DNA of 64,000 nt from Acinetobacter sp. C26M. GTDB taxonomy: Bacteria; Pseudomonadota; Gammaproteobacteria; Pseudomonadales; Moraxellaceae. A program made the position numbers and the translations under genes. Shown in pieces: positions 1 to 64,000 of the stretch. Positions within the stretch are counted from its first letter, which is position 1. Each line of letters begins with the position of its first letter. A model generated the notes under the pieces. That model did no database searches. It was not told where the DNA came from and worked only from the letters and a program-made list of their open reading frames with translations. The stretch spans positions 3,869,698-3,933,697 of the forward strand of contig NZ_CP098478.1 in assembly GCF_023702675.1 (NCBI RefSeq), given 5' to 3'.

Positions 1-81
1 GCCGATGCTTTCTTTGCGCAGAAACTGATTCCGAAGCAGCTTGTGATCCAAGATGCCGTATTAAAGAACGATGTTAAATAA
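1..81 (+). CDS. C-terminal end of a sulfonate-type ABC substrate-binding protein (partial)
   Basis: The window opens inside a reading frame that ends at a TAA at 79-81. The visible 26 residues (ADAFFAQKLIPKQ and onward) resemble the last helix of SsuA-type periplasmic binding proteins, where a 'F..Q.LIP..' motif precedes the C-terminus. The next gene ends with a similar pattern ([11 protein letters not shown]), so this is probably a tandem paralogue. The start and most of the domain lie outside the window, so the assignment rests on this short match and on the neighbouring ssu genes. Confidence 0.6.
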   Translation, partial: ADAFFAQKLIPKQLVIQDAVLKNDVK

Positions 82-93
82 TTGAGGATCACC

Positions 94-1080
94 ATGAAGT
101 TGTTATCTAAAGTTTCTGTTTTGGGCCTACTGATCTCTACATTTTCACTGAGTGGTTGCCAGAAGCCAGAGCAAACGACGGAGAAAGCGGCTTCAGCAAC
201 TGAAAATACGGCTGTCAAAATCCTATCCATTGGCTTCCAGAAGTCCTCCCTCAATTTGTTAGTTGCCAAACAACAAAAGCTATTTGAGCAAGCATTTCCG
301 AATGCCAAAATTGAATGGCGAGAATTTCCAGCAGGTCCACAAATGCTTGAAGCACTTGCAGTGGGTGCTGTAGATTTCGGTTATGTCGGCAATACACCAC
401 CGATTTTTGCTCAGGCTGCGGCTAAACCGCTGAGCTATGTGGCATATGAAGTCGTTGCGCCAACAGGACAGGCTGTTTTGGTACATGGCAACGATAAAAT
501 AGACAGCCTTCAAGATTTAAAAGGCAAACGTATCGCAGTACAAAAAGGCTCCAGTGCTCATGAACTTTTGGCAAAAACCTTGCAGAAAGCGGGTCTATCT
601 TGGCAAGACATTCAACCAATCTGGTTACCTCCTGCCGATGCACGTGCAGCTTTTGACAAACAGGCCGTTGATGCATGGGCAATTTGGGAACCCTACTTAG
701 GGACAGCAGAACTGCAAGGTCATACCAAAACCTTGGTCGATGGCTCTGCTTTTCCGACCACTTATTCTTTTTATATTGGTAATCCTGATTTTATTAAAAA
801 TCATCCCGATTCAGCGCAGAAATTCATTAACAGCGTTAATAACGCAGATCAATGGATTGTACAACACCAAGATCAAGCCTTACAGATTTATGCACAAAGT
901 ACAGGTCTCAGTACCCCTGTAGCGAAGCAAGTACTTAACAAACGTCCTAAACCTTCACCTGTATATGCACTCAACAGTGAAGTGATTAAAAGCCAGCAAC
1001 AAATTGCCGACTTATTTAAACAAGAGCAGCTCATTCCTGCGCAAATCGATATTCAGCACAGTGTCTGGTCTGCCCAATAA
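94..1080 (+). CDS. ssuA: Aliphatic sulfonate ABC transporter substrate-binding lipoprotein (SsuA-like)
   Basis: A 328-residue binding protein that should capture alkanesulfonates in the periplasm and deliver them to the SsuBC permease. I chose ATG 94, preceded by GAGG at 85-88; the frame is open back to a TTG at 82 directly after the previous stop. The N-terminus is a lipoprotein signal with lipobox LSGC (Cys22), so it is probably membrane-tethered rather than free as in E. coli. The body shows the SsuA/TauA/NMT1 fold signatures: [19 protein letters not shown] near the first third, then [10 protein letters not shown] and [11 protein letters not shown]. It starts 12 bases after the previous binding-protein gene and 32 bases before ssuD. 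The exact sulfonate preference cannot be read from sequence. Confidence 0.88.
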
Positions 1081-1112
1081 ACATTGATTTCATTTTCATA
1101 AGGAACATCGAC

Positions 1113-2288
1113 ATGAATATTTTCTGGTTTATCCCCACTCATGGTGACAGTCGTTATTTAGGCACCAGCAAGGGTGCTCGTCAGGTCGATCATGCTTATA
1201 TGAAACAGATTGCAGTTGCCGTGGATAATTTGGGTTATGCAGGCGTACTCATTCCAACAGGACGCTCTTGTGAAGATCCTTGGATTACAGCAGCCAGTTT
1301 AATTGATGCAACGACCCAGCTTAAGTTCTTAGTCGCACTTCGTCCAGGGCTTACCACACCAGCACTTGCTGCACGTATGGCAGCAACTTTTGATCGTCTT
1401 TCTAATGGCCGTATCCTGCTCAACCTTGTCACTGGTGGCGATGAACAGGAATTAAAAGGTGATGGACTATATGAAGATCACAGTACCCGTTATCAAACGG
1501 CCTCTGAATATGTCAAAATTTGGCGCGAAATTCTCACTCGCTCACATACGGGTGAATCGTTTAGCTTTCACGGCGAACGTCTCAGTGTGGATGATGCCAA
1601 ACTGCTCTATCCACCCGTACAAAAACCTTATCCACCGCTTTGGTTCGGTGGCTCATCAGAAGCTGCAACCGAGCTTGCTGCTGAGCAGGTCGATACCTAT
1701 TTGACTTGGGGTGAACCTCCTGCTGCCGTGAAAGAAAAGATTGAATATTTACGTGCCAAAGCCGCAGCCAAAGGCCGTACCCTAAATTATGGCATTCGCT
1801 TACATGTGATTGTGCGCGAGACCAATGAACAGGCTTGGGCCGCTGCAGATGAGCTAATTCAATACCTAGATGATGCAACCATTGCCGCAGCACAGAAGAA
1901 ATTTGCACAAATGGATTCAGTGGGTCAGCAACGTATGGCTGCTTTACATGGCGGTCGTAAAGATCAACTTGAAGTATCACCGAACCTATGGGCGGGCATC
2001 GGCTTAGTCCGCGGTGGTGCAGGGACAGCTCTCGTGGGTGACCCAGAAACTGTTGCTGCACGAATTCAAGAATATGCGGATTTGGGCATTGATACCTTTA
2101 TTTTCTCAGGTTACCCACATTTGGAAGAGTCAATTCGCTTTGCCGAATTGGTGTTCCCTTTACTGCCACTCAAAACCCGTGAAAAACTGGCGCAACCACA
2201 TTTAACTGGACCTTTCGGAGAAATTATTGCCAATAACTATGTCCCTGAAACAAAGCAAGCTAAAACCTTGATCAAGGAGGATGCATGA
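1113..2288 (+). CDS. ssuD: FMNH2-dependent alkanesulfonate monooxygenase
   Basis: A 391-residue bacterial-luciferase-family flavin monooxygenase that cleaves the C-S bond of alkanesulfonates using FMNH2 and O2, releasing sulfite and an aldehyde for sulfur assimilation. It matches SsuD closely in length (E. coli about 381) and in sequence: [14 protein letters not shown] at the N-terminus, [24 protein letters not shown], and the C-terminal [20 protein letters not shown] at 1100-1104 precedes ATG 1113. The gene overlaps ssuC by four bases (ATGA), indicating translational coupling. Its flavin reductase partner (SsuE) is not in this operon; an FMN-reductase-like gene lies 13 kb away at 15200. Confidence 0.95.
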
Positions 2289-3088
2289 GTGCAAAACCTT
2301 TTTTGAATGATGTTTCACGTGGAACAAAAAAAATAGGCAAAGGGCTGCTGCCTTGGCTATTTCCAATTCTGCTGATTCTGATCTGGCAAGCAGCTTCAAG
2401 CTCTGGCTTATTGCAAAGCAGAGTATTGCCAGCTCCAACTGCTGTCGTGAGTGCCTTCTGGCACTTACTCATCAGTGGTGAACTTTGGCAGCATGTCAAA
2501 GTCAGTGCTGGTCGCGCCTTACTCGGCTTATTGATTGGTGGTGGCTTAGGATTAGTTTTGGGACTATTAAATGGTTCATCCCGTATTGCCTCAACCTTGC
2601 TCGATACCACCTTGCAAATGATCCGTAACATCCCTGCACTAGCACTGATTCCACTGGTGATTTTATGGTTTGGGATTGATGAAACTGCCAAGTTATTTTT
2701 AGTGGCCGTCGGTGTGTTTTTTCCAATGTATATCAATACCTATCATGGTATCCGCTCGGTCGACCCACAATTGATTGAAATGGGAAAAAGTTACGGACTG
2801 AATCGTTGGCAGTTATATAGAGATATTATTTTACCCGGTGCAATGCCCTCAATTTTAGTTGGGCTACGTTTCTCTTTAGGTCTGGTTTGGGTATTGTTGA
2901 TCGTAGCAGAAACAATCTCTGCACAAGCGGGGATTGGCTATATGACCATGAATGCACGTGAGTTTTTGCAAACAGATATCGTTTTGGTGGGTATTTTACT
3001 GTATGCCTTGCTCGGAAAACTAGCAGATGTATTGGCTCAAGTGTTGGAACGTTATCTACTGCGTTGGCATGCAGGTTATCAAAAATAA
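2285..3088 (+). CDS. ssuC: Sulfonate ABC transporter permease
   Basis: A 267-residue inner-membrane permease with about six hydrophobic segments. The first starts near residue 20. The EAA loop that docks to the ATPase lies around residues 160-185 ([21 protein letters not shown]). The length and the closing segment typify SsuC/TauC permeases. The start overlaps the ssuD stop by four bases, and ssuB starts 13 bases downstream, so ssuA-D-C-B form one transcription unit. The first codons contain an exact parS-like palindrome (2311-2326, encoding DVSRGT), so this coding segment also carries a chromosome-partition signal. Confidence 0.93.
2311..2326. other. parS-like centromere site inside ssuC
   Basis: TGTTTCACGTGGAACA matches the near-universal bacterial parS 16-mer (TGTTNCACGTGNAACA) at every defined position. 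It lies within codons 9-14 of ssuC. ParB would bind here and spread. Two further sites occur at 23663 and 57164, all within 62 kb of the dnaA-side origin, as expected for parS. Confidence 0.85.
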
Positions 3089-3101
3089 TAAGGACATCAA
3101 G

Positions 3102-3902
3102 ATGAGTAACTTAAATTTAAACTTCTACGATAACAACCTGATTCAGCCAGTTGCCGAACCAGAAGCCGTAACCACATCAGACAATGGCGCTCATATTCTG
3201 ATTGAGCAGCTGTATAAATTTTATGGTGAGGTCAAAGTCCTTGAAGACCTTGATCTGAATATCCAAGCGGGTGAATTTGTGGCGATTGTTGGCCGTAGTG
3301 GTTGTGGTAAAAGTACCCTGCTCCGTTTGATTGCCCAACTCGAAAAAGCCAGTTATGGCGAAATCAAATTCCAGTCTGCCCGCAATTTTCGTGAAGGGAT
3401 TACCAACGATGATATCCGTGTCATGTTTCAAGATCCACGTTTATTGCCTTGGAAAAGTGTTTTACACAATGTTCAGCTTGGTTTGCCTAAAAACCAGCAT
3501 CTGCTTGCAGAAGCGTTGCTGGAGAAAGTCGGTTTAAAAGACAAGGCGACACAATGGCCTGCTCAGCTTTCTGGCGGTCAACGCCAACGCGCAGCGCTTG
3601 CGCGGGCGCTTTCCCATACACCCCGTATTTTGTTGTTAGATGAACCGCTCGGTGCTTTAGATGCATTGACCCGTTTAGAAATGCAGAGCTTGATTGAACG
3701 GCTTTGGAAAGAGCAAGGCTTTACCGCGATTCTGGTCACACATGATGTCAGTGAAGCGGTGCAATTGGCTGATCGGATTATTCTTTTAGATCAAGGGCAT
3801 ATCGCCCATAGTTTTCAGGTGAATCTGCCACGTCCACGTAAAAAAAGTATTGCTTTCGCTCAACTTGAGCAACAAGTCCTCGATGCGGTTTTAGCCACCT
3901 AA
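3102..3902 (+). CDS. ssuB: Sulfonate ABC transporter ATP-binding protein
   Basis: A 266-residue ABC ATPase energising sulfonate import. I chose ATG 3102, preceded by AAGGA at 3090-3094; an upstream in-frame ATG at 3027 lies inside ssuC. Visible motifs: Walker [10 protein letters not shown] (residues 64-72), a Q-loop in [13 protein letters not shown], the signature [15 protein letters not shown], Walker [15 protein letters not shown] and the H-switch VTHDVSEAV. The 'PRLLPWK' segment is typical of the SsuB/TauB/NitD subfamily. The N-terminus carries about 30 extra residues before the core domain. It is the last gene of the ssu operon; no strong terminator hairpin was seen right after it. Confidence 0.93.
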
Positions 3903-4112
3903 AGCCGCTTGAGCAAGTATTGAAAAAACATAAAACTAAGCAAAAATTACCTGTCTGATTTAATCAATTGAAAATGAATTATTTACAAAATATGTATAAG
4001 CTTTTTTAGATTTCAATAATTATCAAATACATCCTCAACACTGGCCCAAAAAGTCTATTTTTTTCGATAAAAAAAATTTGTTATTGTGCACAAATCCGAC
4101 AATTTATCTTAC

Positions 4113-4127
4113 AATGTCAATGACATT
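4113..4127. promoter_or_regulatory. Palindrome upstream of the RutR-like gene, candidate operator
   Basis: AATGTCA-A-TGACATT is a perfect 15-base inverted repeat 20 bases before ATG 4147. A smaller palindrome, TTGTGCACAA, lies at 4084-4093. TetR-family regulators usually bind such palindromes next to their own gene, so autoregulation is plausible. If translation began at ATG 4114 instead, the repeat would be inside the coding region. Confidence 0.4.
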
Positions 4128-4146
4128 TTTTGAATCAAGCTCGCAG

Positions 4147-4758
4147 ATGGAACAGAAAAAAAGTACACAAAAGCGCAATCAACTGCTGAATGCTGCCCTA
4201 GATGTTTTTTCCGTCTATGGGTTTAGTGGTGCCAGTCTGGATGAGATTGCGCAACTGGCAAATATGCATAAATCGAATATTTTCTACTACTATGAAAATA
4301 AAGAGTCGCTTTATGTCGAAGTGCTCACCACGGTATTACAAAAGTGGCTTGCACCCTTGCAAACCCTAGAGTCTGAGCTTGAGCCTACTGAAGCCCTGAC
4401 CCACTATTTAATTCAAAAAATTGAAAGCTCTCGTGATCAACCTAAAGCATCACGTTTATTTGCTCTTGAGATTATTCAAGGTGCGCCGCATATTTTACCA
4501 ATCTTAAAAGGCCCTTTGAAAAAGCTATTTAAGCGCAAAACCAAGGTGATTCAAACTTGGCAAGAACAAGGTAAATTATCAGCAGAAATTGATCCTGAAT
4601 TGTTGATTCTCAATATTTGGGCGATCACCCAAAATTACGCTGATTTTTCGACACAAATGGAAATGGTCACAGGCAAAACTTTGCGTAACCGTAGCATGTT
4701 TCAACGCACGGTTGAGCATACTGTGCATATGATGTTATACGGCGTATTGCCACGCTAA
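4147..4758 (+). CDS. TetR-family transcriptional regulator, RutR subfamily
   Basis: A 203-residue regulator (226 if the frame is taken back to 4078). The helix-turn-helix spans about residues 15-55 (SGASLDEIAQLANMHKSNIFYYY). The C-terminal part strongly resembles E. coli RutR, the pyrimidine/purine-responsive regulator: ASRLFALEIIQGAP, IWAITQNYADF and EMVTGKTLRN are shared almost position by position. I place the start at ATG 4147, where similarity to RutR begins; ATGs at 4114 and 4120 overlap a palindrome. No rut pyrimidine-degradation genes are nearby, so the effector and targets may differ. Its position after ssuB suggests, but does not show, control of the sulfonate operon. Confidence 0.8.
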   Translation: MEQKKSTQKRNQLLNAALDVFSVYGFSGASLDEIAQLANMHKSNIFYYYENKESLYVEVLTTVLQKWLAPLQTLESELEPTEALTHYLIQKIESSRDQPKASRLFALEIIQGAPHILPILKGPLKKLFKRKTKVIQTWQEQGKLSAEIDPELLILNIWAITQNYADFSTQMEMVTGKTLRNRSMFQRTVEHTVHMMLYGVLPR

Positions 4759-4801
4759 ATTTTCTTCTAAAAGCCTTAATTTTAGCGATTGAAATACACG
4801 G

Positions 4802-4828
4802 AAAAGCGACTTTGTTGGTCGCTTTTTT
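4802..4828 (+). terminator. Rho-independent terminator of the RutR-like gene
   Basis: AAAAGCGAC and GTCGCTTTT pair around a seven-base TTTGTTG loop, and the 3' arm runs into a T-tract. It lies 43 bases after the stop codon. Confidence 0.85.
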
Positions 4829-5119
4829 CTTGCCAAATGGTTAAGGTGATTATTCAACTGAACTAATCAAAAATGTGGAACATTGATTAAGAAACATATG
4901 TGAAACGTGAAAAATCGTTGCAGTGCGTAGAACACAGAAACGGTTTTTCAATAAGATATTGATATTAAATACAAAATCCTAATAATTTCGTATAAGGTGT
5001 ATATATTAATTTTAGAAAATCTATAAAATCATTCAATTATATAAGTAATTAAACTAATTATTTGTTTCTTAGTATTTTTTTTATAAGATAGCTCTATAAA
5101 TTATATAAGTTGCTTATGT
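4829..5119. other. A+T-rich non-coding stretch at the left edge of the accessory island
   Basis: No gene, RNA or clear repeat was seen. From about 4960 the base composition becomes strongly A+T-rich, like the four genes that follow. The stretch must hold the promoter of the 5120 gene; no convincing -35/-10 pair stands out. No direct repeat matching the right edge (about 7980-8200) was found by eye. Confidence 0.5.
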
Positions 5120-6181
5120 ATGAATACACACACAAACGTATTAGCTATAGAAGATATGGACTCAATCGAAAATAACAAGAAATTTGTTACTCATGATTTA
5201 TGTATCTGCTTTTATGAATTAACTTTTAAATCAAAAAGACTACCAAAAGAGAAATTGGCAGGCCCTCCATCTACAAAGCCTTTAGTCCTTGATATATTCA
5301 ATGCTATTAAAGAATATTCTGATATAAAAAAAATTAAAGTCTTTACAGCTAAAGAACGTTATTCACATCATCTAGATCACATTCATATTTCTGATGATAA
5401 ATCTTATATTGAATGTGTTTTTGCTTGTTTAGATAAAGAAGCTGAGGATTTAAGAAAGTATAATGAATTAAAAGATGAAGAATCTGTTATTAACTTCAAT
5501 CAAAATGAAAGCCATATCAAACGAACTCATGTATTAATTCAATTAACAGAAGATAAGACAAAAGCAAACTTATTCTTTGAAGCAAATCGAGGGACGTCTT
5601 TAGGGGCAATTCGAGAATTGTTTAACTTTATTCTTGATACAATCCGTTTAAAAGCAACAAATCCTGAATTATTTGAAGAAATCTATGTAGGTAGTTTAGA
5701 TGAAATTATGAATTTCAGCATCGTTACATCTATTGATCCAGTAGAAGATAAAGATATCGTTGAAAGGATAAAAAGTGGTGATTTTTTAAGAGTTGAAATT
5801 ACAAAAACCAATGAGCTTAAATTTTATGAAGAGTTATCAAACTTATATGAATCTAAACAATCATTTGAGTTAAAACCATCTTTCAGCCAAAAAGAATCCT
5901 TAGCAAAATTCTCGGAAGGTTTAAAGAAATTTACTGATAAACATGTTTTAGGGAAAAAAACTCAAGAAAAAGTCAAGATCAGTCATAAATTAGTTTTTAG
6001 ACAAGGAGACCATGAAAGAAAAGTTGAGTTGGATATTCTAAATGAGTCTATTTCTACTATAGCTGTTAAAAAGCATTGGATTGATAACTTTGAGAGACAT
6101 TCCCTGCCAAAAGATATAAAGTTCGATTCAAATGTATTTGATACATTGAAGCGAATTAGTAAACAGAAAAATAGTTCATAA
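5120..6181 (+). CDS. Uncharacterised 353-residue soluble protein, first gene of a two-gene accessory operon
   Basis: I do not recognise the family with confidence. The protein is hydrophilic, rich in Lys/Glu/Asp, and lacks a signal peptide or membrane segment, so it is probably cytoplasmic. An N-terminal segment (HDLCICFYELTFKSKR) is followed by a mixed alpha/beta region with LIQLTEDKTKANLFFEA and NRGTSLGAIRELFNFILD around residues 140-180, then a charged C-terminal half. Codon use is strongly A/T-biased compared with the flanking housekeeping genes. The stop codon (TAA 6179-6181) overlaps AAGG, the probable ribosome-binding site of the next gene, so the two are translationally coupled. A soluble protein of this size paired with a multi-pass membrane protein recalls the layout of lambda RexA/RexB and Kiwa KwaB/KwaA; that is analogy only. 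Confidence 0.75.
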   Translation: MNTHTNVLAIEDMDSIENNKKFVTHDLCICFYELTFKSKRLPKEKLAGPPSTKPLVLDIFNAIKEYSDIKKIKVFTAKERYSHHLDHIHISDDKSYIECVFACLDKEAEDLRKYNELKDEESVINFNQNESHIKRTHVLIQLTEDKTKANLFFEANRGTSLGAIRELFNFILDTIRLKATNPELFEEIYVGSLDEIMNFSIVTSIDPVEDKDIVERIKSGDFLRVEITKTNELKFYEELSNLYESKQSFELKPSFSQKESLAKFSEGLKKFTDKHVLGKKTQEKVKISHKLVFRQGDHERKVELDILNESISTIAVKKHWIDNFERHSLPKDIKFDSNVFDTLKRISKQKNSS

Positions 6182-6192
6182 GGTCAAACTCT

Positions 6193-6804
6193 GTGGACGA
6201 ACTCAAGGAATTACCTTTCAAGTATTTAAAAATTAGATGGCATAATGGAGATAATCAACCTTTCTATGGCTTCAAAAAAGACATTGATTGGATTTGGCCT
6301 ATAAAGTTCGCCACTTACGCTACTCTCATTCATGCTATTTTTTTAATACTCGGTGCTACTCCATTTTTTCTAAACGAAAAATTCAGCATCATCATTAGTA
6401 GCTTACAAATTTTGCCAGGATTCTATATAGCCTCACTGGCTGCTTTAGGGGCTCTACAAAAAACAAATTTTTTGGATTGTTCATCAGATACAGCGGGTGA
6501 TAAAGATAAAGATATCCCTCCAGGGGGGCCCATAGCAAAGATTGCTGGAAATTGGCGTAATATGAGTAGGCGAAGATTTTTAGCAAATGCCTTAACACAT
6601 ATTTCTTTATTATGTTTTCTTGCAATCTTTTTTATATTTTTAATTCAATATCTATATGCAAGTAATATTTTATTAGTTACATCAGTTTTTTACTACATAG
6701 GTATATTGATTGTTGGATGGATAATAATTTTTTTAATATCTCAAATGTTAACTATAACATTGATGATTTTATATTATTTAGGAGATAGAGCTTACAGAAA
6801 ATGA
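6193..6804 (+). CDS. Uncharacterised multi-pass membrane protein, partner of the 353-residue protein
   Basis: A 203-residue protein starting at GTG 6193, nine bases after AAGG at 6180-6183. About four or five membrane segments are visible: residues 33-57, 62-85, 133-155 and 160-197 (the last long enough for two). A basic, probably cytoplasmic loop at residues 86-130 carries DKDKDIPPGGP and SRRRFLAN. There is no recognisable enzyme motif. Low G+C and tight coupling to the upstream gene mark the two as one functional unit. A membrane effector paired with a cytoplasmic sensor is a common layout for abortive-infection systems; this is inference from gene order and topology, not homology. Confidence 0.75.
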   Translation: MDELKELPFKYLKIRWHNGDNQPFYGFKKDIDWIWPIKFATYATLIHAIFLILGATPFFLNEKFSIIISSLQILPGFYIASLAALGALQKTNFLDCSSDTAGDKDKDIPPGGPIAKIAGNWRNMSRRRFLANALTHISLLCFLAIFFIFLIQYLYASNILLVTSVFYYIGILIVGWIIIFLISQMLTITLMILYYLGDRAYRK

Positions 6805-6821
6805 AATTATCAATATTTGTT

Positions 6822-6849
6822 CAACCTAGTTTTATAAAAAACTAGGTTG
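6822..6849. terminator. Shared bidirectional terminator between two convergent island operons
   Basis: A perfect 12-base-pair stem, CAACCTAGTTTT (6822-6833) with AAAACTAGGTTG (6838-6849), around a four-base loop. It ends both the plus-strand pair (stop 6804) and the minus-strand pair; the minus-strand stop codon (6832-6834) lies inside the stem. Sharing one hairpin suggests the two operons have been stably arranged together. Confidence 0.8.
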
Positions 6850-7392
6850 TATTTCACTGTTCTTAATTAACTCAATTGATTGAAATATATTAATTTTTTT
6901 ATCAGCATTCTTCAGGGATAATTCTGACATTTTCTGAGTAATTAGTAAAAACTCATCAACATTATAAACACGTTGGAATTTCTTTTCCTGCTGAAGAAAA
7001 ACTGTAACCTTTTTCTTTTGTTTAATAAGCTCAATAATATTTTTTAATGTTCCTGTACTCTTTTTATCCCAAAGCATGACACCAATATCAGCGTCATTTG
7101 CTAAAGCTAGATCCTTAGCAGTGAAGAAATCCCTTGTACCAAATCTATATTTTGTAACTACTGATTTTGTAGGCCAATTACCTAAATTATTTCTGACTGT
7201 AGTGCCACTATGATAAACAGTAACCTTATTATACCCTTGAATATTAAGATATTTTTGTACAGCTTTATCAATTCCATCAGCATCCCCAAGGATAATTTCA
7301 TATCCTTGGTTCATCATCTTATCAATACGTTTAGTTACGGATTCATCTAGTTTTTTAATACTAATAGAACCCGCAATAAAAATTTTTTCCAC
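6832..7392 (-). CDS. SLOG-like (DprA/YspA-type Rossmannoid) nucleotide-binding protein
   Basis: A protein of about 186 residues. The frame opens at TTG 7404 inside the upstream gene, but I prefer GTG 7392, which follows the PRTase stop by two bases and has GGAAA just upstream. The N-terminus reads KIFIAGSISI, followed by a helix and ILGDADGIDKAVQKYL (residues 34-49). This G-(D/G)-A-x-G-x-D pattern is the phosphate-binding signature of SLOG-superfamily proteins (YpsA, DprA, LOG). A second Rossmann element, ALANDADIGVMLWDKKSTGTLKNI, sits near residues 95-118. SLOG proteins bind or cleave nucleotide derivatives and often act as sensors or enzymes in conflict systems. The final 50 residues are lysine-rich with no known motif. 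No exact match to a named subfamily can be claimed. Confidence 0.7.
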   Translation of the reverse strand: MEKIFIAGSISIKKLDESVTKRIDKMMNQGYEIILGDADGIDKAVQKYLNIQGYNKVTVYHSGTTVRNNLGNWPTKSVVTKYRFGTRDFFTAKDLALANDADIGVMLWDKKSTGTLKNIIELIKQKKKVTVFLQQEKKFQRVYNVDEFLLITQKMSELSLKNADKKINIFQSIELIKNSEIQPSFL

Positions 7393-7394
7393 TG

Positions 7395-7973
7395 TTATTT
7401 CCAAGTTAATGCTGCTGTATAGATATCTTTAACTTTAGAATATGAGCTTAACACTTTACAAGCAGACTCCATAGTAGCCCCTGTATCAAATAGGTCATCT
7501 ATAAGAAGAACATTCCAAGGTCCATCATTCCTAATGCCATCATAAAGAGAAAAGCTATTAGCTAATACTGACTCTTTCTCTTCTCTTGTTTGTAAATCTT
7601 TAAGAGACGTTCCATTTTTTGTCTTATGTAAAATATTATTAAACACAGGTATATTTAAAGCTTGTCCAAGTCCTTCAGCTAAACCATACACTGGCTGACG
7701 ATCACGATTATTAGATGCAGGCATAGGAACAATGAATCCTATCTTTTCACTAAAGTTTTGAGTTATTGCTGAAGATAGAGCCTCAACTAAAGTAGGAATT
7801 TGGTCCCAATCATTTCTATATTTTAATAAAAATAATGCTTGGCCTATGTCTGATCTTTTAGTGTCGAACATAGGACGACCATACTCATTTTCACCAAGGT
7901 ATTCACTCTTTAGAACATGTTTATCTAAAACTATTCCTTTTTTCCAAGGACCATTAATTCCCTTAATATTCAT
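7395..7973 (-). CDS. ComF-like phosphoribosyltransferase
   Basis: A 192-residue PRTase-fold protein. The PRPP-binding signature is clear near residues 155-167 (VLLIDDLFDTGAT). Other ComF-like elements: FLLKYRNDW, which resembles the 'KYRGD' segment of ComF; FIVPMPASNNRDR; and GLAEGLGQALNIPV followed by KTKNGTSLKDLQTREE. It lacks the zinc ribbon that starts canonical ComF, so it is not the competence gene. It forms an operon with the SLOG-like gene (stop and next start almost touching). PRTase plus SLOG suggests synthesis and sensing or cleavage of a nucleotide-like molecule, as proposed for several bacterial conflict systems; that is inference. Codon use is A/T-rich like the rest of the island. 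Confidence 0.8.
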   Translation of the reverse strand: MNIKGINGPWKKGIVLDKHVLKSEYLGENEYGRPMFDTKRSDIGQALFLLKYRNDWDQIPTLVEALSSAITQNFSEKIGFIVPMPASNNRDRQPVYGLAEGLGQALNIPVFNNILHKTKNGTSLKDLQTREEKESVLANSFSLYDGIRNDGPWNVLLIDDLFDTGATMESACKVLSSYSKVKDIYTAALTWK

Positions 7974-8207
7974 ATTACGATTAATCTCTAATTAAATTTT
8001 GATTGATAATTTTTTAAATAGATTAAAAACAAAAACTTACTGGGAATAATTTAACATAAAATCTCTTATGAGAACTCCAAACACGATAGAATTTTCCACC
8101 TATTTTACATAATGATCGTTACACGAATTAAATAAAAATTTAATTTCAATAACTTAATAAATAAAGTTTAGCAGTACACAACACTCTCCTACATTAAATC
8201 CTTGCAC

Positions 8208-8774
8208 CTAAAAATGCGCTTGATACAGCGCCAATAATTTTTGTGCGCCAAGCAACAAGTTCTCTTCCCAATCCAGATGCGCCGTATCATTGGCACCATC
8301 TGTAATATATTTAACTGAAATCAAACGCACCCCAAGCTTTTGGCACACTTTAGCTAAGGCATAGGCTTCCATATCCACGAGATTACAACTGACCTTTGGA
8401 ACGCCTGTTTCAAAAGAATCACCTGTGCCACATATCCCTTTAGGTAAAATCTCAAAATGTGGCTGAGTATGGATCTCCGCAGGAATCTCATCATCCATTG
8501 GGGTCACGCCTACGGCAAAACCTAAAGGCGATACATCCATATCACGCTGCACAAAAGTAATCACCTCAACCAAACTATGCGCATCAAAGTGCGAACTGCC
8601 TGCACTGCCTAAATTTATGAGGGTTTTACAGCCCGTCTTTTGAATCACCTCAAATGCCTTGAATGCCGCATTAATTTTGCCGATGCCACTGTAATGAACG
8701 TCAATACCAGCTTGCTCAAATAAACCTTTGGATTCATTCGGCAAAGCCATAATCAGAGCAACATCAGCATTCAT
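8208..8774 (-). CDS. MTA/SAH-nucleosidase-family protein
   Basis: A 188-residue phosphorylase/nucleosidase-fold protein, shorter than typical MTA/SAH nucleosidases (about 230). Diagnostic segments: VALIMALPNES at the start, YSGIGKINAAFKAFEVI (ribose/phosphate site), LINLGSAG, and the purine and active-site segment VDMEAYALAKVC with SVKYITDGAND. The substrate is probably 5'-methylthioadenosine, S-adenosylhomocysteine or a related nucleoside, cleaved to adenine and the sugar. The catalytic Asp of SDGAN-type motifs is present (TDGAND). It begins 63 bases after the TDT gene, with a terminator between, so it is likely its own unit. It sits at the right edge of the island but has normal base composition, so I count it as core. 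Confidence 0.8.
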   Translation of the reverse strand: MNADVALIMALPNESKGLFEQAGIDVHYSGIGKINAAFKAFEVIQKTGCKTLINLGSAGSSHFDAHSLVEVITFVQRDMDVSPLGFAVGVTPMDDEIPAEIHTQPHFEILPKGICGTGDSFETGVPKVSCNLVDMEAYALAKVCQKLGVRLISVKYITDGANDTAHLDWEENLLLGAQKLLALYQAHF

Positions 8775-8805
8775 AAAAAAGACTCGTTCAAATCAAAATA
8801 GAGAC

Positions 8806-8832
8806 ACAAAAAAGGTGTGCTTCGGCACACCT
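8806..8832 (-). terminator. Terminator of the TDT transporter gene
   Basis: AGGTGTGC (8813-8820), a TTCG loop and GCACACCT (8825-8832). Read on the minus strand the stem is followed by a T-run (8806-8812), just after the stop of the gene at 8838. Confidence 0.85.
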
Positions 8833-8837
8833 CGATA

Positions 8838-9971
8838 TTATTGCATCTTCTGCTGTAAGGCGACCAAACAAGGAGAGAAAAATAATTGACCGCTATACGC
8901 CCCTGCCAACGTTTTCTTCATCACCAATGCCCATAGGCCAACCAACAACAGACTTAGAACCACAGCCGCATACTGTAAGAAATCGATATGTAATTGATGC
9001 GCTAAATTAAAGATCGCCAAGATAAACACACCGAATGGGAAAGTCAGTCCCCACCAACCTAAGTTAAATGGAATACCAGTACGCATATGGCGCAGTGTGG
9101 TCAAGATCGCAATCCCAAACCACCATAAACCAAAACCTAATAGCACCAAACTTGCCACAATACCCAAGGCTGGAAGTAATGTCGCTAAGCCTTCAAAGCC
9201 CATCGCCTGCATAATGCGTGGCGCTTGCTCACCCAGTAATAATAACGCTAATGCCCCTGTTCCAATCGGTCCTAAACATAACCAGCTAGAAATCGCGACT
9301 TCTTTCTCTGGCAATTGATGCAAGGCCAAACGTAGCATCAAAATGGTTAAGATCGCAAAAGCAGGTAATACAGAAATACCCCACAACACATAGCCTGTGA
9401 TCAAAATCGTCAATGCATGTTGATCGGCTGCTAAATGCTGTAATAGCAGCCCCGCAGAGCTGGCAGCGACTTCACACGCTACGATCGGGAGTAACCATAC
9501 CGCAGTCATCCGTTGTAATTGATGATCTTGGCAACTAAACATACAAAATGGCACCACCCACGCAATCACCACCGCAAGAGCAACATCGATATACCAAAGG
9601 TAAGTGGCAATCTGAACGGCAATATCGCCATATAAATGAGTACCGAAACTGAGAAAACCATTGGCAATTGTGGCTAAGCCCATTGGAATCGCACCGAGGA
9701 ATAAGCTCATGTTGGGGTGAGTAAAAATCTGCTTGGCTTCGGTTGGAAATAAAATCCAGCGTAAGATATACAGCACACTAAAAGTACTAAATAACAGAAT
9801 ATTAAATTGCCATAATTTGGTCGCAAGCATAAATAAGACAGATGAGGCAAAAGGCAGCTGTGCTAAAATCATCGCTACGACACCTGTTCCCATGGTTGCA
9901 GTAAACCAGTTCGGGGTAAAATGACGAATCACATCGGTGCTCTGCTCTAGCTGGTAAAACGGCTTTTTCAT
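8838..9971 (-). CDS. TDT-family (TehA/Mae1/SLAC1-type) membrane transporter
   Basis: A 377-residue integral membrane protein with about ten hydrophobic segments. The N-terminal HFTPNWFTATMGTGVVAMIL is the hallmark of the tellurite-resistance/dicarboxylate transporter (TDT) family, as are GAIPMGLATIANG and LGWWGLTFPFGVF. Members include malate and sulfite exporters and TehA-type anion channels. The nearby sulfonate genes make sulfite export conceivable (SsuD releases sulfite), but nothing in the sequence fixes the substrate. It has its own terminator on the minus strand and a divergent ribF upstream. Confidence 0.85.
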   Translation of the reverse strand: MKKPFYQLEQSTDVIRHFTPNWFTATMGTGVVAMILAQLPFASSVLFMLATKLWQFNILLFSTFSVLYILRWILFPTEAKQIFTHPNMSLFLGAIPMGLATIANGFLSFGTHLYGDIAVQIATYLWYIDVALAVVIAWVVPFCMFSCQDHQLQRMTAVWLLPIVACEVAASSAGLLLQHLAADQHALTILITGYVLWGISVLPAFAILTILMLRLALHQLPEKEVAISSWLCLGPIGTGALALLLLGEQAPRIMQAMGFEGLATLLPALGIVASLVLLGFGLWWFGIAILTTLRHMRTGIPFNLGWWGLTFPFGVFILAIFNLAHQLHIDFLQYAAVVLSLLLVGLWALVMKKTLAGAYSGQLFFSPCLVALQQKMQ

Positions 9972-10177
9972 CTCTTTCTCAATATCAAGCGACTATGCAG
10001 CTATTTTAGGTCAATCTTTAAATAAGAAAAATTGATTTATTTTTATTTAATGAATCAGTTTAATTGATATAAAGACTTTAAATATTGAAATTTTTCTGTG
10101 TAAAAACACAACAACAAGACGAAACGCTGAGAATATGGCAATATATAGCCTTTGCAAAATCACTGTATTTAACGCCC

Positions 10178-11179
10178 ATGAAGTTGCTTCGTCTCAACGC
10201 ATTATCGCCAGATTTTCAGTTACCCCCAACTGCGGTAACGATTGGCAATTTTGATGGTGTCCATCTCGGCCATCAAGCGATGATTGCTCAACTCAAAACG
10301 TTGGCTGAAGCGCAAGACTTAAAAACATTGGTGATGATTTTTGAGCCACAACCACTTGAATTCTTTAAAGGTTATGATGCACCTCCTCGCATCAGCTCGC
10401 TCAGAGAAAAAGTAGAATATTTAACTGAGCTCGGTGTGGACTATATTGCAGTTGCGAAATTTGACCAATATTTTAGAAGTTTAAATGCCACTGAATTTGC
10501 CGACCTACTCAAATTAAAACTCAATGCGCAAAGCTTGGTGCTGGGTGATGATTTTCATTTTGGTAAAGACCGCCAAGGCAACAGTGAATTCTTACGCGAC
10601 TACGGTTTTGATGTCATCAATTTAAATACGGTAGCTTTAAATGGTGAACGTGTCAGTTCAACTCGTATTCGTCAGGTCCTTCAACAGGGTGATCTGGCAT
10701 TAGCGGCCAAACTATTGGGTCGTCCTTATAGCATCACAGGCCGAGTGCAATATGGCGATCAAATTGGTCGCACCCTTGATTTTCCAACCATTAATGTGCG
10801 TTTAAACCGTCACAAACCGTGTTTAAACGGGATTTATGCGGTAGATGTGGTCTGTGAAAATGCATCATTGATTGCCAAAGTAAAACATTCAAATCCTGCC
10901 CTCAACGGGATTACAGGCTATCAAGCTGACAGTTTGTTTGGTGCAGGTCATGTGGGGACACGCCCAGCCATCAAACAAGACCAGCCAGAATGGCGATTAG
11001 AGGTACATTTCCCTGATGTTTCTGCTAATCTGTATGGCTTATTGATGCGGGTAACCTTTCTTCACTATTTGCATGGTGAACTGAATTACCCTTCGCTTGA
11101 AGCCCTCAAAGCCGGAATTGATGATGATGTGCAAAAGTTACGAGACTATCGTACTAGCACAGCTGAATTTCCTTTTTAA
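10178..11179 (+). CDS. ribF: Bifunctional riboflavin kinase / FMN adenylyltransferase
   Basis: A 333-residue enzyme converting riboflavin to FMN and then FAD. I take ATG 10178 (MKLLRLNAL) because homology begins there; the frame runs back to 10085. The N-terminal FAD-synthetase domain shows TIGNFDGVHLGHQ (residues 20-32) and GDDFHFGKDRQG. The C-terminal flavokinase domain shows PYSITGRVQYGDQIGRTLDFPT and the LYG...V.F...L closing pattern. E. coli RibF is about 313 residues. It lies upstream of ileS-lspA-fkpB in the same order as in E. coli (ribF-ileS-lspA-fkpB), 56 bases before ileS. Confidence 0.95.
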   Translation: MKLLRLNALSPDFQLPPTAVTIGNFDGVHLGHQAMIAQLKTLAEAQDLKTLVMIFEPQPLEFFKGYDAPPRISSLREKVEYLTELGVDYIAVAKFDQYFRSLNATEFADLLKLKLNAQSLVLGDDFHFGKDRQGNSEFLRDYGFDVINLNTVALNGERVSSTRIRQVLQQGDLALAAKLLGRPYSITGRVQYGDQIGRTLDFPTINVRLNRHKPCLNGIYAVDVVCENASLIAKVKHSNPALNGITGYQADSLFGAGHVGTRPAIKQDQPEWRLEVHFPDVSANLYGLLMRVTFLHYLHGELNYPSLEALKAGIDDDVQKLRDYRTSTAEFPF

Positions 11180-11235
11180 ATTTAAAATGTAAAACATGTC
11201 AGTTTACAAACTGATCAAACTGGAAGAAAACTTGC

Positions 11236-14073
11236 ATGAGCGATAAGCAAACTCCTGAAAATGCAGTGGATTATAAAGCCACACTCAATTTGCCAGCGAC
11301 TGACTTTGCCATGAAGGCAAACTTGGCTGTGCGTGAAGCCAAATGGTTAGAAGAGTGGTATGCCGACAACATTTATCAGCAGATTCGTGAATCGCGTATT
11401 GGCAAGAAAAAATATGTACTGCATGACGGCCCTCCATATGCCAATGGTCAAATCCATTTAGGTCATGCCGTCAATAAAGTCTTAAAAGACATCATTATTA
11501 AAAGCCGCGTTTTAGATGGCTTCGATGCACCATATGTGCCTGGTTGGGACTGTCACGGTCTACCAATCGAACTGAAAGTCGAAGAAAAAGTTGGTAAAGT
11601 GGGCGTTAAAGTCGATGCTTCAACTTTCCGTAAGGCTTGCCGTGAATATGCGTATACGCAAGTCGAATTACAGAAGAAAGACTTTGTGCGTATGGGCGTT
11701 TTTGGTGATTGGGATAATCCATACCTCACCATGAACTTCAAGCAAGAAGCAGATATCGTGCGTGCCTTGGGTGCCATTGCCAAAGCAGGTCATATTGAGC
11801 CGGGTCTAAAACCAGTGAACTGGTGTATGGACTGTGGTTCATCACTAGCTGAAGCAGAAGTTGAATACGAAGACAAAAAATCAGATGCGATTGATGTTGG
11901 CTTCACGGTTGTTGACCTTAAAGATCTCAGCACACGTTTGAATGTTGATGTTCAAGATGCCACGGATATCGTGATCTGGACCACTACACCATGGACTTTG
12001 CCTGCTAACCAAGCGGTCGCGCTCCACGCTGATATCGACTATCAATTGGTTCAAGTGACTACCGAGCGTGGTACGCAAAACTTTATTCTGGCCAAAGATT
12101 TGGTTGAATCAGCGATCGAACGTTACAAACTGGAAAACCCAGTTGTACTCGCTGATTTCAAAGGTGCTGCAATTGAGAATCTTCTTTTGCAACATCCGCT
12201 GTTGGCAGACCGTCAAGTCCCTGTGATTTTAGGCGAGCACGTGATTGCAACCAGCGGTACAGGTGCAGTGCATACCGCACCCGGCCATGGTGTAGACGAT
12301 TATAAAGTCGGTTTGCTGTACCAATTAAAAGTTGAAAACCCTGTCGGTGGCAATGGTGTTTATTTACCAACATCACCAATTTTTGCAGGGGAACATATTT
12401 ATAAAGCCAACCCTCAAATCATTGAGGCATTGGGTGCAGTTGGTCGTTTATGGGCACATCAGCCAATTAAACATAGCTATCCGCACTGCTGGCGCCATAA
12501 GACCCCGATTATCTTCCGTGCGACACCTCAGTGGTTTATCAGCATGGATGCCAATGGTCTGCGCCAAAATGCATTAAATGCGATTGAAAATGATATCGAA
12601 TTTGTGCCTGATTGGGGACAAAGCCGTATTCAGTCGATGATTGAAGGTCGTCCAGATTGGTGTATCTCGCGTCAACGTACTTGGGGTGTCCCAATTCCAT
12701 TTTTCGTGCACAAAGATACCAATGCATTGCACCCACGTACGCCTGAATTGATCGAAGAAGTGGCTAAACTGATCGAACAAGAAGGTATCGATGGTTGGTA
12801 TAACCGTGAAGCGAGTGAGTTCATCGGTGCCGATGCAGAACAATATAATGCGGTACGCGATACCTTAGACGTTTGGTTTGACTCTGGAACGACACACTAC
12901 GCTGTGCTTCGTGAACGTGATGATCTACAAGATCCAGCAGACTTATATCTTGAAGGTTCAGATCAGCACCGTGGCTGGTTCCAATCGTCGTTGTTAACCT
13001 CGATCGCGATCAATGAACGTGCGCCATATAAAGGCCTACTCACCCACGGTTTCGTGGTTGATGAGAAAGGCCGTAAGATGTCTAAATCATTAGGCAACAT
13101 CATTACCCCACAAGACATTATCAAAGATATGGGTGCTGATGGCTTACGTTTCTGGATCGCATCTGCTGACTATCGTTACGAGATGACGGCTGGTAAAGAA
13201 ATCTTTAGCCGCGCATCAGATGGTTATCGTCGTATTCGTAATACCTTACGTTTCTTGTTGGCAAACTTGAATGGCTTCAAACCATCTACAGATGCGTTAC
13301 CAGTCGACCAATTGATTGCATTGGATCAATACATCTTGCAACGCGCTGCTGAGGTTCAAAAAACCATTCAGCAAGCTTATGAAGAGATGAACTTCCATAT
13401 CGTCACTAATGCGCTAACCAGCTTCTGTATTAATGACTTGGGTGGTTTCTACCTTGACATCATCAAAGATCGCCAGTACACCACTAAAGCAGATTCACAG
13501 GCACGTCATTCTGCGCAAACTGCGCTATATCATATCGTGCAAGCTTTTGTTCGCTGGATGTCACCTATCCTCAGCTTTACCGCACAAGAAGCTTGGCCAT
13601 TGATTCCAGAACAAACTGGAAAATATGTATTTACCGCTGAATGGTATGATATCCCAACGGCATCAACAGCAAACTTACTGTCTGAAGCAGATTGGCAAAC
13701 ATTGATTAGCGTAAAATCAGCAGTAAATAAACAGATTGAAGCAGCACGTAACGCTAAACTCATTGGTAGTAACCTATCTGCTAAAGTTGAACTTTGGGCA
13801 GATGAAGCATTACAAACATTGTTAAACCAATTGGCTGATGAATTACGTTTTGTCTTGATTACCTCTCAAGTCATCGTTCACCCTTATGCTGAACAAGGCG
13901 AAAGCACAGACCTCGAAGGTCTGCGTGTGCAAGTTTCGGCGGCAGACGGTGAAAAGTGTGTACGTTGCTGGCATGTATTGCCTGATGTAAATACACACGT
14001 TGGTCATGCTGGTTTATGCGCTCGTTGTATTATCAATGTCACTGGCAGTGGCGAAGTGAGAAAATATGCATAA
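11236..14073 (+). CDS. ileS: Isoleucyl-tRNA synthetase
   Basis: A 945-residue class Ia synthetase charging tRNA-Ile. It has the HIGH-type motif HLGH (residues 74-77) after PPYANGQ, the editing-domain segments [11 protein letters not shown] and [21 protein letters not shown] at residues 614-618, and a C-terminal zinc knuckle with Cys908, Cys911, Cys928 and Cys931 (CVRC...CARC). Length is standard (E. coli 938). ATG 11236 follows GGAAG at 11222-11226. The 3' end overlaps lspA by eight bases. This is the mupirocin-sensitive bacterial type judging by the C-terminal zinc domain. Confidence 0.97.
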
Positions 14074-14608
14074 TTCTGTGCAAACAAGCCCAACAAAAAA
14101 AGGCTTATTCCAATTTTACCCGCACAACTTAATGTGGCTTGGACTTTCAGCCCTTGCCATTGTGCTGGACCAATGGACCAAATGGATTGCCAGTTCACAT
14201 TTAAATTATGCAGATCCTGTTCCTGTACTGCCCTTTTTAAATTGGACGCTGTTGCATAACTATGGTGCAGCATTCAGCTTTTTGTCTGATGCAGGTGGCT
14301 GGCAACGCTACTTCTTTACCTCATTAGCAGGCTTTGTTTCGGTGATTTTTGTTTTCTGGCTAATGCGTATGCCTAAGAAAATGATTGTATTACCAATGGC
14401 AATTGCGTTGATTCTTGGCGGAGCAATTGGCAATCTGATTGACCGTGTTAGCTTAGGCTATGTGGTCGACTTTATTCATGTTTATTATCAAAACAGCCAT
14501 TTTCCAGCCTTCAATCTTGCTGATAGCGCCATTACCTTAGGGACTATTTTGCTGCTGATCGATACTTTCTTCCTTGAGAAGAAACGTAACCAAAACGCGG
14601 ATGCATAA
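14066..14608 (+). CDS. lspA: Lipoprotein signal peptidase (signal peptidase II)
   Basis: A 180-residue inner-membrane aspartyl protease that removes signal peptides from prolipoproteins. Four membrane segments are visible. The catalytic aspartates lie in [19 protein letters not shown] and FNLADSAIT. An N-terminal extension of about 15 residues precedes the first membrane segment. The start overlaps ileS by eight bases; the neighbouring fkpB ATG follows the stop by one base, so the three are translationally coupled. Confidence 0.96.
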
Positions 14609-14609
14609 C

Positions 14610-15092
14610 ATGACTGAAATTATTCAACCAAACGAAGAAATTCGTATTCAGGATGGCTCAAAAGTCGAATTGCACTTTTCTGTCTCTATTGAAAATGGTG
14701 TTGAAATTGATAACACCCGTGGTCGTGAAGAACCCGTTAGCCTTGTGATTGGCGATGGTAACTTACTACCACATTTTGAGAAGGCATTATTTGGTTTACG
14801 TGCAGGCGATCGTCGCACCGTACATTTACCACCTGAAGATGCTTTTGGTCCGTGGAATCCTGAAAATATTCAGACCTTCGACACCGTCAAATTTGAACAA
14901 CGCCCAATTGTTGGTCATATGATTGAATTTGAAGATAAGGCCAAAGCAACTTTGTTCGGCATCGTAAAATCGGTCAATGATGACATTACCGAGATTGATT
15001 TTAATCATCCTCTGGCAGGCAAAAATATCACCTTTGAAGTGGAAATCTTCAAAGTCACCCCAGCTGGTCAGCAAGGCATCAAATTGATGTAA
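14610..15092 (+). CDS. fkpB: FKBP-type peptidyl-prolyl cis-trans isomerase (SlpA/FkpB family)
   Basis: A 160-residue SlpA-type FKBP, a cytoplasmic proline isomerase/chaperone. Visible features: VELHFSVSIENG, a GDGNLLPHFEKALFGLRAGD core and PPEDAFGPWNPENI, with the insert-in-flap domain in the second half and HPLAGKNITFEVEI closing the FKBP fold. I start at ATG 14610 (MTEII), one base after the lspA stop; an in-frame ATG at 14601 would overlap lspA. It is the last gene of the ileS operon, closed by a strong terminator. Confidence 0.93.
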   Translation: MTEIIQPNEEIRIQDGSKVELHFSVSIENGVEIDNTRGREEPVSLVIGDGNLLPHFEKALFGLRAGDRRTVHLPPEDAFGPWNPENIQTFDTVKFEQRPIVGHMIEFEDKAKATLFGIVKSVNDDITEIDFNHPLAGKNITFEVEIFKVTPAGQQGIKLM

Positions 15093-15093
15093 C

Positions 15094-15121
15094 AAAAAAG
15101 CTCTCAAATGAGAGCTTTTTT
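15094..15121 (+). terminator. Terminator of the ileS-lspA-fkpB unit
   Basis: AAAAAAGCTCTC (15094-15105), loop AAAT, GAGAGCTTTTTT (15110-15121): a 12-base-pair stem ending in T's immediately after the fkpB stop. Confidence 0.95.
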
Positions 15122-15199
15122 TATATCCGAAAAAAAGTATAAGATCATTTAAAAGCATTCATTTTTAAAATCAAAGCAATAACACACAGGAATTTAAAT

Positions 15200-15742
15200 A
15201 TGCTGATTTATATTATTGTTGGTAGTGTTCGGGAAGGTCGCACAGCGATCAAAGTCGCTAATTGGGTACAGCAAGCGACAACTGAACTCGCATTAAAAGA
15301 TATTCAAACCGAAGTTGTTGATCTTAAGGAATGGGACTTACCGCTATTTGCAGGTTCTCATCCACCTGCGACAGGCATTTATGATCAGCCGAAACAACAA
15401 CAATGGGCAGATAAAATTGCACAGGCACAAGCCTTTATCTTCATTAGCCCTGAATATAACCATGGCTATAGTCCAGCGCTGAAGAATGCCTTGGATTATG
15501 TCGGGAAAGAATGGCAAGGCAAACCAGCAGCTTTTATCGGTTATGGCTCTACCAATGGCTCCCGTTCAATCAGTCAAATCCGCCAAGTAACTTCAAGTTT
15601 AGGGCTGGTTGATCCCAATGCCGTAATTGAAATTCGCGACATCTTTAAACGTAATAAAGACGAGAACTTTGAAGCCAATGAGTTTGAAGTGAAAGGATTA
15701 GCGGCTCTCGTTGCTAAATTACAGAAATATCATATCGCTTAG
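15200..15742 (+). CDS. NAD(P)H-dependent FMN reductase
   Basis: A 180-residue flavodoxin-fold reductase of the SsuE/azoreductase (FMN_red) family. It shows the N-terminal FMN phosphate loop GSVREGRTAIKVA and the signature SPEYNHGYSPALKNALDYV near residues 94-112, followed by AAFIGYGSTNGSRS. It could supply reduced flavin to a monooxygenase such as SsuD, or act as a quinone/azo reductase; the sequence does not decide. AGGA at 15188-15191 precedes the ATG. The gene stands alone between a terminator and a regulatory palindrome that begins two bases after its stop. Confidence 0.9.
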   Translation: MLIYIIVGSVREGRTAIKVANWVQQATTELALKDIQTEVVDLKEWDLPLFAGSHPPATGIYDQPKQQQWADKIAQAQAFIFISPEYNHGYSPALKNALDYVGKEWQGKPAAFIGYGSTNGSRSISQIRQVTSSLGLVDPNAVIEIRDIFKRNKDENFEANEFEVKGLAALVAKLQKYHIA

Positions 15743-15743
15743 T

Positions 15744-15761
15744 TGTACGCCTAAGCGTACA
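15744..15761 (+). promoter_or_regulatory. Candidate GacA upstream activating sequence
   Basis: TGTACGCCTAAGCGTACA is an 18-base inverted repeat with TGTA/TACA ends, the same total length as the GacA site TGTAAG-N6-CTTACA found before rsm RNA genes in gammaproteobacteria. Its centre lies about 65 bases before the inferred transcript start of the RNA at 15818. A -10-like TAATAT sits at 15806-15811 with no good -35, as expected of an activator-dependent promoter. Confidence 0.55.
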
Positions 15762-15817
15762 TTGATCAGGTCGATTTACGTCTGTTCCATTTCTGGCTTG
15801 ATCGCTAATATATGAAG

Positions 15818-15940
15818 CATAGAGAGACAGGAAGTCTCATTGAGAATAAGAACAGACACAGGATGTGGTCGTTAATAGGATATCAACGACATAAACTGAA
15901 TATGAAGAAGCCCCGTCAGGATGATGGGGCTTCTTTTTGT
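15818..15940 (+). ncRNA. Probable Rsm/Csr-type small RNA that sequesters CsrA
   Basis: The stretch has no reading frame but holds four GGA motifs, each in a hairpin loop: AGGAA between GAGAC and GTCTC (15824-15838); AGGAT inside CACAGGATGTG (15857-15867); AGGAT inside GTCGTT/AACGAC (15868-15890, overlapping the previous stem); and AGGAT in the loop of the final terminator (stem 15906-15914 with 15926-15934, then a T-run). GGA-in-loop arrays, especially ACAGGAUGU, are the CsrA/RsmA-binding signature of RsmX/Y/Z and CsrB. The length of about 120 bases fits RsmX/RsmY. An 18-base GacA-like site lies upstream. The start is inferred from the -10 element; I do not know a published name for it. Confidence 0.72.
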
Positions 15941-16666
15941 CTATTCTTTCTCTAACAACTGCTCGATTCGCTTTTGATAATTATTTAAAAAATCCTTTGT
16001 TACCCGAAAATGCTCTGTTTCTTCATAAGATATTTCTTTAATCCCTGAATCGGAAAACTGATAAATTTTGGCATTTGGATAAGCCAATAAAATAGGAGAA
16101 TGGGTGGCAATAATAAATTGAGATTGCTCCTGACATAAACGATCCACAACCGACAAAGTTGTCATCAACATTGTTGGAGACAAAGCTGCTTCTGGTTCAT
16201 CTAAAAGATATAAACCTTTACCTTTTAATTTCATTGTTAATAATTTTAAGAAAGCCTCTCCATGCGAGCGTAAGTGTATATCTCCCCCATACTCCACCAA
16301 ATAGTCCACTTGCTTCATATAGGTTGCAACGTTATAGAAGCTCTCTGCACGCAAAAAGTAATAATCTTGAGGCTTCTTATAACTTTTTATCGTTCGAATC
16401 GCCTGATGCAAATCAGAAGCCGTTGTTGCAGTATTTAATTGTACATTCCGCGTTCCGCCTTCTTCTGAAAAACCCAAAGCAAGTGCTAAAGCTTCAAGAA
16501 TGGTCGACTTTCCTGAACCATTTTCTCCAACAAAGAAGGTTACCTCTGGATGGAACTCAATACTTTCTAGATCATTAACCGCAGGAACGACATAAGGATA
16601 ACTTGCCCAATCCAAGGACTCAGGTGCTTTAAACTTCACAGCTCGAATATAGGGTCTTTCTTGCAT
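15941..16666 (-). CDS. AAA family ATPase (ABC-type, predicted)
   Basis: A 241-residue ATPase with Walker A GENGSGKST (residues 47-55), a signature-like region around residue 125 (LRSHGEAFLKLL) and Walker B LYLLDEPEAALS followed by the H-loop FIIATHSPIL. It lacks the long coiled-coil of SMC/RecF and consists of little more than a head domain, matching the widespread 'predicted ATPase' group (COG3910-like). Function is unknown; relatives occur both as housekeeping genes and beside defence genes. It converges on the small RNA and shares its terminator hairpin. Confidence 0.8.
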   Translation of the reverse strand: MQERPYIRAVKFKAPESLDWASYPYVVPAVNDLESIEFHPEVTFFVGENGSGKSTILEALALALGFSEEGGTRNVQLNTATTASDLHQAIRTIKSYKKPQDYYFLRAESFYNVATYMKQVDYLVEYGGDIHLRSHGEAFLKLLTMKLKGKGLYLLDEPEAALSPTMLMTTLSVVDRLCQEQSQFIIATHSPILLAYPNAKIYQFSDSGIKEISYEETEHFRVTKDFLNNYQKRIEQLLEKE

Positions 16667-16773
16667 AAAATATTGGCAAAACGATTTGTTATAGCATGCT
16701 AGATTTTGTCTTTGAAAAATACCTTAATTCATTGATAAACGTCTTAGGCTGTCGTATTTTAAATCTATCAGAA

Positions 16774-17109
16774 CTATCCTAAATTTTGCTGCTTTAGGCA
16801 TTCGATCATTTCATCCAATACTTTCTGCCCCATCGTTGTTCGCACAAGTTCATTTAAATCACCTGCTAAAAAGCCAGACCAAGTCGTACTCGTTGAACCA
16901 GAAGAATGCGCATAACGTCCACAAGCAGACCACACCTTTTGGTCTGATGTAATAGAAGCTAAATACAGCTCCCCTTCAGGATCATCCAATATCCATTCGC
17001 GAATAACTCTAGGTGCTTGATATTGTTGCTTAGGTTTTTCCAACCACTTCCATACTAAAAAACCTAAATAGACAATTCCAATAGCTGATAAAAGTGTATG
17101 GAAAATCAT
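16774..17109 (-). CDS. Hypothetical membrane-anchored protein, 111 residues
   Basis: I do not recognise the family. One N-terminal membrane segment (residues 2-22, HTLLSAIGIVYLGFLVWKW) is followed by a hydrophilic domain with DDPEGELYLASI and TTWSGFLAGDLNELV. The charge pattern (KPKQQ after the segment) suggests the C-terminal domain faces the cytoplasm. It is monocistronic, between the ATPase gene and the rRNA operon terminator. Confidence 0.6.
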   Translation of the reverse strand: MIFHTLLSAIGIVYLGFLVWKWLEKPKQQYQAPRVIREWILDDPEGELYLASITSDQKVWSACGRYAHSSGSTSTTWSGFLAGDLNELVRTTMGQKVLDEMIECLKQQNLG

Positions 17110-17201
17110 GTCAGTCCTAATATCATTTCTTATTTACATTTAATCAGGATAAAAATAGCACGACTCTTTCAATATTGACTCGTATTTTAATTCCACGCAA
17201 T

Positions 17202-17238
17202 AAAAAACACCCCAACCTCTCTCGAGATTGGGGTGTTT
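17202..17238 (-). terminator. Terminator of the rRNA operon
   Basis: AAACACCCCAA (17205-17215) pairs with TTGGGGTGTTT (17228-17238). On the minus strand the stem is followed by TTTTTTA. It lies ten bases beyond the 5S 3' end. Confidence 0.92.
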
Positions 17239-17248
17239 AGATTTAAAA

Positions 17249-17362
17249 GCTGGCGATGACTTACTCTCACATGGCAAGTGCCACACTACCATCAGCGCTA
17301 AGAGGTTTCACTTCTGAGTTCGGGAAGGGATCAGGTGGTTCACTCTTGCTATTGTCGCCAGC
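17249..17362 (-). rRNA. rrf: 5S ribosomal RNA
   Basis: About 114 bases. The ends GCTGGCGA and TCGCCAGC form the closing helix I, and the loop-B/C region CCGAACTCAGAAGTGAAAC (read on the minus strand) is the standard 5S signature. It is the last gene of the operon; the end coordinates are taken from the terminal helix. Confidence 0.95.
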
Positions 17363-17521
17363 AAACTGTTTTGGTTTTGGGTGGTCTTACGTTTTTTGCC
17401 ACTTAGTACCGAAAGAGTTATTAACGGATTAGTTAATTGAGTCGGTATTGTAACTAGATTTCACACTAAATCAAGTTATGTATTGAATTTATCTTGAATA
17501 CAACAACTGTTTGGGTGTTGT

Positions 17522-20413
<2,892 letters not shown>

Positions 20414-20776
20414 TACAACCCCAAACAGTCGTTAACACATACAAGTGAGTGTTATCGTTGCAAACTTAATTGCTACTGGTTTGTTGTCTGTGAACTTAAT
20501 CACCATACAGCTTCAATCTAAATTCATATACCAAAACGCTTGATTCAGTGTTTTTGCTAGTTCTCAATTTCATTCTTTCGAATGAATTGAGTGAACAATT
20601 TATTTCAGACTCAATTTTCTAATCTGTTAATGATTAACTACCACCTCGTCGGTGAGTAGTAAACTGTGATAAATCACAGAAGTTAATAAACTAAGATCTT
20701 TCGATCTTCTTATTTATTAATTTCTATAAGCTATCTTGGAATTTAACTTTCGTTTTCTACATTACTTCGTAATGTA

Positions 20777-20852
20777 TGGTGGAGACTAGGAGAGTCGAAC
20801 TCCTGACCTCCTGCGTGCAAAGCAGGCGCTCTACCAACTAAGCTAAGTCCCC
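20777..20852 (-). tRNA. tRNA-Ala (anticodon TGC)
   Basis: 76 bases including an encoded CCA. On the minus strand it starts GGGGACTTAGCTTAGTTGG and has the anticodon loop CTTTGCACG (TGC) and the T-arm GTTCGACTC. It lies in the 16S-23S spacer, as in most gammaproteobacterial operons of this type. Confidence 0.97.
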
Positions 20853-20907
20853 AGCTTATCATTTAATGAACGACATATCTTTCAATCTAAGCTACTGCAA
20901 TCAGATT

Positions 20908-20984
<77 letters not shown>

Positions 20985-21043
20985 TCAGATACATCTTCGA
21001 AGAACAACTTGTTGTGGATTCTTACCGATCGTCAATCTTTCGT

Positions 21044-22581
<1,538 letters not shown>

Positions 22582-22845
22582 AAAATCATTAGTAGCTTAT
22601 GGCTACAAATCTTGGCTCATCAATTTTCTGACTAAAAATTCGCTCAAATAAACTTCGAGAAATTTCTACCATTCAATCAATGAAATATTTTCGATCGATC
22701 AATCAGTAAAAATCCACACAAGTTGTTCTTCTATTCTCTTAATGATCATTTCACCACCTCGTCAGTGGCAAATCAACGCAATAAATTTTAACAACTTAAC
22801 CAGTAAAGCTAAGTTATTTTTGCTTCATCGCGTCGGGATGTGTGC
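22582..22845 (-). other. rRNA operon leader
   Basis: Untranslated leader between the rRNA promoter and the 16S 5' end. It contains AATCCACACAAGTTGTTCTT (22711-22730), which pairs with the 3'-flanking tract at 21000-21020 to form the pre-16S stem. No open frame was seen. Confidence 0.7.
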
Positions 22846-22873
22846 ATTATAGGAGATTTTTTTTGGTACGCAA
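22846..22873 (-). promoter_or_regulatory. rRNA operon promoter
   Basis: On the minus strand: -35 TTGCGT (22868-22873), a 16-base spacer and -10 TATAAT (22846-22851), followed by a G+C-containing discriminator (GCACAC). Strong core elements with a 16-base spacer are typical of rrn P1 promoters. Confidence 0.8.
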
Positions 22874-22964
22874 GTCTTTTTAAACCCTTGTTTTATTGAA
22901 TGTTCTTTTTTTACACACCAACCTGTTTAACAAAGCAGCGTAATTGTCGTAAGCATATAAAATT

Positions 22965-22997
22965 AAAGCAGAAATATTTTAAACATATTTCTGCTTT
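22965..22997. terminator. Hairpin after the cyclophilin gene
   Basis: AAAGCAGAAATAT (22965-22977) pairs with ATATTTCTGCTTT (22985-22997). It closes the minus-strand gene ending at 23003. The best T-run lies on the plus-strand side (GTTTTTT), so it may also stop plus-strand transcription heading into the adjacent rRNA promoter region. Confidence 0.75.
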
Positions 22998-23002
22998 GTT
23001 TT

Positions 23003-23560
23003 TTACTTACTGTTCTTTATCTGTACACTGATAATTTTAATCGGCTGTTTCGGTACATTTTGATGCATTCCGTAGTTTGCCGTTGGTACATTTACGATCT
23101 TATCGACAATATCCATACCTTTAGTCACTTTACCAAATACAGCGTAACCCGCATCCATTGGTGACTTATTTAAAAAGTTATTGTCAGCAACATTAATAAA
23201 GAATTGACTACTTGCAGAGTTTGGGTTTTGCGTACGTGCCATCGCCAAAGTACCGCGAGTATTTTTCAAGCCGTTGCTTGCTTCATTTACAATTGGAGCT
23301 TTAGTTGTCTTCTCAATCATATTTGCATCTAGACCACCACCCTGCACCATAAAACCTGGAATAACACGATGGAAAATTGTGCCTGTATAAAAGTTGCTTT
23401 TTACATAGCTTTCAAAGTTCTTTGCAGATACAGGTGCTTTATCATCAAAAAGTTCAATTTCAATGTTCCCCATACTGGTTTTCATATCAACCATGGTATT
23501 TGCAAATAAATGGCTGCTTGCCAGAATTAAACCTGTTGTCATGAACAACTTTTTCATCAT
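23003..23560 (-). CDS. ppiA: Periplasmic cyclophilin-type peptidyl-prolyl cis-trans isomerase
   Basis: A protein of about 185 residues with a Sec signal ([19 protein letters not shown]) and a cyclophilin domain: [22 protein letters not shown], the active-site segment [19 protein letters not shown], and [20 protein letters not shown]. The PpiA-type length and signal point to periplasmic protein folding. Start codons ATG 23560 and 23557 are adjacent, with GAGAAAA upstream; the frame extends to 23617 but that would bury the signal peptide. The gene has its own terminator. Confidence 0.92.
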
Positions 23561-23648
23561 TGCTTTTCTCGGCTTGAACATAGATTTGTTGTGAATGCTC
23601 ATCTTAGTTTTGCTCATTCTTTTTTGCTATTTCTATTTGTTATCGTTA

Positions 23649-23682
23649 AAACAAAAAACCGATGTTTCACGTGAAACATCGG
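23649..23682 (-). terminator. parS site doubling as the esterase-gene terminator
   Basis: CCGATGTTTCACGTGAAACATCGG is a perfect 24-base palindrome (23659-23682) containing the exact consensus parS TGTTTCACGTGAAACA (23663-23678). Read on the minus strand it is followed by TTTTTTGTTTT (23649-23658) and lies 11 bases after the stop of the esterase gene, so the RNA can form a ten-base-pair stem with a four-base loop: a standard intrinsic terminator. The site appears to serve both ParB binding and transcription termination. Confidence 0.85.
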
Positions 23683-23693
23683 CTCAGACATAA

Positions 23694-24791
23694 TTAACTA
23701 TGTTTATCCCAGAACTTTCTAAAGTTTTTGGCAACTTCAATGGTATTGCGTTTTGCCTTACTTGAGACGGGTGTGAGGTTGATAAAGCCATGTGTCTGAT
23801 CTGGGTAATCAACATATTGGACTTTGACACCATTTTGTCTAAGTTTATGACTATAGATCGCCCCCTCATCATGCAGTAAGTCATGTCCAGCAGTAATCAC
23901 ATAAGCAGGTGCCAACTTTCTGAGACTTCCATAGGTTGGTGAGATTAAAGGGTCATCTAATGCGACATCATGCCGTGTCGCATAATAGTCAGTCACATAA
24001 TCCACATCTTTACTGGTCAACACCAAGCCCTCACCATAAGCATAAAACGATGGATGGCGGCTTTTGAAATCAACGACTGGATAAATCAATAGCTGTGCTT
24101 GTGGTGCATAGGCTTTGCCTACAGAATGCTGTGCAACCACGGTACTAATATTACCACCAGCACTATCCCCTGCAACAGCGATACGATTTTTATAGATTTT
24201 TAACTGACGGCGATTTTGATAAACCCATGCCAATGCATCTTCACATGATTTGATCAACAGTTGTGGTGATGCTTCTGGTGCTAGTGGATAATCAATACTG
24301 AGTACTTGTACTTTTGCGTACTTGGCAATTATACGACAAGCTTCGTCATGGGTATCCAAACCGCCCACCACAAAACCACCACCATGATAAAACACGATGA
24401 TCGGCAATTTCTTATTGGGCGCAGGATGATAATGTCTAGCAAAGACTGTCCCGCTTTGCAAAGGAAGACGAATATCTTCAACCGATTCAATCGATGTCGG
24501 CTTATTAATAATTGCCAACATTTGTGCATCAAACTGACGACGAGACTCTATCGGATCATCACCAATAAAACCAATGCGACCTTGTTTAATTTGAACTGCC
24601 ATCAGGCATTTGGTAAATGAGTCTAAATCTGGATATTGGTATGGATAAGCCAAAAGCTTAGCGAGAGACTCTTGTACAATTTTGGGGAGCTTATCAAGTG
24701 CTCGTGCAGCAGGACCTTGTCCTTTATCTAAAATTGTTTGAATTCTTTGAGGTAATGCTGTCACTTCTGTCCCCTTCTTCGCTCTGTCCAT
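23694..24791 (-). CDS. Alpha/beta-hydrolase esterase (hormone-sensitive-lipase family)
   Basis: A 365-residue HSL/family-IV esterase. The oxyanion-hole motif HGGGFVVGG, the nucleophile motif GDSAGGN, the catalytic Asp region ITAGHDLLHDEG and the His in DQTHGFINL form a complete triad. The N-terminal 90 residues form the cap. No signal peptide, so it is probably cytoplasmic or membrane-associated. It hydrolyses short to medium acyl esters; the natural substrate is unknown. Monocistronic, ending in a terminator that contains a parS site. Confidence 0.9.
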   Translation of the reverse strand: MDRAKKGTEVTALPQRIQTILDKGQGPAARALDKLPKIVQESLAKLLAYPYQYPDLDSFTKCLMAVQIKQGRIGFIGDDPIESRRQFDAQMLAIINKPTSIESVEDIRLPLQSGTVFARHYHPAPNKKLPIIVFYHGGGFVVGGLDTHDEACRIIAKYAKVQVLSIDYPLAPEASPQLLIKSCEDALAWVYQNRRQLKIYKNRIAVAGDSAGGNISTVVAQHSVGKAYAPQAQLLIYPVVDFKSRHPSFYAYGEGLVLTSKDVDYVTDYYATRHDVALDDPLISPTYGSLRKLAPAYVITAGHDLLHDEGAIYSHKLRQNGVKVQYVDYPDQTHGFINLTPVSSKAKRNTIEVAKNFRKFWDKHS

Positions 24792-24965
24792 AATTCTTGT
24801 TGTCTTCGACTATATGCTTTTCTAAAGTCTTAGATCAAGTTCAAGATTTGAAAAATATGTCGTACGCTAAAGGGCTATTATCAAAAAGTCATTAACCATA
24901 GTGCTTATTCATATCCACTTTTTATGTCAATTAAATGATGTTTTAACATTTTTTGTTAAATCAAT

Positions 24966-24997
24966 AAAACTAGAACCAATGAATTCGTTCTAGTTTT
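24966..24997. terminator. Hairpin between esterase and lipoprotein genes
   Basis: AAAACTAGAAC (24966-24976) with GTTCTAGTTTT (24987-24997), T's following in both directions. It could end transcription of the minus-strand lipoprotein gene 128 bases upstream. Confidence 0.65.
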
Positions 24998-25027
24998 ATA
25001 GCACTTCAAAAGTGTCAGTTTTATGAA

Positions 25028-25114
25028 TTAAGTCAACTTCGCGCAATGTATAGCAGTACATTCGTAAGATTGCATGCGGCATCTAATGTTCAATCTTATA
25101 CGAAGCCAACTTAA
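25028..25114. other. Highly structured 87-base inverted-repeat element
   Basis: Outer arms TTAAGT (25028-25033) and ACTTAA (25109-25114), then CTTCG/CGAAG, enclose two inner hairpins: AATGTA/TACATT (25045-25062) and a CGTAAGATTG/CAATCTTATACG pairing (25063-25102). It lies in the 3' untranslated region of the lipoprotein gene (stop 25125). It may be a small dispersed repeat, an RNA element or part of the 3' UTR fold; I cannot assign it. Confidence 0.4.
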
Positions 25115-25124
25115 ACCTAAAAAA

Positions 25125-25361
25125 TTATTGCGCAGTCGTACCAGCTGAACCGGATGCCGAACCAGAAACATCAGCAGAAACGCCACCAGGTTGAACATCA
25201 ACTGATGAACCTGCTTGTACACCAACACCACCTTGTACGCCTGTTGGGCTTGCACTGGTTTGAGCAGAGCCTGAAGCATCCAAACCACCTTGAGTCGAGC
25301 AACCTACAGCTGTTAATGCAACACCAGATACAACCATAGAGATCAATGCTAACTTTTTCAT
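25125..25361 (-). CDS. Small Gly/Ser/Val-rich lipoprotein, 78 residues
   Basis: I start at ATG 25361, which has AGGAAA just upstream; the frame is open to 25394. A lipoprotein signal (MKKLALISMVVSGVALTAVGC) is followed by about 57 residues of low complexity, rich in Gly, Ser, Ala, Val and Gln, with repeated 'GSA', 'GGV' and 'VDVQPGG' units and no charged residues apart from Asp. It is probably an outer-membrane-anchored, unstructured small protein. Function unknown. Monocistronic. Confidence 0.7.
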   Translation of the reverse strand: MKKLALISMVVSGVALTAVGCSTQGGLDASGSAQTSASPTGVQGGVGVQAGSSVDVQPGGVSADVSGSASGSAGTTAQ

Positions 25362-25691
25362 TGTGTATTTCCTTTCATTTATGACAAAAAGCAAAGTTGT
25401 CTTTGCGTTGCCTATAATTCACAATTTTTTTCTTGGACGTGATGCGGATTAGTTGCAGTTTGTTATGTAAGCTGCATTGTTTTGAAACTTTTCTTAAACC
25501 AACCATGTTGATGTTTCACATATTTTTTAAATCAAACAAAATGGCTAAGCTGTTCTGGTCTAAGTAATTTCATTTTTATTTTGCCTGTAAAAAAGCGTTT
25601 ATCTTATTTTTTGATAATTCATAGAAACACTGCATAAGCTTCTCAAAAGATTACAATTGGGTAATTTTAATTAAAAATAAATGTAGCACCC
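25362..25691. other. Intergenic region upstream of the lipoprotein gene
   Basis: About 330 bases, A+T-rich, with no gene or strong repeat seen. It must hold the lipoprotein promoter (minus strand); no confident -35/-10 pair was identified. Confidence 0.5.
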
Positions 25692-25721
25692 ATAAAAAAA
25701 CCGTGACTGCTCATCACGGTT
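25692..25721 (-). terminator. Terminator of the MBL-fold gene
   Basis: AACCGTGA (25699-25706) and TCACGGTT (25714-25721); on the minus strand the stem is followed by TTTTTATG. It lies just after the stop at 25743. Confidence 0.9.
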
Positions 25722-25742
25722 CTTCATCTTATCTACCCGGCA

Positions 25743-26597
25743 TTAAGGCCATTTCATCTCGCCTTTAACCACTTTAGCACCTAACTCTAAGCTGCTTGAT
25801 TCACCTAAAGCAGGATACTGTTTTTGCATCATTTGGATTAATTCAGCTGAGTTCTTGGTTACTTTGACTGCTTTCTCATATTGCTTTAAATAGTCAATTG
25901 AGAAATTCACCGCATCCAATCCTTCCGCTGCACCCGCTTTCATATGCGCGGGTACCACAACTTGCGGATTGAGTGCTTTGATACTCTCTAAGGTCTGTAC
26001 CACTTCTGCACGATCTTTGGCTGTTGGGGTATCAGCAGTCCAAAGATGAATACCCGATGACACTGGAATACCACCAACAACAGCTTTGGCACTCGGAATC
26101 CATAAATAAGTGAGTTCTTTGTTACCTTTGATTTCGATATTTTCATTTTCTAATTTTAAGGTTTTAGCCGTATACGCTTGGGGAACAATAATCTTGCTCG
26201 GTGCATTGGCACCCATTTTTGGTCCCCAATACTGTACTTTCAGCGCTTGTGTATCCTGAATATGCTTCACTGTTTCAGGGGTCGCAATCACCTGCACATT
26301 CGGAAAGTATTGCTTAAACACATCTAAACCAAAATAGAAGTCTGGATCGCCATAGCTGACAAAAATCGTTTTTAAGGTTTTACCACTATCTAGAATGTCA
26401 GCAGCGATACGCAATGCTTCTGATTTAGAAAATTGGGCATTCACCAATAAGACTTCTTTGTCACCTTCAATTAAGGTTGAGGTCACACCGAAGTGCTCAG
26501 GCTGAGCCAAAAAGTTTTGAATTTTTAAGTCTTGTGCAAAAGCCGCAGATGTTGCCGCTAAAGTGGATAAAGCAATGATATAAGGTTTGGTGTTCAT
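25743..26597 (-). CDS. Secreted MBL-fold protein with a degenerate metal site
   Basis: A 284-residue metallo-beta-lactamase-fold protein with a Sec signal (residues 1-21, ending SAAFA), so probably periplasmic. The overall fold is visible (VTSTLIEGDKEVLLVNAQFS; the late PAH motif in VVVPAHMKAG), but the HxHxDH metal motif is replaced by SYGDPDFY (residues 81-88), leaving one Asp and no His. It may bind metal differently or be non-catalytic. A divergent LysR regulator starts 107 bases away with a palindrome between, suggesting regulated expression. Confidence 0.8.
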   Translation of the reverse strand: MNTKPYIIALSTLAATSAAFAQDLKIQNFLAQPEHFGVTSTLIEGDKEVLLVNAQFSKSEALRIAADILDSGKTLKTIFVSYGDPDFYFGLDVFKQYFPNVQVIATPETVKHIQDTQALKVQYWGPKMGANAPSKIIVPQAYTAKTLKLENENIEIKGNKELTYLWIPSAKAVVGGIPVSSGIHLWTADTPTAKDRAEVVQTLESIKALNPQVVVPAHMKAGAAEGLDAVNFSIDYLKQYEKAVKVTKNSAELIQMMQKQYPALGESSSLELGAKVVKGEMKWP

Positions 26598-26673
26598 CTT
26601 ATCGTCTCCAATCTGATAAGGAACACTTTAAATTGCAATTATTGCTGAATAAACACTCTAAATTAAGATAAAA

Positions 26674-26692
26674 TGTTGCATATCTTGCAACA
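26674..26692. promoter_or_regulatory. LysR-type operator between the MBL and LysR genes
   Basis: TGTTGCA-tatct-TGCAACA is a perfect seven-base inverted repeat with a five-base centre, containing a T-N11-A core as in LysR-family binding sites. It ends 12 bases before the LysR start codon and 77 bases before the divergent MBL gene, so the regulator probably represses itself and controls the MBL gene. Confidence 0.7.
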
Positions 26693-26704
26693 ATGATAAT
26701 AAAC

Positions 26705-27598
26705 ATGGATACCTTAAAAGCCATTCAAGTCTTCGTATGTATTGCCCATCAGGGCAATCTCAGCAAAGCAGCCGAACATTTAGATTACTCTAAAGCCATG
26801 GTGTCTCGCTATTTAGAACACCTTGAACAAACCTTTTCAACTCGTTTGTTTCAACGCAATACCCGTAAAGTTTCACTGACCCCAGCAGGTGAAAAAGCAC
26901 TGGTCTATTGTGAAAATATTTTACAGCAGCAACACTTGCTCGAAGGATTGGCCGCCCCTGAACAACATAGTGGGACGATTCGCTTTACCTGTGGCTTGTT
27001 TCTGTTTCAATTGGGGGTCAATGAATGTATTAAACAGTTTAAGAAACGCTATCCGCAGATTCATTTTGATGTGTATTTAACTGAAAATACCGTCGACTTA
27101 ATGGATGCGCATGTTGATCTTGCTCTACGCATTACCCAGAAAGTCGCGGATGGGCTGATTGCTCGTCCAGTCTGTCAGATTGAATCTATCTTTTGCGCGC
27201 ATCCCCACTATTTACAGGATCACACTCCCCTGTTGCATCCTAGTCAACTCATTCAACATGAATGTATTGCTCATCATACCCATAATCAATACTGGACATT
27301 GTTTGATACAGATCAGCAACCCCAGAACTATCCTTTAAATGTTACGTTTAAAAGCAATGACGTGATCGCGCTTTATCAAATGTGTCTCAAGGCACAAGGC
27401 ATTGCCATGTTGCCAACTTTATTGGTACGCAAAGATATTGCTCATCAACGTTTACAACAGGTATTTTCTGATTTTTCCGCACCAGACCTGACCTTGTCTT
27501 TAGTCTATGCATCAAGACAGCATTTGCCGAAAATAACTCAAGAATTTATTGCTTTTGTGATCGAAAACTTAAGTTTTTACCTAAATCAACAAAATTAA
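26705..27598 (+). CDS. LysR-family transcriptional regulator
   Basis: A protein of about 297 residues. The N-terminal winged helix-turn-helix (LKAIQVFVCIAHQGNLSKAAEHLDYSKAMVSRYL) is typical of LysR regulators, followed by the linker helix and a two-lobe effector domain (QFKKRYPQIHFDVYLTENTVDLMDAHVDLALR). I start at ATG 26705 because ATG 26693 lies next to the operator palindrome. Its divergent neighbour is the secreted MBL-fold gene, the probable target. Confidence 0.88.
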   Translation: MDTLKAIQVFVCIAHQGNLSKAAEHLDYSKAMVSRYLEHLEQTFSTRLFQRNTRKVSLTPAGEKALVYCENILQQQHLLEGLAAPEQHSGTIRFTCGLFLFQLGVNECIKQFKKRYPQIHFDVYLTENTVDLMDAHVDLALRITQKVADGLIARPVCQIESIFCAHPHYLQDHTPLLHPSQLIQHECIAHHTHNQYWTLFDTDQQPQNYPLNVTFKSNDVIALYQMCLKAQGIAMLPTLLVRKDIAHQRLQQVFSDFSAPDLTLSLVYASRQHLPKITQEFIAFVIENLSFYLNQQN

Positions 27599-27620
27599 AA
27601 GATTTAAATCGACCTGAACG

Positions 27621-27646
27621 CTTGAATTTTGTCGCCTTGCCCATAC
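27621..27646 (+). promoter_or_regulatory. Sigma-32-type heat-shock promoter before grpE
   Basis: CTTGAAT (27621-27627) followed after 11 bases by GCCCATAC (27639-27646). These match the RpoH consensus CTTGAAA-N11-16-CCCCATNT well. It lies about 110 bases before the grpE start. Confidence 0.65.
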
Positions 27647-27757
27647 TTCATCCCTATCTATGAATGACCAAGATGTGGCAGTTCGGGTTTAACCCTATGA
27701 GCATTCACGCTAAAAGGACTGTACATGTTTAAGAACTTTTTTCAACGGAGATCATCA

Positions 27758-28303
27758 ATGGCTAATGAGCACAATGAGCAAGCTCAAGACATTCAAAATG
27801 AGCAACAGGCTGAACAAACTCAAGCTGAAGGTGTAGAGCAAGCAAACGAGCTTAGCGTTGAAGATTTACAAGCGCAAATCACTAAACTCGAAGAAAGCTT
27901 GAAACTAGAAAAAGCACGTACAGCCAATGCTGTTTATGAAGCACAAAAAAGCGTTGAACGTATTCAACGTGAATCTGAAAAGCATAAAGAGACTGTGCTG
28001 GAAAAATTTGCGAAAGAATTATTGGATTCTGTCGACAACCTAGAACGTGCGATTCAAGCTGCTGGTGAAGAGCAAACCCCTGTGCTTGAAGGGATTAAGC
28101 TCACTTTGAAATCACTATTAACGACGCTGGAAAAATTTGGTGTGGTCGAAGCTGATACACAAAATGGCTTCAATGCGGATTTACACCAAGCTGTTGGCAT
28201 CGATCCAACGGCTCAAGCCAATCAAATTGGTGCTGTTTTACAGAAAGGCTATACCTTAAATGGTCGTCTACTCCGACCAGCAATGGTAATGGTGGGTCAA
28301 TAA
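27758..28303 (+). CDS. grpE: Nucleotide exchange factor GrpE
   Basis: A 181-residue co-chaperone that releases ADP from DnaK. I chose ATG 27758 (MANEHNEQ) with GGAG at 27747-27750; an upstream ATG at 27725 is in frame but lacks a good site. It has an acidic, Gln/Glu-rich N-terminus, a long helix (about residues 40-100, [20 protein letters not shown]) and the conserved C-terminal beta domain ending [20 protein letters not shown] sigma-32-type promoter lies upstream and dnaK follows after 188 bases with its own promoter. Confidence 0.96.
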
Positions 28304-28328
28304 TTCAGGCGAGCAACGTATTTATTTG

Positions 28329-28358
28329 CTCAAAATTGCAAAAATTTGAGAGTTTTTT
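28329..28358 (+). terminator. Weak hairpin after grpE
   Basis: CTCAAA and TTTGAG pair around a ten-base loop, followed by AGTTTTTT. It lies 26 bases after the grpE stop and could partly separate grpE from dnaK transcription. Confidence 0.5.
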
Positions 28359-28378
28359 GATTTTTTTTCATAAAAATG

Positions 28379-28406
28379 CTTGAAAAAAACCGATTAACTC
28401 TCATAT
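28379..28406 (+). promoter_or_regulatory. Sigma-32-type promoter before dnaK
   Basis: CTTGAAA (28379-28385), a 13-base spacer and TCTCATAT (28399-28406), close to the RpoH consensus CTTGAAA / CCCCATNT. It would give dnaK its own heat-shock start, about 80 bases upstream of the ATG. Confidence 0.65.
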
Positions 28407-28491
28407 CGAATAACAAGAAAATCCTCTTTCAACGTCCCTGTAACAAGGGGGGTAATCTGAGGATTCACAAAATTTTAGAGGAACACAAACA

Positions 28492-30435
28492 ATGGCAAAA
28501 ATTATTGGTATTGACTTAGGTACTACCAACTCATGTGTTGCTGTACTTGAAGGCGATAAAGTAAAAGTAATTGAAAATGCAGAAGGCGCACGCACAACTC
28601 CATCAATCATTGCATACAAAGATGGCGAGATCTTAGTTGGTCAAAGTGCAAAGCGTCAGGCTGTAACTAACCCAAAAAACACATTATTCGCAATCAAGCG
28701 TTTAATTGGTCGTCGTTATGAAGATCAAGCGGTACAAAAAGACATCGGTCTTGTACCTTACAAAATCATCAAAGCTGACAATGGCGATGCTTGGGTTGAA
28801 GTAAACGATAAAAAATTAGCACCTCAACAAATCTCTGCTGAAATCTTGAAAAAGATGAAAAAAACAGCAGAAGACTATTTAGGTGAAACCGTTACTGAAG
28901 CAGTGATTACTGTTCCTGCTTACTTTAACGATGCACAACGTCAAGCAACTAAAGATGCAGGTAAAATTGCAGGTCTTGATGTTAAACGTATCATCAACGA
29001 ACCAACTGCTGCGGCACTTGCGTTCGGTATGGACAAAAAAGAAGGCGATCGTAAAATCGCGGTTTATGACTTAGGTGGTGGTACATTCGACGTATCAATC
29101 ATTGAAATCGCTGACCTTGATGGCGACCAACAAATCGAAGTGTTATCAACAAACGGTGATACTTTCCTTGGTGGTGAAGACTTTGATAACGCGTTAATTG
29201 AATTCTTGGTTGAAGAATTCAAGAAAGAACAAAGTGTGAACTTGAAAAATGATCCACTTGCGTTACAACGTTTGAAAGAAGCTGCTGAAAAAGCAAAAAT
29301 CGAGCTTTCTTCGTCAAATGCAACTGAAATCAACCTTCCATACATCACGGCTGATGCGACTGGTCCTAAACACTTAGTGATCAACGTAACACGTGCAAAA
29401 CTTGAAGGTTTAGTGGCTGACTTAGTTGCTCGTACAATTGAGCCTTGCCGTATTGCACTTAAAGATGCTGGTCTTTCGACTTCTGACATCTCTGACGTGA
29501 TCTTGGTGGGCGGTCAGTCTCGTATGCCACTTGTACAACAAAAAGTACAAGAATTCTTTGGCAAAGAGCCACGTAAAGACGTGAACCCTGATGAAGCAGT
29601 TGCGATTGGTGCAGCGATTCAAGGTGCGGTATTGTCTGGTGACAAAACTGACGTACTTTTATTAGATGTAACACCGTTAACACTTGGTATCGAAACCATG
29701 GGTGGCGTATTAACAGCGATCATTGAGAAAAACACCACGATTCCTGCGAAGAAATCTCAAGTGTTCTCGACTGCTGCTGATAACCAGCCTGCTGTAGACA
29801 TTTCAGTGTTCCAAGGTGAACGTAAAATGGCTCAACAAAACAAATTGTTGGGTAACTTCCAATTAGGCGATATCCCACCTGCTCCACGTGGTGTACCGCA
29901 AATTGAAGTATCGTTCGACATCAATGCTGACGGTATCTTAAAAGTATCTGCGAAAGATAAGAGCACTGGTAAAGAGCAATCGATCCAGATCAAAGCAAAC
30001 TCAGGTTTGTCTGATGCTGAAATCGAAGCAATGATCAAAGATGCTGAAGCGAATGCAGAAGAAGACCGTAAGTTTGAAGAGTTAGCAAAAGCACGCAACG
30101 AAGCGGATGCTTTAGTTTCTAGCTCAAACAAAGCAGTAAAAGATCTTGGTGATAAAGTTACTGAAGATGAAAAAACTGCGATCGCGACTGCGGTTTCTGA
30201 GCTTGAAGCAGCTACCAAAGAAAATGATGTTGAAGACATCAAAGCGAAAACTGAAGCTTTACAAAACATCTTGATGCCAATTACTCAACGTGCTTATGAA
30301 CAAGCGCAAGGTGCTGGCGGTGCAGAAGGTTTTGATCCAAATGCATTCCAAGGTGGTGATGCTGGTCAACAACAGAAAGCGGACGATGGCGTTGTAGATG
30401 CTGAGTTCACAGAAGTAAAAGATGACAAAAAATAA
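28492..30435 (+). CDS. dnaK: Hsp70 chaperone DnaK
   Basis: A 647-residue Hsp70. The N-terminal ATPase domain opens [15 protein letters not shown] and has [11 protein letters not shown] and [12 protein letters not shown]; the linker [10 protein letters not shown] is near residue 390; the C-terminal tail ends [14 protein letters not shown] (E. coli DnaK is 638 residues and ends similarly). It acts with GrpE and DnaJ in folding and heat-shock control; dnaJ is not in this window. AGAGGAA lies just before ATG 28492. High-expression codon choice is evident, and the gene ends in a strong terminator. Confidence 0.98.
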
Positions 30436-30453
30436 TTTGTCTCTTTAAAAAAG

Positions 30454-30477
30454 ACCGCGCGCAAGCGCGGTTTTTTT
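30454..30477 (+). terminator. dnaK terminator
   Basis: ACCGCGC / GCGCGGT around a GCAA tetraloop (30461-30464), followed by seven T's. Very stable G+C stem. Confidence 0.95.
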
Positions 30478-30482
30478 ATGCC

Positions 30483-31367
30483 TTAAACTTTTACAGATTG
30501 GTCAAAATATAGCTCACCCAAAATCGGCATAAACAAAGGCACGACACCACAAGCTTTTATTTCTTCAATAAACTCAGGAATATTTACCCCTGGCAACAAC
30601 TGCGGTGGCGCATCAATCGGCGTCACCATCGTATCCCAGTGGCATGGAATAATGTATTTCGGTTTCAATAACCGCACCACATCTTTGACATAGTTTGGAC
30701 GATATTTACGCCCTATCGCGCAAAGACACACGATATCTGCCTGTCTGCCCTGCAGCTCTTGCTCAATAAAATCCGCAGAATCAATGTGAACAACTCGCAG
30801 TTGCCCTGTATCAATCCACCAGTTCAAGACTAAGCCATGTCGCAGCTGATGAAACTTCGGTGGAAAAGGCGGTGGTGTGGTCATATCTCCTGGTAATGGA
30901 ATACGACCAAACAGTGCTTTACCGTGAATTGAAGGTAAACCGACCACTTGCCACTCGCCACAGTGAATCACCTCCCTTCCCTGCGTGGCTTGCATCTGTT
31001 GCTCAAGCAAGCCTGCGGAACGCCCATACATTAAACTCGCTTCCGAACCGATCAAACGAGCCCCTGTTTGTTTGCAAAGCTCTGGTGCATCCAAAATATG
31101 GTCATAATGCGCATGCCCAATCAGTACCTCATCTGCATATGGAATATAGTGTTTGACCAAAGCGGGATCGCTACATAACGGCTGGGTCAAAGTCTGCCAG
31201 AGATTTGGACGGCTGATAAAAGGATCAAGTACTAAGGTTCGATTGGAATCAGACAAGATAAACCCTGCTGTCCCCAAATATTTGATTTTTAGATTTTCTG
31301 CTTTTGCTGCTGCGGGTGAAGCCGCAGCCCATGCAGCCTCAGGCGCTTTGAGTAGATATTTCAGCAT
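30483..31367 (-). CDS. MBL-fold metal-dependent hydrolase
   Basis: A 294-residue metallo-beta-lactamase-superfamily hydrolase. The zinc motif HAHYDH is present (residues 86-91, in VLIGHAHYDHILDAPEL), with SIHGKALFG and CHWDTMVTPIDA as later metal ligands and VVHIDSADF. Its layout (LKIKYLGTAGFILSDSNRTLVLDPFISRP) resembles UlaG/NAPE-PLD-like lactonases or phosphodiesterases. No signal peptide. Substrate unknown. It converges on dnaK, ending five bases after the dnaK terminator. Confidence 0.85.
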   Translation of the reverse strand: MLKYLLKAPEAAWAAASPAAAKAENLKIKYLGTAGFILSDSNRTLVLDPFISRPNLWQTLTQPLCSDPALVKHYIPYADEVLIGHAHYDHILDAPELCKQTGARLIGSEASLMYGRSAGLLEQQMQATQGREVIHCGEWQVVGLPSIHGKALFGRIPLPGDMTTPPPFPPKFHQLRHGLVLNWWIDTGQLRVVHIDSADFIEQELQGRQADIVCLCAIGRKYRPNYVKDVVRLLKPKYIIPCHWDTMVTPIDAPPQLLPGVNIPEFIEEIKACGVVPLFMPILGELYFDQSVKV

Positions 31368-31550
31368 GCATATTCCTTTGCATTTTTATTGATATTCAGC
31401 AATAAAATTCAATATGGCAGCTGTTCCAATGAATAACAAGTAATTGAACAACACTTCCAAACTAATCGCATCATCAGCAAAGCAGTTTAAATAAGCGAAA
31501 CTTTTTTCTGTATAATCCAAAGCACTAAAAGAATGATACCTAGATAGAAG

Positions 31551-31967
31551 ATGAAAACAGATCCCGTACTGAGCAAAACCAAATTTAGATTAATGCTTAT
31601 CTTTTCCCTACTTAGTATTTTGATAAGTGTCATATTTGATGCATACGATGAAACCTCAATTGCAATTAATGAACTATTAACAAAAGACCCTCAACAATGG
31701 GAACTTTTCATCTCAGGCATAATTTCGGTTGGTTTTATTATTGTATTGATTGGCTTGCTACTATTTAAAGAATGGGCAAGAAAGATTTATGTCTATAGTT
31801 TTTTCCCACTGTTACTTATTTATCTTTTACCGAGCTATTCATGGACATTTATGTCTGGTCTAGGTGCTATTTTTTATGAGCTAGGCAACATTCTCTCTAC
31901 ACTCATCTGGGGAATTTTAGTCATACCCAGTCTGTACCAACCTTTATTTAAAAAAAATACTGAATGA
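31551..31967 (+). CDS. Small multi-pass membrane protein, 138 residues
   Basis: I do not recognise the family. Three or four membrane segments are visible: residues 13-30, 52-68, 79-97 and 103-128. There is no enzymatic motif. Its stop overlaps the start of the first matrixin-like metalloprotease gene by four bases, so the two are coupled and probably work together, for example in anchoring or processing; that is inference only. Confidence 0.7.
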   Translation: MKTDPVLSKTKFRLMLIFSLLSILISVIFDAYDETSIAINELLTKDPQQWELFISGIISVGFIIVLIGLLLFKEWARKIYVYSFFPLLLIYLLPSYSWTFMSGLGAIFYELGNILSTLIWGILVIPSLYQPLFKKNTE

Positions 31968-32872
31968 AACTCGCCTTCATTATTGCATTGCTCCTCTTTA
32001 TACTCTGGTCGGGTTATCAAACCCGCCAACACCCACAACTTAAATTTAATTCGCTCACTGATCGAATTAGCAGCCCACTTGATACACGCCTACGCTATCG
32101 TATTGCCGAAGTCGATCCTCGTTTTAAACTCAGTATCGAGCAAGTACAAGCCATTAGCCAACAAGCAACCCAAATCTGGAAAGATGGCACAGGGCAAGAT
32201 TATTTTGTCTATGACCCCAATGCTCAGCTCGCGATTCACCTGATCTATGATGAGCGTCAAATGGAAAGCGAACAACGTCGCGAACACCTTAGCCAGCTTA
32301 AATCGAATCAACAACACTGGGTAGAGAAAAAGCAGCAGCTTGATCAGATTGAACAGGAAATCCTACGTAGTAAGCAGCTTCTCGACTCAAAACAACAGCA
32401 ACTGAATCAGCAAATCCAACGCTACAATCTAGAACAGCAAAATGCACAACGGCATCCCAGCTCTTTTGCCAATCTTGAATATTTCCAACAACAGCAACAT
32501 GCCTTATCTCAAAATGTGCAGTTACTACAGCAAGAAATTGATCAATATAATCAGAGAATCATTCAGTTAAATCAACAAGTTGATGAGTTGAATAGTTTAG
32601 ACCAGCAGCTCAATGCTTCGGTCAGCCAATACAAACAACGCTTTAAGCCACATTTATTTCATAAAGGTCTATTTAATGGCAAACAAATATTAATTTATGA
32701 GTTTGAATCTCCAGATGATTTACGTTTAACCATCGCACATGAGCTAGGTCATGCTTTGAGTTTAGAGCATAGTGATGATCCTCAAGCACTGATGTATCCC
32801 ATTATGAGAGATCAAAATACAACGCATTTCCGTTTGACCCAAGCAGACCTCTCTCTTTTACTCGCAAGATAA
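31964..32872 (+). CDS. Matrixin-like zinc metalloprotease with a coiled-coil insert (copy 1 of 3)
   Basis: A 302-residue protein with an N-terminal hydrophobic signal/anchor (residues 1-18). A conserved first block (RYRIAEVDPRFKLS, then a QAISQQATQIW helix and DYFVYDPNAQLAIHLIYDERQ) resembles the start of a metzincin catalytic domain. A Gln-rich coiled coil of about 110 residues follows (roughly 95-215), then the zinc motif HELGHALSLEH (residues 259-269) and the Met-turn LMYP. The split catalytic domain around a coiled coil is unusual. It overlaps the upstream membrane-protein gene by four bases. Two paralogues follow in tandem. Confidence 0.85.
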   Translation: MKLAFIIALLLFILWSGYQTRQHPQLKFNSLTDRISSPLDTRLRYRIAEVDPRFKLSIEQVQAISQQATQIWKDGTGQDYFVYDPNAQLAIHLIYDERQMESEQRREHLSQLKSNQQHWVEKKQQLDQIEQEILRSKQLLDSKQQQLNQQIQRYNLEQQNAQRHPSSFANLEYFQQQQHALSQNVQLLQQEIDQYNQRIIQLNQQVDELNSLDQQLNASVSQYKQRFKPHLFHKGLFNGKQILIYEFESPDDLRLTIAHELGHALSLEHSDDPQALMYPIMRDQNTTHFRLTQADLSLLLAR

Positions 32873-33251
32873 TCACAGTAAATTGTTATGGTCTTATCCC
32901 CCTAAAAATGATTCAAATTGGATGGACTATAAATGTCACAATCCAGCAATTTTTAACTAAAAAGTAAAAAACTTTTCAACTTCGCATTAATTTTACAAAA
33001 GTTAACAATTGGCTGATTTTTTGCACTCCACCAACCTAATTTATGCTTTTATAAATTTAATCCCTTGATATTTTTTAACTTACGATCAAAAAACAAACAT
33101 TTTATTGATTTTTTTATTGTGCAAATCACTCGATCCAATTTTTTATTTATTAGAACAAAATCACATTTTTTAGTTTTATTTATTAAATACATAGCATTTT
33201 GACGCCCACAAAATAATGATGAAAAATAAGTTTTATTTGGGGGGTTTCACA
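32873..33251. other. A+T-rich gap between metalloprotease copies 1 and 2
   Basis: About 380 bases with no gene or stable hairpin seen; long T and A runs dominate. It presumably holds the promoter of copy 2. An in-frame ATG at 33216 could start copy 2 slightly earlier. Confidence 0.5.
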
Positions 33252-34163
33252 ATGCGATTTCATTATCTAGCATTCTTTATTGCTTATTTAAGTGTCAGCA
33301 TACCTCAGTTAGGCAACGCACAAGCAAACATCAATCATATGGATGCTCATCGACACCAAACCACAAAAAAAATAGTGCATTATCGTATAGCTGATATTGA
33401 TCCACGCTTTAATTTAAGCCAACAACAAGTCCTCGAACTCACCCAACAAGCAGCCAAACTTTGGGAACAAGAAACAGGACAGCAAAACTTTATTTATGAT
33501 CCACAAGCCGAATTCAGCATCAATTTAATCTTTGACGAGCGTCAACAACGCAGCACGGATCGCCTACAAGGTCTAGATCAACTGAAACAACAACAAAAAC
33601 AGTGGGAAAATCAAAATCTACAATTACAACAACTTAAAGCGGAAATTCAAAGAACAACGGCTTTAATCGCCAGTAAACAGGCACAGCTCAATCTCCAATT
33701 CCAGCAATACAATACCGAAGTTTTGCGTTTCAACCAAACACGTTCTAGTTCTAAAGATTTGGCTCAACAATTTTCACAAAGACAAAGGGTCTTAGAACAA
33801 CAGTCTTTAATGTTACAACGCGAAGTTCAAGAACATAACCAGCGTACACAGCAGCTCAATCAGCGCATTCAGAATCTAAATCAAACCAATCAACAACTGG
33901 TTGCATCAGCAAGCCAATTTAATCAGGTATTTCAACCACATTTATTCCATAAAGGTCACTTTAACGGCAAACAAATCCTGATTTATGAATTTTCTTCTAC
34001 CAATGATTTGCGTTTGACCTTAGCACATGAATTTGGTCATGCGCTTGGTTTAGAGCATACCAATGACCCAAGCTCACTGATGTACCCTGTGATCCAAAAG
34101 CAAAATTTCCAACAGTTTGCGCTAACCGACTCAGATAAAGATTTGGTAAAAGCCATTTATTAA
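33252..34163 (+). CDS. Matrixin-like zinc metalloprotease with a coiled-coil insert (copy 2 of 3)
   Basis: A 303-residue paralogue of the previous gene. I start at ATG 33252 (MRFHYLAFF), which has GGGGGG at 33239-33244 upstream; the frame opens at 33216. It has a Sec signal ending QLGNAQA, then the block HYRIADIDPRFNLS, the coiled coil (about residues 95-220, full of Gln) and HEFGHALGLEH (residues 259-269) with SLMYP. It is secreted or periplasmic. The zinc ligands and Met-turn are intact, so it is probably an active peptidase. A+T-rich gaps of over 370 bases separate it from both neighbours, so each copy probably has its own promoter. Confidence 0.85.
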   Translation: MRFHYLAFFIAYLSVSIPQLGNAQANINHMDAHRHQTTKKIVHYRIADIDPRFNLSQQQVLELTQQAAKLWEQETGQQNFIYDPQAEFSINLIFDERQQRSTDRLQGLDQLKQQQKQWENQNLQLQQLKAEIQRTTALIASKQAQLNLQFQQYNTEVLRFNQTRSSSKDLAQQFSQRQRVLEQQSLMLQREVQEHNQRTQQLNQRIQNLNQTNQQLVASASQFNQVFQPHLFHKGHFNGKQILIYEFSSTNDLRLTLAHEFGHALGLEHTNDPSSLMYPVIQKQNFQQFALTDSDKDLVKAIY

Positions 34164-34493
34164 TGACCCATACAACATGAATACTTTACAAGAATTAACA
34201 ACCAATAGACTTTAAGTATAGTTTTTGTACAAATAAATAAATATTTTATGTGAAATGGAATGTATTTTTGGAGATGTAAAAAAATGTTTTTGCAACACAC
34301 TTTGATCATCTCTTAAAGATTGAGTACATTAAAAATAAAAAATAAACAGTTGTTCTGGCATTGGTTTTAGATCATTTAATAAACAAACCCTGTTTTTTTA
34401 TCTCGTTTTTTTACCAATATGTCTACAAATGTATTTTTATTCATTTTCCAGAAATATCGTTAAAACTCATAAGTTGAACCTTCTTCCATCAAT
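34164..34493. other. A+T-rich gap between metalloprotease copies 2 and 3
   Basis: About 330 bases with no gene, strong hairpin or recognised repeat seen. It ends in the promoter of copy 3. Confidence 0.5.
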
Positions 34494-34521
34494 TTGACTA
34501 CTGATTTTTTTTGACTAAAAT
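34494..34521 (+). promoter_or_regulatory. Sigma-70-type promoter of metalloprotease copy 3
   Basis: TTGACT (34494-34499), a 16-base spacer and TAAAAT (34516-34521). The start codon follows 29 bases later, giving a short leader. Confidence 0.65.
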
Positions 34522-34550
34522 GTGACCTCTTTCAAGCTTTATCTCCTATT

Positions 34551-35459
34551 ATGCGTCTTTTATCTCTCGTTTTGGCTGCATGTTTTACCGTGCTAGCCCC
34601 AGTCTCGACTTTTGCTAAAATTAGCGCGACTGCTCCAGCACAGTCACAAGTTCGCTACAGCACAGAACAACCGTTGCGCTATCGCATTGCTGAACTTGAC
34701 CCTCGCTTGAACATCGATCCACAGCAAATGATCGACTTAAGTAAACAAGCAGCTGCAATTTGGGAAAAGAATACCGGTCAAAAATATTTTGTTTATGACC
34801 CTGAAGCAGATTTCGTGATTAATCTCGTTTTTGACCAACGACAAATTCGCAGCATGAAACGTGCTGAAAGTTTGAGCCAACTTGAGCAAGAACAACAGAA
34901 TTGGTTGAATAAAAATGAGAAGTTGCAGAAAACCAATGCTGATTTAGTAGAAAGCAATGCACAACTTGAGCTACAAAAGAAAGCTTACGAAACTCAGGCG
35001 CAACAGTATCAGCAAGGCTTAGCACAATATAAAGCAGACAGTAACAATAAAGCATTGTTCACTGCACTGCAAAAACAGCAACAACAATTGCAGCAACAAG
35101 CCCAAAAGTTGCAGGCAAAAATTACGGAATACAACCAAAAAGTCCAGCAAAGTCAGGCAAAAGCTGAAAAATCAAAACAAGTCCATCAACAGTTAAGTGC
35201 TTCAGTAAATGATTTTAATGAGACATTTAAACCTGAAGTGCTACACAAAGGTCAATTTGATGGAAAACAGATTTTTATTTATGAATTTTCATCAACTGAT
35301 GACTTACGTTTAACCTTAGCACACGAATTTGGTCATGCTCTGGGTCTAAAGCATACTCGTGATCCAAGATCTTTGATGTATCCACGTATTAAAGATCAGG
35401 ATGCGAAAGATTTTCAACTGACTGATACTGATCTAAAGCTACTAGGTTTAGCTGATTAA
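34551..35459 (+). CDS. Matrixin-like zinc metalloprotease with a coiled-coil insert (copy 3 of 3)
   Basis: A 302-residue paralogue with a clear signal peptide (MRLLSLVLAACFTVLAPVSTFA), then RYRIAELDPRLNIDPQQ, YFVYDPEADFVINLVFDQRQ, a Lys/Gln-rich coiled coil (about residues 95-215) and HEFGHALGLKH (residues 258-268) with the Met-turn SLMYP. The coiled coil differs from the other copies (more Lys, Ala and Glu), while the metal-binding end is most conserved. It is monocistronic with its own promoter. Confidence 0.87.
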   Translation: MRLLSLVLAACFTVLAPVSTFAKISATAPAQSQVRYSTEQPLRYRIAELDPRLNIDPQQMIDLSKQAAAIWEKNTGQKYFVYDPEADFVINLVFDQRQIRSMKRAESLSQLEQEQQNWLNKNEKLQKTNADLVESNAQLELQKKAYETQAQQYQQGLAQYKADSNNKALFTALQKQQQQLQQQAQKLQAKITEYNQKVQQSQAKAEKSKQVHQQLSASVNDFNETFKPEVLHKGQFDGKQIFIYEFSSTDDLRLTLAHEFGHALGLKHTRDPRSLMYPRIKDQDAKDFQLTDTDLKLLGLAD

Positions 35460-35591
35460 AAACAGATCAATAAAACATAATAGGTAGATATAAGATGATC
35501 TGCTAAGCAATAACAAGAATGGGTCGATTCTTTTGATTTATTCATGTTATTGTGATGATAAAACATCATCTTAGCCTTAATGGAGATCAGC

Positions 35592-35963
35592 ATGAGTTAT
35601 TATCATATCTTAATTGAAGTGAACGACCACATCAGTACGATTGAACAAACTCGTGATATCGAACTCTTGAATATTCAAGATATTAGCCCTTATCTCCATG
35701 CCATCTTAATTCCCTATTTCAATGAGCAAGAGTTAGAGCTTGAAGATGAAAATCTTGCTTATGATGAAGTATTGCACCTTGAGATCAAACAAACACTATT
35801 ACCGATCGAACACTTGATTGAAGAAGAACAAAAACAATTACCAAGTGATACCGATGTTACCATCACAGCTTACGAAATCTTTAATGATCGTGATTTAAGC
35901 CAAGATGTCACCGCTGTGATTTTTGATATTTTAGAAGCAGTTAAACTAGATACTGCGCCTTAA
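35592..35963 (+). CDS. Hypothetical acidic protein, 123 residues
   Basis: I do not recognise the family. I start at ATG 35592, seven bases after GGAG (35582-35585). No signal or membrane segment is visible. The protein is acidic (LELEDENLAYDEVL, IEEEQKQLP) and looks alpha/beta. It stands alone, closed by a shared terminator. Probably a small cytoplasmic protein conserved in the genus. Confidence 0.7.
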   Translation: MSYYHILIEVNDHISTIEQTRDIELLNIQDISPYLHAILIPYFNEQELELEDENLAYDEVLHLEIKQTLLPIEHLIEEEQKQLPSDTDVTITAYEIFNDRDLSQDVTAVIFDILEAVKLDTAP

Positions 35964-35966
35964 TTA

Positions 35967-35993
35967 AAAAGGTCTGCACTTGGCAGACCTTTT
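35967..35993. terminator. Bidirectional terminator between the 35592 gene and mltB
   Basis: AAAAGGTCTGC (35967-35977), loop ACTTG, GCAGACCTTTT (35983-35993), with T-runs on both sides. It serves the plus-strand gene and the minus-strand lytic transglycosylase (stop 36013). Confidence 0.92.
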
Positions 35994-36012
35994 TATTTTA
36001 TCTGATATAAAT

Positions 36013-37311
36013 TTACCGCATCATTTGCTTCGCTTGTTCCTGACGGAACGCACGAAGAATCTGCTGCCCTGCGCGTCCAGTCGGGTTCAAACCTAAGCGA
36101 GTTTGTTCTTGGCGAATTGCTTGTCGGCTTTTATCACCAATCAAACCATCGACTGCACCAATATCATAACCACGTTGCACTAAAAACTTTTGAATTTCAC
36201 GACGTTCTGCACGGGATGTCCCAGCATCATCGGTTGGCCAAGCAGTTAAAAATGGCGTACCCCCACGTAAACGATCGGATAAATGCGCAATGGCTAAACC
36301 ATAGCTTTCAGCCGCGTTATAACTATAAATTGCATCGAAATTTTTAAATACTAGGAATAATGGACCATTGGCACCCGCTGGTGAAATCAAACCAGCTGGT
36401 GTACTGCCCGATAAATTACCTTGAATCAACGCAGTACCATCAGCCCGGGTGACCCCTTGCGCAATCCAGCTATTCAGTGCTTTCTTATTACGACGACTTT
36501 CACCAGAGATCGACATCCCTTGTGGAATTTTGACTTCAAAACCCCACGGCATGCCAGTTTGCCACCCTGCTCGTTTTAAGAAATTAGCTGTCGAAGCCAA
36601 GGCATCGGTGGTACTTGAAACCAAATCACGGCGGCCATCTCCATCGAAATCGACGGCTAAACGTTCATAAGTTGATGGCATAAATTGAGTATGGCCAAAC
36701 GCACCAGCCCATGAACCATAAAGCTGGTCTTGGGTTAAATCACCACGTTGTAAAATACGCATGGTGGCAAAAAACTCGCCACGGAAATAACTTTGACGGC
36801 GACCTTCACAGCTCAAAGTACCCAATGCCTGTAATAAAGGATATTTACCCGAAATATCACCATAGTTACTTTCGACGCCCCACACTGCTACGACCGTTTC
36901 GGCAGGCACACCATATGCCTGCTCAACTCGGTTCAAGACGGCACGATGTTGACTAAGTTTTTGCTGCCCTGCTTGTACACGCTCGTTATCCACAAGGCCC
37001 GACAAATAATCCCAGATCGGTGTCGAAAATTCAGGCTGATAATTTAATTTATCAATCACGGAATAATCTGGGGTTAAATTTTGCGTATAGCGATCATACG
37101 TTGCACCTGATACACCCGATGCAATCGCCTGTGAACGTAAATTGGCAATACAACCCTGGAAATTGGAATTTGGCGTATAATTACTGCTGGTAACAGCTGC
37201 TGTTGTGGTCGATGTCGAAACTGTTGCACCGTTAATCACAAGCTCGGCATGCGCCTGATTGAAAAAAGTAAATAAGGCAGTGCCTAGAAAAAAAGAAAAA
37301 TGACGTTTCAT
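36013..37311 (-). CDS. MltB-type lytic murein transglycosylase
   Basis: A 432-residue glycoside hydrolase family 103 enzyme that cleaves peptidoglycan glycan strands to 1,6-anhydromuramyl products. I take ATG 37311 (signal peptide MKRHFSFFLGTALFTFF..AHA); an in-frame GTG at 37350 would bury the signal. The catalytic Glu lies in AVWGVESNYGDISGKYP. The SLT segment SWAGAFGHTQFMPSTY and DGDGRRDLVSS are typical of MltB. The C-terminus carries a peptidoglycan-binding domain (LVQRGYDIGAVDGLIGDKSR). No lipobox, so the form is periplasmic and soluble. The upstream side is the DnaA-box region. Confidence 0.93.
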   Translation of the reverse strand: MKRHFSFFLGTALFTFFNQAHAELVINGATVSTSTTTAAVTSSNYTPNSNFQGCIANLRSQAIASGVSGATYDRYTQNLTPDYSVIDKLNYQPEFSTPIWDYLSGLVDNERVQAGQQKLSQHRAVLNRVEQAYGVPAETVVAVWGVESNYGDISGKYPLLQALGTLSCEGRRQSYFRGEFFATMRILQRGDLTQDQLYGSWAGAFGHTQFMPSTYERLAVDFDGDGRRDLVSSTTDALASTANFLKRAGWQTGMPWGFEVKIPQGMSISGESRRNKKALNSWIAQGVTRADGTALIQGNLSGSTPAGLISPAGANGPLFLVFKNFDAIYSYNAAESYGLAIAHLSDRLRGGTPFLTAWPTDDAGTSRAERREIQKFLVQRGYDIGAVDGLIGDKSRQAIRQEQTRLGLNPTGRAGQQILRAFRQEQAKQMMR

Positions 37312-37908
37312 GTCTGAACCAAAACTTTTGAATTTAAATTTCCTCTCCACCTTAACACGCTCTATGAAGATGTATAGTTTGGAAACGTAACTTTAAATTC
37401 ATTTGGCGGCTTTTAAATTTAAAACCCTGTTTTTAAATTCATAATTCAGGCTTTATTTTAAATTTAAAAGTTATCAACAAGGTTTGTTTAAATTCAAAAA
37501 CATCACCACTGGATAACACGTCGGTTTTAAATTTAAAACTTATCCACTTTTAAATTCATTTTTCCATATAAACGAGTGATTGTTTCAAACAGGATCCCAC
37601 AAGGATAACAAACCCATATTTTTTATGCAGTTATTATAGAAGAAACAGATACCCACAACCCAACAATTTAAATTTAAAAGTTAACCACTCCCTCAGTTTT
37701 AAATTTAAAACAATACCCTCGTTTTGAATTTAAAACCCACAGACACTTATCCACTGTCATTTAAATTCAAACAACCTCCACTATTTTAAATTCAAAATAT
37801 CAAAAACAAGTTATCCACAATAGACTCTTTCTCTATTTTTAAATTTAAAAAGTATATGAAATAAAAAAAGCGATCCAAAGATCGCTTTTTTAGGTGTTGT
37901 GGATAAGT
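37312..37908. other. DnaA-box and A+T-repeat cluster resembling an origin or DnaA-binding locus
   Basis: About 600 bases between the divergently placed mltB start and the purK 3' end, with no gene. It holds about 14 copies of a TTTRAATTYAAA-type motif (from about 37327 to 37851; for example TTTTAAATTTAAAA at 37411, 37525, 37697 and 37837) and a series of DnaA boxes: TTATCCACA at 37811-37819 and, reversed, at 37898-37906; TTATCCACT at 37540 and 37747; TTATCAACA at 37471; and the reverse of TTATCCAGT at 37508. The same two motif types occur in the rpmH-dnaA region at the window end. It may be a second origin element, a DnaA-titrating site or a DnaA-reactivating site. Confidence 0.7.
37864..37891 (-). 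terminator. purE-purK terminator
   Basis: AAAAAAGCGATC (37864-37875), loop CAAA, GATCGCTTTTTT (37880-37891). It lies 18 bases beyond the purK stop on the minus strand; the stem carries T's in both directions. Confidence 0.92.
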
Positions 37909-39030
37909 TTAGATGCTCATATCATCGGTTAATGCCAATGGAACAGGTAATATTTTCGCCAATTGACGGCATAAACTTGTTAAATCATCTGAATGATTTG
38001 GCATCAAAGTAATATGTCCTAGCTTACGACCCGTACGTTCAGACTTATTATAGAGATGTAAATGCGCGCCATTCAGTGCCAAAACATCTTCTGACTTGGG
38101 ATGCTGACCAATAATATTGATCATCACACTTGGGCGAATCACTTCAGTTGCACCCAATGGTAAACCTGCAACCGCACGAATATGGTTTTCAAATTGCGAG
38201 CAAATCGCGCCTTCAATTGACCAATGTCCTGAATTATGCACACGACAGGCCATTTCATTGGCGCATAAACCTTGTTCTGTGACAAATAGTTCAAGTGTGA
38301 GAACACCCACGTAATCTAAGTGCTTCAACAAACGGGTAATATAGTCTTGCGCAACAGGCTGTAAATCAGCGCTATTTGGTGCAGGTACGATTGAGTGTGA
38401 CAAGATACCATTATGATGGTGATTCTCGGCCAAAGCCCAAGTTTTCACATCACCATTTTGTCCACGTACCGCGATGATCGATACTTCACGGCTAAATTTG
38501 ACAAAACTTTCTGCGACCAAACTTTTTGCAGGACCTAATTCAGTCCAAGCTGTTTCAATTTGATCTTCAGAGCGTAAAACGAATTGACCCTTACCATCAT
38601 AGCCACCAGTTACGGTTTTTAAGACGATGGGTAATCCAAGATCAGATACCGCTTGTTTTAAGCTCTCTAAGCTATCCACAGCACGATACGGCGCAACAGG
38701 AATACTTAACTCATCAAACAAACGTTTTTCAGCTAAACGATTTTGTGCAGTCGCCAAAGCAAGGCGAGGAGGGTGCAAAGTTTTGCTTTGCGTCAAAACA
38801 TCAACATCTGTAACAGGCGTATTTTCAAATTCAAGACTAAATACATCTGCACTTGCAATAAAATCTTGTAAGCCCTGTGCCGCTTGACTCGAAAAGACTG
38901 GACCCAAAATCGCAGCAGGACAATCTGTTTCTGCTTCAAAGAAGGTGCATTGAATATTAAGTGGTAACGCTGCTTGCGCCATCATCCGGCCTAGCTGCCC
39001 ACCACCAAAAATGCCAATCGTTTTATTCAT
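37909..39030 (-). CDS. purK: N5-carboxyaminoimidazole ribonucleotide synthase
   Basis: A 373-residue ATP-grasp enzyme that carboxylates AIR with bicarbonate and ATP in purine biosynthesis. It opens IGIFGGGQLGRMMAQAAL, has the ATP-grasp segments LPIVLKTVTGGYDGKGQFVL and VAESFVKFSREVSIIAVR, and ends in the PurK C-terminal domain (MINIIGQHP...LHLYNKSERTGRKLGHITLM). It pairs with PurE, whose gene lies 172 bases upstream, probably in one operon. A DnaA box overlaps its last codons (37898-37906 begins three bases beyond the gene). Confidence 0.96.
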   Translation of the reverse strand: MNKTIGIFGGGQLGRMMAQAALPLNIQCTFFEAETDCPAAILGPVFSSQAAQGLQDFIASADVFSLEFENTPVTDVDVLTQSKTLHPPRLALATAQNRLAEKRLFDELSIPVAPYRAVDSLESLKQAVSDLGLPIVLKTVTGGYDGKGQFVLRSEDQIETAWTELGPAKSLVAESFVKFSREVSIIAVRGQNGDVKTWALAENHHHNGILSHSIVPAPNSADLQPVAQDYITRLLKHLDYVGVLTLELFVTEQGLCANEMACRVHNSGHWSIEGAICSQFENHIRAVAGLPLGATEVIRPSVMINIIGQHPKSEDVLALNGAHLHLYNKSERTGRKLGHITLMPNHSDDLTSLCRQLAKILPVPLALTDDMSI

Positions 39031-39202
39031 ATCTGTAACTCTTTTGCTCGGGCAAATCCTTAAAGCAACATTCTTACTCGTCTTCTTGCGGAGCTTACGC
39101 TCCTCAGGGCAAAGCCTTAAAGCAATGCTTTAAGTTTGCTTATCCTCTCACTCGGACAAAGTCCTCGTCTTGCATTCGGGCTAAGCGTTGCTTTGCTTGT
39201 CC
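39031..39202. repeat. Palindrome-rich purE-purK spacer with two direct repeats
   Basis: Two related tracts begin CTCGGGCAAATCCTTAAAGC (39048) and CTCAGGGCAAAGCCTTAAAGC-type (39103). Short palindromes are present: GGAGC-ttac-GCTCC near 39090-39103, CTTAAAGCA/TGCTTTAAG at 39116-39134, and GGACAAAGTCC at 39154-39164. No reading frame was seen. This resembles the small hairpin-rich intergenic elements at 41790-42299. Confidence 0.5.
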
Positions 39203-39715
39203 TCATTCATGACCAGGAATGTTATTACTCGATACTTTTTCTGTTTGTGCGGTACGGAAGTCAGCCACATTTTTAGCGATGTCTGGACGGGTTAAACCTA
39301 AAATCTGTGCCGCCATAATTGCAGCATTGGTTGCACCTGCCGGACCAATTGCCAAAGTACCGACTGCGATACCTGCTGGCATTTGTACAATCGAAAGCAA
39401 TGAATCAACACCATTCAAAATTGATGATTTAACCGGTACACCCAATACAGGTAAATCAGTTTTAGCAGCACACATACCTGGTAAATGTGCAGCGCCACCA
39501 GCGCCCGCAATAATCACTTGGATACCGCGATCACGTGCTGTTTCAGCATATTCAAATAAACGATCTGGCGTACGATGCGCAGAAACCACTTCAGCTTCAA
39601 AAGGAACACCCAACTGTTTGAGCATGTTAGCGGTATGTTCAAGTGTTGCCCAATCTGATTGAGAACCCATGATAATTCCGACTAAAGGTTGGCTATCTGT
39701 TGCGACCGCATTCAT
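39203..39715 (-). CDS. purE: N5-carboxyaminoimidazole ribonucleotide mutase
   Basis: A 170-residue class I PurE that converts N5-CAIR to CAIR, after PurK in de novo purine synthesis. I chose ATG 39715; the frame opens at TTG 39727. It has [17 protein letters not shown], the active-site loop [32 protein letters not shown] and [29 protein letters not shown], all PurE hallmarks. The terminal helix extends slightly beyond E. coli PurE (169). Confidence 0.96.
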
Positions 39716-39850
39716 TGGCTTTTCCAAAACATGATAAAAATAGACAAGTATCTCGACTTACGCCAAGCACAAGGGAATAAATTGGCAAATATTATAGCGG
39801 TTTTTTCAAGCATCCCCAACAAAAGAACGCGTTATCTGACACTTCGAAAA

Positions 39851-40204
39851 TTAGCTTTGATTTCTAAAAACAAAGTAGACACAGCCCATTAAACACAACA
39901 TCGCCCAGATATAATCGAGTTTGAAGGGCTGTTTAAATACAAAAATCATAAATGGCACAAATACCATCAACGTAACTACTTCCTGAGTAATTTTCATTTC
40001 ACCCAGACTCCAGCCATGTTGGTTAAGCAGTTTGGTGGCAGGAATCATAAAACTGTATTCCAGCAGGGCAATGCACCAGCTAAATAAGATCGCTTGCCAG
40101 ATTGGCGCATCATGTAAAATTTTGAGATGCCCATACCATGCCAAGGTCATAAAACAGTTGGAAATAATCAACAAACATAGCGCTAAAAGTGTCGGGCTCA
40201 ACAT
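39851..40204 (-). CDS. DUF486 (DMT-type) small membrane protein
   Basis: A 117-residue protein with four hydrophobic segments (residues 5-22, 37-55, 76-92 and 95-112). NCFMTLAWYGHLK, LEYSFMIPATKLLNQHG and EVVTLMVFVPFMIFVF match the DUF486 family, distant relatives of drug/metabolite transporters. Function unknown. Monocistronic; upstream is the divergent mpl gene. Confidence 0.8.
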   Translation of the reverse strand: MLSPTLLALCLLIISNCFMTLAWYGHLKILHDAPIWQAILFSWCIALLEYSFMIPATKLLNQHGWSLGEMKITQEVVTLMVFVPFMIFVFKQPFKLDYIWAMLCLMGCVYFVFRNQS

Positions 40205-40427
40205 CGTGTTCTTTTATCCAAATCAGGGTTGAACAATAGGGAATAGCATGCCAGTAAAACCGTTGAAATATTAGCATCTATCTGCATCATTTTAAGTAAA
40301 CAACAACAACGAATTTTGACTATCTTTTCCATGCAAGCCTTGCTATCGTTGCGTTTGATTTTTATTGATAACGACAATCATACATACGATATCAGTGCTG
40401 TATGAAAAGCAGTGGAGAAGGCGCGTT

Positions 40428-41789
40428 ATGCATCTGCATATTTTGGGTATTTGTGGCACATTTATGGGGTCTTTGGCTCTACTCGCACGAGATTTAGGAC
40501 ATAAAGTCACAGGTTCAGATGCCAATGTTTATCCACCAATGTCGACTCAACTTGAAAATGCAGGTATTGAATTGATGCAGGGCTATGACCGTAGCCACTT
40601 GCAACCGCATCCTGATCTTGTGATTGTCGGCAATGCCATGAAACGTGGTATTGATGCGATTGAATATATGCTGAATGAAGGCCTTCCTTATATTTCTGGT
40701 CCACAATTCTTGGCAGATCATGTACTCCAAGGCAAACATGTACTAGGTGTCGCAGGTACACACGGTAAAACCACCACCACCACTATGCTGGCTTGGGTTC
40801 TTGATCAAGCAGGTTTAAATCCAGGTTTCTTGATTGGTGGTGTTCCACTTGGTTTTAGCGAAAGCGCGCGATTAGGTGGTGGAAAATATTTCTGTGTCGA
40901 AGCAGACGAATATGATTCTGCATTCTTCGATAAGCGTTCTAAGTTCGTTCACTATCACCCTAAAACAGCGATTTTGAACAACCTTGAATTTGACCATGCA
41001 GATATCTTTGATGACCTTGCCGCGATTCAAAAACAGTTCCATCATTTAGTCCGTACCATTCCAAGCGAAGGTCGTATTATTGCGCCAATTACTGAAACCA
41101 ATATTGATGAAGTGTTGCAACAAGGCTGCTGGACACCAGTGCTTCGTACCAGCCTAGAGCCGAGTGATCAAGCAGCTTTATCTGCTGAGTTAATCAGTGC
41201 TGATGGTAGCCACTTTAAAGTACTTGAGCACGGCAAAATAGTTGGTGAAGTAAAATGGAATATGACAGGGCAGCATAGTGTTGCCAATGCTTTGGCAACC
41301 ATTGCTGCTGCACAGCACGTTGGTGTCAGCCTTGCACAAGCATGTGATGCCTTATCTAACTTCGGTGGTGTTAAACGCCGTATGGAGCTGTTAGGTACGG
41401 TTCGCGGCATCGAAGTCTATGATGACTTTGCCCACCACCCAACTGCGATTGAGACCACACTCGACGGCGCACGTAAACGTTTAGGTGAACGCAAATTATG
41501 GGCAATCATTGAACCACGCTCTAATACTATGCGTATGGGCAGCCATAAAGATGGTTTAGCGCATTCAGCTCGTTTAGCAGATGAAGTGATTTGGTATCAG
41601 CCAGAAGGCTTGGATTGGGATTTACAACCTGTAATCTCGGCATCATCAAACAAGGCAGAAGTCAGCCGTTCTTTAGATGACATCATTGCCCGTGTGGTGA
41701 ACGAAGCAGGTGAGGGCGATGCTGTGGTGATCATGTCCAATGGTGGTTTTGGTGGTTTACACCAAAAGTTGATTAGGGCTTTGTCTTAG
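40428..41789 (+). CDS. mpl: UDP-N-acetylmuramate:L-alanyl-gamma-D-glutamyl-meso-diaminopimelate ligase
   Basis: A 453-residue Mur-ligase-family enzyme that recycles the murein tripeptide onto UDP-MurNAc in the cytoplasm. I start at ATG 40428 (MHLHILGICG), preceded by GGAGAAGG; the frame extends to 40365. The N-terminal domain shows ILGICGTFMGSLALLARDLG, the ATP loop GTHGKTTTTTML follows at about residue 110, then CVEADEYDSAFFDKRSKF and GVKRRMELLG. Length equals E. coli Mpl (457). Monocistronic. Confidence 0.95.
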   Translation: MHLHILGICGTFMGSLALLARDLGHKVTGSDANVYPPMSTQLENAGIELMQGYDRSHLQPHPDLVIVGNAMKRGIDAIEYMLNEGLPYISGPQFLADHVLQGKHVLGVAGTHGKTTTTTMLAWVLDQAGLNPGFLIGGVPLGFSESARLGGGKYFCVEADEYDSAFFDKRSKFVHYHPKTAILNNLEFDHADIFDDLAAIQKQFHHLVRTIPSEGRIIAPITETNIDEVLQQGCWTPVLRTSLEPSDQAALSAELISADGSHFKVLEHGKIVGEVKWNMTGQHSVANALATIAAAQHVGVSLAQACDALSNFGGVKRRMELLGTVRGIEVYDDFAHHPTAIETTLDGARKRLGERKLWAIIEPRSNTMRMGSHKDGLAHSARLADEVIWYQPEGLDWDLQPVISASSNKAEVSRSLDDIIARVVNEAGEGDAVVIMSNGGFGGLHQKLIRALS

Positions 41790-42299
41790 TAAATACAGGC
41801 ATTGCACGGCCTCATTTATTAGGAAAAAACCTATACCCTTTGTATAGGCATATCTCACTTTTCAGGGATGAAAAGTAAGCAAAAATCCTTTGTTTGGCAG
41901 AGGGTACATCCATGTGACCCCTGCCAAACTGGCGGCATCCATGCCGCCGTCACAATAGTAAATATCAGCAAGAAATTAATTTAATCTGAGTTCGACAAGA
42001 AAGATGATACGCGTAAACGTCATCCACAACCTGAGCTAACCAAAGTGCTTAAAGCTTTGGGCTAGCGCAAGACAAACAAAGTGCGTAGTTTATTGCTCAA
42101 GCAGAGCTTTTACCTTGCGGTACGGCAAAGATTATTAATCTTTACTATTCGTACCTCAGGTTTTGCCTACTTTTCCCGAAAGAAAAGTAGGTCGAACCTG
42201 AACGAAGTTGAAATATATTTCAACTGAAGTGCAAGACGTAGTGGCTTAGTCTAAAATTAAAAATGAGACCATAGTAAGACTCCGCTATAACCATTTAAA
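41790..42299. repeat. Hairpin-rich non-coding region between mpl and the SDR gene
   Basis: About 510 bases without a gene but with at least six stem-loops: CCTATAC/GTATAGG (41830-41848); TTTGGCAG/CTGCCAAA (41893-41928); GGCGGCAT/ATGCCGCC (41931-41948), whose loop shares CATCCATG with the previous one; GGTACG/CGTACC around an AAAGATTATTAATCTTT palindrome (about 42120-42155); CCTACTTTTC/GAAAAGTAGG (42166-42191); and GTTGAAATATATTTCAAC (42208-42225). Such mosaics are typical of dispersed intergenic elements in the genus, though I cannot confirm other copies from this window. Confidence 0.55.
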
Positions 42300-43043
42300 T
42301 CAACTCAGTTTATTCACAAGTTTCAACGGCAGAATCTTCATTGCAATCCCCATTGGCAACCACGGCCACTGCGGCACATACGCCTTCACGGGTTCCTTCT
42401 CAATCGCCTTCACCAGAGCCTTACTTCCCGTTTTCTCATCCACTTCAAATGGTAATTTCTTGGCACCCTCATTCAACTCGGTACGAATATAACCAGGGAA
42501 AATCGTTGAGACTTTAATTGGCGTATCCAATAATTCTGCACGAATACCTTCCGCCAAATGCGCCACTGCTGCTTTACTGGCGGCATAGGTCGACAAATGC
42601 TTAGGTAAACCACGCATCGCACTCATCGAAGAAATCACCACCAAATGACCTTTATTTTGCGCTCTAAAGATTTCAACCGCTGCTTCACACTGCGCTAGCG
42701 CAGAAATAAAGTTAGTTTCAGCAGTAGCGCGGTTAACTTCAAAATGCCCCTTACCGATACGGCGACCTTCACCCACACCCGCATTGACAATAATACGGTC
42801 AATTGTCCCAAACTCTTGCTGGAAGGCTTTAAAAACCGTAAACACATCATCGTAATGGGTCACATCCAGCGTCTTAATACCCACCTGAATCGAAAACTGA
42901 CCTTGCAACTCTTGTTGTAAGCCTTCTAGACGCTCTAGACGTCTTGCACACAGTGCAAGATTGTAGCCTTTAGCGGCAAATTCACGCGCCATACCTGCGC
43001 CCAAACCCGAACTTGCACCTGTAATTAAAATCGTCTTTGCCAT
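42300..43043 (-). CDS. Short-chain dehydrogenase/reductase (SDR)
   Basis: A 247-residue classical SDR. It has the cofactor motif TGASSGLGAGMAREF (residues 9-23), NAGVGEG, the catalytic Ser in VVISSMSAMRG and the YAASKAAV active site. The motif TGxxxGxG and the basic residue in CARRLERL favour NADP(H). I start at ATG 43043; the frame opens at GTG 43052. It is the last gene of a four-gene minus-strand operon with an acyl-CoA dehydrogenase, phosphotransferase and histidine phosphatase. Substrate unknown; a lipid-related alcohol or ketone is likely from context. Confidence 0.88.
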   Translation of the reverse strand: MAKTILITGASSGLGAGMAREFAAKGYNLALCARRLERLEGLQQELQGQFSIQVGIKTLDVTHYDDVFTVFKAFQQEFGTIDRIIVNAGVGEGRRIGKGHFEVNRATAETNFISALAQCEAAVEIFRAQNKGHLVVISSMSAMRGLPKHLSTYAASKAAVAHLAEGIRAELLDTPIKVSTIFPGYIRTELNEGAKKLPFEVDEKTGSKALVKAIEKEPVKAYVPQWPWLPMGIAMKILPLKLVNKLS

Positions 43044-43062
43044 GCCTGCCACCTATAATTTT

Positions 43063-43761
43063 TTAAATCCATGTTAAAAGTTCAGCATCACGCGCTTTTA
43101 AATAATGATGCTCATTGAAACTGAGTAGTTGCAAACGGCCATCCGTCCAACGCAACGTGGTAATACTGGCATTGGCAATCGACCAATTCAGTGCAAAAAT
43201 CTGTTTGGCATTCAGTCCCAAAACCTGACCGACCGCCACCGAGATGACTCCACCTGAACTAAATACTACCGCCTGACGTGGTTGTGTGGCATCAATGTGC
43301 TGACATAAACCGTGCAAAGCACTTTCTACACGCGATTGAAAGCCCAACCAGGTCTCATGATATTCATGGTCATATTGCTCTCCAATCCAGCGATCAATCG
43401 CGCCATCAAAGATTTTGGCGAGATAAGCACGTGGATTAGCCATCAATTCAGCATCCTGCTTCAATAGTTCAGGTTGATTAAAGCGTGGTTCGTATTGAGC
43501 AAACACCTGTTGATGATCAAACTCATTCCATGCTGACTCTGTTTGAATCGATGCATCCTGAAAACTTTGGGCTAAGGCCAGTTGTGCCGTTTGCTGATGA
43601 CGCTGCATAGAACCCGCCACAATCAGTGGCACTTGCTTCAGGGTTTTTTTAAAAAAATCACCGACGGCCTGTGCCTGCTGTTCACCTTTGGCTGAAAGCT
43701 GATCATAACTTGCAGCACCAAATGAGGCTTGCCCATGCCGTACCAAATAAATTGTGGTCAT
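43063..43761 (-). CDS. Histidine phosphatase family protein
   Basis: A 232-residue phosphoglycerate-mutase-like phosphatase. The catalytic RHG motif is in TTIYLVRHGQASFG (residues 2-15), and the second His is likely in VVFSSGGVISVAVG, where the usual 'SHG' is replaced by 'SSGG'. The catalytic acid region EFDHQQVF is present. Substitution of the second His suggests altered or weak catalysis. The start overlaps the upstream phosphotransferase gene by four bases. Confidence 0.85.
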   Translation of the reverse strand: MTTIYLVRHGQASFGAASYDQLSAKGEQQAQAVGDFFKKTLKQVPLIVAGSMQRHQQTAQLALAQSFQDASIQTESAWNEFDHQQVFAQYEPRFNQPELLKQDAELMANPRAYLAKIFDGAIDRWIGEQYDHEYHETWLGFQSRVESALHGLCQHIDATQPRQAVVFSSGGVISVAVGQVLGLNAKQIFALNWSIANASITTLRWTDGRLQLLSFNEHHYLKARDAELLTWI

Positions 43762-44879
43762 CGTTTTAAAATATCCTGTAGTTTTGCCCCATATTCAGCA
43801 ATCAATTGTCGTGCTTGTGGATTGTTTTGTGCAATCAGTTTTAAAGCCCGAATATGTAAGGCATGAATCATGATCCAAAAATCTTTAAAGGCTGGATTAT
43901 CGGTTTGTTGATGGTAATAACGATAATAGATCTGTTGCGCAATCACCGCTAAGCGGAACAAACCAAATACTTCATAAAATGCCCAGTTGTCAGGCTTTAG
44001 ACCTGTTTTTTCCAGATAATAATCCACTACTTGTTGCCGTGTCAGCATACCTTTTAAATTGGTCGGTTGACGACGGCTGGATTTCATCAAAGCATCATCA
44101 TCCTCTTGTATCCAGTAGGCGAGTGCACTGCCCAAATCCATCAATGGATCACCCAGTGTTGCCATTTCCCAATCCAGCACCCCAATCACTTTAGTCGGTT
44201 GTTGTGGATCTAAAATGACATTATCAAAACGCCAGTCATTATGAATCACGCAAGTTTTAGCATCGGCAGGGATATGTTGCAGCAACCATTCACGCACAAA
44301 AGCAAAATCAGGCACATTTGGCGTCAGTGCTTTAGTGTAGCGCGCATCCCAGCCCTCAACCTGACGGCGGCAGTAGCCGTCGCCTTTGCCCAACTTTTCC
44401 AGTGCTGTACCTTGATAAGGCACCTGATGTAGTTCTATCAATTTATCCAAAACATTTAGACACAGTTGCTGTACTTGCTGCTCATCCAGTTGTAATTCTT
44501 TGGGTAAATTGGCACGCGGAATAATCCCTTCGATCCGCTTCATCACATAGAAATCACAACCAATTACACTCTCGTCCTGACACAGCGCAATCATTTCAGG
44601 CAGGACCGGGTAGAACGGTGCAAGATGCTTCTGCACATTGTATTCACGCGCCATATCATGCGCTGATTTGGCTTTGGTACCTTTGGGTGGACGACGCAAG
44701 ATAAGGTCTGTATTTTCATACTGCAAACGATAGGTCCAATTCGATGCCCCCCCTGAATATTGGGTCACTTGTGCCTGTCCTTGCAGATCCACACCTTGTT
44801 TTTTTAACCAAGTTTCAACCGCTGCAATATCCAGTTCTTCACCGTGACGAACCTGACCACCAATATCAATTACTGCCAT
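43758..44879 (-). CDS. Phosphotransferase (APH-like) family protein
   Basis: A 373-residue aminoglycoside-phosphotransferase-fold kinase of the ACAD10/11-associated type. Visible elements: TYRLQYENTDLILRRPPKGT (nucleotide-binding Lys region), CVIHNDWRFDNVILD (catalytic HxD loop) and VIGVLDWEMATLGDPLMDLG (metal-binding). Such proteins sit beside acyl-CoA dehydrogenases and phosphorylate hydroxyacyl-CoA intermediates in animals and bacteria, so a role in fatty-acid degradation is likely here. It overlaps the phosphatase gene by four bases. Confidence 0.88.
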   Translation of the reverse strand: MAVIDIGGQVRHGEELDIAAVETWLKKQGVDLQGQAQVTQYSGGASNWTYRLQYENTDLILRRPPKGTKAKSAHDMAREYNVQKHLAPFYPVLPEMIALCQDESVIGCDFYVMKRIEGIIPRANLPKELQLDEQQVQQLCLNVLDKLIELHQVPYQGTALEKLGKGDGYCRRQVEGWDARYTKALTPNVPDFAFVREWLLQHIPADAKTCVIHNDWRFDNVILDPQQPTKVIGVLDWEMATLGDPLMDLGSALAYWIQEDDDALMKSSRRQPTNLKGMLTRQQVVDYYLEKTGLKPDNWAFYEVFGLFRLAVIAQQIYYRYYHQQTDNPAFKDFWIMIHALHIRALKLIAQNNPQARQLIAEYGAKLQDILKR

Positions 44880-44894
44880 TTGCTTTTATCCTTA

Positions 44895-46127
44895 TTAACG
44901 ACCATAGCCACGTTTTTTCAGTTCTAATTTGGCAATCATGCCTTTGTGAACCTCATCTGGTCCATCGGCCAAACGTAAACTACGCGCTTGATTGAAAAAT
45001 GCAGTCAGTGGCGTATCCCGTGAAACACCTTCACCACCATGAATCTGAATCGCCATATCCACCACGTTTTGTAATACCGTCGGTGCAACCACTTTAATTG
45101 CAGAAATCTCTGTGAGTGCAGCCATATTGCCTAAGGTATCCATCTTATAAGCGGCATATAGCGTTAATAAGCGAGCTTGATCGATCTGCACACGTGCATC
45201 AGCCACACGTTCTAAATTACCGCCCAATTTAAGAATTTCTTTACCAAAAGCTTTGCGTGACATGCCACGATCAATCATCAGCTCCAAGGCTTTTTCAGCA
45301 GCACCGATACAACGCATGCAATGATGAATACGCCCAGGTCCTAAACGACCTTGAGCAATTTCAAAACCCTGTCCAGCACCACCAATAAAATTGCTGACTG
45401 GGACACGTACATTGTCAAAACTGACCTGTCCATGCCCATGCGGTGCATCGTAATCGCCAAACACAGGCAACATTCTTTCTATCGTCAAACCTTGCGTTTC
45501 AATCGGCACCAGTACCATTGAATGTTGATGATGACGGTCTTTGTTAGGATCAGGGGTATAGGCCATGAAAATAATCACTTTGGCATTCGGATCACCTAAG
45601 CCTGATGACCACCATTTACGGCCATTCAAGACGATCTCATCACCCTCAATCACGGCAGTGGCTTGCATATTGGTGGCATCACTGGACGCCACTGCAGGTT
45701 CAGTCATACAGAATACTGAACGGATTTCACCAGCGAGTAGGGGCTGTAGCCACTGCTGTTTTTGCGCCTCACTGCCATAGCGCCACAATACTTCCATATT
45801 GCCGCTATCTGGTGCATTACAATTAAATACGGTTGGCGCAAGTAAGCTACGTCCGGTGAGTTCGGCAATATGTGCATATTCCTGAACCGATAAACCTGCA
45901 CCAAGCTCAGCATCAGGCAAGAACATGTTCCATAAGCCAGCCGCTTTTGCCTTATCTTTCAATTGTTGTAATTGTTCAGGCCATTGCCATTTGGTCCAGT
46001 CACCATCAACATTGAGATGATGCACTTCATCCCAAAATGCTTTTTCAATCGGTTCAATTTCTTGTTGGATAAAGGCTTTTGTTCGTGTAATAAAATCCTG
46101 TGCGCGCTCAGATAATGCAAACATCAT
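44895..46127 (-). CDS. Acyl-CoA dehydrogenase family protein
   Basis: A 410-residue flavoenzyme. I start at ATG 46127 (a second ATG follows directly), preceded by GAGGGAA; the frame opens at TTG 46139. It has the FAD-binding segment VFCMTEPAVASSDATNM, VLNGRKWWSSG, and the C-terminal helix region IQIHGGEGVSRDTPLTAFFNQARSLRLADGPDEVH. This last motif (R..R..DGP.EVH) resembles ACAD11-like long-chain enzymes. It is the first gene of the four-gene operon and its promoter faces a divergent LysR gene, its probable regulator. Confidence 0.93.
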   Translation of the reverse strand: MMFALSERAQDFITRTKAFIQQEIEPIEKAFWDEVHHLNVDGDWTKWQWPEQLQQLKDKAKAAGLWNMFLPDAELGAGLSVQEYAHIAELTGRSLLAPTVFNCNAPDSGNMEVLWRYGSEAQKQQWLQPLLAGEIRSVFCMTEPAVASSDATNMQATAVIEGDEIVLNGRKWWSSGLGDPNAKVIIFMAYTPDPNKDRHHQHSMVLVPIETQGLTIERMLPVFGDYDAPHGHGQVSFDNVRVPVSNFIGGAGQGFEIAQGRLGPGRIHHCMRCIGAAEKALELMIDRGMSRKAFGKEILKLGGNLERVADARVQIDQARLLTLYAAYKMDTLGNMAALTEISAIKVVAPTVLQNVVDMAIQIHGGEGVSRDTPLTAFFNQARSLRLADGPDEVHKGMIAKLELKKRGYGR

Positions 46128-46229
46128 CAGTTCCCTCAATGTAAAATATGGCGAATATTGATTCGCAGCTTTACATCACCATAAGTGAAAATTTATTATG
46201 AATGAAATGATTTTATTTTATTCAAAACT

Positions 46230-47147
46230 ATGAATCAGATTCATAATACCAATCCACTCGAAGTGGGTAATTTCCATCGCATTGATATTAATCTGTATCC
46301 GCTTTTTATTGCTATTTTTGAGCAAAACAGTATTTCAAAAGCAGCTCAATTACTCTGTATCAGCCAGTCTGCTGTCAGCCATGCCTTACAGCGCTTAAGA
46401 ACTCAATTAGGCGATGAGCTATTTGTCCGCAGCGGACAAAAGATGTTACCCACACCTTATGCTGAACAGATTTATCAGCCGATTCAAACTGCATTACTAA
46501 CGATTCAGCGAATTGCAGTCCCTCAGCACGATTTTGTTCCGAATATGCTGCAAAATCTGAAAATTGCTATTCACGATGAAATTGAGCCGATTATTTTTCC
46601 TGAATTGGTCAATCATTTTGCCCAGCTGAACCTAAATATCCAGTTTTTGAGTTCTAAATTGGATCGTAAAAATATGCTGGCAGATCTCTCTGCGCAGCAA
46701 ATTGATTTTGTGATTGATCTGGTACAACCACATCAAGATCATTTACAGTTTGAAAATCTGATTGAAGACCATTTTGTGGTCTGTACCCAACAACAAGACA
46801 TGGATTTATCTCTGTATTTATCATCACCCCATATTGGGGTGTCATCACGGCGTACAGGCCTATTATTAGAAGATATTTATCTCAATCGACAACAACTGTC
46901 TCGACAAATTTTCCTACGTTGCCAGCATTATTCAACTGCATTACAAGTTTTGGCTCAATATCCAAATGCGATATTGACCATTCCGCAAAGTATCCTCAAA
47001 CACCTACACTATGCTGAAAATCTGAATATTCACGCATTGCCCATCGAATTACCAAAAATCAATATGGGCATGTATTGGCATGAACACGTCAAACACAATC
47101 CTCGCCATCAATTTTTACGTGCTGAAATTCTAAAGATTTTTGCTTAA
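46230..47147 (+). CDS. LysR-family transcriptional regulator
   Basis: A 305-residue regulator, with the start taken at ATG 46230. The helix-turn-helix (LYPLFIAIFEQNSISKAAQLLCISQSAVSHAL) is at residues 21-54, unusually far in, with about 15 extra residues at the N-terminus. It has a two-lobe effector domain ending HEHVKHNPRHQFLRAEI. It is divergent from the acyl-CoA dehydrogenase operon (103-base gap) and is its likely regulator. It converges on ltrA through a shared hairpin. Confidence 0.88.
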   Translation: MNQIHNTNPLEVGNFHRIDINLYPLFIAIFEQNSISKAAQLLCISQSAVSHALQRLRTQLGDELFVRSGQKMLPTPYAEQIYQPIQTALLTIQRIAVPQHDFVPNMLQNLKIAIHDEIEPIIFPELVNHFAQLNLNIQFLSSKLDRKNMLADLSAQQIDFVIDLVQPHQDHLQFENLIEDHFVVCTQQQDMDLSLYLSSPHIGVSSRRTGLLLEDIYLNRQQLSRQIFLRCQHYSTALQVLAQYPNAILTIPQSILKHLHYAENLNIHALPIELPKINMGMYWHEHVKHNPRHQFLRAEILKIFA

Positions 47148-47179
47148 AACAAGCGAGTTTATCTTGTTTCTCGCTTGTT
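47148..47179. terminator. Bidirectional terminator between the LysR gene and ltrA
   Basis: AACAAGCGAG (47148-47157) with CTCGCTTGTT (47170-47179) and a T-rich loop. It lies between two convergent genes. Confidence 0.75.
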
Positions 47180-47199
47180 CTCGCAATCCCGTGCTTTGA

Positions 47200-48396
47200 T
47201 TATTTACTGGATGCCATCTGCTCATCACTCCATTTCATCAAATATATTTTTGAAATGAGAAGACGCAGGATATAAATCACTGCCATCGCAAAAACGATAT
47301 AACCAATATCGGCAAACAACAATGGAATCAAGAAGAGGATCAGAACTGTGACTGGATAAAGCCAACGTCGCCATCCTGATAAATAAAATGCCTCATAAAA
47401 CAACCAAATATAGGTACTATAAATCACCAAACAGGCAGCAATCAACCATCCCATCATTTGACTGGAAATATGGGCATGTTGGGTTGAAACATCGACAGCG
47501 GCGGCTAAAGCTGCGCCTAATATCGCAATACTAATAAAGATAAAAAAATGACCATAGCCCCATAAAAAAGGCTGCACCCCACGACGTTGATGGTGATGAT
47601 GGCTGCGGTCAAAGTAGACCCACCACATTGCAAACATCATCAAAAGACCACCAATGACTAAAAAGATTTCCTTAAAATTCACGTCATGATTGGAAAAAGC
47701 TTCCTGCGTTGCCGCAAAACTGCCAATGATGGATTCGCCCAATACGATGATGGTGAGTAATGCATAACGCTCAACAATATGATGTGGATGCCAAGGCGTT
47801 ACTGCATGTTTTTCGGCATACAGGGGCACTACTAACTCAGCAACAACTAAAATGAGGAACAGCAAAGGGGTCATATGAATGGCGCTGAAATTTCCAATCA
47901 ACCATCCCAGCTGCACCATGACAATCCCGATTGCATATCGATACGCTGTCACCTTTCGTACGGGATCATGTTTTGCGACACGTATCCATTGTGTCACTAA
48001 AGCCAAACGCATAATCACATAACCAATGATAATCACATCGAAATTATGTTCTTGGAAAACCGCGGGGATACCTGCCGCCATCACCAATGATCCAACAATT
48101 TGCGCAAAGGTCAAACAGCGATACAGTGTGTCATCATTGTCATAGGCTGAAGCAAACCATGTGAAATTCATCCACGCCCACCACAAGGCAAAAAACACCA
48201 TAAAATAGGTCGGCATAGCGTGCCATAAATGACCTTCAATGATTGCGTGATGAAGTTGCTGTCCTGCGGTTGCAATTGCCACTACAAAAATCAGGTCAAA
48301 TAACAGTTCTAAAGGTGTAGCTGCACGATGAGCTTCTTCAGGATCACGGGGAGCAAATAATTTTCGTGTTTTATTTTGATTTTTTTCAGCACTCAT
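47200..48396 (-). CDS. Low-temperature-requirement protein A (LtrA) family membrane protein
   Basis: A 398-residue protein with about ten membrane segments. The N-terminal TPLELLFDLIFVVAI and AMPTYFMVFFALWWAWMNFTWF are the LtrA signatures; a His-rich loop (DRSHHHHQRR) lies in the second half. Relatives were named for low-temperature growth in Listeria, but the function is unknown. Monocistronic. Confidence 0.85.
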   Translation of the reverse strand: MSAEKNQNKTRKLFAPRDPEEAHRAATPLELLFDLIFVVAIATAGQQLHHAIIEGHLWHAMPTYFMVFFALWWAWMNFTWFASAYDNDDTLYRCLTFAQIVGSLVMAAGIPAVFQEHNFDVIIIGYVIMRLALVTQWIRVAKHDPVRKVTAYRYAIGIVMVQLGWLIGNFSAIHMTPLLFLILVVAELVVPLYAEKHAVTPWHPHHIVERYALLTIIVLGESIIGSFAATQEAFSNHDVNFKEIFLVIGGLLMMFAMWWVYFDRSHHHHQRRGVQPFLWGYGHFFIFISIAILGAALAAAVDVSTQHAHISSQMMGWLIAACLVIYSTYIWLFYEAFYLSGWRRWLYPVTVLILFLIPLLFADIGYIVFAMAVIYILRLLISKIYLMKWSDEQMASSK

Positions 48397-48566
48397 CTCT
48401 TATTCTCGGAATAATACCTTAAAGGTTAACTTAATCGATCTTCATGAATTTACCTATCACCTCGATCATAAAAATGCTTAAAATTTATGCATTGAAAATT
48501 TGCTTAAATCGATTATTTATGTAATTCTATGCTCATCTTTGGATAGCATTATCCATACAGAATTTG

Positions 48567-48745
48567 ACAAGGGGAGTAGCCTCCTCCAAACCTAAGTCAC
48601 AAACAGCTTAGGTGTCAGAGTTTCGTCATTACACTTTGCAAAAAGTCGGACTCTGAGCATCACGATCAATCGTGATGTAGGCAAGACCTTGATCATGTTG
48701 AAACAGGTGTATTAATTCATCTGGCAACTGGTCAAGGTTTTTTTA
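48567..48745 (+). promoter_or_regulatory. Manganese-sensing riboswitch (yybP-ykoY family) with terminator
   Basis: The leader of terC carries the conserved AAGGGGAGTAGCC start (48569-48581), paired regions (for example CCTAAG/CTTAGG and CGATCAATCG) and GGCAAGACC (48680-48688). These match the yybP-ykoY (Mn2+) aptamer. ACCTTGA (48686-48692) can pair with TCAAGGT (48732-48738), followed by a T-run: a terminator overlapping the 3' side of the aptamer, a standard expression platform. It controls the TerC-type gene downstream, a known partner of this riboswitch class. Confidence 0.88.
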
Positions 48746-48772
48746 TGTCCATTTGCCAGATAGGGAGTTGTG

Positions 48773-49729
48773 ATGGAAACTATCGGTAATTTATGGCTAT
48801 ATGTCGTGTTCTTCGGCCTTGTCACAGTCATGCTGCTGATCGACTTTTTAGGCTTTAAACAAAAACAAGACCAAGATGTTCCTATTCGACAAGCAGCTTA
48901 CTGGAGCATTGCATGGGTGACAGTCGCAACGATCTTTGGTGGTGGCTTATGGTTCTACCTACAACAAACCGTAGGAGCAACCATTGCAAACCAAAAAACC
49001 ATGGAATACTTTGCAGGTTATCTACTGGAAAAATCGCTGGCAATTGATAACGTCTTTGTCTGGCTGATGATTTTCGCAGCGTTTGCGATTCCACCTGCAT
49101 TTCAACGTAAAATCCTGCTTTATGGTGTATTGGGCGCGATCATCCTAAGAACCATCTTTATCTTTATTGGTGCTTGGTTCGTACAAGAGTTCTCTTGGGT
49201 GCTGTATATCTTCGGTGCGTTCTTGGTCTACACGGGCTTTAAGTTCCTGAAAGGACAAGATGAAGAAGACACCAATATCGAAGATATCAAGCTGTTGAAA
49301 TGGTTACGCAAACACATGCGTATCACACCACAACTACATGGTAATAACTTCTTCGTTCGTCAGAACGGCGTGTTGTGGGCAACGCCATTATTCTTAGTCT
49401 TGATATTGGTTGAAGCATCTGATGTTATTTTCGCGGTGGATTCTATTCCTGCGATTTTCGCTGTCACCAGTGACCCGTTCATTGTCTTAACCGCAAACTT
49501 AATGGCAATTTTAGGCTTACGTGCAATGTTCTTCTTGTTGGCAGGTGCTGCAAGTAAAATGCATTACTTACCATATGGCTTAGGCATTATCTTATTGTTC
49601 ATCGGTGCGAAAATGTTATTGCTCGATGTATTCCATATGCCAATCTGGATCTCATTAGGCTTTATCGTATTGGTATTAAGCATCACCGCTTATCTATCTT
49701 TACGTCATAATAAAAATCAAGTTCAATAA
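48773..49729 (+). CDS. TerC/Alx-type integral membrane protein
   Basis: A 318-residue membrane protein with about nine helices. It has EKSLAIDNVFVWLMIFAAF and VEASDVIFAVDSIPAIFAVTSDPFIVLTAN, the charged metal-handling signatures of the TerC/Alx family, implicated in manganese efflux. A yybP-ykoY riboswitch precedes it, supporting Mn2+ homeostasis. I start at ATG 48773; a GTG directly before it (48770) is in frame; TAGGGAG at 48761-48767 is the binding site. Monocistronic. Confidence 0.93.
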   Translation: METIGNLWLYVVFFGLVTVMLLIDFLGFKQKQDQDVPIRQAAYWSIAWVTVATIFGGGLWFYLQQTVGATIANQKTMEYFAGYLLEKSLAIDNVFVWLMIFAAFAIPPAFQRKILLYGVLGAIILRTIFIFIGAWFVQEFSWVLYIFGAFLVYTGFKFLKGQDEEDTNIEDIKLLKWLRKHMRITPQLHGNNFFVRQNGVLWATPLFLVLILVEASDVIFAVDSIPAIFAVTSDPFIVLTANLMAILGLRAMFFLLAGAASKMHYLPYGLGIILLFIGAKMLLLDVFHMPIWISLGFIVLVLSITAYLSLRHNKNQVQ

Positions 49730-49741
49730 GCAACTTAATAT

Positions 49742-49773
49742 AAAAAAGGGTCTTCAATTGAAGACCCTTTTTT
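49742..49773. terminator. Bidirectional terminator after terC
   Basis: AAAAAAGGGTCTTC (49742-49755), loop AATT, GAAGACCCTTTTTT (49760-49773). It closes terC and the convergent gene that ends at 49786. Confidence 0.95.
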
Positions 49774-49785
49774 ATGCAGACCGGT

Positions 49786-50388
49786 TCAGATTTTGGGCTT
49801 GATGGGAGGATCAACCAATTGCAATTTTGGCCATTGCTGTAACCATTGTTTAGCCGCAACACGATCTTTAAAAGTCGCATAACTCACCAGTGCTGGATTC
49901 CAACGCAGTTTTAATTCAAATAAATCCTGCAAACCAAACGGTGCAATCAATTCCAGCTCTCCTGATACATTTAAGCGTACCGCAATAGCTGTTGCTGTAT
50001 CGGGCCATAGCAATAAGGCGTGTTCAATCGATGCTAAAGGCTGAATCCTTTCACCATTTTCTTTGCAATACCATGTGTGTACCAAAGCTTGATTGACCAC
50101 ATCCCATTGTTGTTCAGGAAAAAGCCTTGCTAATTCTTGCTGTAATGTGCTTTGTCTGTTGTGATTTATTTCCAATGCATGATGGTAAATCACATCAATA
50201 TCGCTATTGTTCAGTTCAAAAGATTGACCATGTAAATAATAGGTCCACACCATATTTCGAAGCACACCCGCGCTTAAATAGGCTTGCGGATGTGAATGAG
50301 ATAATGTCTGCAATATTGTAAACAGTACAGAGGTGTGAGTAATCAACTCGAAAAGGATCGATTGATAATACTCATGTGTATTTTTCAT
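49786..50388 (-). CDS. Nucleotidyltransferase family protein (DUF925-like)
   Basis: A 200-residue protein. SAGVLRNMVW and NNSDIDVIYH provide the G-x...D-x-D nucleotidyltransferase core, and VRLNVSGELELIAPFGLQDLFELKLRWNP matches the DUF925/COG3575 family. The probable role is NMP transfer onto an unknown acceptor. No signal or membrane segment. Monocistronic on the minus strand. Confidence 0.82.
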   Translation of the reverse strand: MKNTHEYYQSILFELITHTSVLFTILQTLSHSHPQAYLSAGVLRNMVWTYYLHGQSFELNNSDIDVIYHHALEINHNRQSTLQQELARLFPEQQWDVVNQALVHTWYCKENGERIQPLASIEHALLLWPDTATAIAVRLNVSGELELIAPFGLQDLFELKLRWNPALVSYATFKDRVAAKQWLQQWPKLQLVDPPIKPKI

Positions 50389-50561
50389 GCTTCGATCAGC
50401 TGCATATATTTATTGAATCCACACATAATCATGCCTGAGTACTCTGTACTTTGAAACCGTAGATCAATATGATATGTCGGCTTTCCTAATCAGAAACATA
50501 ATAAGACAAGGGCTGTTCGCACATTGCTATCGAACATGTCCATTAAAATGAGTGGGGTCTC

Positions 50562-50951
50562 ATGCGTTCTAAAAAAATTAACCTAGTCGTCGTACCATTA
50601 TTATTAACAGCATGTAGCCATAATGATGGACCATTGGTACAAGATGTTTATAACAACCAATACGACTGCGCTACAGACTGGAATACCGAAACCTGCGAGG
50701 AAGAAAATAGCTCAGGGAGTGGAGGTTCAAGTGCTGGTGTTCGTTATTATGGTGGCTTTGGTTCAGGTCGCTATCTAGGACCACAATACTATCAAAATAA
50801 CCGCGAAGTTTCTTTCCGTGGCAATAACTTACGCCCACGTACCAATCTCAGCGTAGGACAACCTTCCATTTCTACCACAGCCAAAAGTTCTTCAGCTTCT
50901 TCTCCAATTCGTGGCGGCTTTGGTCGCGGTGGCTTTTCCTTTGGTGGTTAA
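50562..50951 (+). CDS. Small lipoprotein upstream of an ATP-grasp gene (YgiB-like position)
   Basis: A 129-residue protein with a lipoprotein signal (VVPLLLTAC, Cys18). An Asp/Asn/Glu-rich middle (QDVYNNQYDCATDWNTETC) is followed by a Gly/Ser/Arg/Tyr-rich tail (GGFGSGRYLGPQYYQ; ending FGRGGFSFGG). Position and composition match the YgiB (DUF1190) protein that precedes ygiC in enterobacteria. It lies 21 bases before the ATP-grasp gene, so they form one unit. Function unknown. Confidence 0.75.
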   Translation: MRSKKINLVVVPLLLTACSHNDGPLVQDVYNNQYDCATDWNTETCEEENSSGSGGSSAGVRYYGGFGSGRYLGPQYYQNNREVSFRGNNLRPRTNLSVGQPSISTTAKSSSASSPIRGGFGRGGFSFGG

Positions 50952-50972
50952 CTCCAAAAACTGATATACAAG

Positions 50973-52133
50973 ATGAAAAGAAAAATACTGACTCCACGCA
51001 CAGACTGGCAGATTGAACACCAAAATATTGGCTTTGATTATTTTAATTTACCTTCGCTCGATGGTTCGATCTATTGGTCTGAAGGCATTGCTTATGAATT
51101 TAGCTTAAAGCAAATTGAACAGCTTGAAGATGCTGCTAATGAATTACATCAAATGTGCTTATCGATTGTAGGCGATCTGATTCAGCGCGGTAATTATCCC
51201 GATTATTTTCAGATTCCGCATGCAGCAATCGCACATATTGAACAATCATGGCAGCAAAATGCACCCATGCTCTATGGACGTTTTGACTTCGCTTATGATG
51301 GTCGCAATATCAAAATGCTGGAATACAATGCCGATACCCCAACGGGTTTACTCGAAGCCTCTGTAGCGCAATGGCTTTGGATCGAACAAGTTTCAGGTAT
51401 TCCCAATCGAGATCAGTTTAATAGTATCCATGAAGACCTGATCAAACGTTGGAAAACCATTCTGCCACGTGGCAGCCACGTCCATTTTGCTGCATGTCAG
51501 GAAGCAGGCCGTGAGGATTGGGGCAATCTAGAATATTTAATGGATACTGCCTTTCAAGCCCATTTACAGGTCTCTGAACTTTCAATGGAGAATATTGGAT
51601 GGAATGGGCAAGGTTTTGTTGATTTAAACAACCATCCTATTCACAACCTATTTAAGCTTTATCCATGGGAATGGATTTGGGAAGAATCTTTCTCCCAATA
51701 CCTCAACCCTCAAACACAATGGATTGAACCCTGCTGGAAAATGTTGCTCTCCAATAAAGCGATTTTAGTTGAGCTCTGGAAACGCTATCCAAATCATCCG
51801 TTATTGGTCGAGACACACCAGTTTGACCCACAGCAAACCTTGTCTGGTAAATGGGTGAAAAAGCCAATTTTGGCAAGGGAAGGGGCAAATATTCGGGTGT
51901 TGCAAGATGGCCAAGATCAAGGTGCTGCTTCGGGAAGCTTTTATTTTGAAGACTATGATAAATACGGCTATGTGGTGCAAAAATGGGTAGATACACCATC
52001 ATTTTCGGGTCAATTACCGACGCTAGGCTTATGGATGGTTGGACACCAATGTGCGGGGATGTCAATTCGAGAAGACTGCTATGACATCATTGGTAATGAT
52101 GCCCATTTTGCCGCACATTATTTTGTGGAATAA
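50973..52133 (+). CDS. Glutathionylspermidine-synthase-like ATP-grasp protein (YgiC/YjfC family)
   Basis: A 386-residue ATP-grasp ligase matching the C-terminal synthetase domain of GspS without the amidase domain. Visible: GRFDFAYDGRNIKMLEYNADTP, LYPWEWIWEESFSQYL, WKMLLSNKAILVELWKRYP, KPILAREGANIRVL and the final VGHQCAGMSIRED. These are YgiC/YjfC hallmarks. It would form an amide bond between a glutathione-like carboxylate and an amine, but the true substrates are unproven. Coupled to the preceding lipoprotein. Confidence 0.9.
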   Translation: MKRKILTPRTDWQIEHQNIGFDYFNLPSLDGSIYWSEGIAYEFSLKQIEQLEDAANELHQMCLSIVGDLIQRGNYPDYFQIPHAAIAHIEQSWQQNAPMLYGRFDFAYDGRNIKMLEYNADTPTGLLEASVAQWLWIEQVSGIPNRDQFNSIHEDLIKRWKTILPRGSHVHFAACQEAGREDWGNLEYLMDTAFQAHLQVSELSMENIGWNGQGFVDLNNHPIHNLFKLYPWEWIWEESFSQYLNPQTQWIEPCWKMLLSNKAILVELWKRYPNHPLLVETHQFDPQQTLSGKWVKKPILAREGANIRVLQDGQDQGAASGSFYFEDYDKYGYVVQKWVDTPSFSGQLPTLGLWMVGHQCAGMSIREDCYDIIGNDAHFAAHYFVE

Positions 52134-52179
52134 AATATTTATTTCACAGTAACTTAGATTATTACAGTTGAGTCATCAG

Positions 52180-52386
52180 GTGAACGAAAAATATAAATGG
52201 ATACTACTGAAAGGTGGTTTAGGCTTTGGGCCTTCTTTTGCTTTTCTTTATTATTTCTTACAAGTACATATTAGAAATAATACGGTTCCTTTCGGTTCTA
52301 TCACAGCTTTGCTTGTCATCAGCATCCTACTAGGCTTGGCTTGGGGAGCAGCGATGTACAATATGCTAGGTAAACAGAAATCTTGA
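52180..52386 (+). CDS. Small membrane protein, 68-72 residues
   Basis: Unrecognised. Two hydrophobic segments (from about residue 10, ILLKGGLGFGPSFAFLYYFL, and about residue 42, ITALLVISILLGLAWGAAMY). The start is uncertain: GTG 52180 or TTG 52168; no ATG opens the frame. Coding is plausible from the clean two-segment topology and charged ends. It follows the ATP-grasp gene by 46 bases. Confidence 0.5.
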   Translation: MNEKYKWILLKGGLGFGPSFAFLYYFLQVHIRNNTVPFGSITALLVISILLGLAWGAAMYNMLGKQKS

Positions 52387-52442
52387 TTCTTTTTTCACAA
52401 GGATTTACTAAAATGTAAATCCTTAGAAATTTGTCGCTCCAA

Positions 52443-52991
52443 TTAAACGTCCAAAAAAGGAACATCCCCCCAATATATATCTCCTTGATATTCATTTATA
52501 TCAACCAGTTGAGTACAGTAACTGGTATATACCTCTAAATGAGCTGGACGATGTTCAAAATCAGCCCAACCTAAAAAAACACGGCCCTTTTTATCAGTAG
52601 AATTTTCTTTGGGAAGATAAAAATACAAGAGCTTACCATCAAGCTGTACATCATTTTCCCATTGGAAAAATGCTAGTTCATCAACATCAAACTGTTCTTT
52701 TGCAAGAATTTTATAACAGAGAATTTGATGCTCATCCTCATCAAAAGCCACAAGTTCTTCTGATAAAACATCTTTGGAATGATAGCTCAGAAAAGTCTCA
52801 TTTTTAGCGGCATTGATGTCATCCACAATACACTCTATCAGCGCGAAGCTTTGCCTTAGCTTGCCTTCAGCATCGGTATATTCAAATAAGATCCATGCAG
52901 TTGCAAATTGCTGTTTCATTTCTTCCAGTAAAACAGCAGTATTGTGAAAAACGTTAAATCCATGCTTGAGTGCGAGTTGAACCTTGGACAT
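52443..52991 (-). CDS. Hypothetical protein, 182 residues
   Basis: I do not recognise the family. It is acidic, soluble and has no signal or membrane segment. Tryptophan- and aromatic-rich stretches occur (FFQWENDVQL, VFLGWADFEHRP, YWGDVPFLDV). Probably a cytoplasmic protein conserved in the genus. Its downstream neighbour is convergent and its upstream neighbour on the same strand starts 94 bases away. Confidence 0.65.
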   Translation of the reverse strand: MSKVQLALKHGFNVFHNTAVLLEEMKQQFATAWILFEYTDAEGKLRQSFALIECIVDDINAAKNETFLSYHSKDVLSEELVAFDEDEHQILCYKILAKEQFDVDELAFFQWENDVQLDGKLLYFYLPKENSTDKKGRVFLGWADFEHRPAHLEVYTSYCTQLVDINEYQGDIYWGDVPFLDV

Positions 52992-53084
52992 ATTGATCTC
53001 TTAACAGCAGTCTGCAACGAATATCTGATGTAGTTTCAATGTTATTGATAGCATCAAATGCTGGTTTAAATATTGACCTATAAC

Positions 53085-53558
53085 TTAAATCGTATGTGCT
53101 GCCACACGTTTCATATACGCAGCCAAGCGAGTAAAAAATAAGATTTGCAGAAAAATCGTAAAAGCCGAAACACACCACTCATACCACATCTCAAATGCAG
53201 TCTGTGCTAAAGCAAAATATTGATAAATCGCCAACAGCACAACACCAAATACAATGCCCGCCACCGTCGTCTGCATTAAAATCGGAAAGGATAATGCTGT
53301 AATCCGATTCAAGAAATGAATACCTTGATCACCACCATTGGCCTGATACGTACGTTGGATCCCAAGAACCATAATCACAAGGGTTAAAGCAGCTTCAACA
53401 CCAATCACACGGACATCATAATAAGGCGAATACATACCGTAGTAGTACACCACACTGACCACCAATGCCGCCGCAAGATAATAATTCTTATAATGTTGTT
53501 TACTTAAAGTATCTTCAGCCAACTCATGTGCCAAAGCTTTGGTATTCCAATAATACAT
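53085..53558 (-). CDS. Hypothetical membrane protein, about 157 residues
   Basis: No family recognised. Four hydrophobic segments (about residues 28-50, 53-70, 87-112 and 120-145), including AAALVVSVVYYYGM and VGIVFGVVLLAIYQYF-like sequence. I chose ATG 53558 with GAGAAA upstream; the frame opens at 53573. The hydrophilic N-terminus (MYYWNTKALAHELAEDTL) is probably cytoplasmic. Confidence 0.65.
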   Translation of the reverse strand: MYYWNTKALAHELAEDTLSKQHYKNYYLAAALVVSVVYYYGMYSPYYDVRVIGVEAALTLVIMVLGIQRTYQANGGDQGIHFLNRITALSFPILMQTTVAGIVFGVVLLAIYQYFALAQTAFEMWYEWCVSAFTIFLQILFFTRLAAYMKRVAAHTI

Positions 53559-53745
53559 GTGTATTTTTCTCAAGAAGTATCATTATTGCTGACAATTTAC
53601 TCATTTCCACTCAAAAGTAAAGTGAATTGATTCAATCTTTTACTCACATTTATACACGCTTTAATGGCTTTAATTAGGCGAATAATCCAGTAAGTTCGGC
53701 AAAATCGGGTACAATCAATCGAAAAAAGTAAAATTGTAGGTTGTT

Positions 53746-55062
53746 ATGACTTTGGCTACTCCAATCACGGTGATTCGTGGTCGCTTCTTAGATATTCAAA
53801 AAACCGTTTCTCAGGCTGCAGAAATTGCCGACCAAGTTCGCTATATCGAAGATGGTGTGCTCATCACTGAACAAGGTAAAATTCGCTGGTTTGGCACTTG
53901 GAACGATGCTCAAGCCTATCTGCCTACAAACGTTGAAATTCAGCATTATCCAGAGCAATTGATCATTCCAGGAATGATCGATACGCATATTCACTTTCCA
54001 CAAACCGAGATGGTGGGTGCCTACGGCGAACAATTGCTCAGCTGGTTAAATACCTATACCTTCCCAACTGAAATCCAATTCAAAGACAAAGCTTACGCGC
54101 AAGAAATTGCCAAGTTTTTTGTCAATGAACTACTGAAAAATGGGACCACCACGGCACTGGTATTTTGCACCGTGCATCCAGAGTCTGTTGATGCCCTATT
54201 TGAAGCTGCAGAACAGCACCAGATGCGCTTAATTGCAGGTAAAGTGATGATGGATCGTCATGCTCCAGAAGCACTGTGTGATACCGCAGAGAGCGCTTAT
54301 GATGACTCTAAGGCACTGATTGAGAAATGGCATGGTCAAGGTCGTGCGTTATATGCGATTACGCCACGTTTTGCTCCGACATCTACACCTGAACAACTCG
54401 AAAAAGCAGGACAGCTCAAAGCACAATTCCCAGATGTGTATGTACATACCCATTTAAGCGAAAACAAAGATGAAATTGCGTGGGCTAAAGACTTATTCCC
54501 TGAGCAAAAGGGTTATTTAGATGTTTATCATCATTATGGTTTAACTGGCCAACGCTCGGTGTTCGCACACTGTGTGCATTTGGAAGATGCTGAATGGAAA
54601 TGTATGCATGACACAGACTCTGCGATTGCTTTCTGTCCAACCTCTAACTTATTCTTGGGCAGTGGTTTATTTCCATTGAACAAAACTTGGGAACAGCAAG
54701 TTAAAGTCGGCTTGGGCACAGATGTTGGGGCAGGGACCTCGTTTAGCCTGTTACAAACCGTCAATGAAGCCTACAAAGTACAACAGTTACAAGGTGATAA
54801 GCTCTCTGCTTTTGAATCGCTTTACCATGCGACATTGGGTGGAGCAAAAGCCTTGGATCTCGATGATAAACTCGGTAACTTCAACGTCGGTAAAGAAGCT
54901 GATTTTGTCGTATTGAATCTGAAAGCTACAGCATTGCAGCAACTACGTCAGTCACGCTCAAAGTCGATTGATGACAGCTTATTCGCCTTATTCACTATGG
55001 GTGATGATCGAAATATTGAGGCAACTTATATTTATGGACAAAAAGCCTATAGCCAAAGCTAA
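53746..55062 (+). CDS. guaD: Guanine deaminase
   Basis: A 438-residue amidohydrolase converting guanine to xanthine. It has the metal motif IDTHIHFPQTEMVGAYG, the long helix segment TEIQFKDKAYAQEIAKFF, YVHTHLSENKDEIAWA, FAHCVHLEDAEW, FCPTSNLFLGSGLFP and GTDVGAGTSFSLLQT: close to E. coli GuaD (439 residues) along the whole length. It starts at ATG 53746 and is followed by hpt, giving a purine-salvage pair, though a terminator-like hairpin lies between. Confidence 0.95.
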   Translation: MTLATPITVIRGRFLDIQKTVSQAAEIADQVRYIEDGVLITEQGKIRWFGTWNDAQAYLPTNVEIQHYPEQLIIPGMIDTHIHFPQTEMVGAYGEQLLSWLNTYTFPTEIQFKDKAYAQEIAKFFVNELLKNGTTTALVFCTVHPESVDALFEAAEQHQMRLIAGKVMMDRHAPEALCDTAESAYDDSKALIEKWHGQGRALYAITPRFAPTSTPEQLEKAGQLKAQFPDVYVHTHLSENKDEIAWAKDLFPEQKGYLDVYHHYGLTGQRSVFAHCVHLEDAEWKCMHDTDSAIAFCPTSNLFLGSGLFPLNKTWEQQVKVGLGTDVGAGTSFSLLQTVNEAYKVQQLQGDKLSAFESLYHATLGGAKALDLDDKLGNFNVGKEADFVVLNLKATALQQLRQSRSKSIDDSLFALFTMGDDRNIEATYIYGQKAYSQS

Positions 55063-55183
55063 ACCTTTAAACAAACAAAGACTTGGGTGGATCATATTGG
55101 CCATCGGTTGCGCTGTTCTGTTAAAACGTGACAGTCGCTTATCTCAAAATGATACATATTCTTCATCATCAAAAGGTGCATGA
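55034..55183 (+). CDS. Possible 49-residue membrane protein overlapping the guaD 3' end
   Basis: A short frame starting at ATG 55034, 29 bases inside guaD in another frame. It has a basic start (MDKKPIAKAKPLNKQR), one hydrophobic segment (LGWIILAIGCAVLL) and a polar Ser-rich tail. It follows single-pass small-protein architecture and ends just before the guaD terminator. It has no independent evidence; it could be a chance frame. Confidence 0.45.
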   Translation: MDKKPIAKAKPLNKQRLGWIILAIGCAVLLKRDSRLSQNDTYSSSSKGA

Positions 55184-55227
55184 AATGTGATTTTGTTTTA
55201 AAATTCCCACATTAGCTCAAGTTTTCG

Positions 55228-55254
55228 AGGTGTTGCAGGTCAACACCTTTTTTA
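55228..55254 (+). terminator. guaD terminator
   Basis: AGGTGTTG (55228-55235), loop CAGGT-type, CAACACCT (55241-55248) and six T's. Confidence 0.9.
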
Positions 55255-55288
55255 TTTTTCCAATTTTTAAAGTGTTAGGAATCTACCG

Positions 55289-55819
55289 ATGACCATTGCA
55301 ATGCGCATTATGATTTCAAGTGAAGAGATTCAAGCTAAAGTGAAAGAACTTGGCGAAAAAATCAATGCACACTATGCTCAAAGTGATAAAGAACTGGTAT
55401 TGATTGGCTTATTGCGTGGGTCAGTTATTTTTATGGCAGACTTATGCCGTGCAATTGAAAAGCCACACGAACTCGATTTTATGACTGTTTCTAGTTACGT
55501 CAATGGCACGACTATTTCATCACGTGACGTCAAAATCCTCAAAGATCTTGATGGTGAAATTCACGGTAAAGATGTACTTGTGGTTGAAGATATTATCGAC
55601 TCAGGTAACACTTTAAGCAAAGTGGTAGAGATGCTTAAAACCCGTAATCCAAACTCAATTGAACTCTGTACATTAGTAAGCAAACCATCACGCCGTGAAA
55701 TTCCTTTAGAAGTAAAATTTTTAGGTTTTGAAGTCGAAGATCGCTTTATTGTAGGTTATGGTTTAGATTTTGATCAAAAGTATCGCCATCTGCCTTTTAT
55801 CGGTGAGATTGGTCTTTAA
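55289..55819 (+). CDS. hpt: Hypoxanthine phosphoribosyltransferase
   Basis: A 176-residue PRTase that salvages hypoxanthine (and guanine) to IMP (GMP) with PRPP. It shows the PRPP motif VLVVEDIIDSGNTL at about residues 96-109, VLIGLLRGSVIFMADLCRAI, and VEDRFIVGYGLDFDQKYRHLPFIG, the HPRT purine-site closing motif. Start ATG 55289 with AGGA upstream. It lies after guaD, which makes the xanthine branch. Confidence 0.95.
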   Translation: MTIAMRIMISSEEIQAKVKELGEKINAHYAQSDKELVLIGLLRGSVIFMADLCRAIEKPHELDFMTVSSYVNGTTISSRDVKILKDLDGEIHGKDVLVVEDIIDSGNTLSKVVEMLKTRNPNSIELCTLVSKPSRREIPLEVKFLGFEVEDRFIVGYGLDFDQKYRHLPFIGEIGL

Positions 55820-55892
55820 TTTATAAACAACATCGTTGATATTTCTTCGCTGCTTATAACGTATGTAATGGGCTGAATATCGCTCTTACTTT

Positions 55893-55916
55893 AGGTGCTT
55901 TCGGGCACCTTTTTTA
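55893..55916 (+). terminator. hpt terminator
   Basis: AGGTGC, a loop TTTCGG-type, GCACCT and six T's. It lies 75 bases after the hpt stop. Confidence 0.85.
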
Positions 55917-56051
55917 TGGGCTAATATTAAACAAACCCTGCTAAAGAATGCACAAAAATACGACATAACTAGGCAATCGACTACAGACAAAGTAAGCCTA
56001 AATCAAGCAGGATAATAAGAAATACTGCTGATAAAACAAGGAGAAAAGATA

Positions 56052-56303
56052 ATGTGGTCTCTAATTGTAGCGATTGTTGTTGGTTTTTTTGCTGGTTTAA
56101 TTGCACGGGCATTACACCCAGGCGATGACAAAGCGGGCTTTATTGTAACGACTTTATTAGGTATTGCAGGTTCATTACTCGCTACTTATGGCGGTCGTTT
56201 ACTGGGCTTATATGCTGAGAATTCGGCAGCAGGCTTTATTGCGTCCGTACTTGGTGCTGTGATTATTTTATTTATTTATAAATTGGTCACTAAAAAAAGC
56301 TAA
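56052..56303 (+). CDS. GlsB/YeaQ/YmgE-family stress-response membrane protein
   Basis: An 83-residue protein with three membrane segments. IVAIVVGFFAGLIARALHPGDDKAGFIVTTLLGIAGSLLATYGG is the Transgly_assoc (GlsB/YeaQ/YmgE) signature, with the conserved R-A-L-x-P-G-D motif. AAGGAGAAAAGATA upstream gives a strong binding site. Family members are stress-induced; the molecular role is unknown. Monocistronic. Confidence 0.9.
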   Translation: MWSLIVAIVVGFFAGLIARALHPGDDKAGFIVTTLLGIAGSLLATYGGRLLGLYAENSAAGFIASVLGAVIILFIYKLVTKKS

Positions 56304-56314
56304 ACCGTTCAAGG

Positions 56315-56346
56315 CTCCCAATTCATTTTTAGCAATGAATTGGGAG
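56315..56346. terminator. Bidirectional terminator between glsB and dsbC
   Basis: CTCCCAATTCATT (56315-56327) with AATGAATTGGGAG (56334-56346). It closes the plus-strand gene and the minus-strand dsbC. Confidence 0.85.
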
Positions 56347-56361
56347 TTGTTCTTCATAAAT

Positions 56362-57060
56362 CTATAGGCCTAATTCTTTCCAAATCATTTGAATTTCTTC
56401 AGCACTACGTCCACCCACCATTTTTAAACCATTTCCAAAGATCAAAGTAGGTGTCCCGTCAACCCCAAGTTTACGTCCTAACTCAAGGTTACGTTCAATT
56501 GGATTGGCACAGCTTTTTTCTTTAGGCCGCACATTTTTCTGCAACAAATTTTTCCAGGCATAAGCTTGGTTGGTATCACACCAAACGGACTTTGAAACCG
56601 CGATCGATTGTGCTTTTAAAGGATACATAAAGGTATAAATCGTGACATCATTCAGCTTATCCAGTTCCGCTTCTAGTTTTTTACAGTATGGACAATTGGG
56701 GTCTGAAAATACTGCTAGTTCACGCTTTCCAGTGCCTTTGACGGTTTTAATCGCATCTTTAAAAGGTAGCTGTTTCCATTCAATTGAGTTTTGCTTTAGG
56801 ACTAAGTCCTTGGTGAGATTCTTTTGATCTTTTAGACGGACCATTGAACCCACAAACATGTATTGCGCGTTTTCATCCAAGTAAATAATCTGATTATCTA
56901 AACTAGCGCTGTACAGACCAGCCATCTCTGTGGCTTGGATATTGGTCACTTGAATATTGGGATATTGCTTATTTAAATTGCTTTTTAAGCTTTCTACGTT
57001 GGCAAAACTCATTGCAGAAATGCAACTGAGTAATGAGAACATCCCAATTTTTTTTAACAT
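56362..57060 (-). CDS. dsbC: Periplasmic disulfide isomerase DsbC
   Basis: A 232-residue thioredoxin-fold protein with a Sec signal (MLKKIGMFSLLSCISAMSFA). It has the N-terminal dimerisation domain (residues 22-80), the catalytic SDPNCPYCKKLE (Cys-x-x-Cys) near residue 123 and the cis-Pro region GTPTLIFGNGLKMVGG. Two more cysteines (WCDTNQAY and SCANPIE) match the second disulfide of DsbC. I take ATG 57060; an ATG at 57069 is in frame. It reshuffles wrong disulfides in the periplasm. Confidence 0.93.
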   Translation of the reverse strand: MLKKIGMFSLLSCISAMSFANVESLKSNLNKQYPNIQVTNIQATEMAGLYSASLDNQIIYLDENAQYMFVGSMVRLKDQKNLTKDLVLKQNSIEWKQLPFKDAIKTVKGTGKRELAVFSDPNCPYCKKLEAELDKLNDVTIYTFMYPLKAQSIAVSKSVWCDTNQAYAWKNLLQKNVRPKEKSCANPIERNLELGRKLGVDGTPTLIFGNGLKMVGGRSAEEIQMIWKELGL

Positions 57061-57477
57061 GACAAACACTCAACTTTAAAATCAGCGGCTATTGTAATCA
57101 GTCGGATCATTACGAACAGCTTAGCTTACTCAGCAACAACCAAAACCCAACCAACACTAGCGATGTTTCACGTGGAACATCGATTAATGCTGTCAAATTA
57201 CGTTAAAAATCACTGAGCCGATGATCTATTGCGTAAAAACAAGACAATTTTCACACATCATATTGATAATTATTTAATAATTTTAACAAGTATATAGATC
57301 AATACATGGCTTTTTGGAATAATTCAGCCCACTGACTAAGTCGTGATCATTAGACTTGATTGCATAGCAGATGGTCCATTGCTGTTTTCATTTTAAAGCA
57401 ATAGGTCTATGTTTATCTTATTGGATTATCTGAGTCAGTACTGAACACCGTTTCATTTTAAAAGGTTAGGTAAATCA
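57061..57477. other. dsbC-pilU intergenic region with a parS site
   Basis: About 417 bases without a gene. It contains the parS-like palindrome at 57164-57179 and the divergent promoters of dsbC and the PilU-like gene; no strong -35/-10 pairs were assigned. Confidence 0.6.
57164..57179. other. parS-like site
   Basis: TGTTTCACGTGGAACA, matching the parS consensus TGTTNCACGTGNAACA and identical to the site in ssuC. It lies in a longer near-palindrome (57161-57182) and is the site closest to the origin. Confidence 0.88.
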
Positions 57478-58656
57478 ATGTATAATGCGGAATTATTAGA
57501 AGAAGCTAAAACCTTTATGTTCCATATGCTCAGCAAAGTAGTGGAATATGAGGGATCAGATTTATTTATCACAGCAGATTTCCCACCAAGCATTAAGCTA
57601 CAAGGCCTAATGCGACCTTTAGGGCAACAAACCTTAACCGCAGACAAAACTAAGCTATTTGCCTATAGTTTAATGAATGAAAAACAACGCCAAGAATTTG
57701 AAACAGAATGGGAATGCAATTTTGCGATTAATGTGCCCAATGTTTCCCGTTTTCGGGTCAATGTATTTAAACAACAGCTGCAAATTGGCATGGTTATTCG
57801 GACCATTACCTCCGAAATTCCAACCTTTCAAAAATTAAAACTACCAGAATCATTAAAAAATGTGATTATGGAAAAGCGTGGCTTGGTTTTGGTTGTTGGA
57901 GGAACGGGTTCAGGTAAATCGACCTCATTAGCTGCCATGATTGACCATCGTAATGAAAACTCAGCAGGGCATATCATTACCGTTGAAGATCCAGTGGAAT
58001 ATGTGCATAAACATAAAAAATCGATGATTACCCATCGTGAAGTGGGGGTTGATTGCCATTCATGGCAACATGCCTTGAAAAACACGCTACGTCAGGCGCC
58101 TGATGTGATTCTGATTGGTGAAATCCGTGATACTGAAACCATGGAACACGCGATTGCCTTTGCGGAAACAGGGCATTTATGTTTAGGCACATTACACGCC
58201 AACAATGCCAACCAAGCCTTGGATCGAATTATTAACTTTTTCCCAGAAGAGCGTCGCAATCAGTTACTGATGGATCTTTCATCCAATATGAAAGGGATTA
58301 TTTCGCAGCGTTTGGTACGCACCCAAGATGGTAAAGGACGTCGTGCCGCAATTGAAATTTTGCTAAATACCCCATTAATTGCAGACAATATTCTCAAAGG
58401 CCAGTTCCATGCACTGAAAGAGCTTATGAGCAAATCGCGTGAACTGGGCATGCAAACCTTCGACCAAGCTTTATTTGAGCTCTATAACGAAGGTGCGATT
58501 AGCTATGATGAAGCACTACGCAATGCCGATTCTGTGAATGAATTACGTTTACAGATCAAGCTAAAAAGTACCCGTCAAGAAGGTGCACCCGTTGTAATGA
58601 TGACTTCATTAAATGTGGTACAAGAACAAAAAGCAGAGGAAGAGCAAGAAACTTAA
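57478..58656 (+). CDS. PilT/PilU-family type IV pilus retraction ATPase
   Basis: A 392-residue hexameric ATPase. It has Walker A GGTGSGKST near residue 145, the Asp box ITVEDPVEYVHKHK, Walker B VILIGEIRDTETM and the His box GHLCLGTLHANNANQAL. It is more like PilU than PilT: GSDLFITADFPPSIKLQGL and the long C-terminal tail LGMQTFDQALFELYNEG with ADSVNELRLQIKLKS match PilU. No pilT lies next to it, so it is an isolated copy. It probably drives pilus retraction or twitching with PilT. Confidence 0.88.
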   Translation: MYNAELLEEAKTFMFHMLSKVVEYEGSDLFITADFPPSIKLQGLMRPLGQQTLTADKTKLFAYSLMNEKQRQEFETEWECNFAINVPNVSRFRVNVFKQQLQIGMVIRTITSEIPTFQKLKLPESLKNVIMEKRGLVLVVGGTGSGKSTSLAAMIDHRNENSAGHIITVEDPVEYVHKHKKSMITHREVGVDCHSWQHALKNTLRQAPDVILIGEIRDTETMEHAIAFAETGHLCLGTLHANNANQALDRIINFFPEERRNQLLMDLSSNMKGIISQRLVRTQDGKGRRAAIEILLNTPLIADNILKGQFHALKELMSKSRELGMQTFDQALFELYNEGAISYDEALRNADSVNELRLQIKLKSTRQEGAPVVMMTSLNVVQEQKAEEEQET

Positions 58657-58712
58657 TATATTGGGGCTTAAACAAAGATAACTCGTCTAAGCCCAATTAT
58701 ATAAACTTAATA

Positions 58713-59060
58713 TTAAGAATCAATTGTAAATCTATCCTTAAAATCATCCCAAGAACGGAAAATTTTATTTTTAATTTTTTTAACCGCTTTTGTAAATGTC
58801 ATTTCTTTATTCGGTTGCTGCTTTAACTTTTCCTGTGATCTATCTTCTTTTGCGCGAAGTTCAGTAAGTCTTTTCTCTTTTGCCTCTCGTTCATCTTGCA
58901 GTTTACCTGCTACTGTTTGGCCTGTCCCCTTACAGGGCCTTGATTGAAATATAATTGAGCCTTTTTCTTCACACTTGTAGACTTCTGTTACTGCATAAGA
59001 GGAAGTTGATACTCCTAGAAAAACAACAATACAAACAAGGCTATTTAATATATATGACAT
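58713..59060 (-). CDS. Secreted DUF4124-like protein, 115 residues
   Basis: A signal peptide (MSYILNSLVCIVVFLGVSTSSYA) followed by VYKCEEKGSIIFQSRPCKGTG, the two-cysteine pattern of DUF4124, and a charged helix (EREAKEKRLTELRAKEDRSQ). A basic tail ends WDDFKDRFTIDS. Probably periplasmic with one disulfide. Function unknown. Confidence 0.72.
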   Translation of the reverse strand: MSYILNSLVCIVVFLGVSTSSYAVTEVYKCEEKGSIIFQSRPCKGTGQTVAGKLQDEREAKEKRLTELRAKEDRSQEKLKQQPNKEMTFTKAVKKIKNKIFRSWDDFKDRFTIDS

Positions 59061-59141
59061 AGATTATTTAATAATAAATTTTCAAATCCTAATATTTTAA
59101 CAAAAAATTAAAAGATCGTAATAAAATAAATGAGAAAAAAT

Positions 59142-59174
59142 AAAAGCACTAATTTATTATAAATTAATGCTTTT
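59142..59174 (-). terminator. mnmE terminator
   Basis: AAAAGCA/TGCTTTT (59142-59148 and 59168-59174) around an A+T stem-loop TAATTTATTATAAATTA; T's follow on the minus strand. Confidence 0.8.
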
Positions 59175-59208
59175 ATTTTATAACTATTAAAATGGCTTAA
59201 ATACTAAA

Positions 59209-60564
59209 TTACTTGCCAATACAGAACGAACCAAAAATTTTACCTAGAAGATCATCAGCACTAAAATCCCCCGTGATTTCACCCAATGCATTCTGCGCCA
59301 AGCGCAATGACTCGGCCACCAGTTCACCTGCATTAAACACAACGAGTTGCTCACGTGCTTCTGCTAGATAGCGCTGAGTGCGCTTCATTGCGTCTAAATG
59401 ACGCGTTCGGGCAATAAAGGTATCTTCTTCAGGCTGGAAGCCAGCATGCGCTGTAATCGCCTCTATGAGCGCTTGAACCCCCATATCCTGTTTTGCAGAA
59501 ACACTGATATGACGGAAGCCCTGATAATAGCTTAACGTAGCATCTTGACCCGTTAAATCGCATTTATTGCCAATCAATAACAAACGTTTTGGCTCAAGAT
59601 GCTCTGCAAAATATTCATGTGCCAATTGCAAAGGTTCATCACCTTGATTTAAGTCATAGACCAACAGCAATAAATCTGCCTGTTCAATTTCCTTGATCGC
59701 ACGACGAATCCCTTCTTGCTCCACGATATCCCCAGTTTCACGCAAACCAGCGGTATCAGTTAAGGTGATCGGCAAGCCATTGAGGCTGATCTTTTCATGC
59801 AACACATCACGAGTAGTACCGGCAATATCGGTCACAATGGCACGCTCATGCCCCGCCAATGCATTTAACAAACTGGATTTACCCGCATTCGGTTTACCAG
59901 CAATCACCACCTGCAAACCTTCACGTAACAACTGCCCCTGACGTGCAGATTGCTGTACAGCTTGAACGGAGTCTTGTACATCATCCAATAAGGCTAAAAT
60001 CTTACCATCGGCAAGAAAATCAATTTCTTCTTCTGGGAAATCAATCGCGGCTTCAACATGCAGACGTAAGTGAATCAACTTTTCTAAAACGGTATTAATC
60101 TTGGTGGAAAAAGCACCTTGTAAAGAACGAACTGCCGAACGAGCAGCAGCTTGTGATGTCGCATCAATCAAATCAGCAATCGCTTCGGCCTGAACCAGAT
60201 CCATTTTGCCATTTTCAAAAGCACGCATGGAAAATTCACCCGCTTTTGCAGCAGTAGCGCCTAAATCAAGTAAGCGTGCCAGCAAAGCATTTTGAATGAC
60301 TGGACCACCATGTCCCTGTAATTCCACCACATCTTCACCAGTAAACGAGTGAGGATTTGGAAAACATAATACAATGCCTTCATCCATCACACAGCCATCA
60401 GCATCACAAAACTGACGAAAACCAGCCATGCGTGCAGCAGGAAGTTTTTTCTGGGTCAGTTGCTCCGCTATTGCATAGGCTTTCGGTCCAGAGAGTCGAA
60501 TCACCCCCACACCACCACGACCTAATGGGGTAGCAATCGCAGCAATAGTGGTTTGATGTTGCAT
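59209..60564 (-). CDS. mnmE: tRNA uridine-5-carboxymethylaminomethyl modification GTPase
   Basis: A 451-residue protein that with MnmG modifies U34 of several tRNAs. The N-terminal formyl-THF-binding domain begins TTIAAIATPLGRGGVGVIRLSG, the helical domain holds a G domain with GKPNAGKSSLLNAL, DIAGTTRD, LTDTAGLRETGDIVE and IGNKCDL, and the C-terminus is the catalytic FCIGK motif (Cys near 449). Full length. Origin-proximal order mnmE-yidC-yidD-rnpA-rpmH is the ancestral one. Confidence 0.97.
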   Translation of the reverse strand: MQHQTTIAAIATPLGRGGVGVIRLSGPKAYAIAEQLTQKKLPAARMAGFRQFCDADGCVMDEGIVLCFPNPHSFTGEDVVELQGHGGPVIQNALLARLLDLGATAAKAGEFSMRAFENGKMDLVQAEAIADLIDATSQAAARSAVRSLQGAFSTKINTVLEKLIHLRLHVEAAIDFPEEEIDFLADGKILALLDDVQDSVQAVQQSARQGQLLREGLQVVIAGKPNAGKSSLLNALAGHERAIVTDIAGTTRDVLHEKISLNGLPITLTDTAGLRETGDIVEQEGIRRAIKEIEQADLLLLVYDLNQGDEPLQLAHEYFAEHLEPKRLLLIGNKCDLTGQDATLSYYQGFRHISVSAKQDMGVQALIEAITAHAGFQPEEDTFIARTRHLDAMKRTQRYLAEAREQLVVFNAGELVAESLRLAQNALGEITGDFSADDLLGKIFGSFCIGK

Positions 60565-60624
60565 GTTAAATTCACCTAAAACGAGCGGGTTATGGAATTG
60601 AGAACCCTAAATACAGCCAAAGAA

Positions 60625-60658
60625 AAATCCGCCTAAGATTACCATCTTAAGCGGATTT
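60625..60658 (-). terminator. yidC terminator
   Basis: AAATCCGC (60625-60632) with GCGGATTT (60651-60658), extended by TAAGAT/ATCTTA inside; T's follow on the minus strand. It separates yidC from mnmE. Confidence 0.88.
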
Positions 60659-60677
60659 ATTCAGTAAAAGTTCGAAC

Positions 60678-62438
60678 TTAAGCGCTCGGCTCAACCTTGT
60701 TGAGACGGTCTTTTTCGACACCTTTGTTAATAAACCATTGTTGCAAAATGGTAATACTGTTGTTGACGATCCAGTAAAGTACTAAGCCTGCTGGGAAGAA
60801 CAACATGAATACCGTAAACATGATTGGCATGATACGGAATACTTTTGCCTGCATTGGATCTGTCGGTTGTGGGTTCAACATTTGCTGAACAAACATAGTC
60901 ACACCCATGATCAACGGCAGGATGAACCATGGATCCATCGCGGATAAGTCTTGAATCCAGCCTAACCATGGTGCGTGACGGAGTTCAACAGATTCCATCA
61001 ATACCCAGTACAACGCTAAGAAAATTGGCATTTGTAATAGCAATGGCAAGCAACCAGACAATGGGTTAACTTGTTCACGCTTATAAAGTGCCATCATTTC
61101 TTGAGAGAAACGCATGCGGTCTTCGCCAAATTCTTCTTTCATGCGTTGCATTTCTGGTGCAATCACACGCATTTTCGCCATCGAACGATAACTTTTTGAA
61201 GAAAGTGGCCATAAAATCAACTTCACTAAGATCGTCAATAAGATAATTGACCAGCCCCAGTTACCGATAATGTTATGGAAAAATTGCAAGCCCAAGAACA
61301 ATAATTTAGCAATTGGCCATAACCAACCATAATCCACAGTTTGGTTTAAACCAGCAGCTAAGTCTTTGAGTTCAGATTGGATTTTTGGACCTGAATACAG
61401 TTTAGCATCCACTTCCATTGACGTACCTGCAGGTACATTGATCACTGGAGAGGTGAAGCCCATGATGTTCATGCCGTCCGTAGACTGACGTGACTCTAAT
61501 TTTGCATTATATGGCTGACCATCGGCCTGAGTGAGTTTTAAGTTCCCAGGAATCCATGCGCTCACAAAATAATGCTGAACCATGGCAACCCAGCCGCCTT
61601 TGGCTTCAACATTTAATTTTTCATCATTAAAATTGGCGAACTTCAACTTGTTATAATGTGCTTCTGGTGTACCCCAAGCACCACCAAGATAGGTTCCCAA
61701 GGTGAAAATACCTTGAGAAGACTTGCCTGGGTCATCCGAATTATCACGCTTTAACTGACCAAACATTTGACCTTGCCAGTTTTGCTGACTACGGTTAACG
61801 ACTTGGTGTTTAACGGTAATTGGATAATCGCCTTGCGTGAAGGTGAACGATTTGATCACTTCCACACCTTCAGGTGTTTTAAATACCAACGGCACAGTCA
61901 ACACTTGCTGTGTTTTACCATCTTTCGACGCAACGCTTTTCGCATCTGCCAAGGTATATGCTGTTTTTTCAACATCATACATTGGACGACCGCCACGGCT
62001 GCTATCCGGTCCATTTAAACCAATTAAACCAGATTGAGCGACGTAGGTACGTTTCGCATCACTTTCCAGCATGACAAACGGTTTATCACTGTCTTTGCTT
62101 TCATCATGGCTTAACAATTCAATACGGACGATATCACCACCTTTTGGATTGATCCAAAGATGATAAAGATCAGTTTGTACTGAAATCAGTTGCTGACTCA
62201 CAGATGTATTATGTTCTGTGGCTTGTGATGCAGTCACATTTGCTTGTGGCACGTCTGAAGCCGCTGTTGCATTTTGAGCATTTGGCAAATCTGCAGATAC
62301 TTCATGTGCAGTCACAGCAGCCGCTTGTTGTTGCGGTGCTGGTGCAGCATGACCATAATCTTTTTGCCAAGCCAAAATAAGCAAATATGCGGTAACAAAC
62401 ATGGCTCCAAGAATTGCAAATCTGGCCCATTGTTGCAT
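60678..62438 (-). CDS. yidC: Membrane protein insertase YidC
   Basis: A 586-residue inner-membrane insertase. It has an N-terminal membrane anchor (ILGAMFVTAYLLILAW), an Ala/Gln-rich linker, the large periplasmic beta domain (about residues 80-350: ISVQTDLYHLWINPKGGDIVRI) and the conserved C-terminal five-helix core with LFFLGLQFFHNIIGNWGWSIILLTILVK, the hydrophilic groove loop region KMRVIAPEMQRMKEEFGEDR and LQMPIFLALYWVLMESVELR. It starts two bases after the yidD stop. Confidence 0.97.
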   Translation of the reverse strand: MQQWARFAILGAMFVTAYLLILAWQKDYGHAAPAPQQQAAAVTAHEVSADLPNAQNATAASDVPQANVTASQATEHNTSVSQQLISVQTDLYHLWINPKGGDIVRIELLSHDESKDSDKPFVMLESDAKRTYVAQSGLIGLNGPDSSRGGRPMYDVEKTAYTLADAKSVASKDGKTQQVLTVPLVFKTPEGVEVIKSFTFTQGDYPITVKHQVVNRSQQNWQGQMFGQLKRDNSDDPGKSSQGIFTLGTYLGGAWGTPEAHYNKLKFANFNDEKLNVEAKGGWVAMVQHYFVSAWIPGNLKLTQADGQPYNAKLESRQSTDGMNIMGFTSPVINVPAGTSMEVDAKLYSGPKIQSELKDLAAGLNQTVDYGWLWPIAKLLFLGLQFFHNIIGNWGWSIILLTILVKLILWPLSSKSYRSMAKMRVIAPEMQRMKEEFGEDRMRFSQEMMALYKREQVNPLSGCLPLLLQMPIFLALYWVLMESVELRHAPWLGWIQDLSAMDPWFILPLIMGVTMFVQQMLNPQPTDPMQAKVFRIMPIMFTVFMLFFPAGLVLYWIVNNSITILQQWFINKGVEKDRLNKVEPSA

Positions 62439-62440
62439 AT

Positions 62441-62764
62441 CTATAATCCCAAATGGTTAGAGAGATTTTGCTTGAATAAACGATCACGAAAGGGTACAGC
62501 AACGTGATGCATTTGAGAATCTATTTGATGAAACGAAATAAAACGAAGTGCTTTACGAGGCACAGGATCATAGCCTGATCCACCCCAAGGATGACAACGG
62601 CAAATTCGCTTAGTCGATAGCCATACACCTTTGACCGCGCCATGTGTCTGCAACGCTTCGATTGCATATTGCGAACAAGTGGGAATATAGCGACAACGAG
62701 GACCCAATAATGGACTAATTGCGATTTGGTAACATCTTATCAACCAATGCAGTAAACGTACCAT
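62441..62764 (-). CDS. yidD: Membrane protein insertion efficiency factor YidD
   Basis: A 107-residue protein with the DUF37 signature: [38 protein letters not shown] and [16 protein letters not shown]. It is slightly longer than E. coli YidD (85) through the C-terminal tail. It lies between rnpA (nine-base gap) and yidC (two-base gap), and acts at the inner face of the membrane helping YidC. Confidence 0.95.
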
Positions 62765-62773
62765 TGGAGATCT

Positions 62774-63169
62774 CTAATTTTGGAGGGATGTCACAACGAC
62801 TTTGGAATGCTTCTTTGCTAAGCGTTGTAATTTTTGCCAAGCAAAATCTAATTGTTGATGTAATTCTTGATTTGCGATTGCTTCTATACCTACTTTAGGC
62901 ATCACCACAATATCGATATCAGCATTAAATTGCGCTTGATGTAAACGAAAGCTCTCCCGAGCAAGACGTTTTATTCGATTTCGTTCATGTGCACGACGCA
63001 CCTTTTTTTTAGCAACGACAATACCCAAACGGCTTTTCGGCTGTTCGGTTAATTTTGCTAAAAAAAGGAAATGGGGCTGATGCACTTTAAAAAGCGCACC
63101 ATCAAATACACTTTTATAATCAGCGGCACAACGAATACGAGATTCAGTGCCGAAACTGTAAAGTGTCAT
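62774..63169 (-). CDS. rnpA: Ribonuclease P protein component
   Basis: A 131-residue basic protein that binds RNase P RNA and helps process tRNA 5' ends. The signature [16 protein letters not shown] is near residues 65-80; [19 protein letters not shown] precedes it. I chose ATG 63169; a GTG directly upstream at 63172 is in frame. It follows rpmH by 27 bases. Confidence 0.95.
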
Positions 63170-63196
63170 CACCCAAGTCTGGTCAGCTTAACAGTA

Positions 63197-63331
63197 TTAA
63201 ACAGTTAAGCTATGACGACCTTTTGCACGACGACGAGCTAAAACTTGACGACCTGCTTTAGTAGCCATACGAGCGCGGAAACCATGAACGCGTTTACGCT
63301 TTAATTCAGATGGTTGGAAAGTACGTTTCAT
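63197..63331 (-). CDS. rpmH: 50S ribosomal protein L34
   Basis: A 44-residue protein, [20 protein letters not shown] at the start, ending [11 protein letters not shown]; all conserved basic positions of L34 are present. It is the first gene of the rpmH-rnpA-yidD-yidC unit, directly downstream of a strong promoter. Upstream lies the origin region and, beyond the window, dnaA in the opposite orientation is expected. Confidence 0.97.
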
Positions 63332-63369
63332 TTCGAAACTCCAAAATGATCTTTCTATAAAGGTCCGCG

Positions 63370-63398
63370 ATTTTATTGCGCAATGTTTACGCTGTCAA
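63370..63398 (-). promoter_or_regulatory. Strong sigma-70 promoter of rpmH-rnpA-yidD-yidC
   Basis: On the minus strand: TTGACA (63393-63398), a 17-base spacer and TAAAAT (63370-63375). Perfect -35, near-perfect -10 and ideal spacing. Confidence 0.88.
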
Positions 63399-63540
63399 TG
63401 AAAAATCAAAAACTTTACATTTTGTTTGTTCTGTTTTGAAGCAATAAAGCTGCTCACCGTTATAGGCTTTTATTGAAAACAAAAAATATACACAAGCTAT
63501 CTATTTAAATAATATCAGTATTCGTCTATATTCACAGCTT

Positions 63541-64000
63541 ACAAACAAGCTTATCAACAATTCAACTTCTGATTTAAATTTAATTCTTGGATTTTGAATT
63601 TAAATTTCGATATGCTCAGTTATCCACAATTTAAGTAAACCCTATAAGTAAATTCAAATTTTAAAATTTAAATTTATTCTTATTAGGGTGGATTAATTCT
63701 GTGGAAAGTGATGTTTTTTTATGAATAAACATGATGTTATGTTGTGGATAAGCATGTTTTTATCAATTTTATAGTTTGTGGATAACTTTGATCTTAAAAC
63801 TATCCACAGTTTGTGCAAAAAGTTATGCACATGCAGTTTTGAATTTAAATTTATAAACGGATGCTGTCTTTTTCAGCAAAAGTCCCATAAATTGTCCTGA
63901 CAGATGTGGATAACTTGGTTAGAATGGCGGCCCCTTTGAAAGATGAGGGGTGACGGTTTTTTATTTTTGAATTTAAAAAATGGATATATAGGGGATGCAC
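63541..64000. other. Chromosomal origin region (oriC) upstream of dnaA
   Basis: About 460 A+T-rich bases with no gene and many DnaA boxes: TTATCAACA 63551, TTATCCACA 63620, reverse TTATCCACA at 63743, 63777 and 63905, and one-mismatch boxes at 63800 (CTATCCACA) and 63823 (TTATGCACA). Four or more TTTRAATTYAAA motifs also occur (for example near 63590, 63660, 63838 and 63966). Position between rpmH and the expected dnaA is the classical gammaproteobacterial origin. The unwinding element is not pinned down. Confidence 0.8.

Follow-up and report, generated by a model that had tools for sequence, protein, structure and literature searches.

In Acinetobacter baumannii ATCC 17978, the motif TTTRAATTYAAA is the proposed target of the orphan N6-adenine methylase AamA, as reported from SMRT sequencing of this strain and of an aamA mutant (PMC10483419). 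The same report describes AamA-dependent methylation on both strands in the wild type and the loss of motif methylation in the mutant. In the first run, methylated sites were densest in region 1 (29 sites) and region 2 (9 sites; rnpA/dnaA), and the 12-mer TATGAATTCAAA has its single chromosomal occurrence in that strain within region 1. The aamA mutant grew more slowly and dnaA was among the genes raised 1.5-2.4-fold; complementation restored neither growth nor the dnaA level. The effect was interpreted as gene-expression control, and oriC and purK are absent from the main text of PMC10483419. Overexpression of aamA in other strains also led to slow growth (PMC9769888), and a second group found TNTNAATTNAAA to be partially methylated in all strains tested, offering AamA as a possible cause (PMC10287943). 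A machine-learning study labelled TAAATTTAAATTTA, a motif of the Acinetobacter oriC, as a 'DnaA trio' (PMC7174414).

The motif, the enzyme and the methylation hot spots are already published, and regulatory clusters of DnaA boxes are a known kind of element. E. coli datA (DDAH) is an intergenic DnaA-box cluster that lies apart from oriC and is duplicated early. The DARS core consists of three boxes, with box I opposed to boxes II and III (PMC5742627). Chromosomal box clusters of B. subtilis and Streptomyces repress untimely initiation; they resemble the locus described here in being box clusters, but the relevant part of PMC5742627 mentions no methylation array at them. The portions of the cited literature used here give no account of how Acinetobacter restricts replication to one start per cycle. 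Among the matches listed in a search of open-licence PMC titles and abstracts, none treated the purK-mltB locus as a DnaA-box array or addressed its conservation.

The purK-mltB intergenic array

The window analysed here is the final 64 kb of the 3,933,697-bp chromosome of Acinetobacter sp. C26M. The first base of the record is the dnaA start, which on the circular genome is the base directly after position 64000. The purK-mltB gap is a non-coding segment of 597 bp (37312-37908), about 26 kb from oriC, and carries the same 12-bp motif as AamA regions 1 and 2 (PMC10483419). The features of the gap, its borders and oriC are as follows.

36013..37311, minus strand: mltB-type lytic transglycosylase, 432 aa (SLT_2; TIGR02283); its start codon is one border of the array
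37327..37849, both strands because TTTRAATTYAAA is palindromic: AamA-motif array
37327, 37412, 37457, 37487, 37526, 37667, 37698, 37723, 37760, 37785 and 37838: starts of exact TTTRAATTYAAA
37392, 37432 and 37549: near copies of TTTRAATTYAAA with 1-2 mismatches
37471..37479, plus strand: predicted DnaA box with one mismatch, TTATCAACA
37508..37516, minus strand: weak predicted DnaA box with two mismatches, TTATCCAGT
37540..37548, plus strand: predicted DnaA box with one mismatch, TTATCCACT
37747..37755, plus strand: predicted DnaA box with one mismatch, TTATCCACT
37811..37819, plus strand: perfect predicted DnaA box, TTATCCACA, shared by most of the aligned sequences
37862..37891, no strand assigned: terminator-like GCGATC..GATCGC hairpin 3' of purK, with T-runs flanking both sides, recognised by reading the sequence and alignment
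37898..37906, minus strand: perfect predicted DnaA box directly past the purK stop codon, invariant in an 8-sequence alignment
37909..39030, minus strand: purK (TIGR01161); its stop codon is the other border of the array
63550..64000, no strand assigned: oriC (rpmH-dnaA gap), with 3 exact TTTRAATTYAAA and 4 perfect TTATCCACA

To score DnaA boxes, mismatches to the consensus TTATCCACA were counted. The gap contains 11 exact copies of TTTRAATTYAAA, compared to a mean of 0.02 and a maximum of 1 in 1000 dinucleotide shuffles, and five boxes with at most one mismatch (2 perfect), compared to a shuffle mean of 0.25 and a maximum of 3. Genome-wide there are 29 exact sites, of which 11 fall in the purK-mltB gap and 3 in rpmH-dnaA. 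When boxes with at most one mismatch were counted per 600 bp, in 50-bp steps over 400 kb around the origin, oriC ranked highest (7) and the purK-mltB locus second (5). The preliminary description had noted an unusual density of repeats and boxes, and the shuffles place this beyond chance. Its figure of about 14 repeats is fair (11 exact and 3 near copies), and its count of about six boxes, two of them perfect, is correct with the two-mismatch box at 37508 added to the 2 perfect and 3 one-mismatch boxes. The recurrence of both elements at the rpmH-dnaA region also holds. Outside the array and oriC, two further TTTRAATTYAAA pairs, 84 and 108 bp apart, are found in the same genome (G000:C1:188471-188566 and 221322-221441). 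Separately, the array is flanked on either side by parS-like sites (23663-23678, 2311-2326 and 57164-57179), of which one is a perfect TGTTTCACGTGAAACA and the other two each carry a single mismatch; allowing up to 3 mismatches gives 4 hits, compared to 0.5 expected.

Distribution of motifs, boxes and AamA

To follow the locus in relatives, we used purK loci from 80 named genomes, the best 80 of 159 relatives, so that close ones are favoured. Of these, 78 extend to mltB; in the other two (L047 and L058) the contig ends before mltB, and they were left out of the gap counts. Exact TTTRAATTYAAA occurs 783 times in the 56.1 kb of the 78 gaps, compared to 3 times in 648 kb of flanks. In this sample of the best 80 of 159, 5-15 motifs are present in 77/78 gaps and 1-4 perfect boxes in 74/78. 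The only gap with no motif, L038, appears to come from an incomplete genome, G129, to judge by a dnaA of matching position and size. Perfect boxes total 156 in the 78 gaps, compared to 10 shuffle sets with 0-2 apiece, all these conservation and shuffle counts being made irrespective of shared ancestry. The preliminary description had named conservation in close species as a check that could refute it, and these numbers leave it standing.

In three clades, identity to the reference was 93-99% at motif bases, 90-95% at box bases and 71-79% at other bases, a score that favours motifs and boxes as the conserved sites were defined on a reference. In the third clade, the share of fully invariant columns did not set motifs (49%) apart from the remaining sequence (47%). 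Together, the alignments indicate that motifs and boxes are kept as the spacers drift. Between clades the positions of motifs and boxes turn over and their counts stay steady (5-15 motifs, 1-4 perfect boxes), as expected if dose matters. At five of the loci other sequence lies within the array. In L025, L026 and L029 this is a fatty-acid-desaturase-like gene, judged by its translation, with motifs and boxes flanking it on both sides; in L016, which belongs to a very close relative of the C26M genome, and in L031, these are frames that resemble transposases, judged by eye to be IS30-like and IS5-like.

Close motif pairs, some of them at oriC, were found in 168/175 Acinetobacter genomes, compared to 3 for a reversed control. 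The array is also present upstream of mltB in 4/4 genomes of a sister genus. Each of these four arrays comprises 6-8 exact motifs plus two perfect boxes, and three of them are more than 1 kb away from the mltB match. At the origin itself, TTTRAATTYAAA was found in 28/29 oriC regions, the lone miss having just 208 bp upstream; two more loci, whose records start at dnaA, were left out of this count.

We next consider the enzyme. The sole match to the D12-class methylases (PF02086) in the genome is a 430-aa protein adjoining ribD and lying beside an nrdR-like frame, the latter recognised by eye. Its class, its neighbours and its genus-wide presence, rather than a direct comparison, suggest that this protein is AamA (A1S_0222). 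A relative was detected in 173/175 Acinetobacter genomes and missed only in G169 and in G129, which is 65% complete. The miss in G169 likely reflects a gap, since the neighbouring ribD is also missing. With these as the sole misses, the 175 genomes include no clean aamA-null genome, and joint loss of AamA and the array was rejected as a line of evidence. Among 328 genomes of the family, 11 from outside Acinetobacter have a match at 1e-30 or better, four of them a close one. A comparison of AamA with solved structures gave no sequence match at E 0.01. Within 700 bp upstream of dnaA, an exact TTTRAATTYAAA is found in 4/4 sister-genus genomes with a close AamA and in 0/6 non-Acinetobacter genomes lacking one (G185, G178, G175, G190, G196 and G184). 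These six are the genomes, of 11 lacking a close AamA, in which the dnaA start could be placed, and as they are few and related, it is only suggestive that the motif upstream of dnaA tracks a close AamA outside the genus. As to the proposal that the repeats could be bound by an origin protein not yet known, these data answer it in part: a protein that acts on TTTRAATTYAAA is on record, the motif being the published AamA target (PMC10483419), with a relative in 173/175 genomes.

We also asked how the array relates to the published hot spots. A single TATGAATTCAAA lies towards the mltB end of each of eight arrays from the A. calcoaceticus-baumannii group (L039-L045 and L051). The published 12-mers give 25-27 strand hits in these arrays, compared to 29 region-1 sites in another species, and the oriC of two of the group's species has 9 strand hits, the figure given for region 2. 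From these three observations we infer that region 1 of A. baumannii ATCC 17978 is the purK-mltB array.

Eleven low-motif Acinetobacter genomes were picked for inspection upstream of mltB. Five, all small genomes (G003, G005, G009, G080 and G144), have 0-4 motifs within 1.1 kb before mltB. The last 500 bp ahead of the mltB match in these five still contain 3-7 DnaA boxes of one mismatch or fewer, and for each genome no more than one of 200 shuffles had as many. The persistence of boxes without motifs argues that DnaA binding may be the older or central job of the locus. The other six (G148, G130, G101, G153, G085 and G147) have 0-1 boxes before mltB and no array, which indicates that the array is dispensable. 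We found purK upstream of mltB in G005, G009, G080 and G144, and did not find it there in G003 or in any of these six. Five loci from other genera that lack a close AamA likewise have just 0-1 boxes before mltB. In the G003 locus (L169), the region 200-380 bp upstream of the mltB match has seven boxes close to the DnaA consensus (ATATCCACA, AGTGGATAA and the like), spaced 17-36 bp and for the most part alternating in direction; it has no AamA motif, and an upstream purK was not found.

Spacing within the array and distance to oriC

In 34 dissimilar arrays, the spacings between adjacent motifs favour 14, 19-20, 25, 30 and 36-37 bp. The spacing resonance at 5.7 bp was 0.377 in these arrays, whose spacers are unlike one another, compared to a maximum of 0.23 in 2000 jittered sets. 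Helical phasing of the motifs at 10.5 bp was considered and rejected, the preferred step being instead about 5.6-5.7 bp. Perfect boxes in 52 arrays also recur at certain offsets from motifs (25, 23 and 22 cases compared to maxima of 11, 10 and 12 when boxes were shifted), these preferred offsets having been chosen post hoc from the same data.

Thirty genomes were searched for dnaA, and 22 of them have the array and dnaA on one record. The array lies 17-45 kb from dnaA (median 21 kb), which is transcribed away from it in 22/22 genomes. This distance may be plain synteny, since mltB is about 20 kb from dnaA even in G003, where the motif array is absent.

Candidate functions of the array

The purK-mltB array resembles datA in being a DnaA-box cluster outside oriC, and its distance from oriC implies that it is replicated early. 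Unlike datA, it has no consensus IHF site, most arrays have mixed box directions, and it is far nearer to oriC and interleaved with methylation sites. The IHF consensus was not enriched in the arrays, with 17 occurrences in 78 arrays compared to 14.9 in shuffles, although this test is weak. Boxes have a uniform direction in just 14/78 arrays; in this window 4/5 boxes with at most one mismatch point the same way. With DARS1 and DARS2 of E. coli the array shares a DnaA-box cluster outside oriC and differs in lacking the three-box core. Membership of DARS, or of datA in the strict sense, was rejected, and the array is filed under neither name because the IHF site, the uniform direction and the three-box core were not found. 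It may still work like datA, and a datA-like titration site is the most likely working model. With Dam/SeqA at E. coli oriC (PMC5742627) there is a different likeness, in palindromic adenine-methylation sites at the origin beside DnaA boxes. Palindromic m6A target sites, candidates by sequence, are clustered at oriC in 28/29 cases. Unlike the GATC/Dam pair, Acinetobacter uses a rare 12-bp motif and another enzyme.

We give about even weight to a model in which the origin-linked array of AamA targets and DnaA boxes is a DnaA sink gated by methylation that would damp re-initiation right after oriC fires. In its favour are the density of motifs and boxes over shuffles, their conservation despite turnover of positions, the preferred spacings and offsets, the short distance to oriC, the boxes that persist with few or no motifs, the AamA relative in 173/175 genomes and, in the published aamA mutant, the loss of motif methylation, the raised dnaA and the slower growth. 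The replication fork would duplicate the array soon after initiation and thereby double the dose of DnaA boxes near the origin. Its passage would also leave a dozen regularly spaced AamA sites hemimethylated. DnaA, or a putative reader of the sites next to the boxes, would then occupy the array in another way until its remethylation by AamA, and this altered occupancy would keep DnaA off oriC for a set time.

Alternatively, the array may be a landing pad for a reader of methylated or hemimethylated TTTRAATTYAAA, a different protein with a SeqA-like role in origin cohesion, sequestration or segregation, with the boxes secondary. Motifs exceed perfect boxes about 5 to 1 (783 to 156), their spacing is quantised, TTTRAATTYAAA is also found in 28/29 oriC regions and parS-like sites flank the array on both sides, all of which fit such a role. 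This explanation predicts that motifs would outlast boxes, but it is the boxes that remain in the five species with few or no motifs, and we regard it as somewhat unlikely.

The array could instead be a promoter element through which AamA methylation, along with DnaA, adjusts how strongly mltB, and perhaps also purK, is transcribed. It occupies the space 5' of mltB, its last motif in many loci is within about 30 bp of the mltB start codon, and the block adjoining this start is strongly conserved in the 8-sequence alignment. Consistent with this, 'mltA', which is possibly the same gene as mltB here, is reported to be changed 1.6-fold in the aamA mutant and restored by complementation (PMC10483419). 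However, at about 520 bp and reaching the terminator-like hairpin of purK, the array exceeds what a promoter needs. It is also split by IS elements or the desaturase-like gene in 5/78 loci, and the motif and boxes occur at oriC too. Promoter control is in our view distinctly unlikely as the explanation of the array.

The preliminary description had also raised a DARS-like site, which would recharge DnaA with ATP. The array is indeed a box cluster outside oriC, and in one clade (L040-L042, L044, L045 and L051) two boxes lie close together in divergent orientation. Three boxes within 60 bp, the nearest approach to the three-box core, were found in just 2/78 arrays compared to 28/29 oriC regions, which makes this role very improbable. 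There is less still to suggest that the array serves to titrate AamA itself, or that an AT-rich repeat has simply spread with no function, and we give these ideas scarcely any credence: regions 1 and 2 have the highest published density of methylation (PMC10483419), but motifs are kept as spacers diverge, and the identity of 13-bp spacers is barely greater within arrays (4.6/13, 21 pairs) than between arrays (4.0/13, 385 pairs), which gives little sign of repeat copying. The suggestion that the array is the real replication start, or a second one, drew on its dense DnaA boxes and AT-rich repeats and is hardly credible, as cumulative GC skew over 400 kb declines through 37.6 kb to a minimum 322 bp before dnaA, within the rpmH-dnaA box cluster and 26 kb from the array, the keto-skew minimum is at -435 bp from dnaA, three boxes fall within 60 bp in 2/78 arrays compared to 28/29 rpmH-dnaA gaps, and several species have no array.

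Returning to the methylation-gated DnaA sink, its wider implication is put forward tentatively. Acinetobacter and its sister genus may possibly time replication by a separate clock that depends on neither Dam/SeqA nor CcrM. In it AamA, a lineage-specific methylase, would place a dozen regularly spaced marks on a dedicated DnaA-binding array 20-odd kb from oriC and a few more within oriC, and while hemimethylated after fork passage the array would trap DnaA and so set the timing of the following round. The 'DnaA trio' motif TAAATTTAAATTTA overlaps an AamA site, which opens an alternative reading of that label (PMC7174414). Species that have boxes but few or no methylation sites provide a natural contrast. 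In the purK-mltB array, one cleanly deletable locus ties a cluster of DnaA boxes to an orphan methylase that matters for growth and to a hot spot of methylation published without an explanation.
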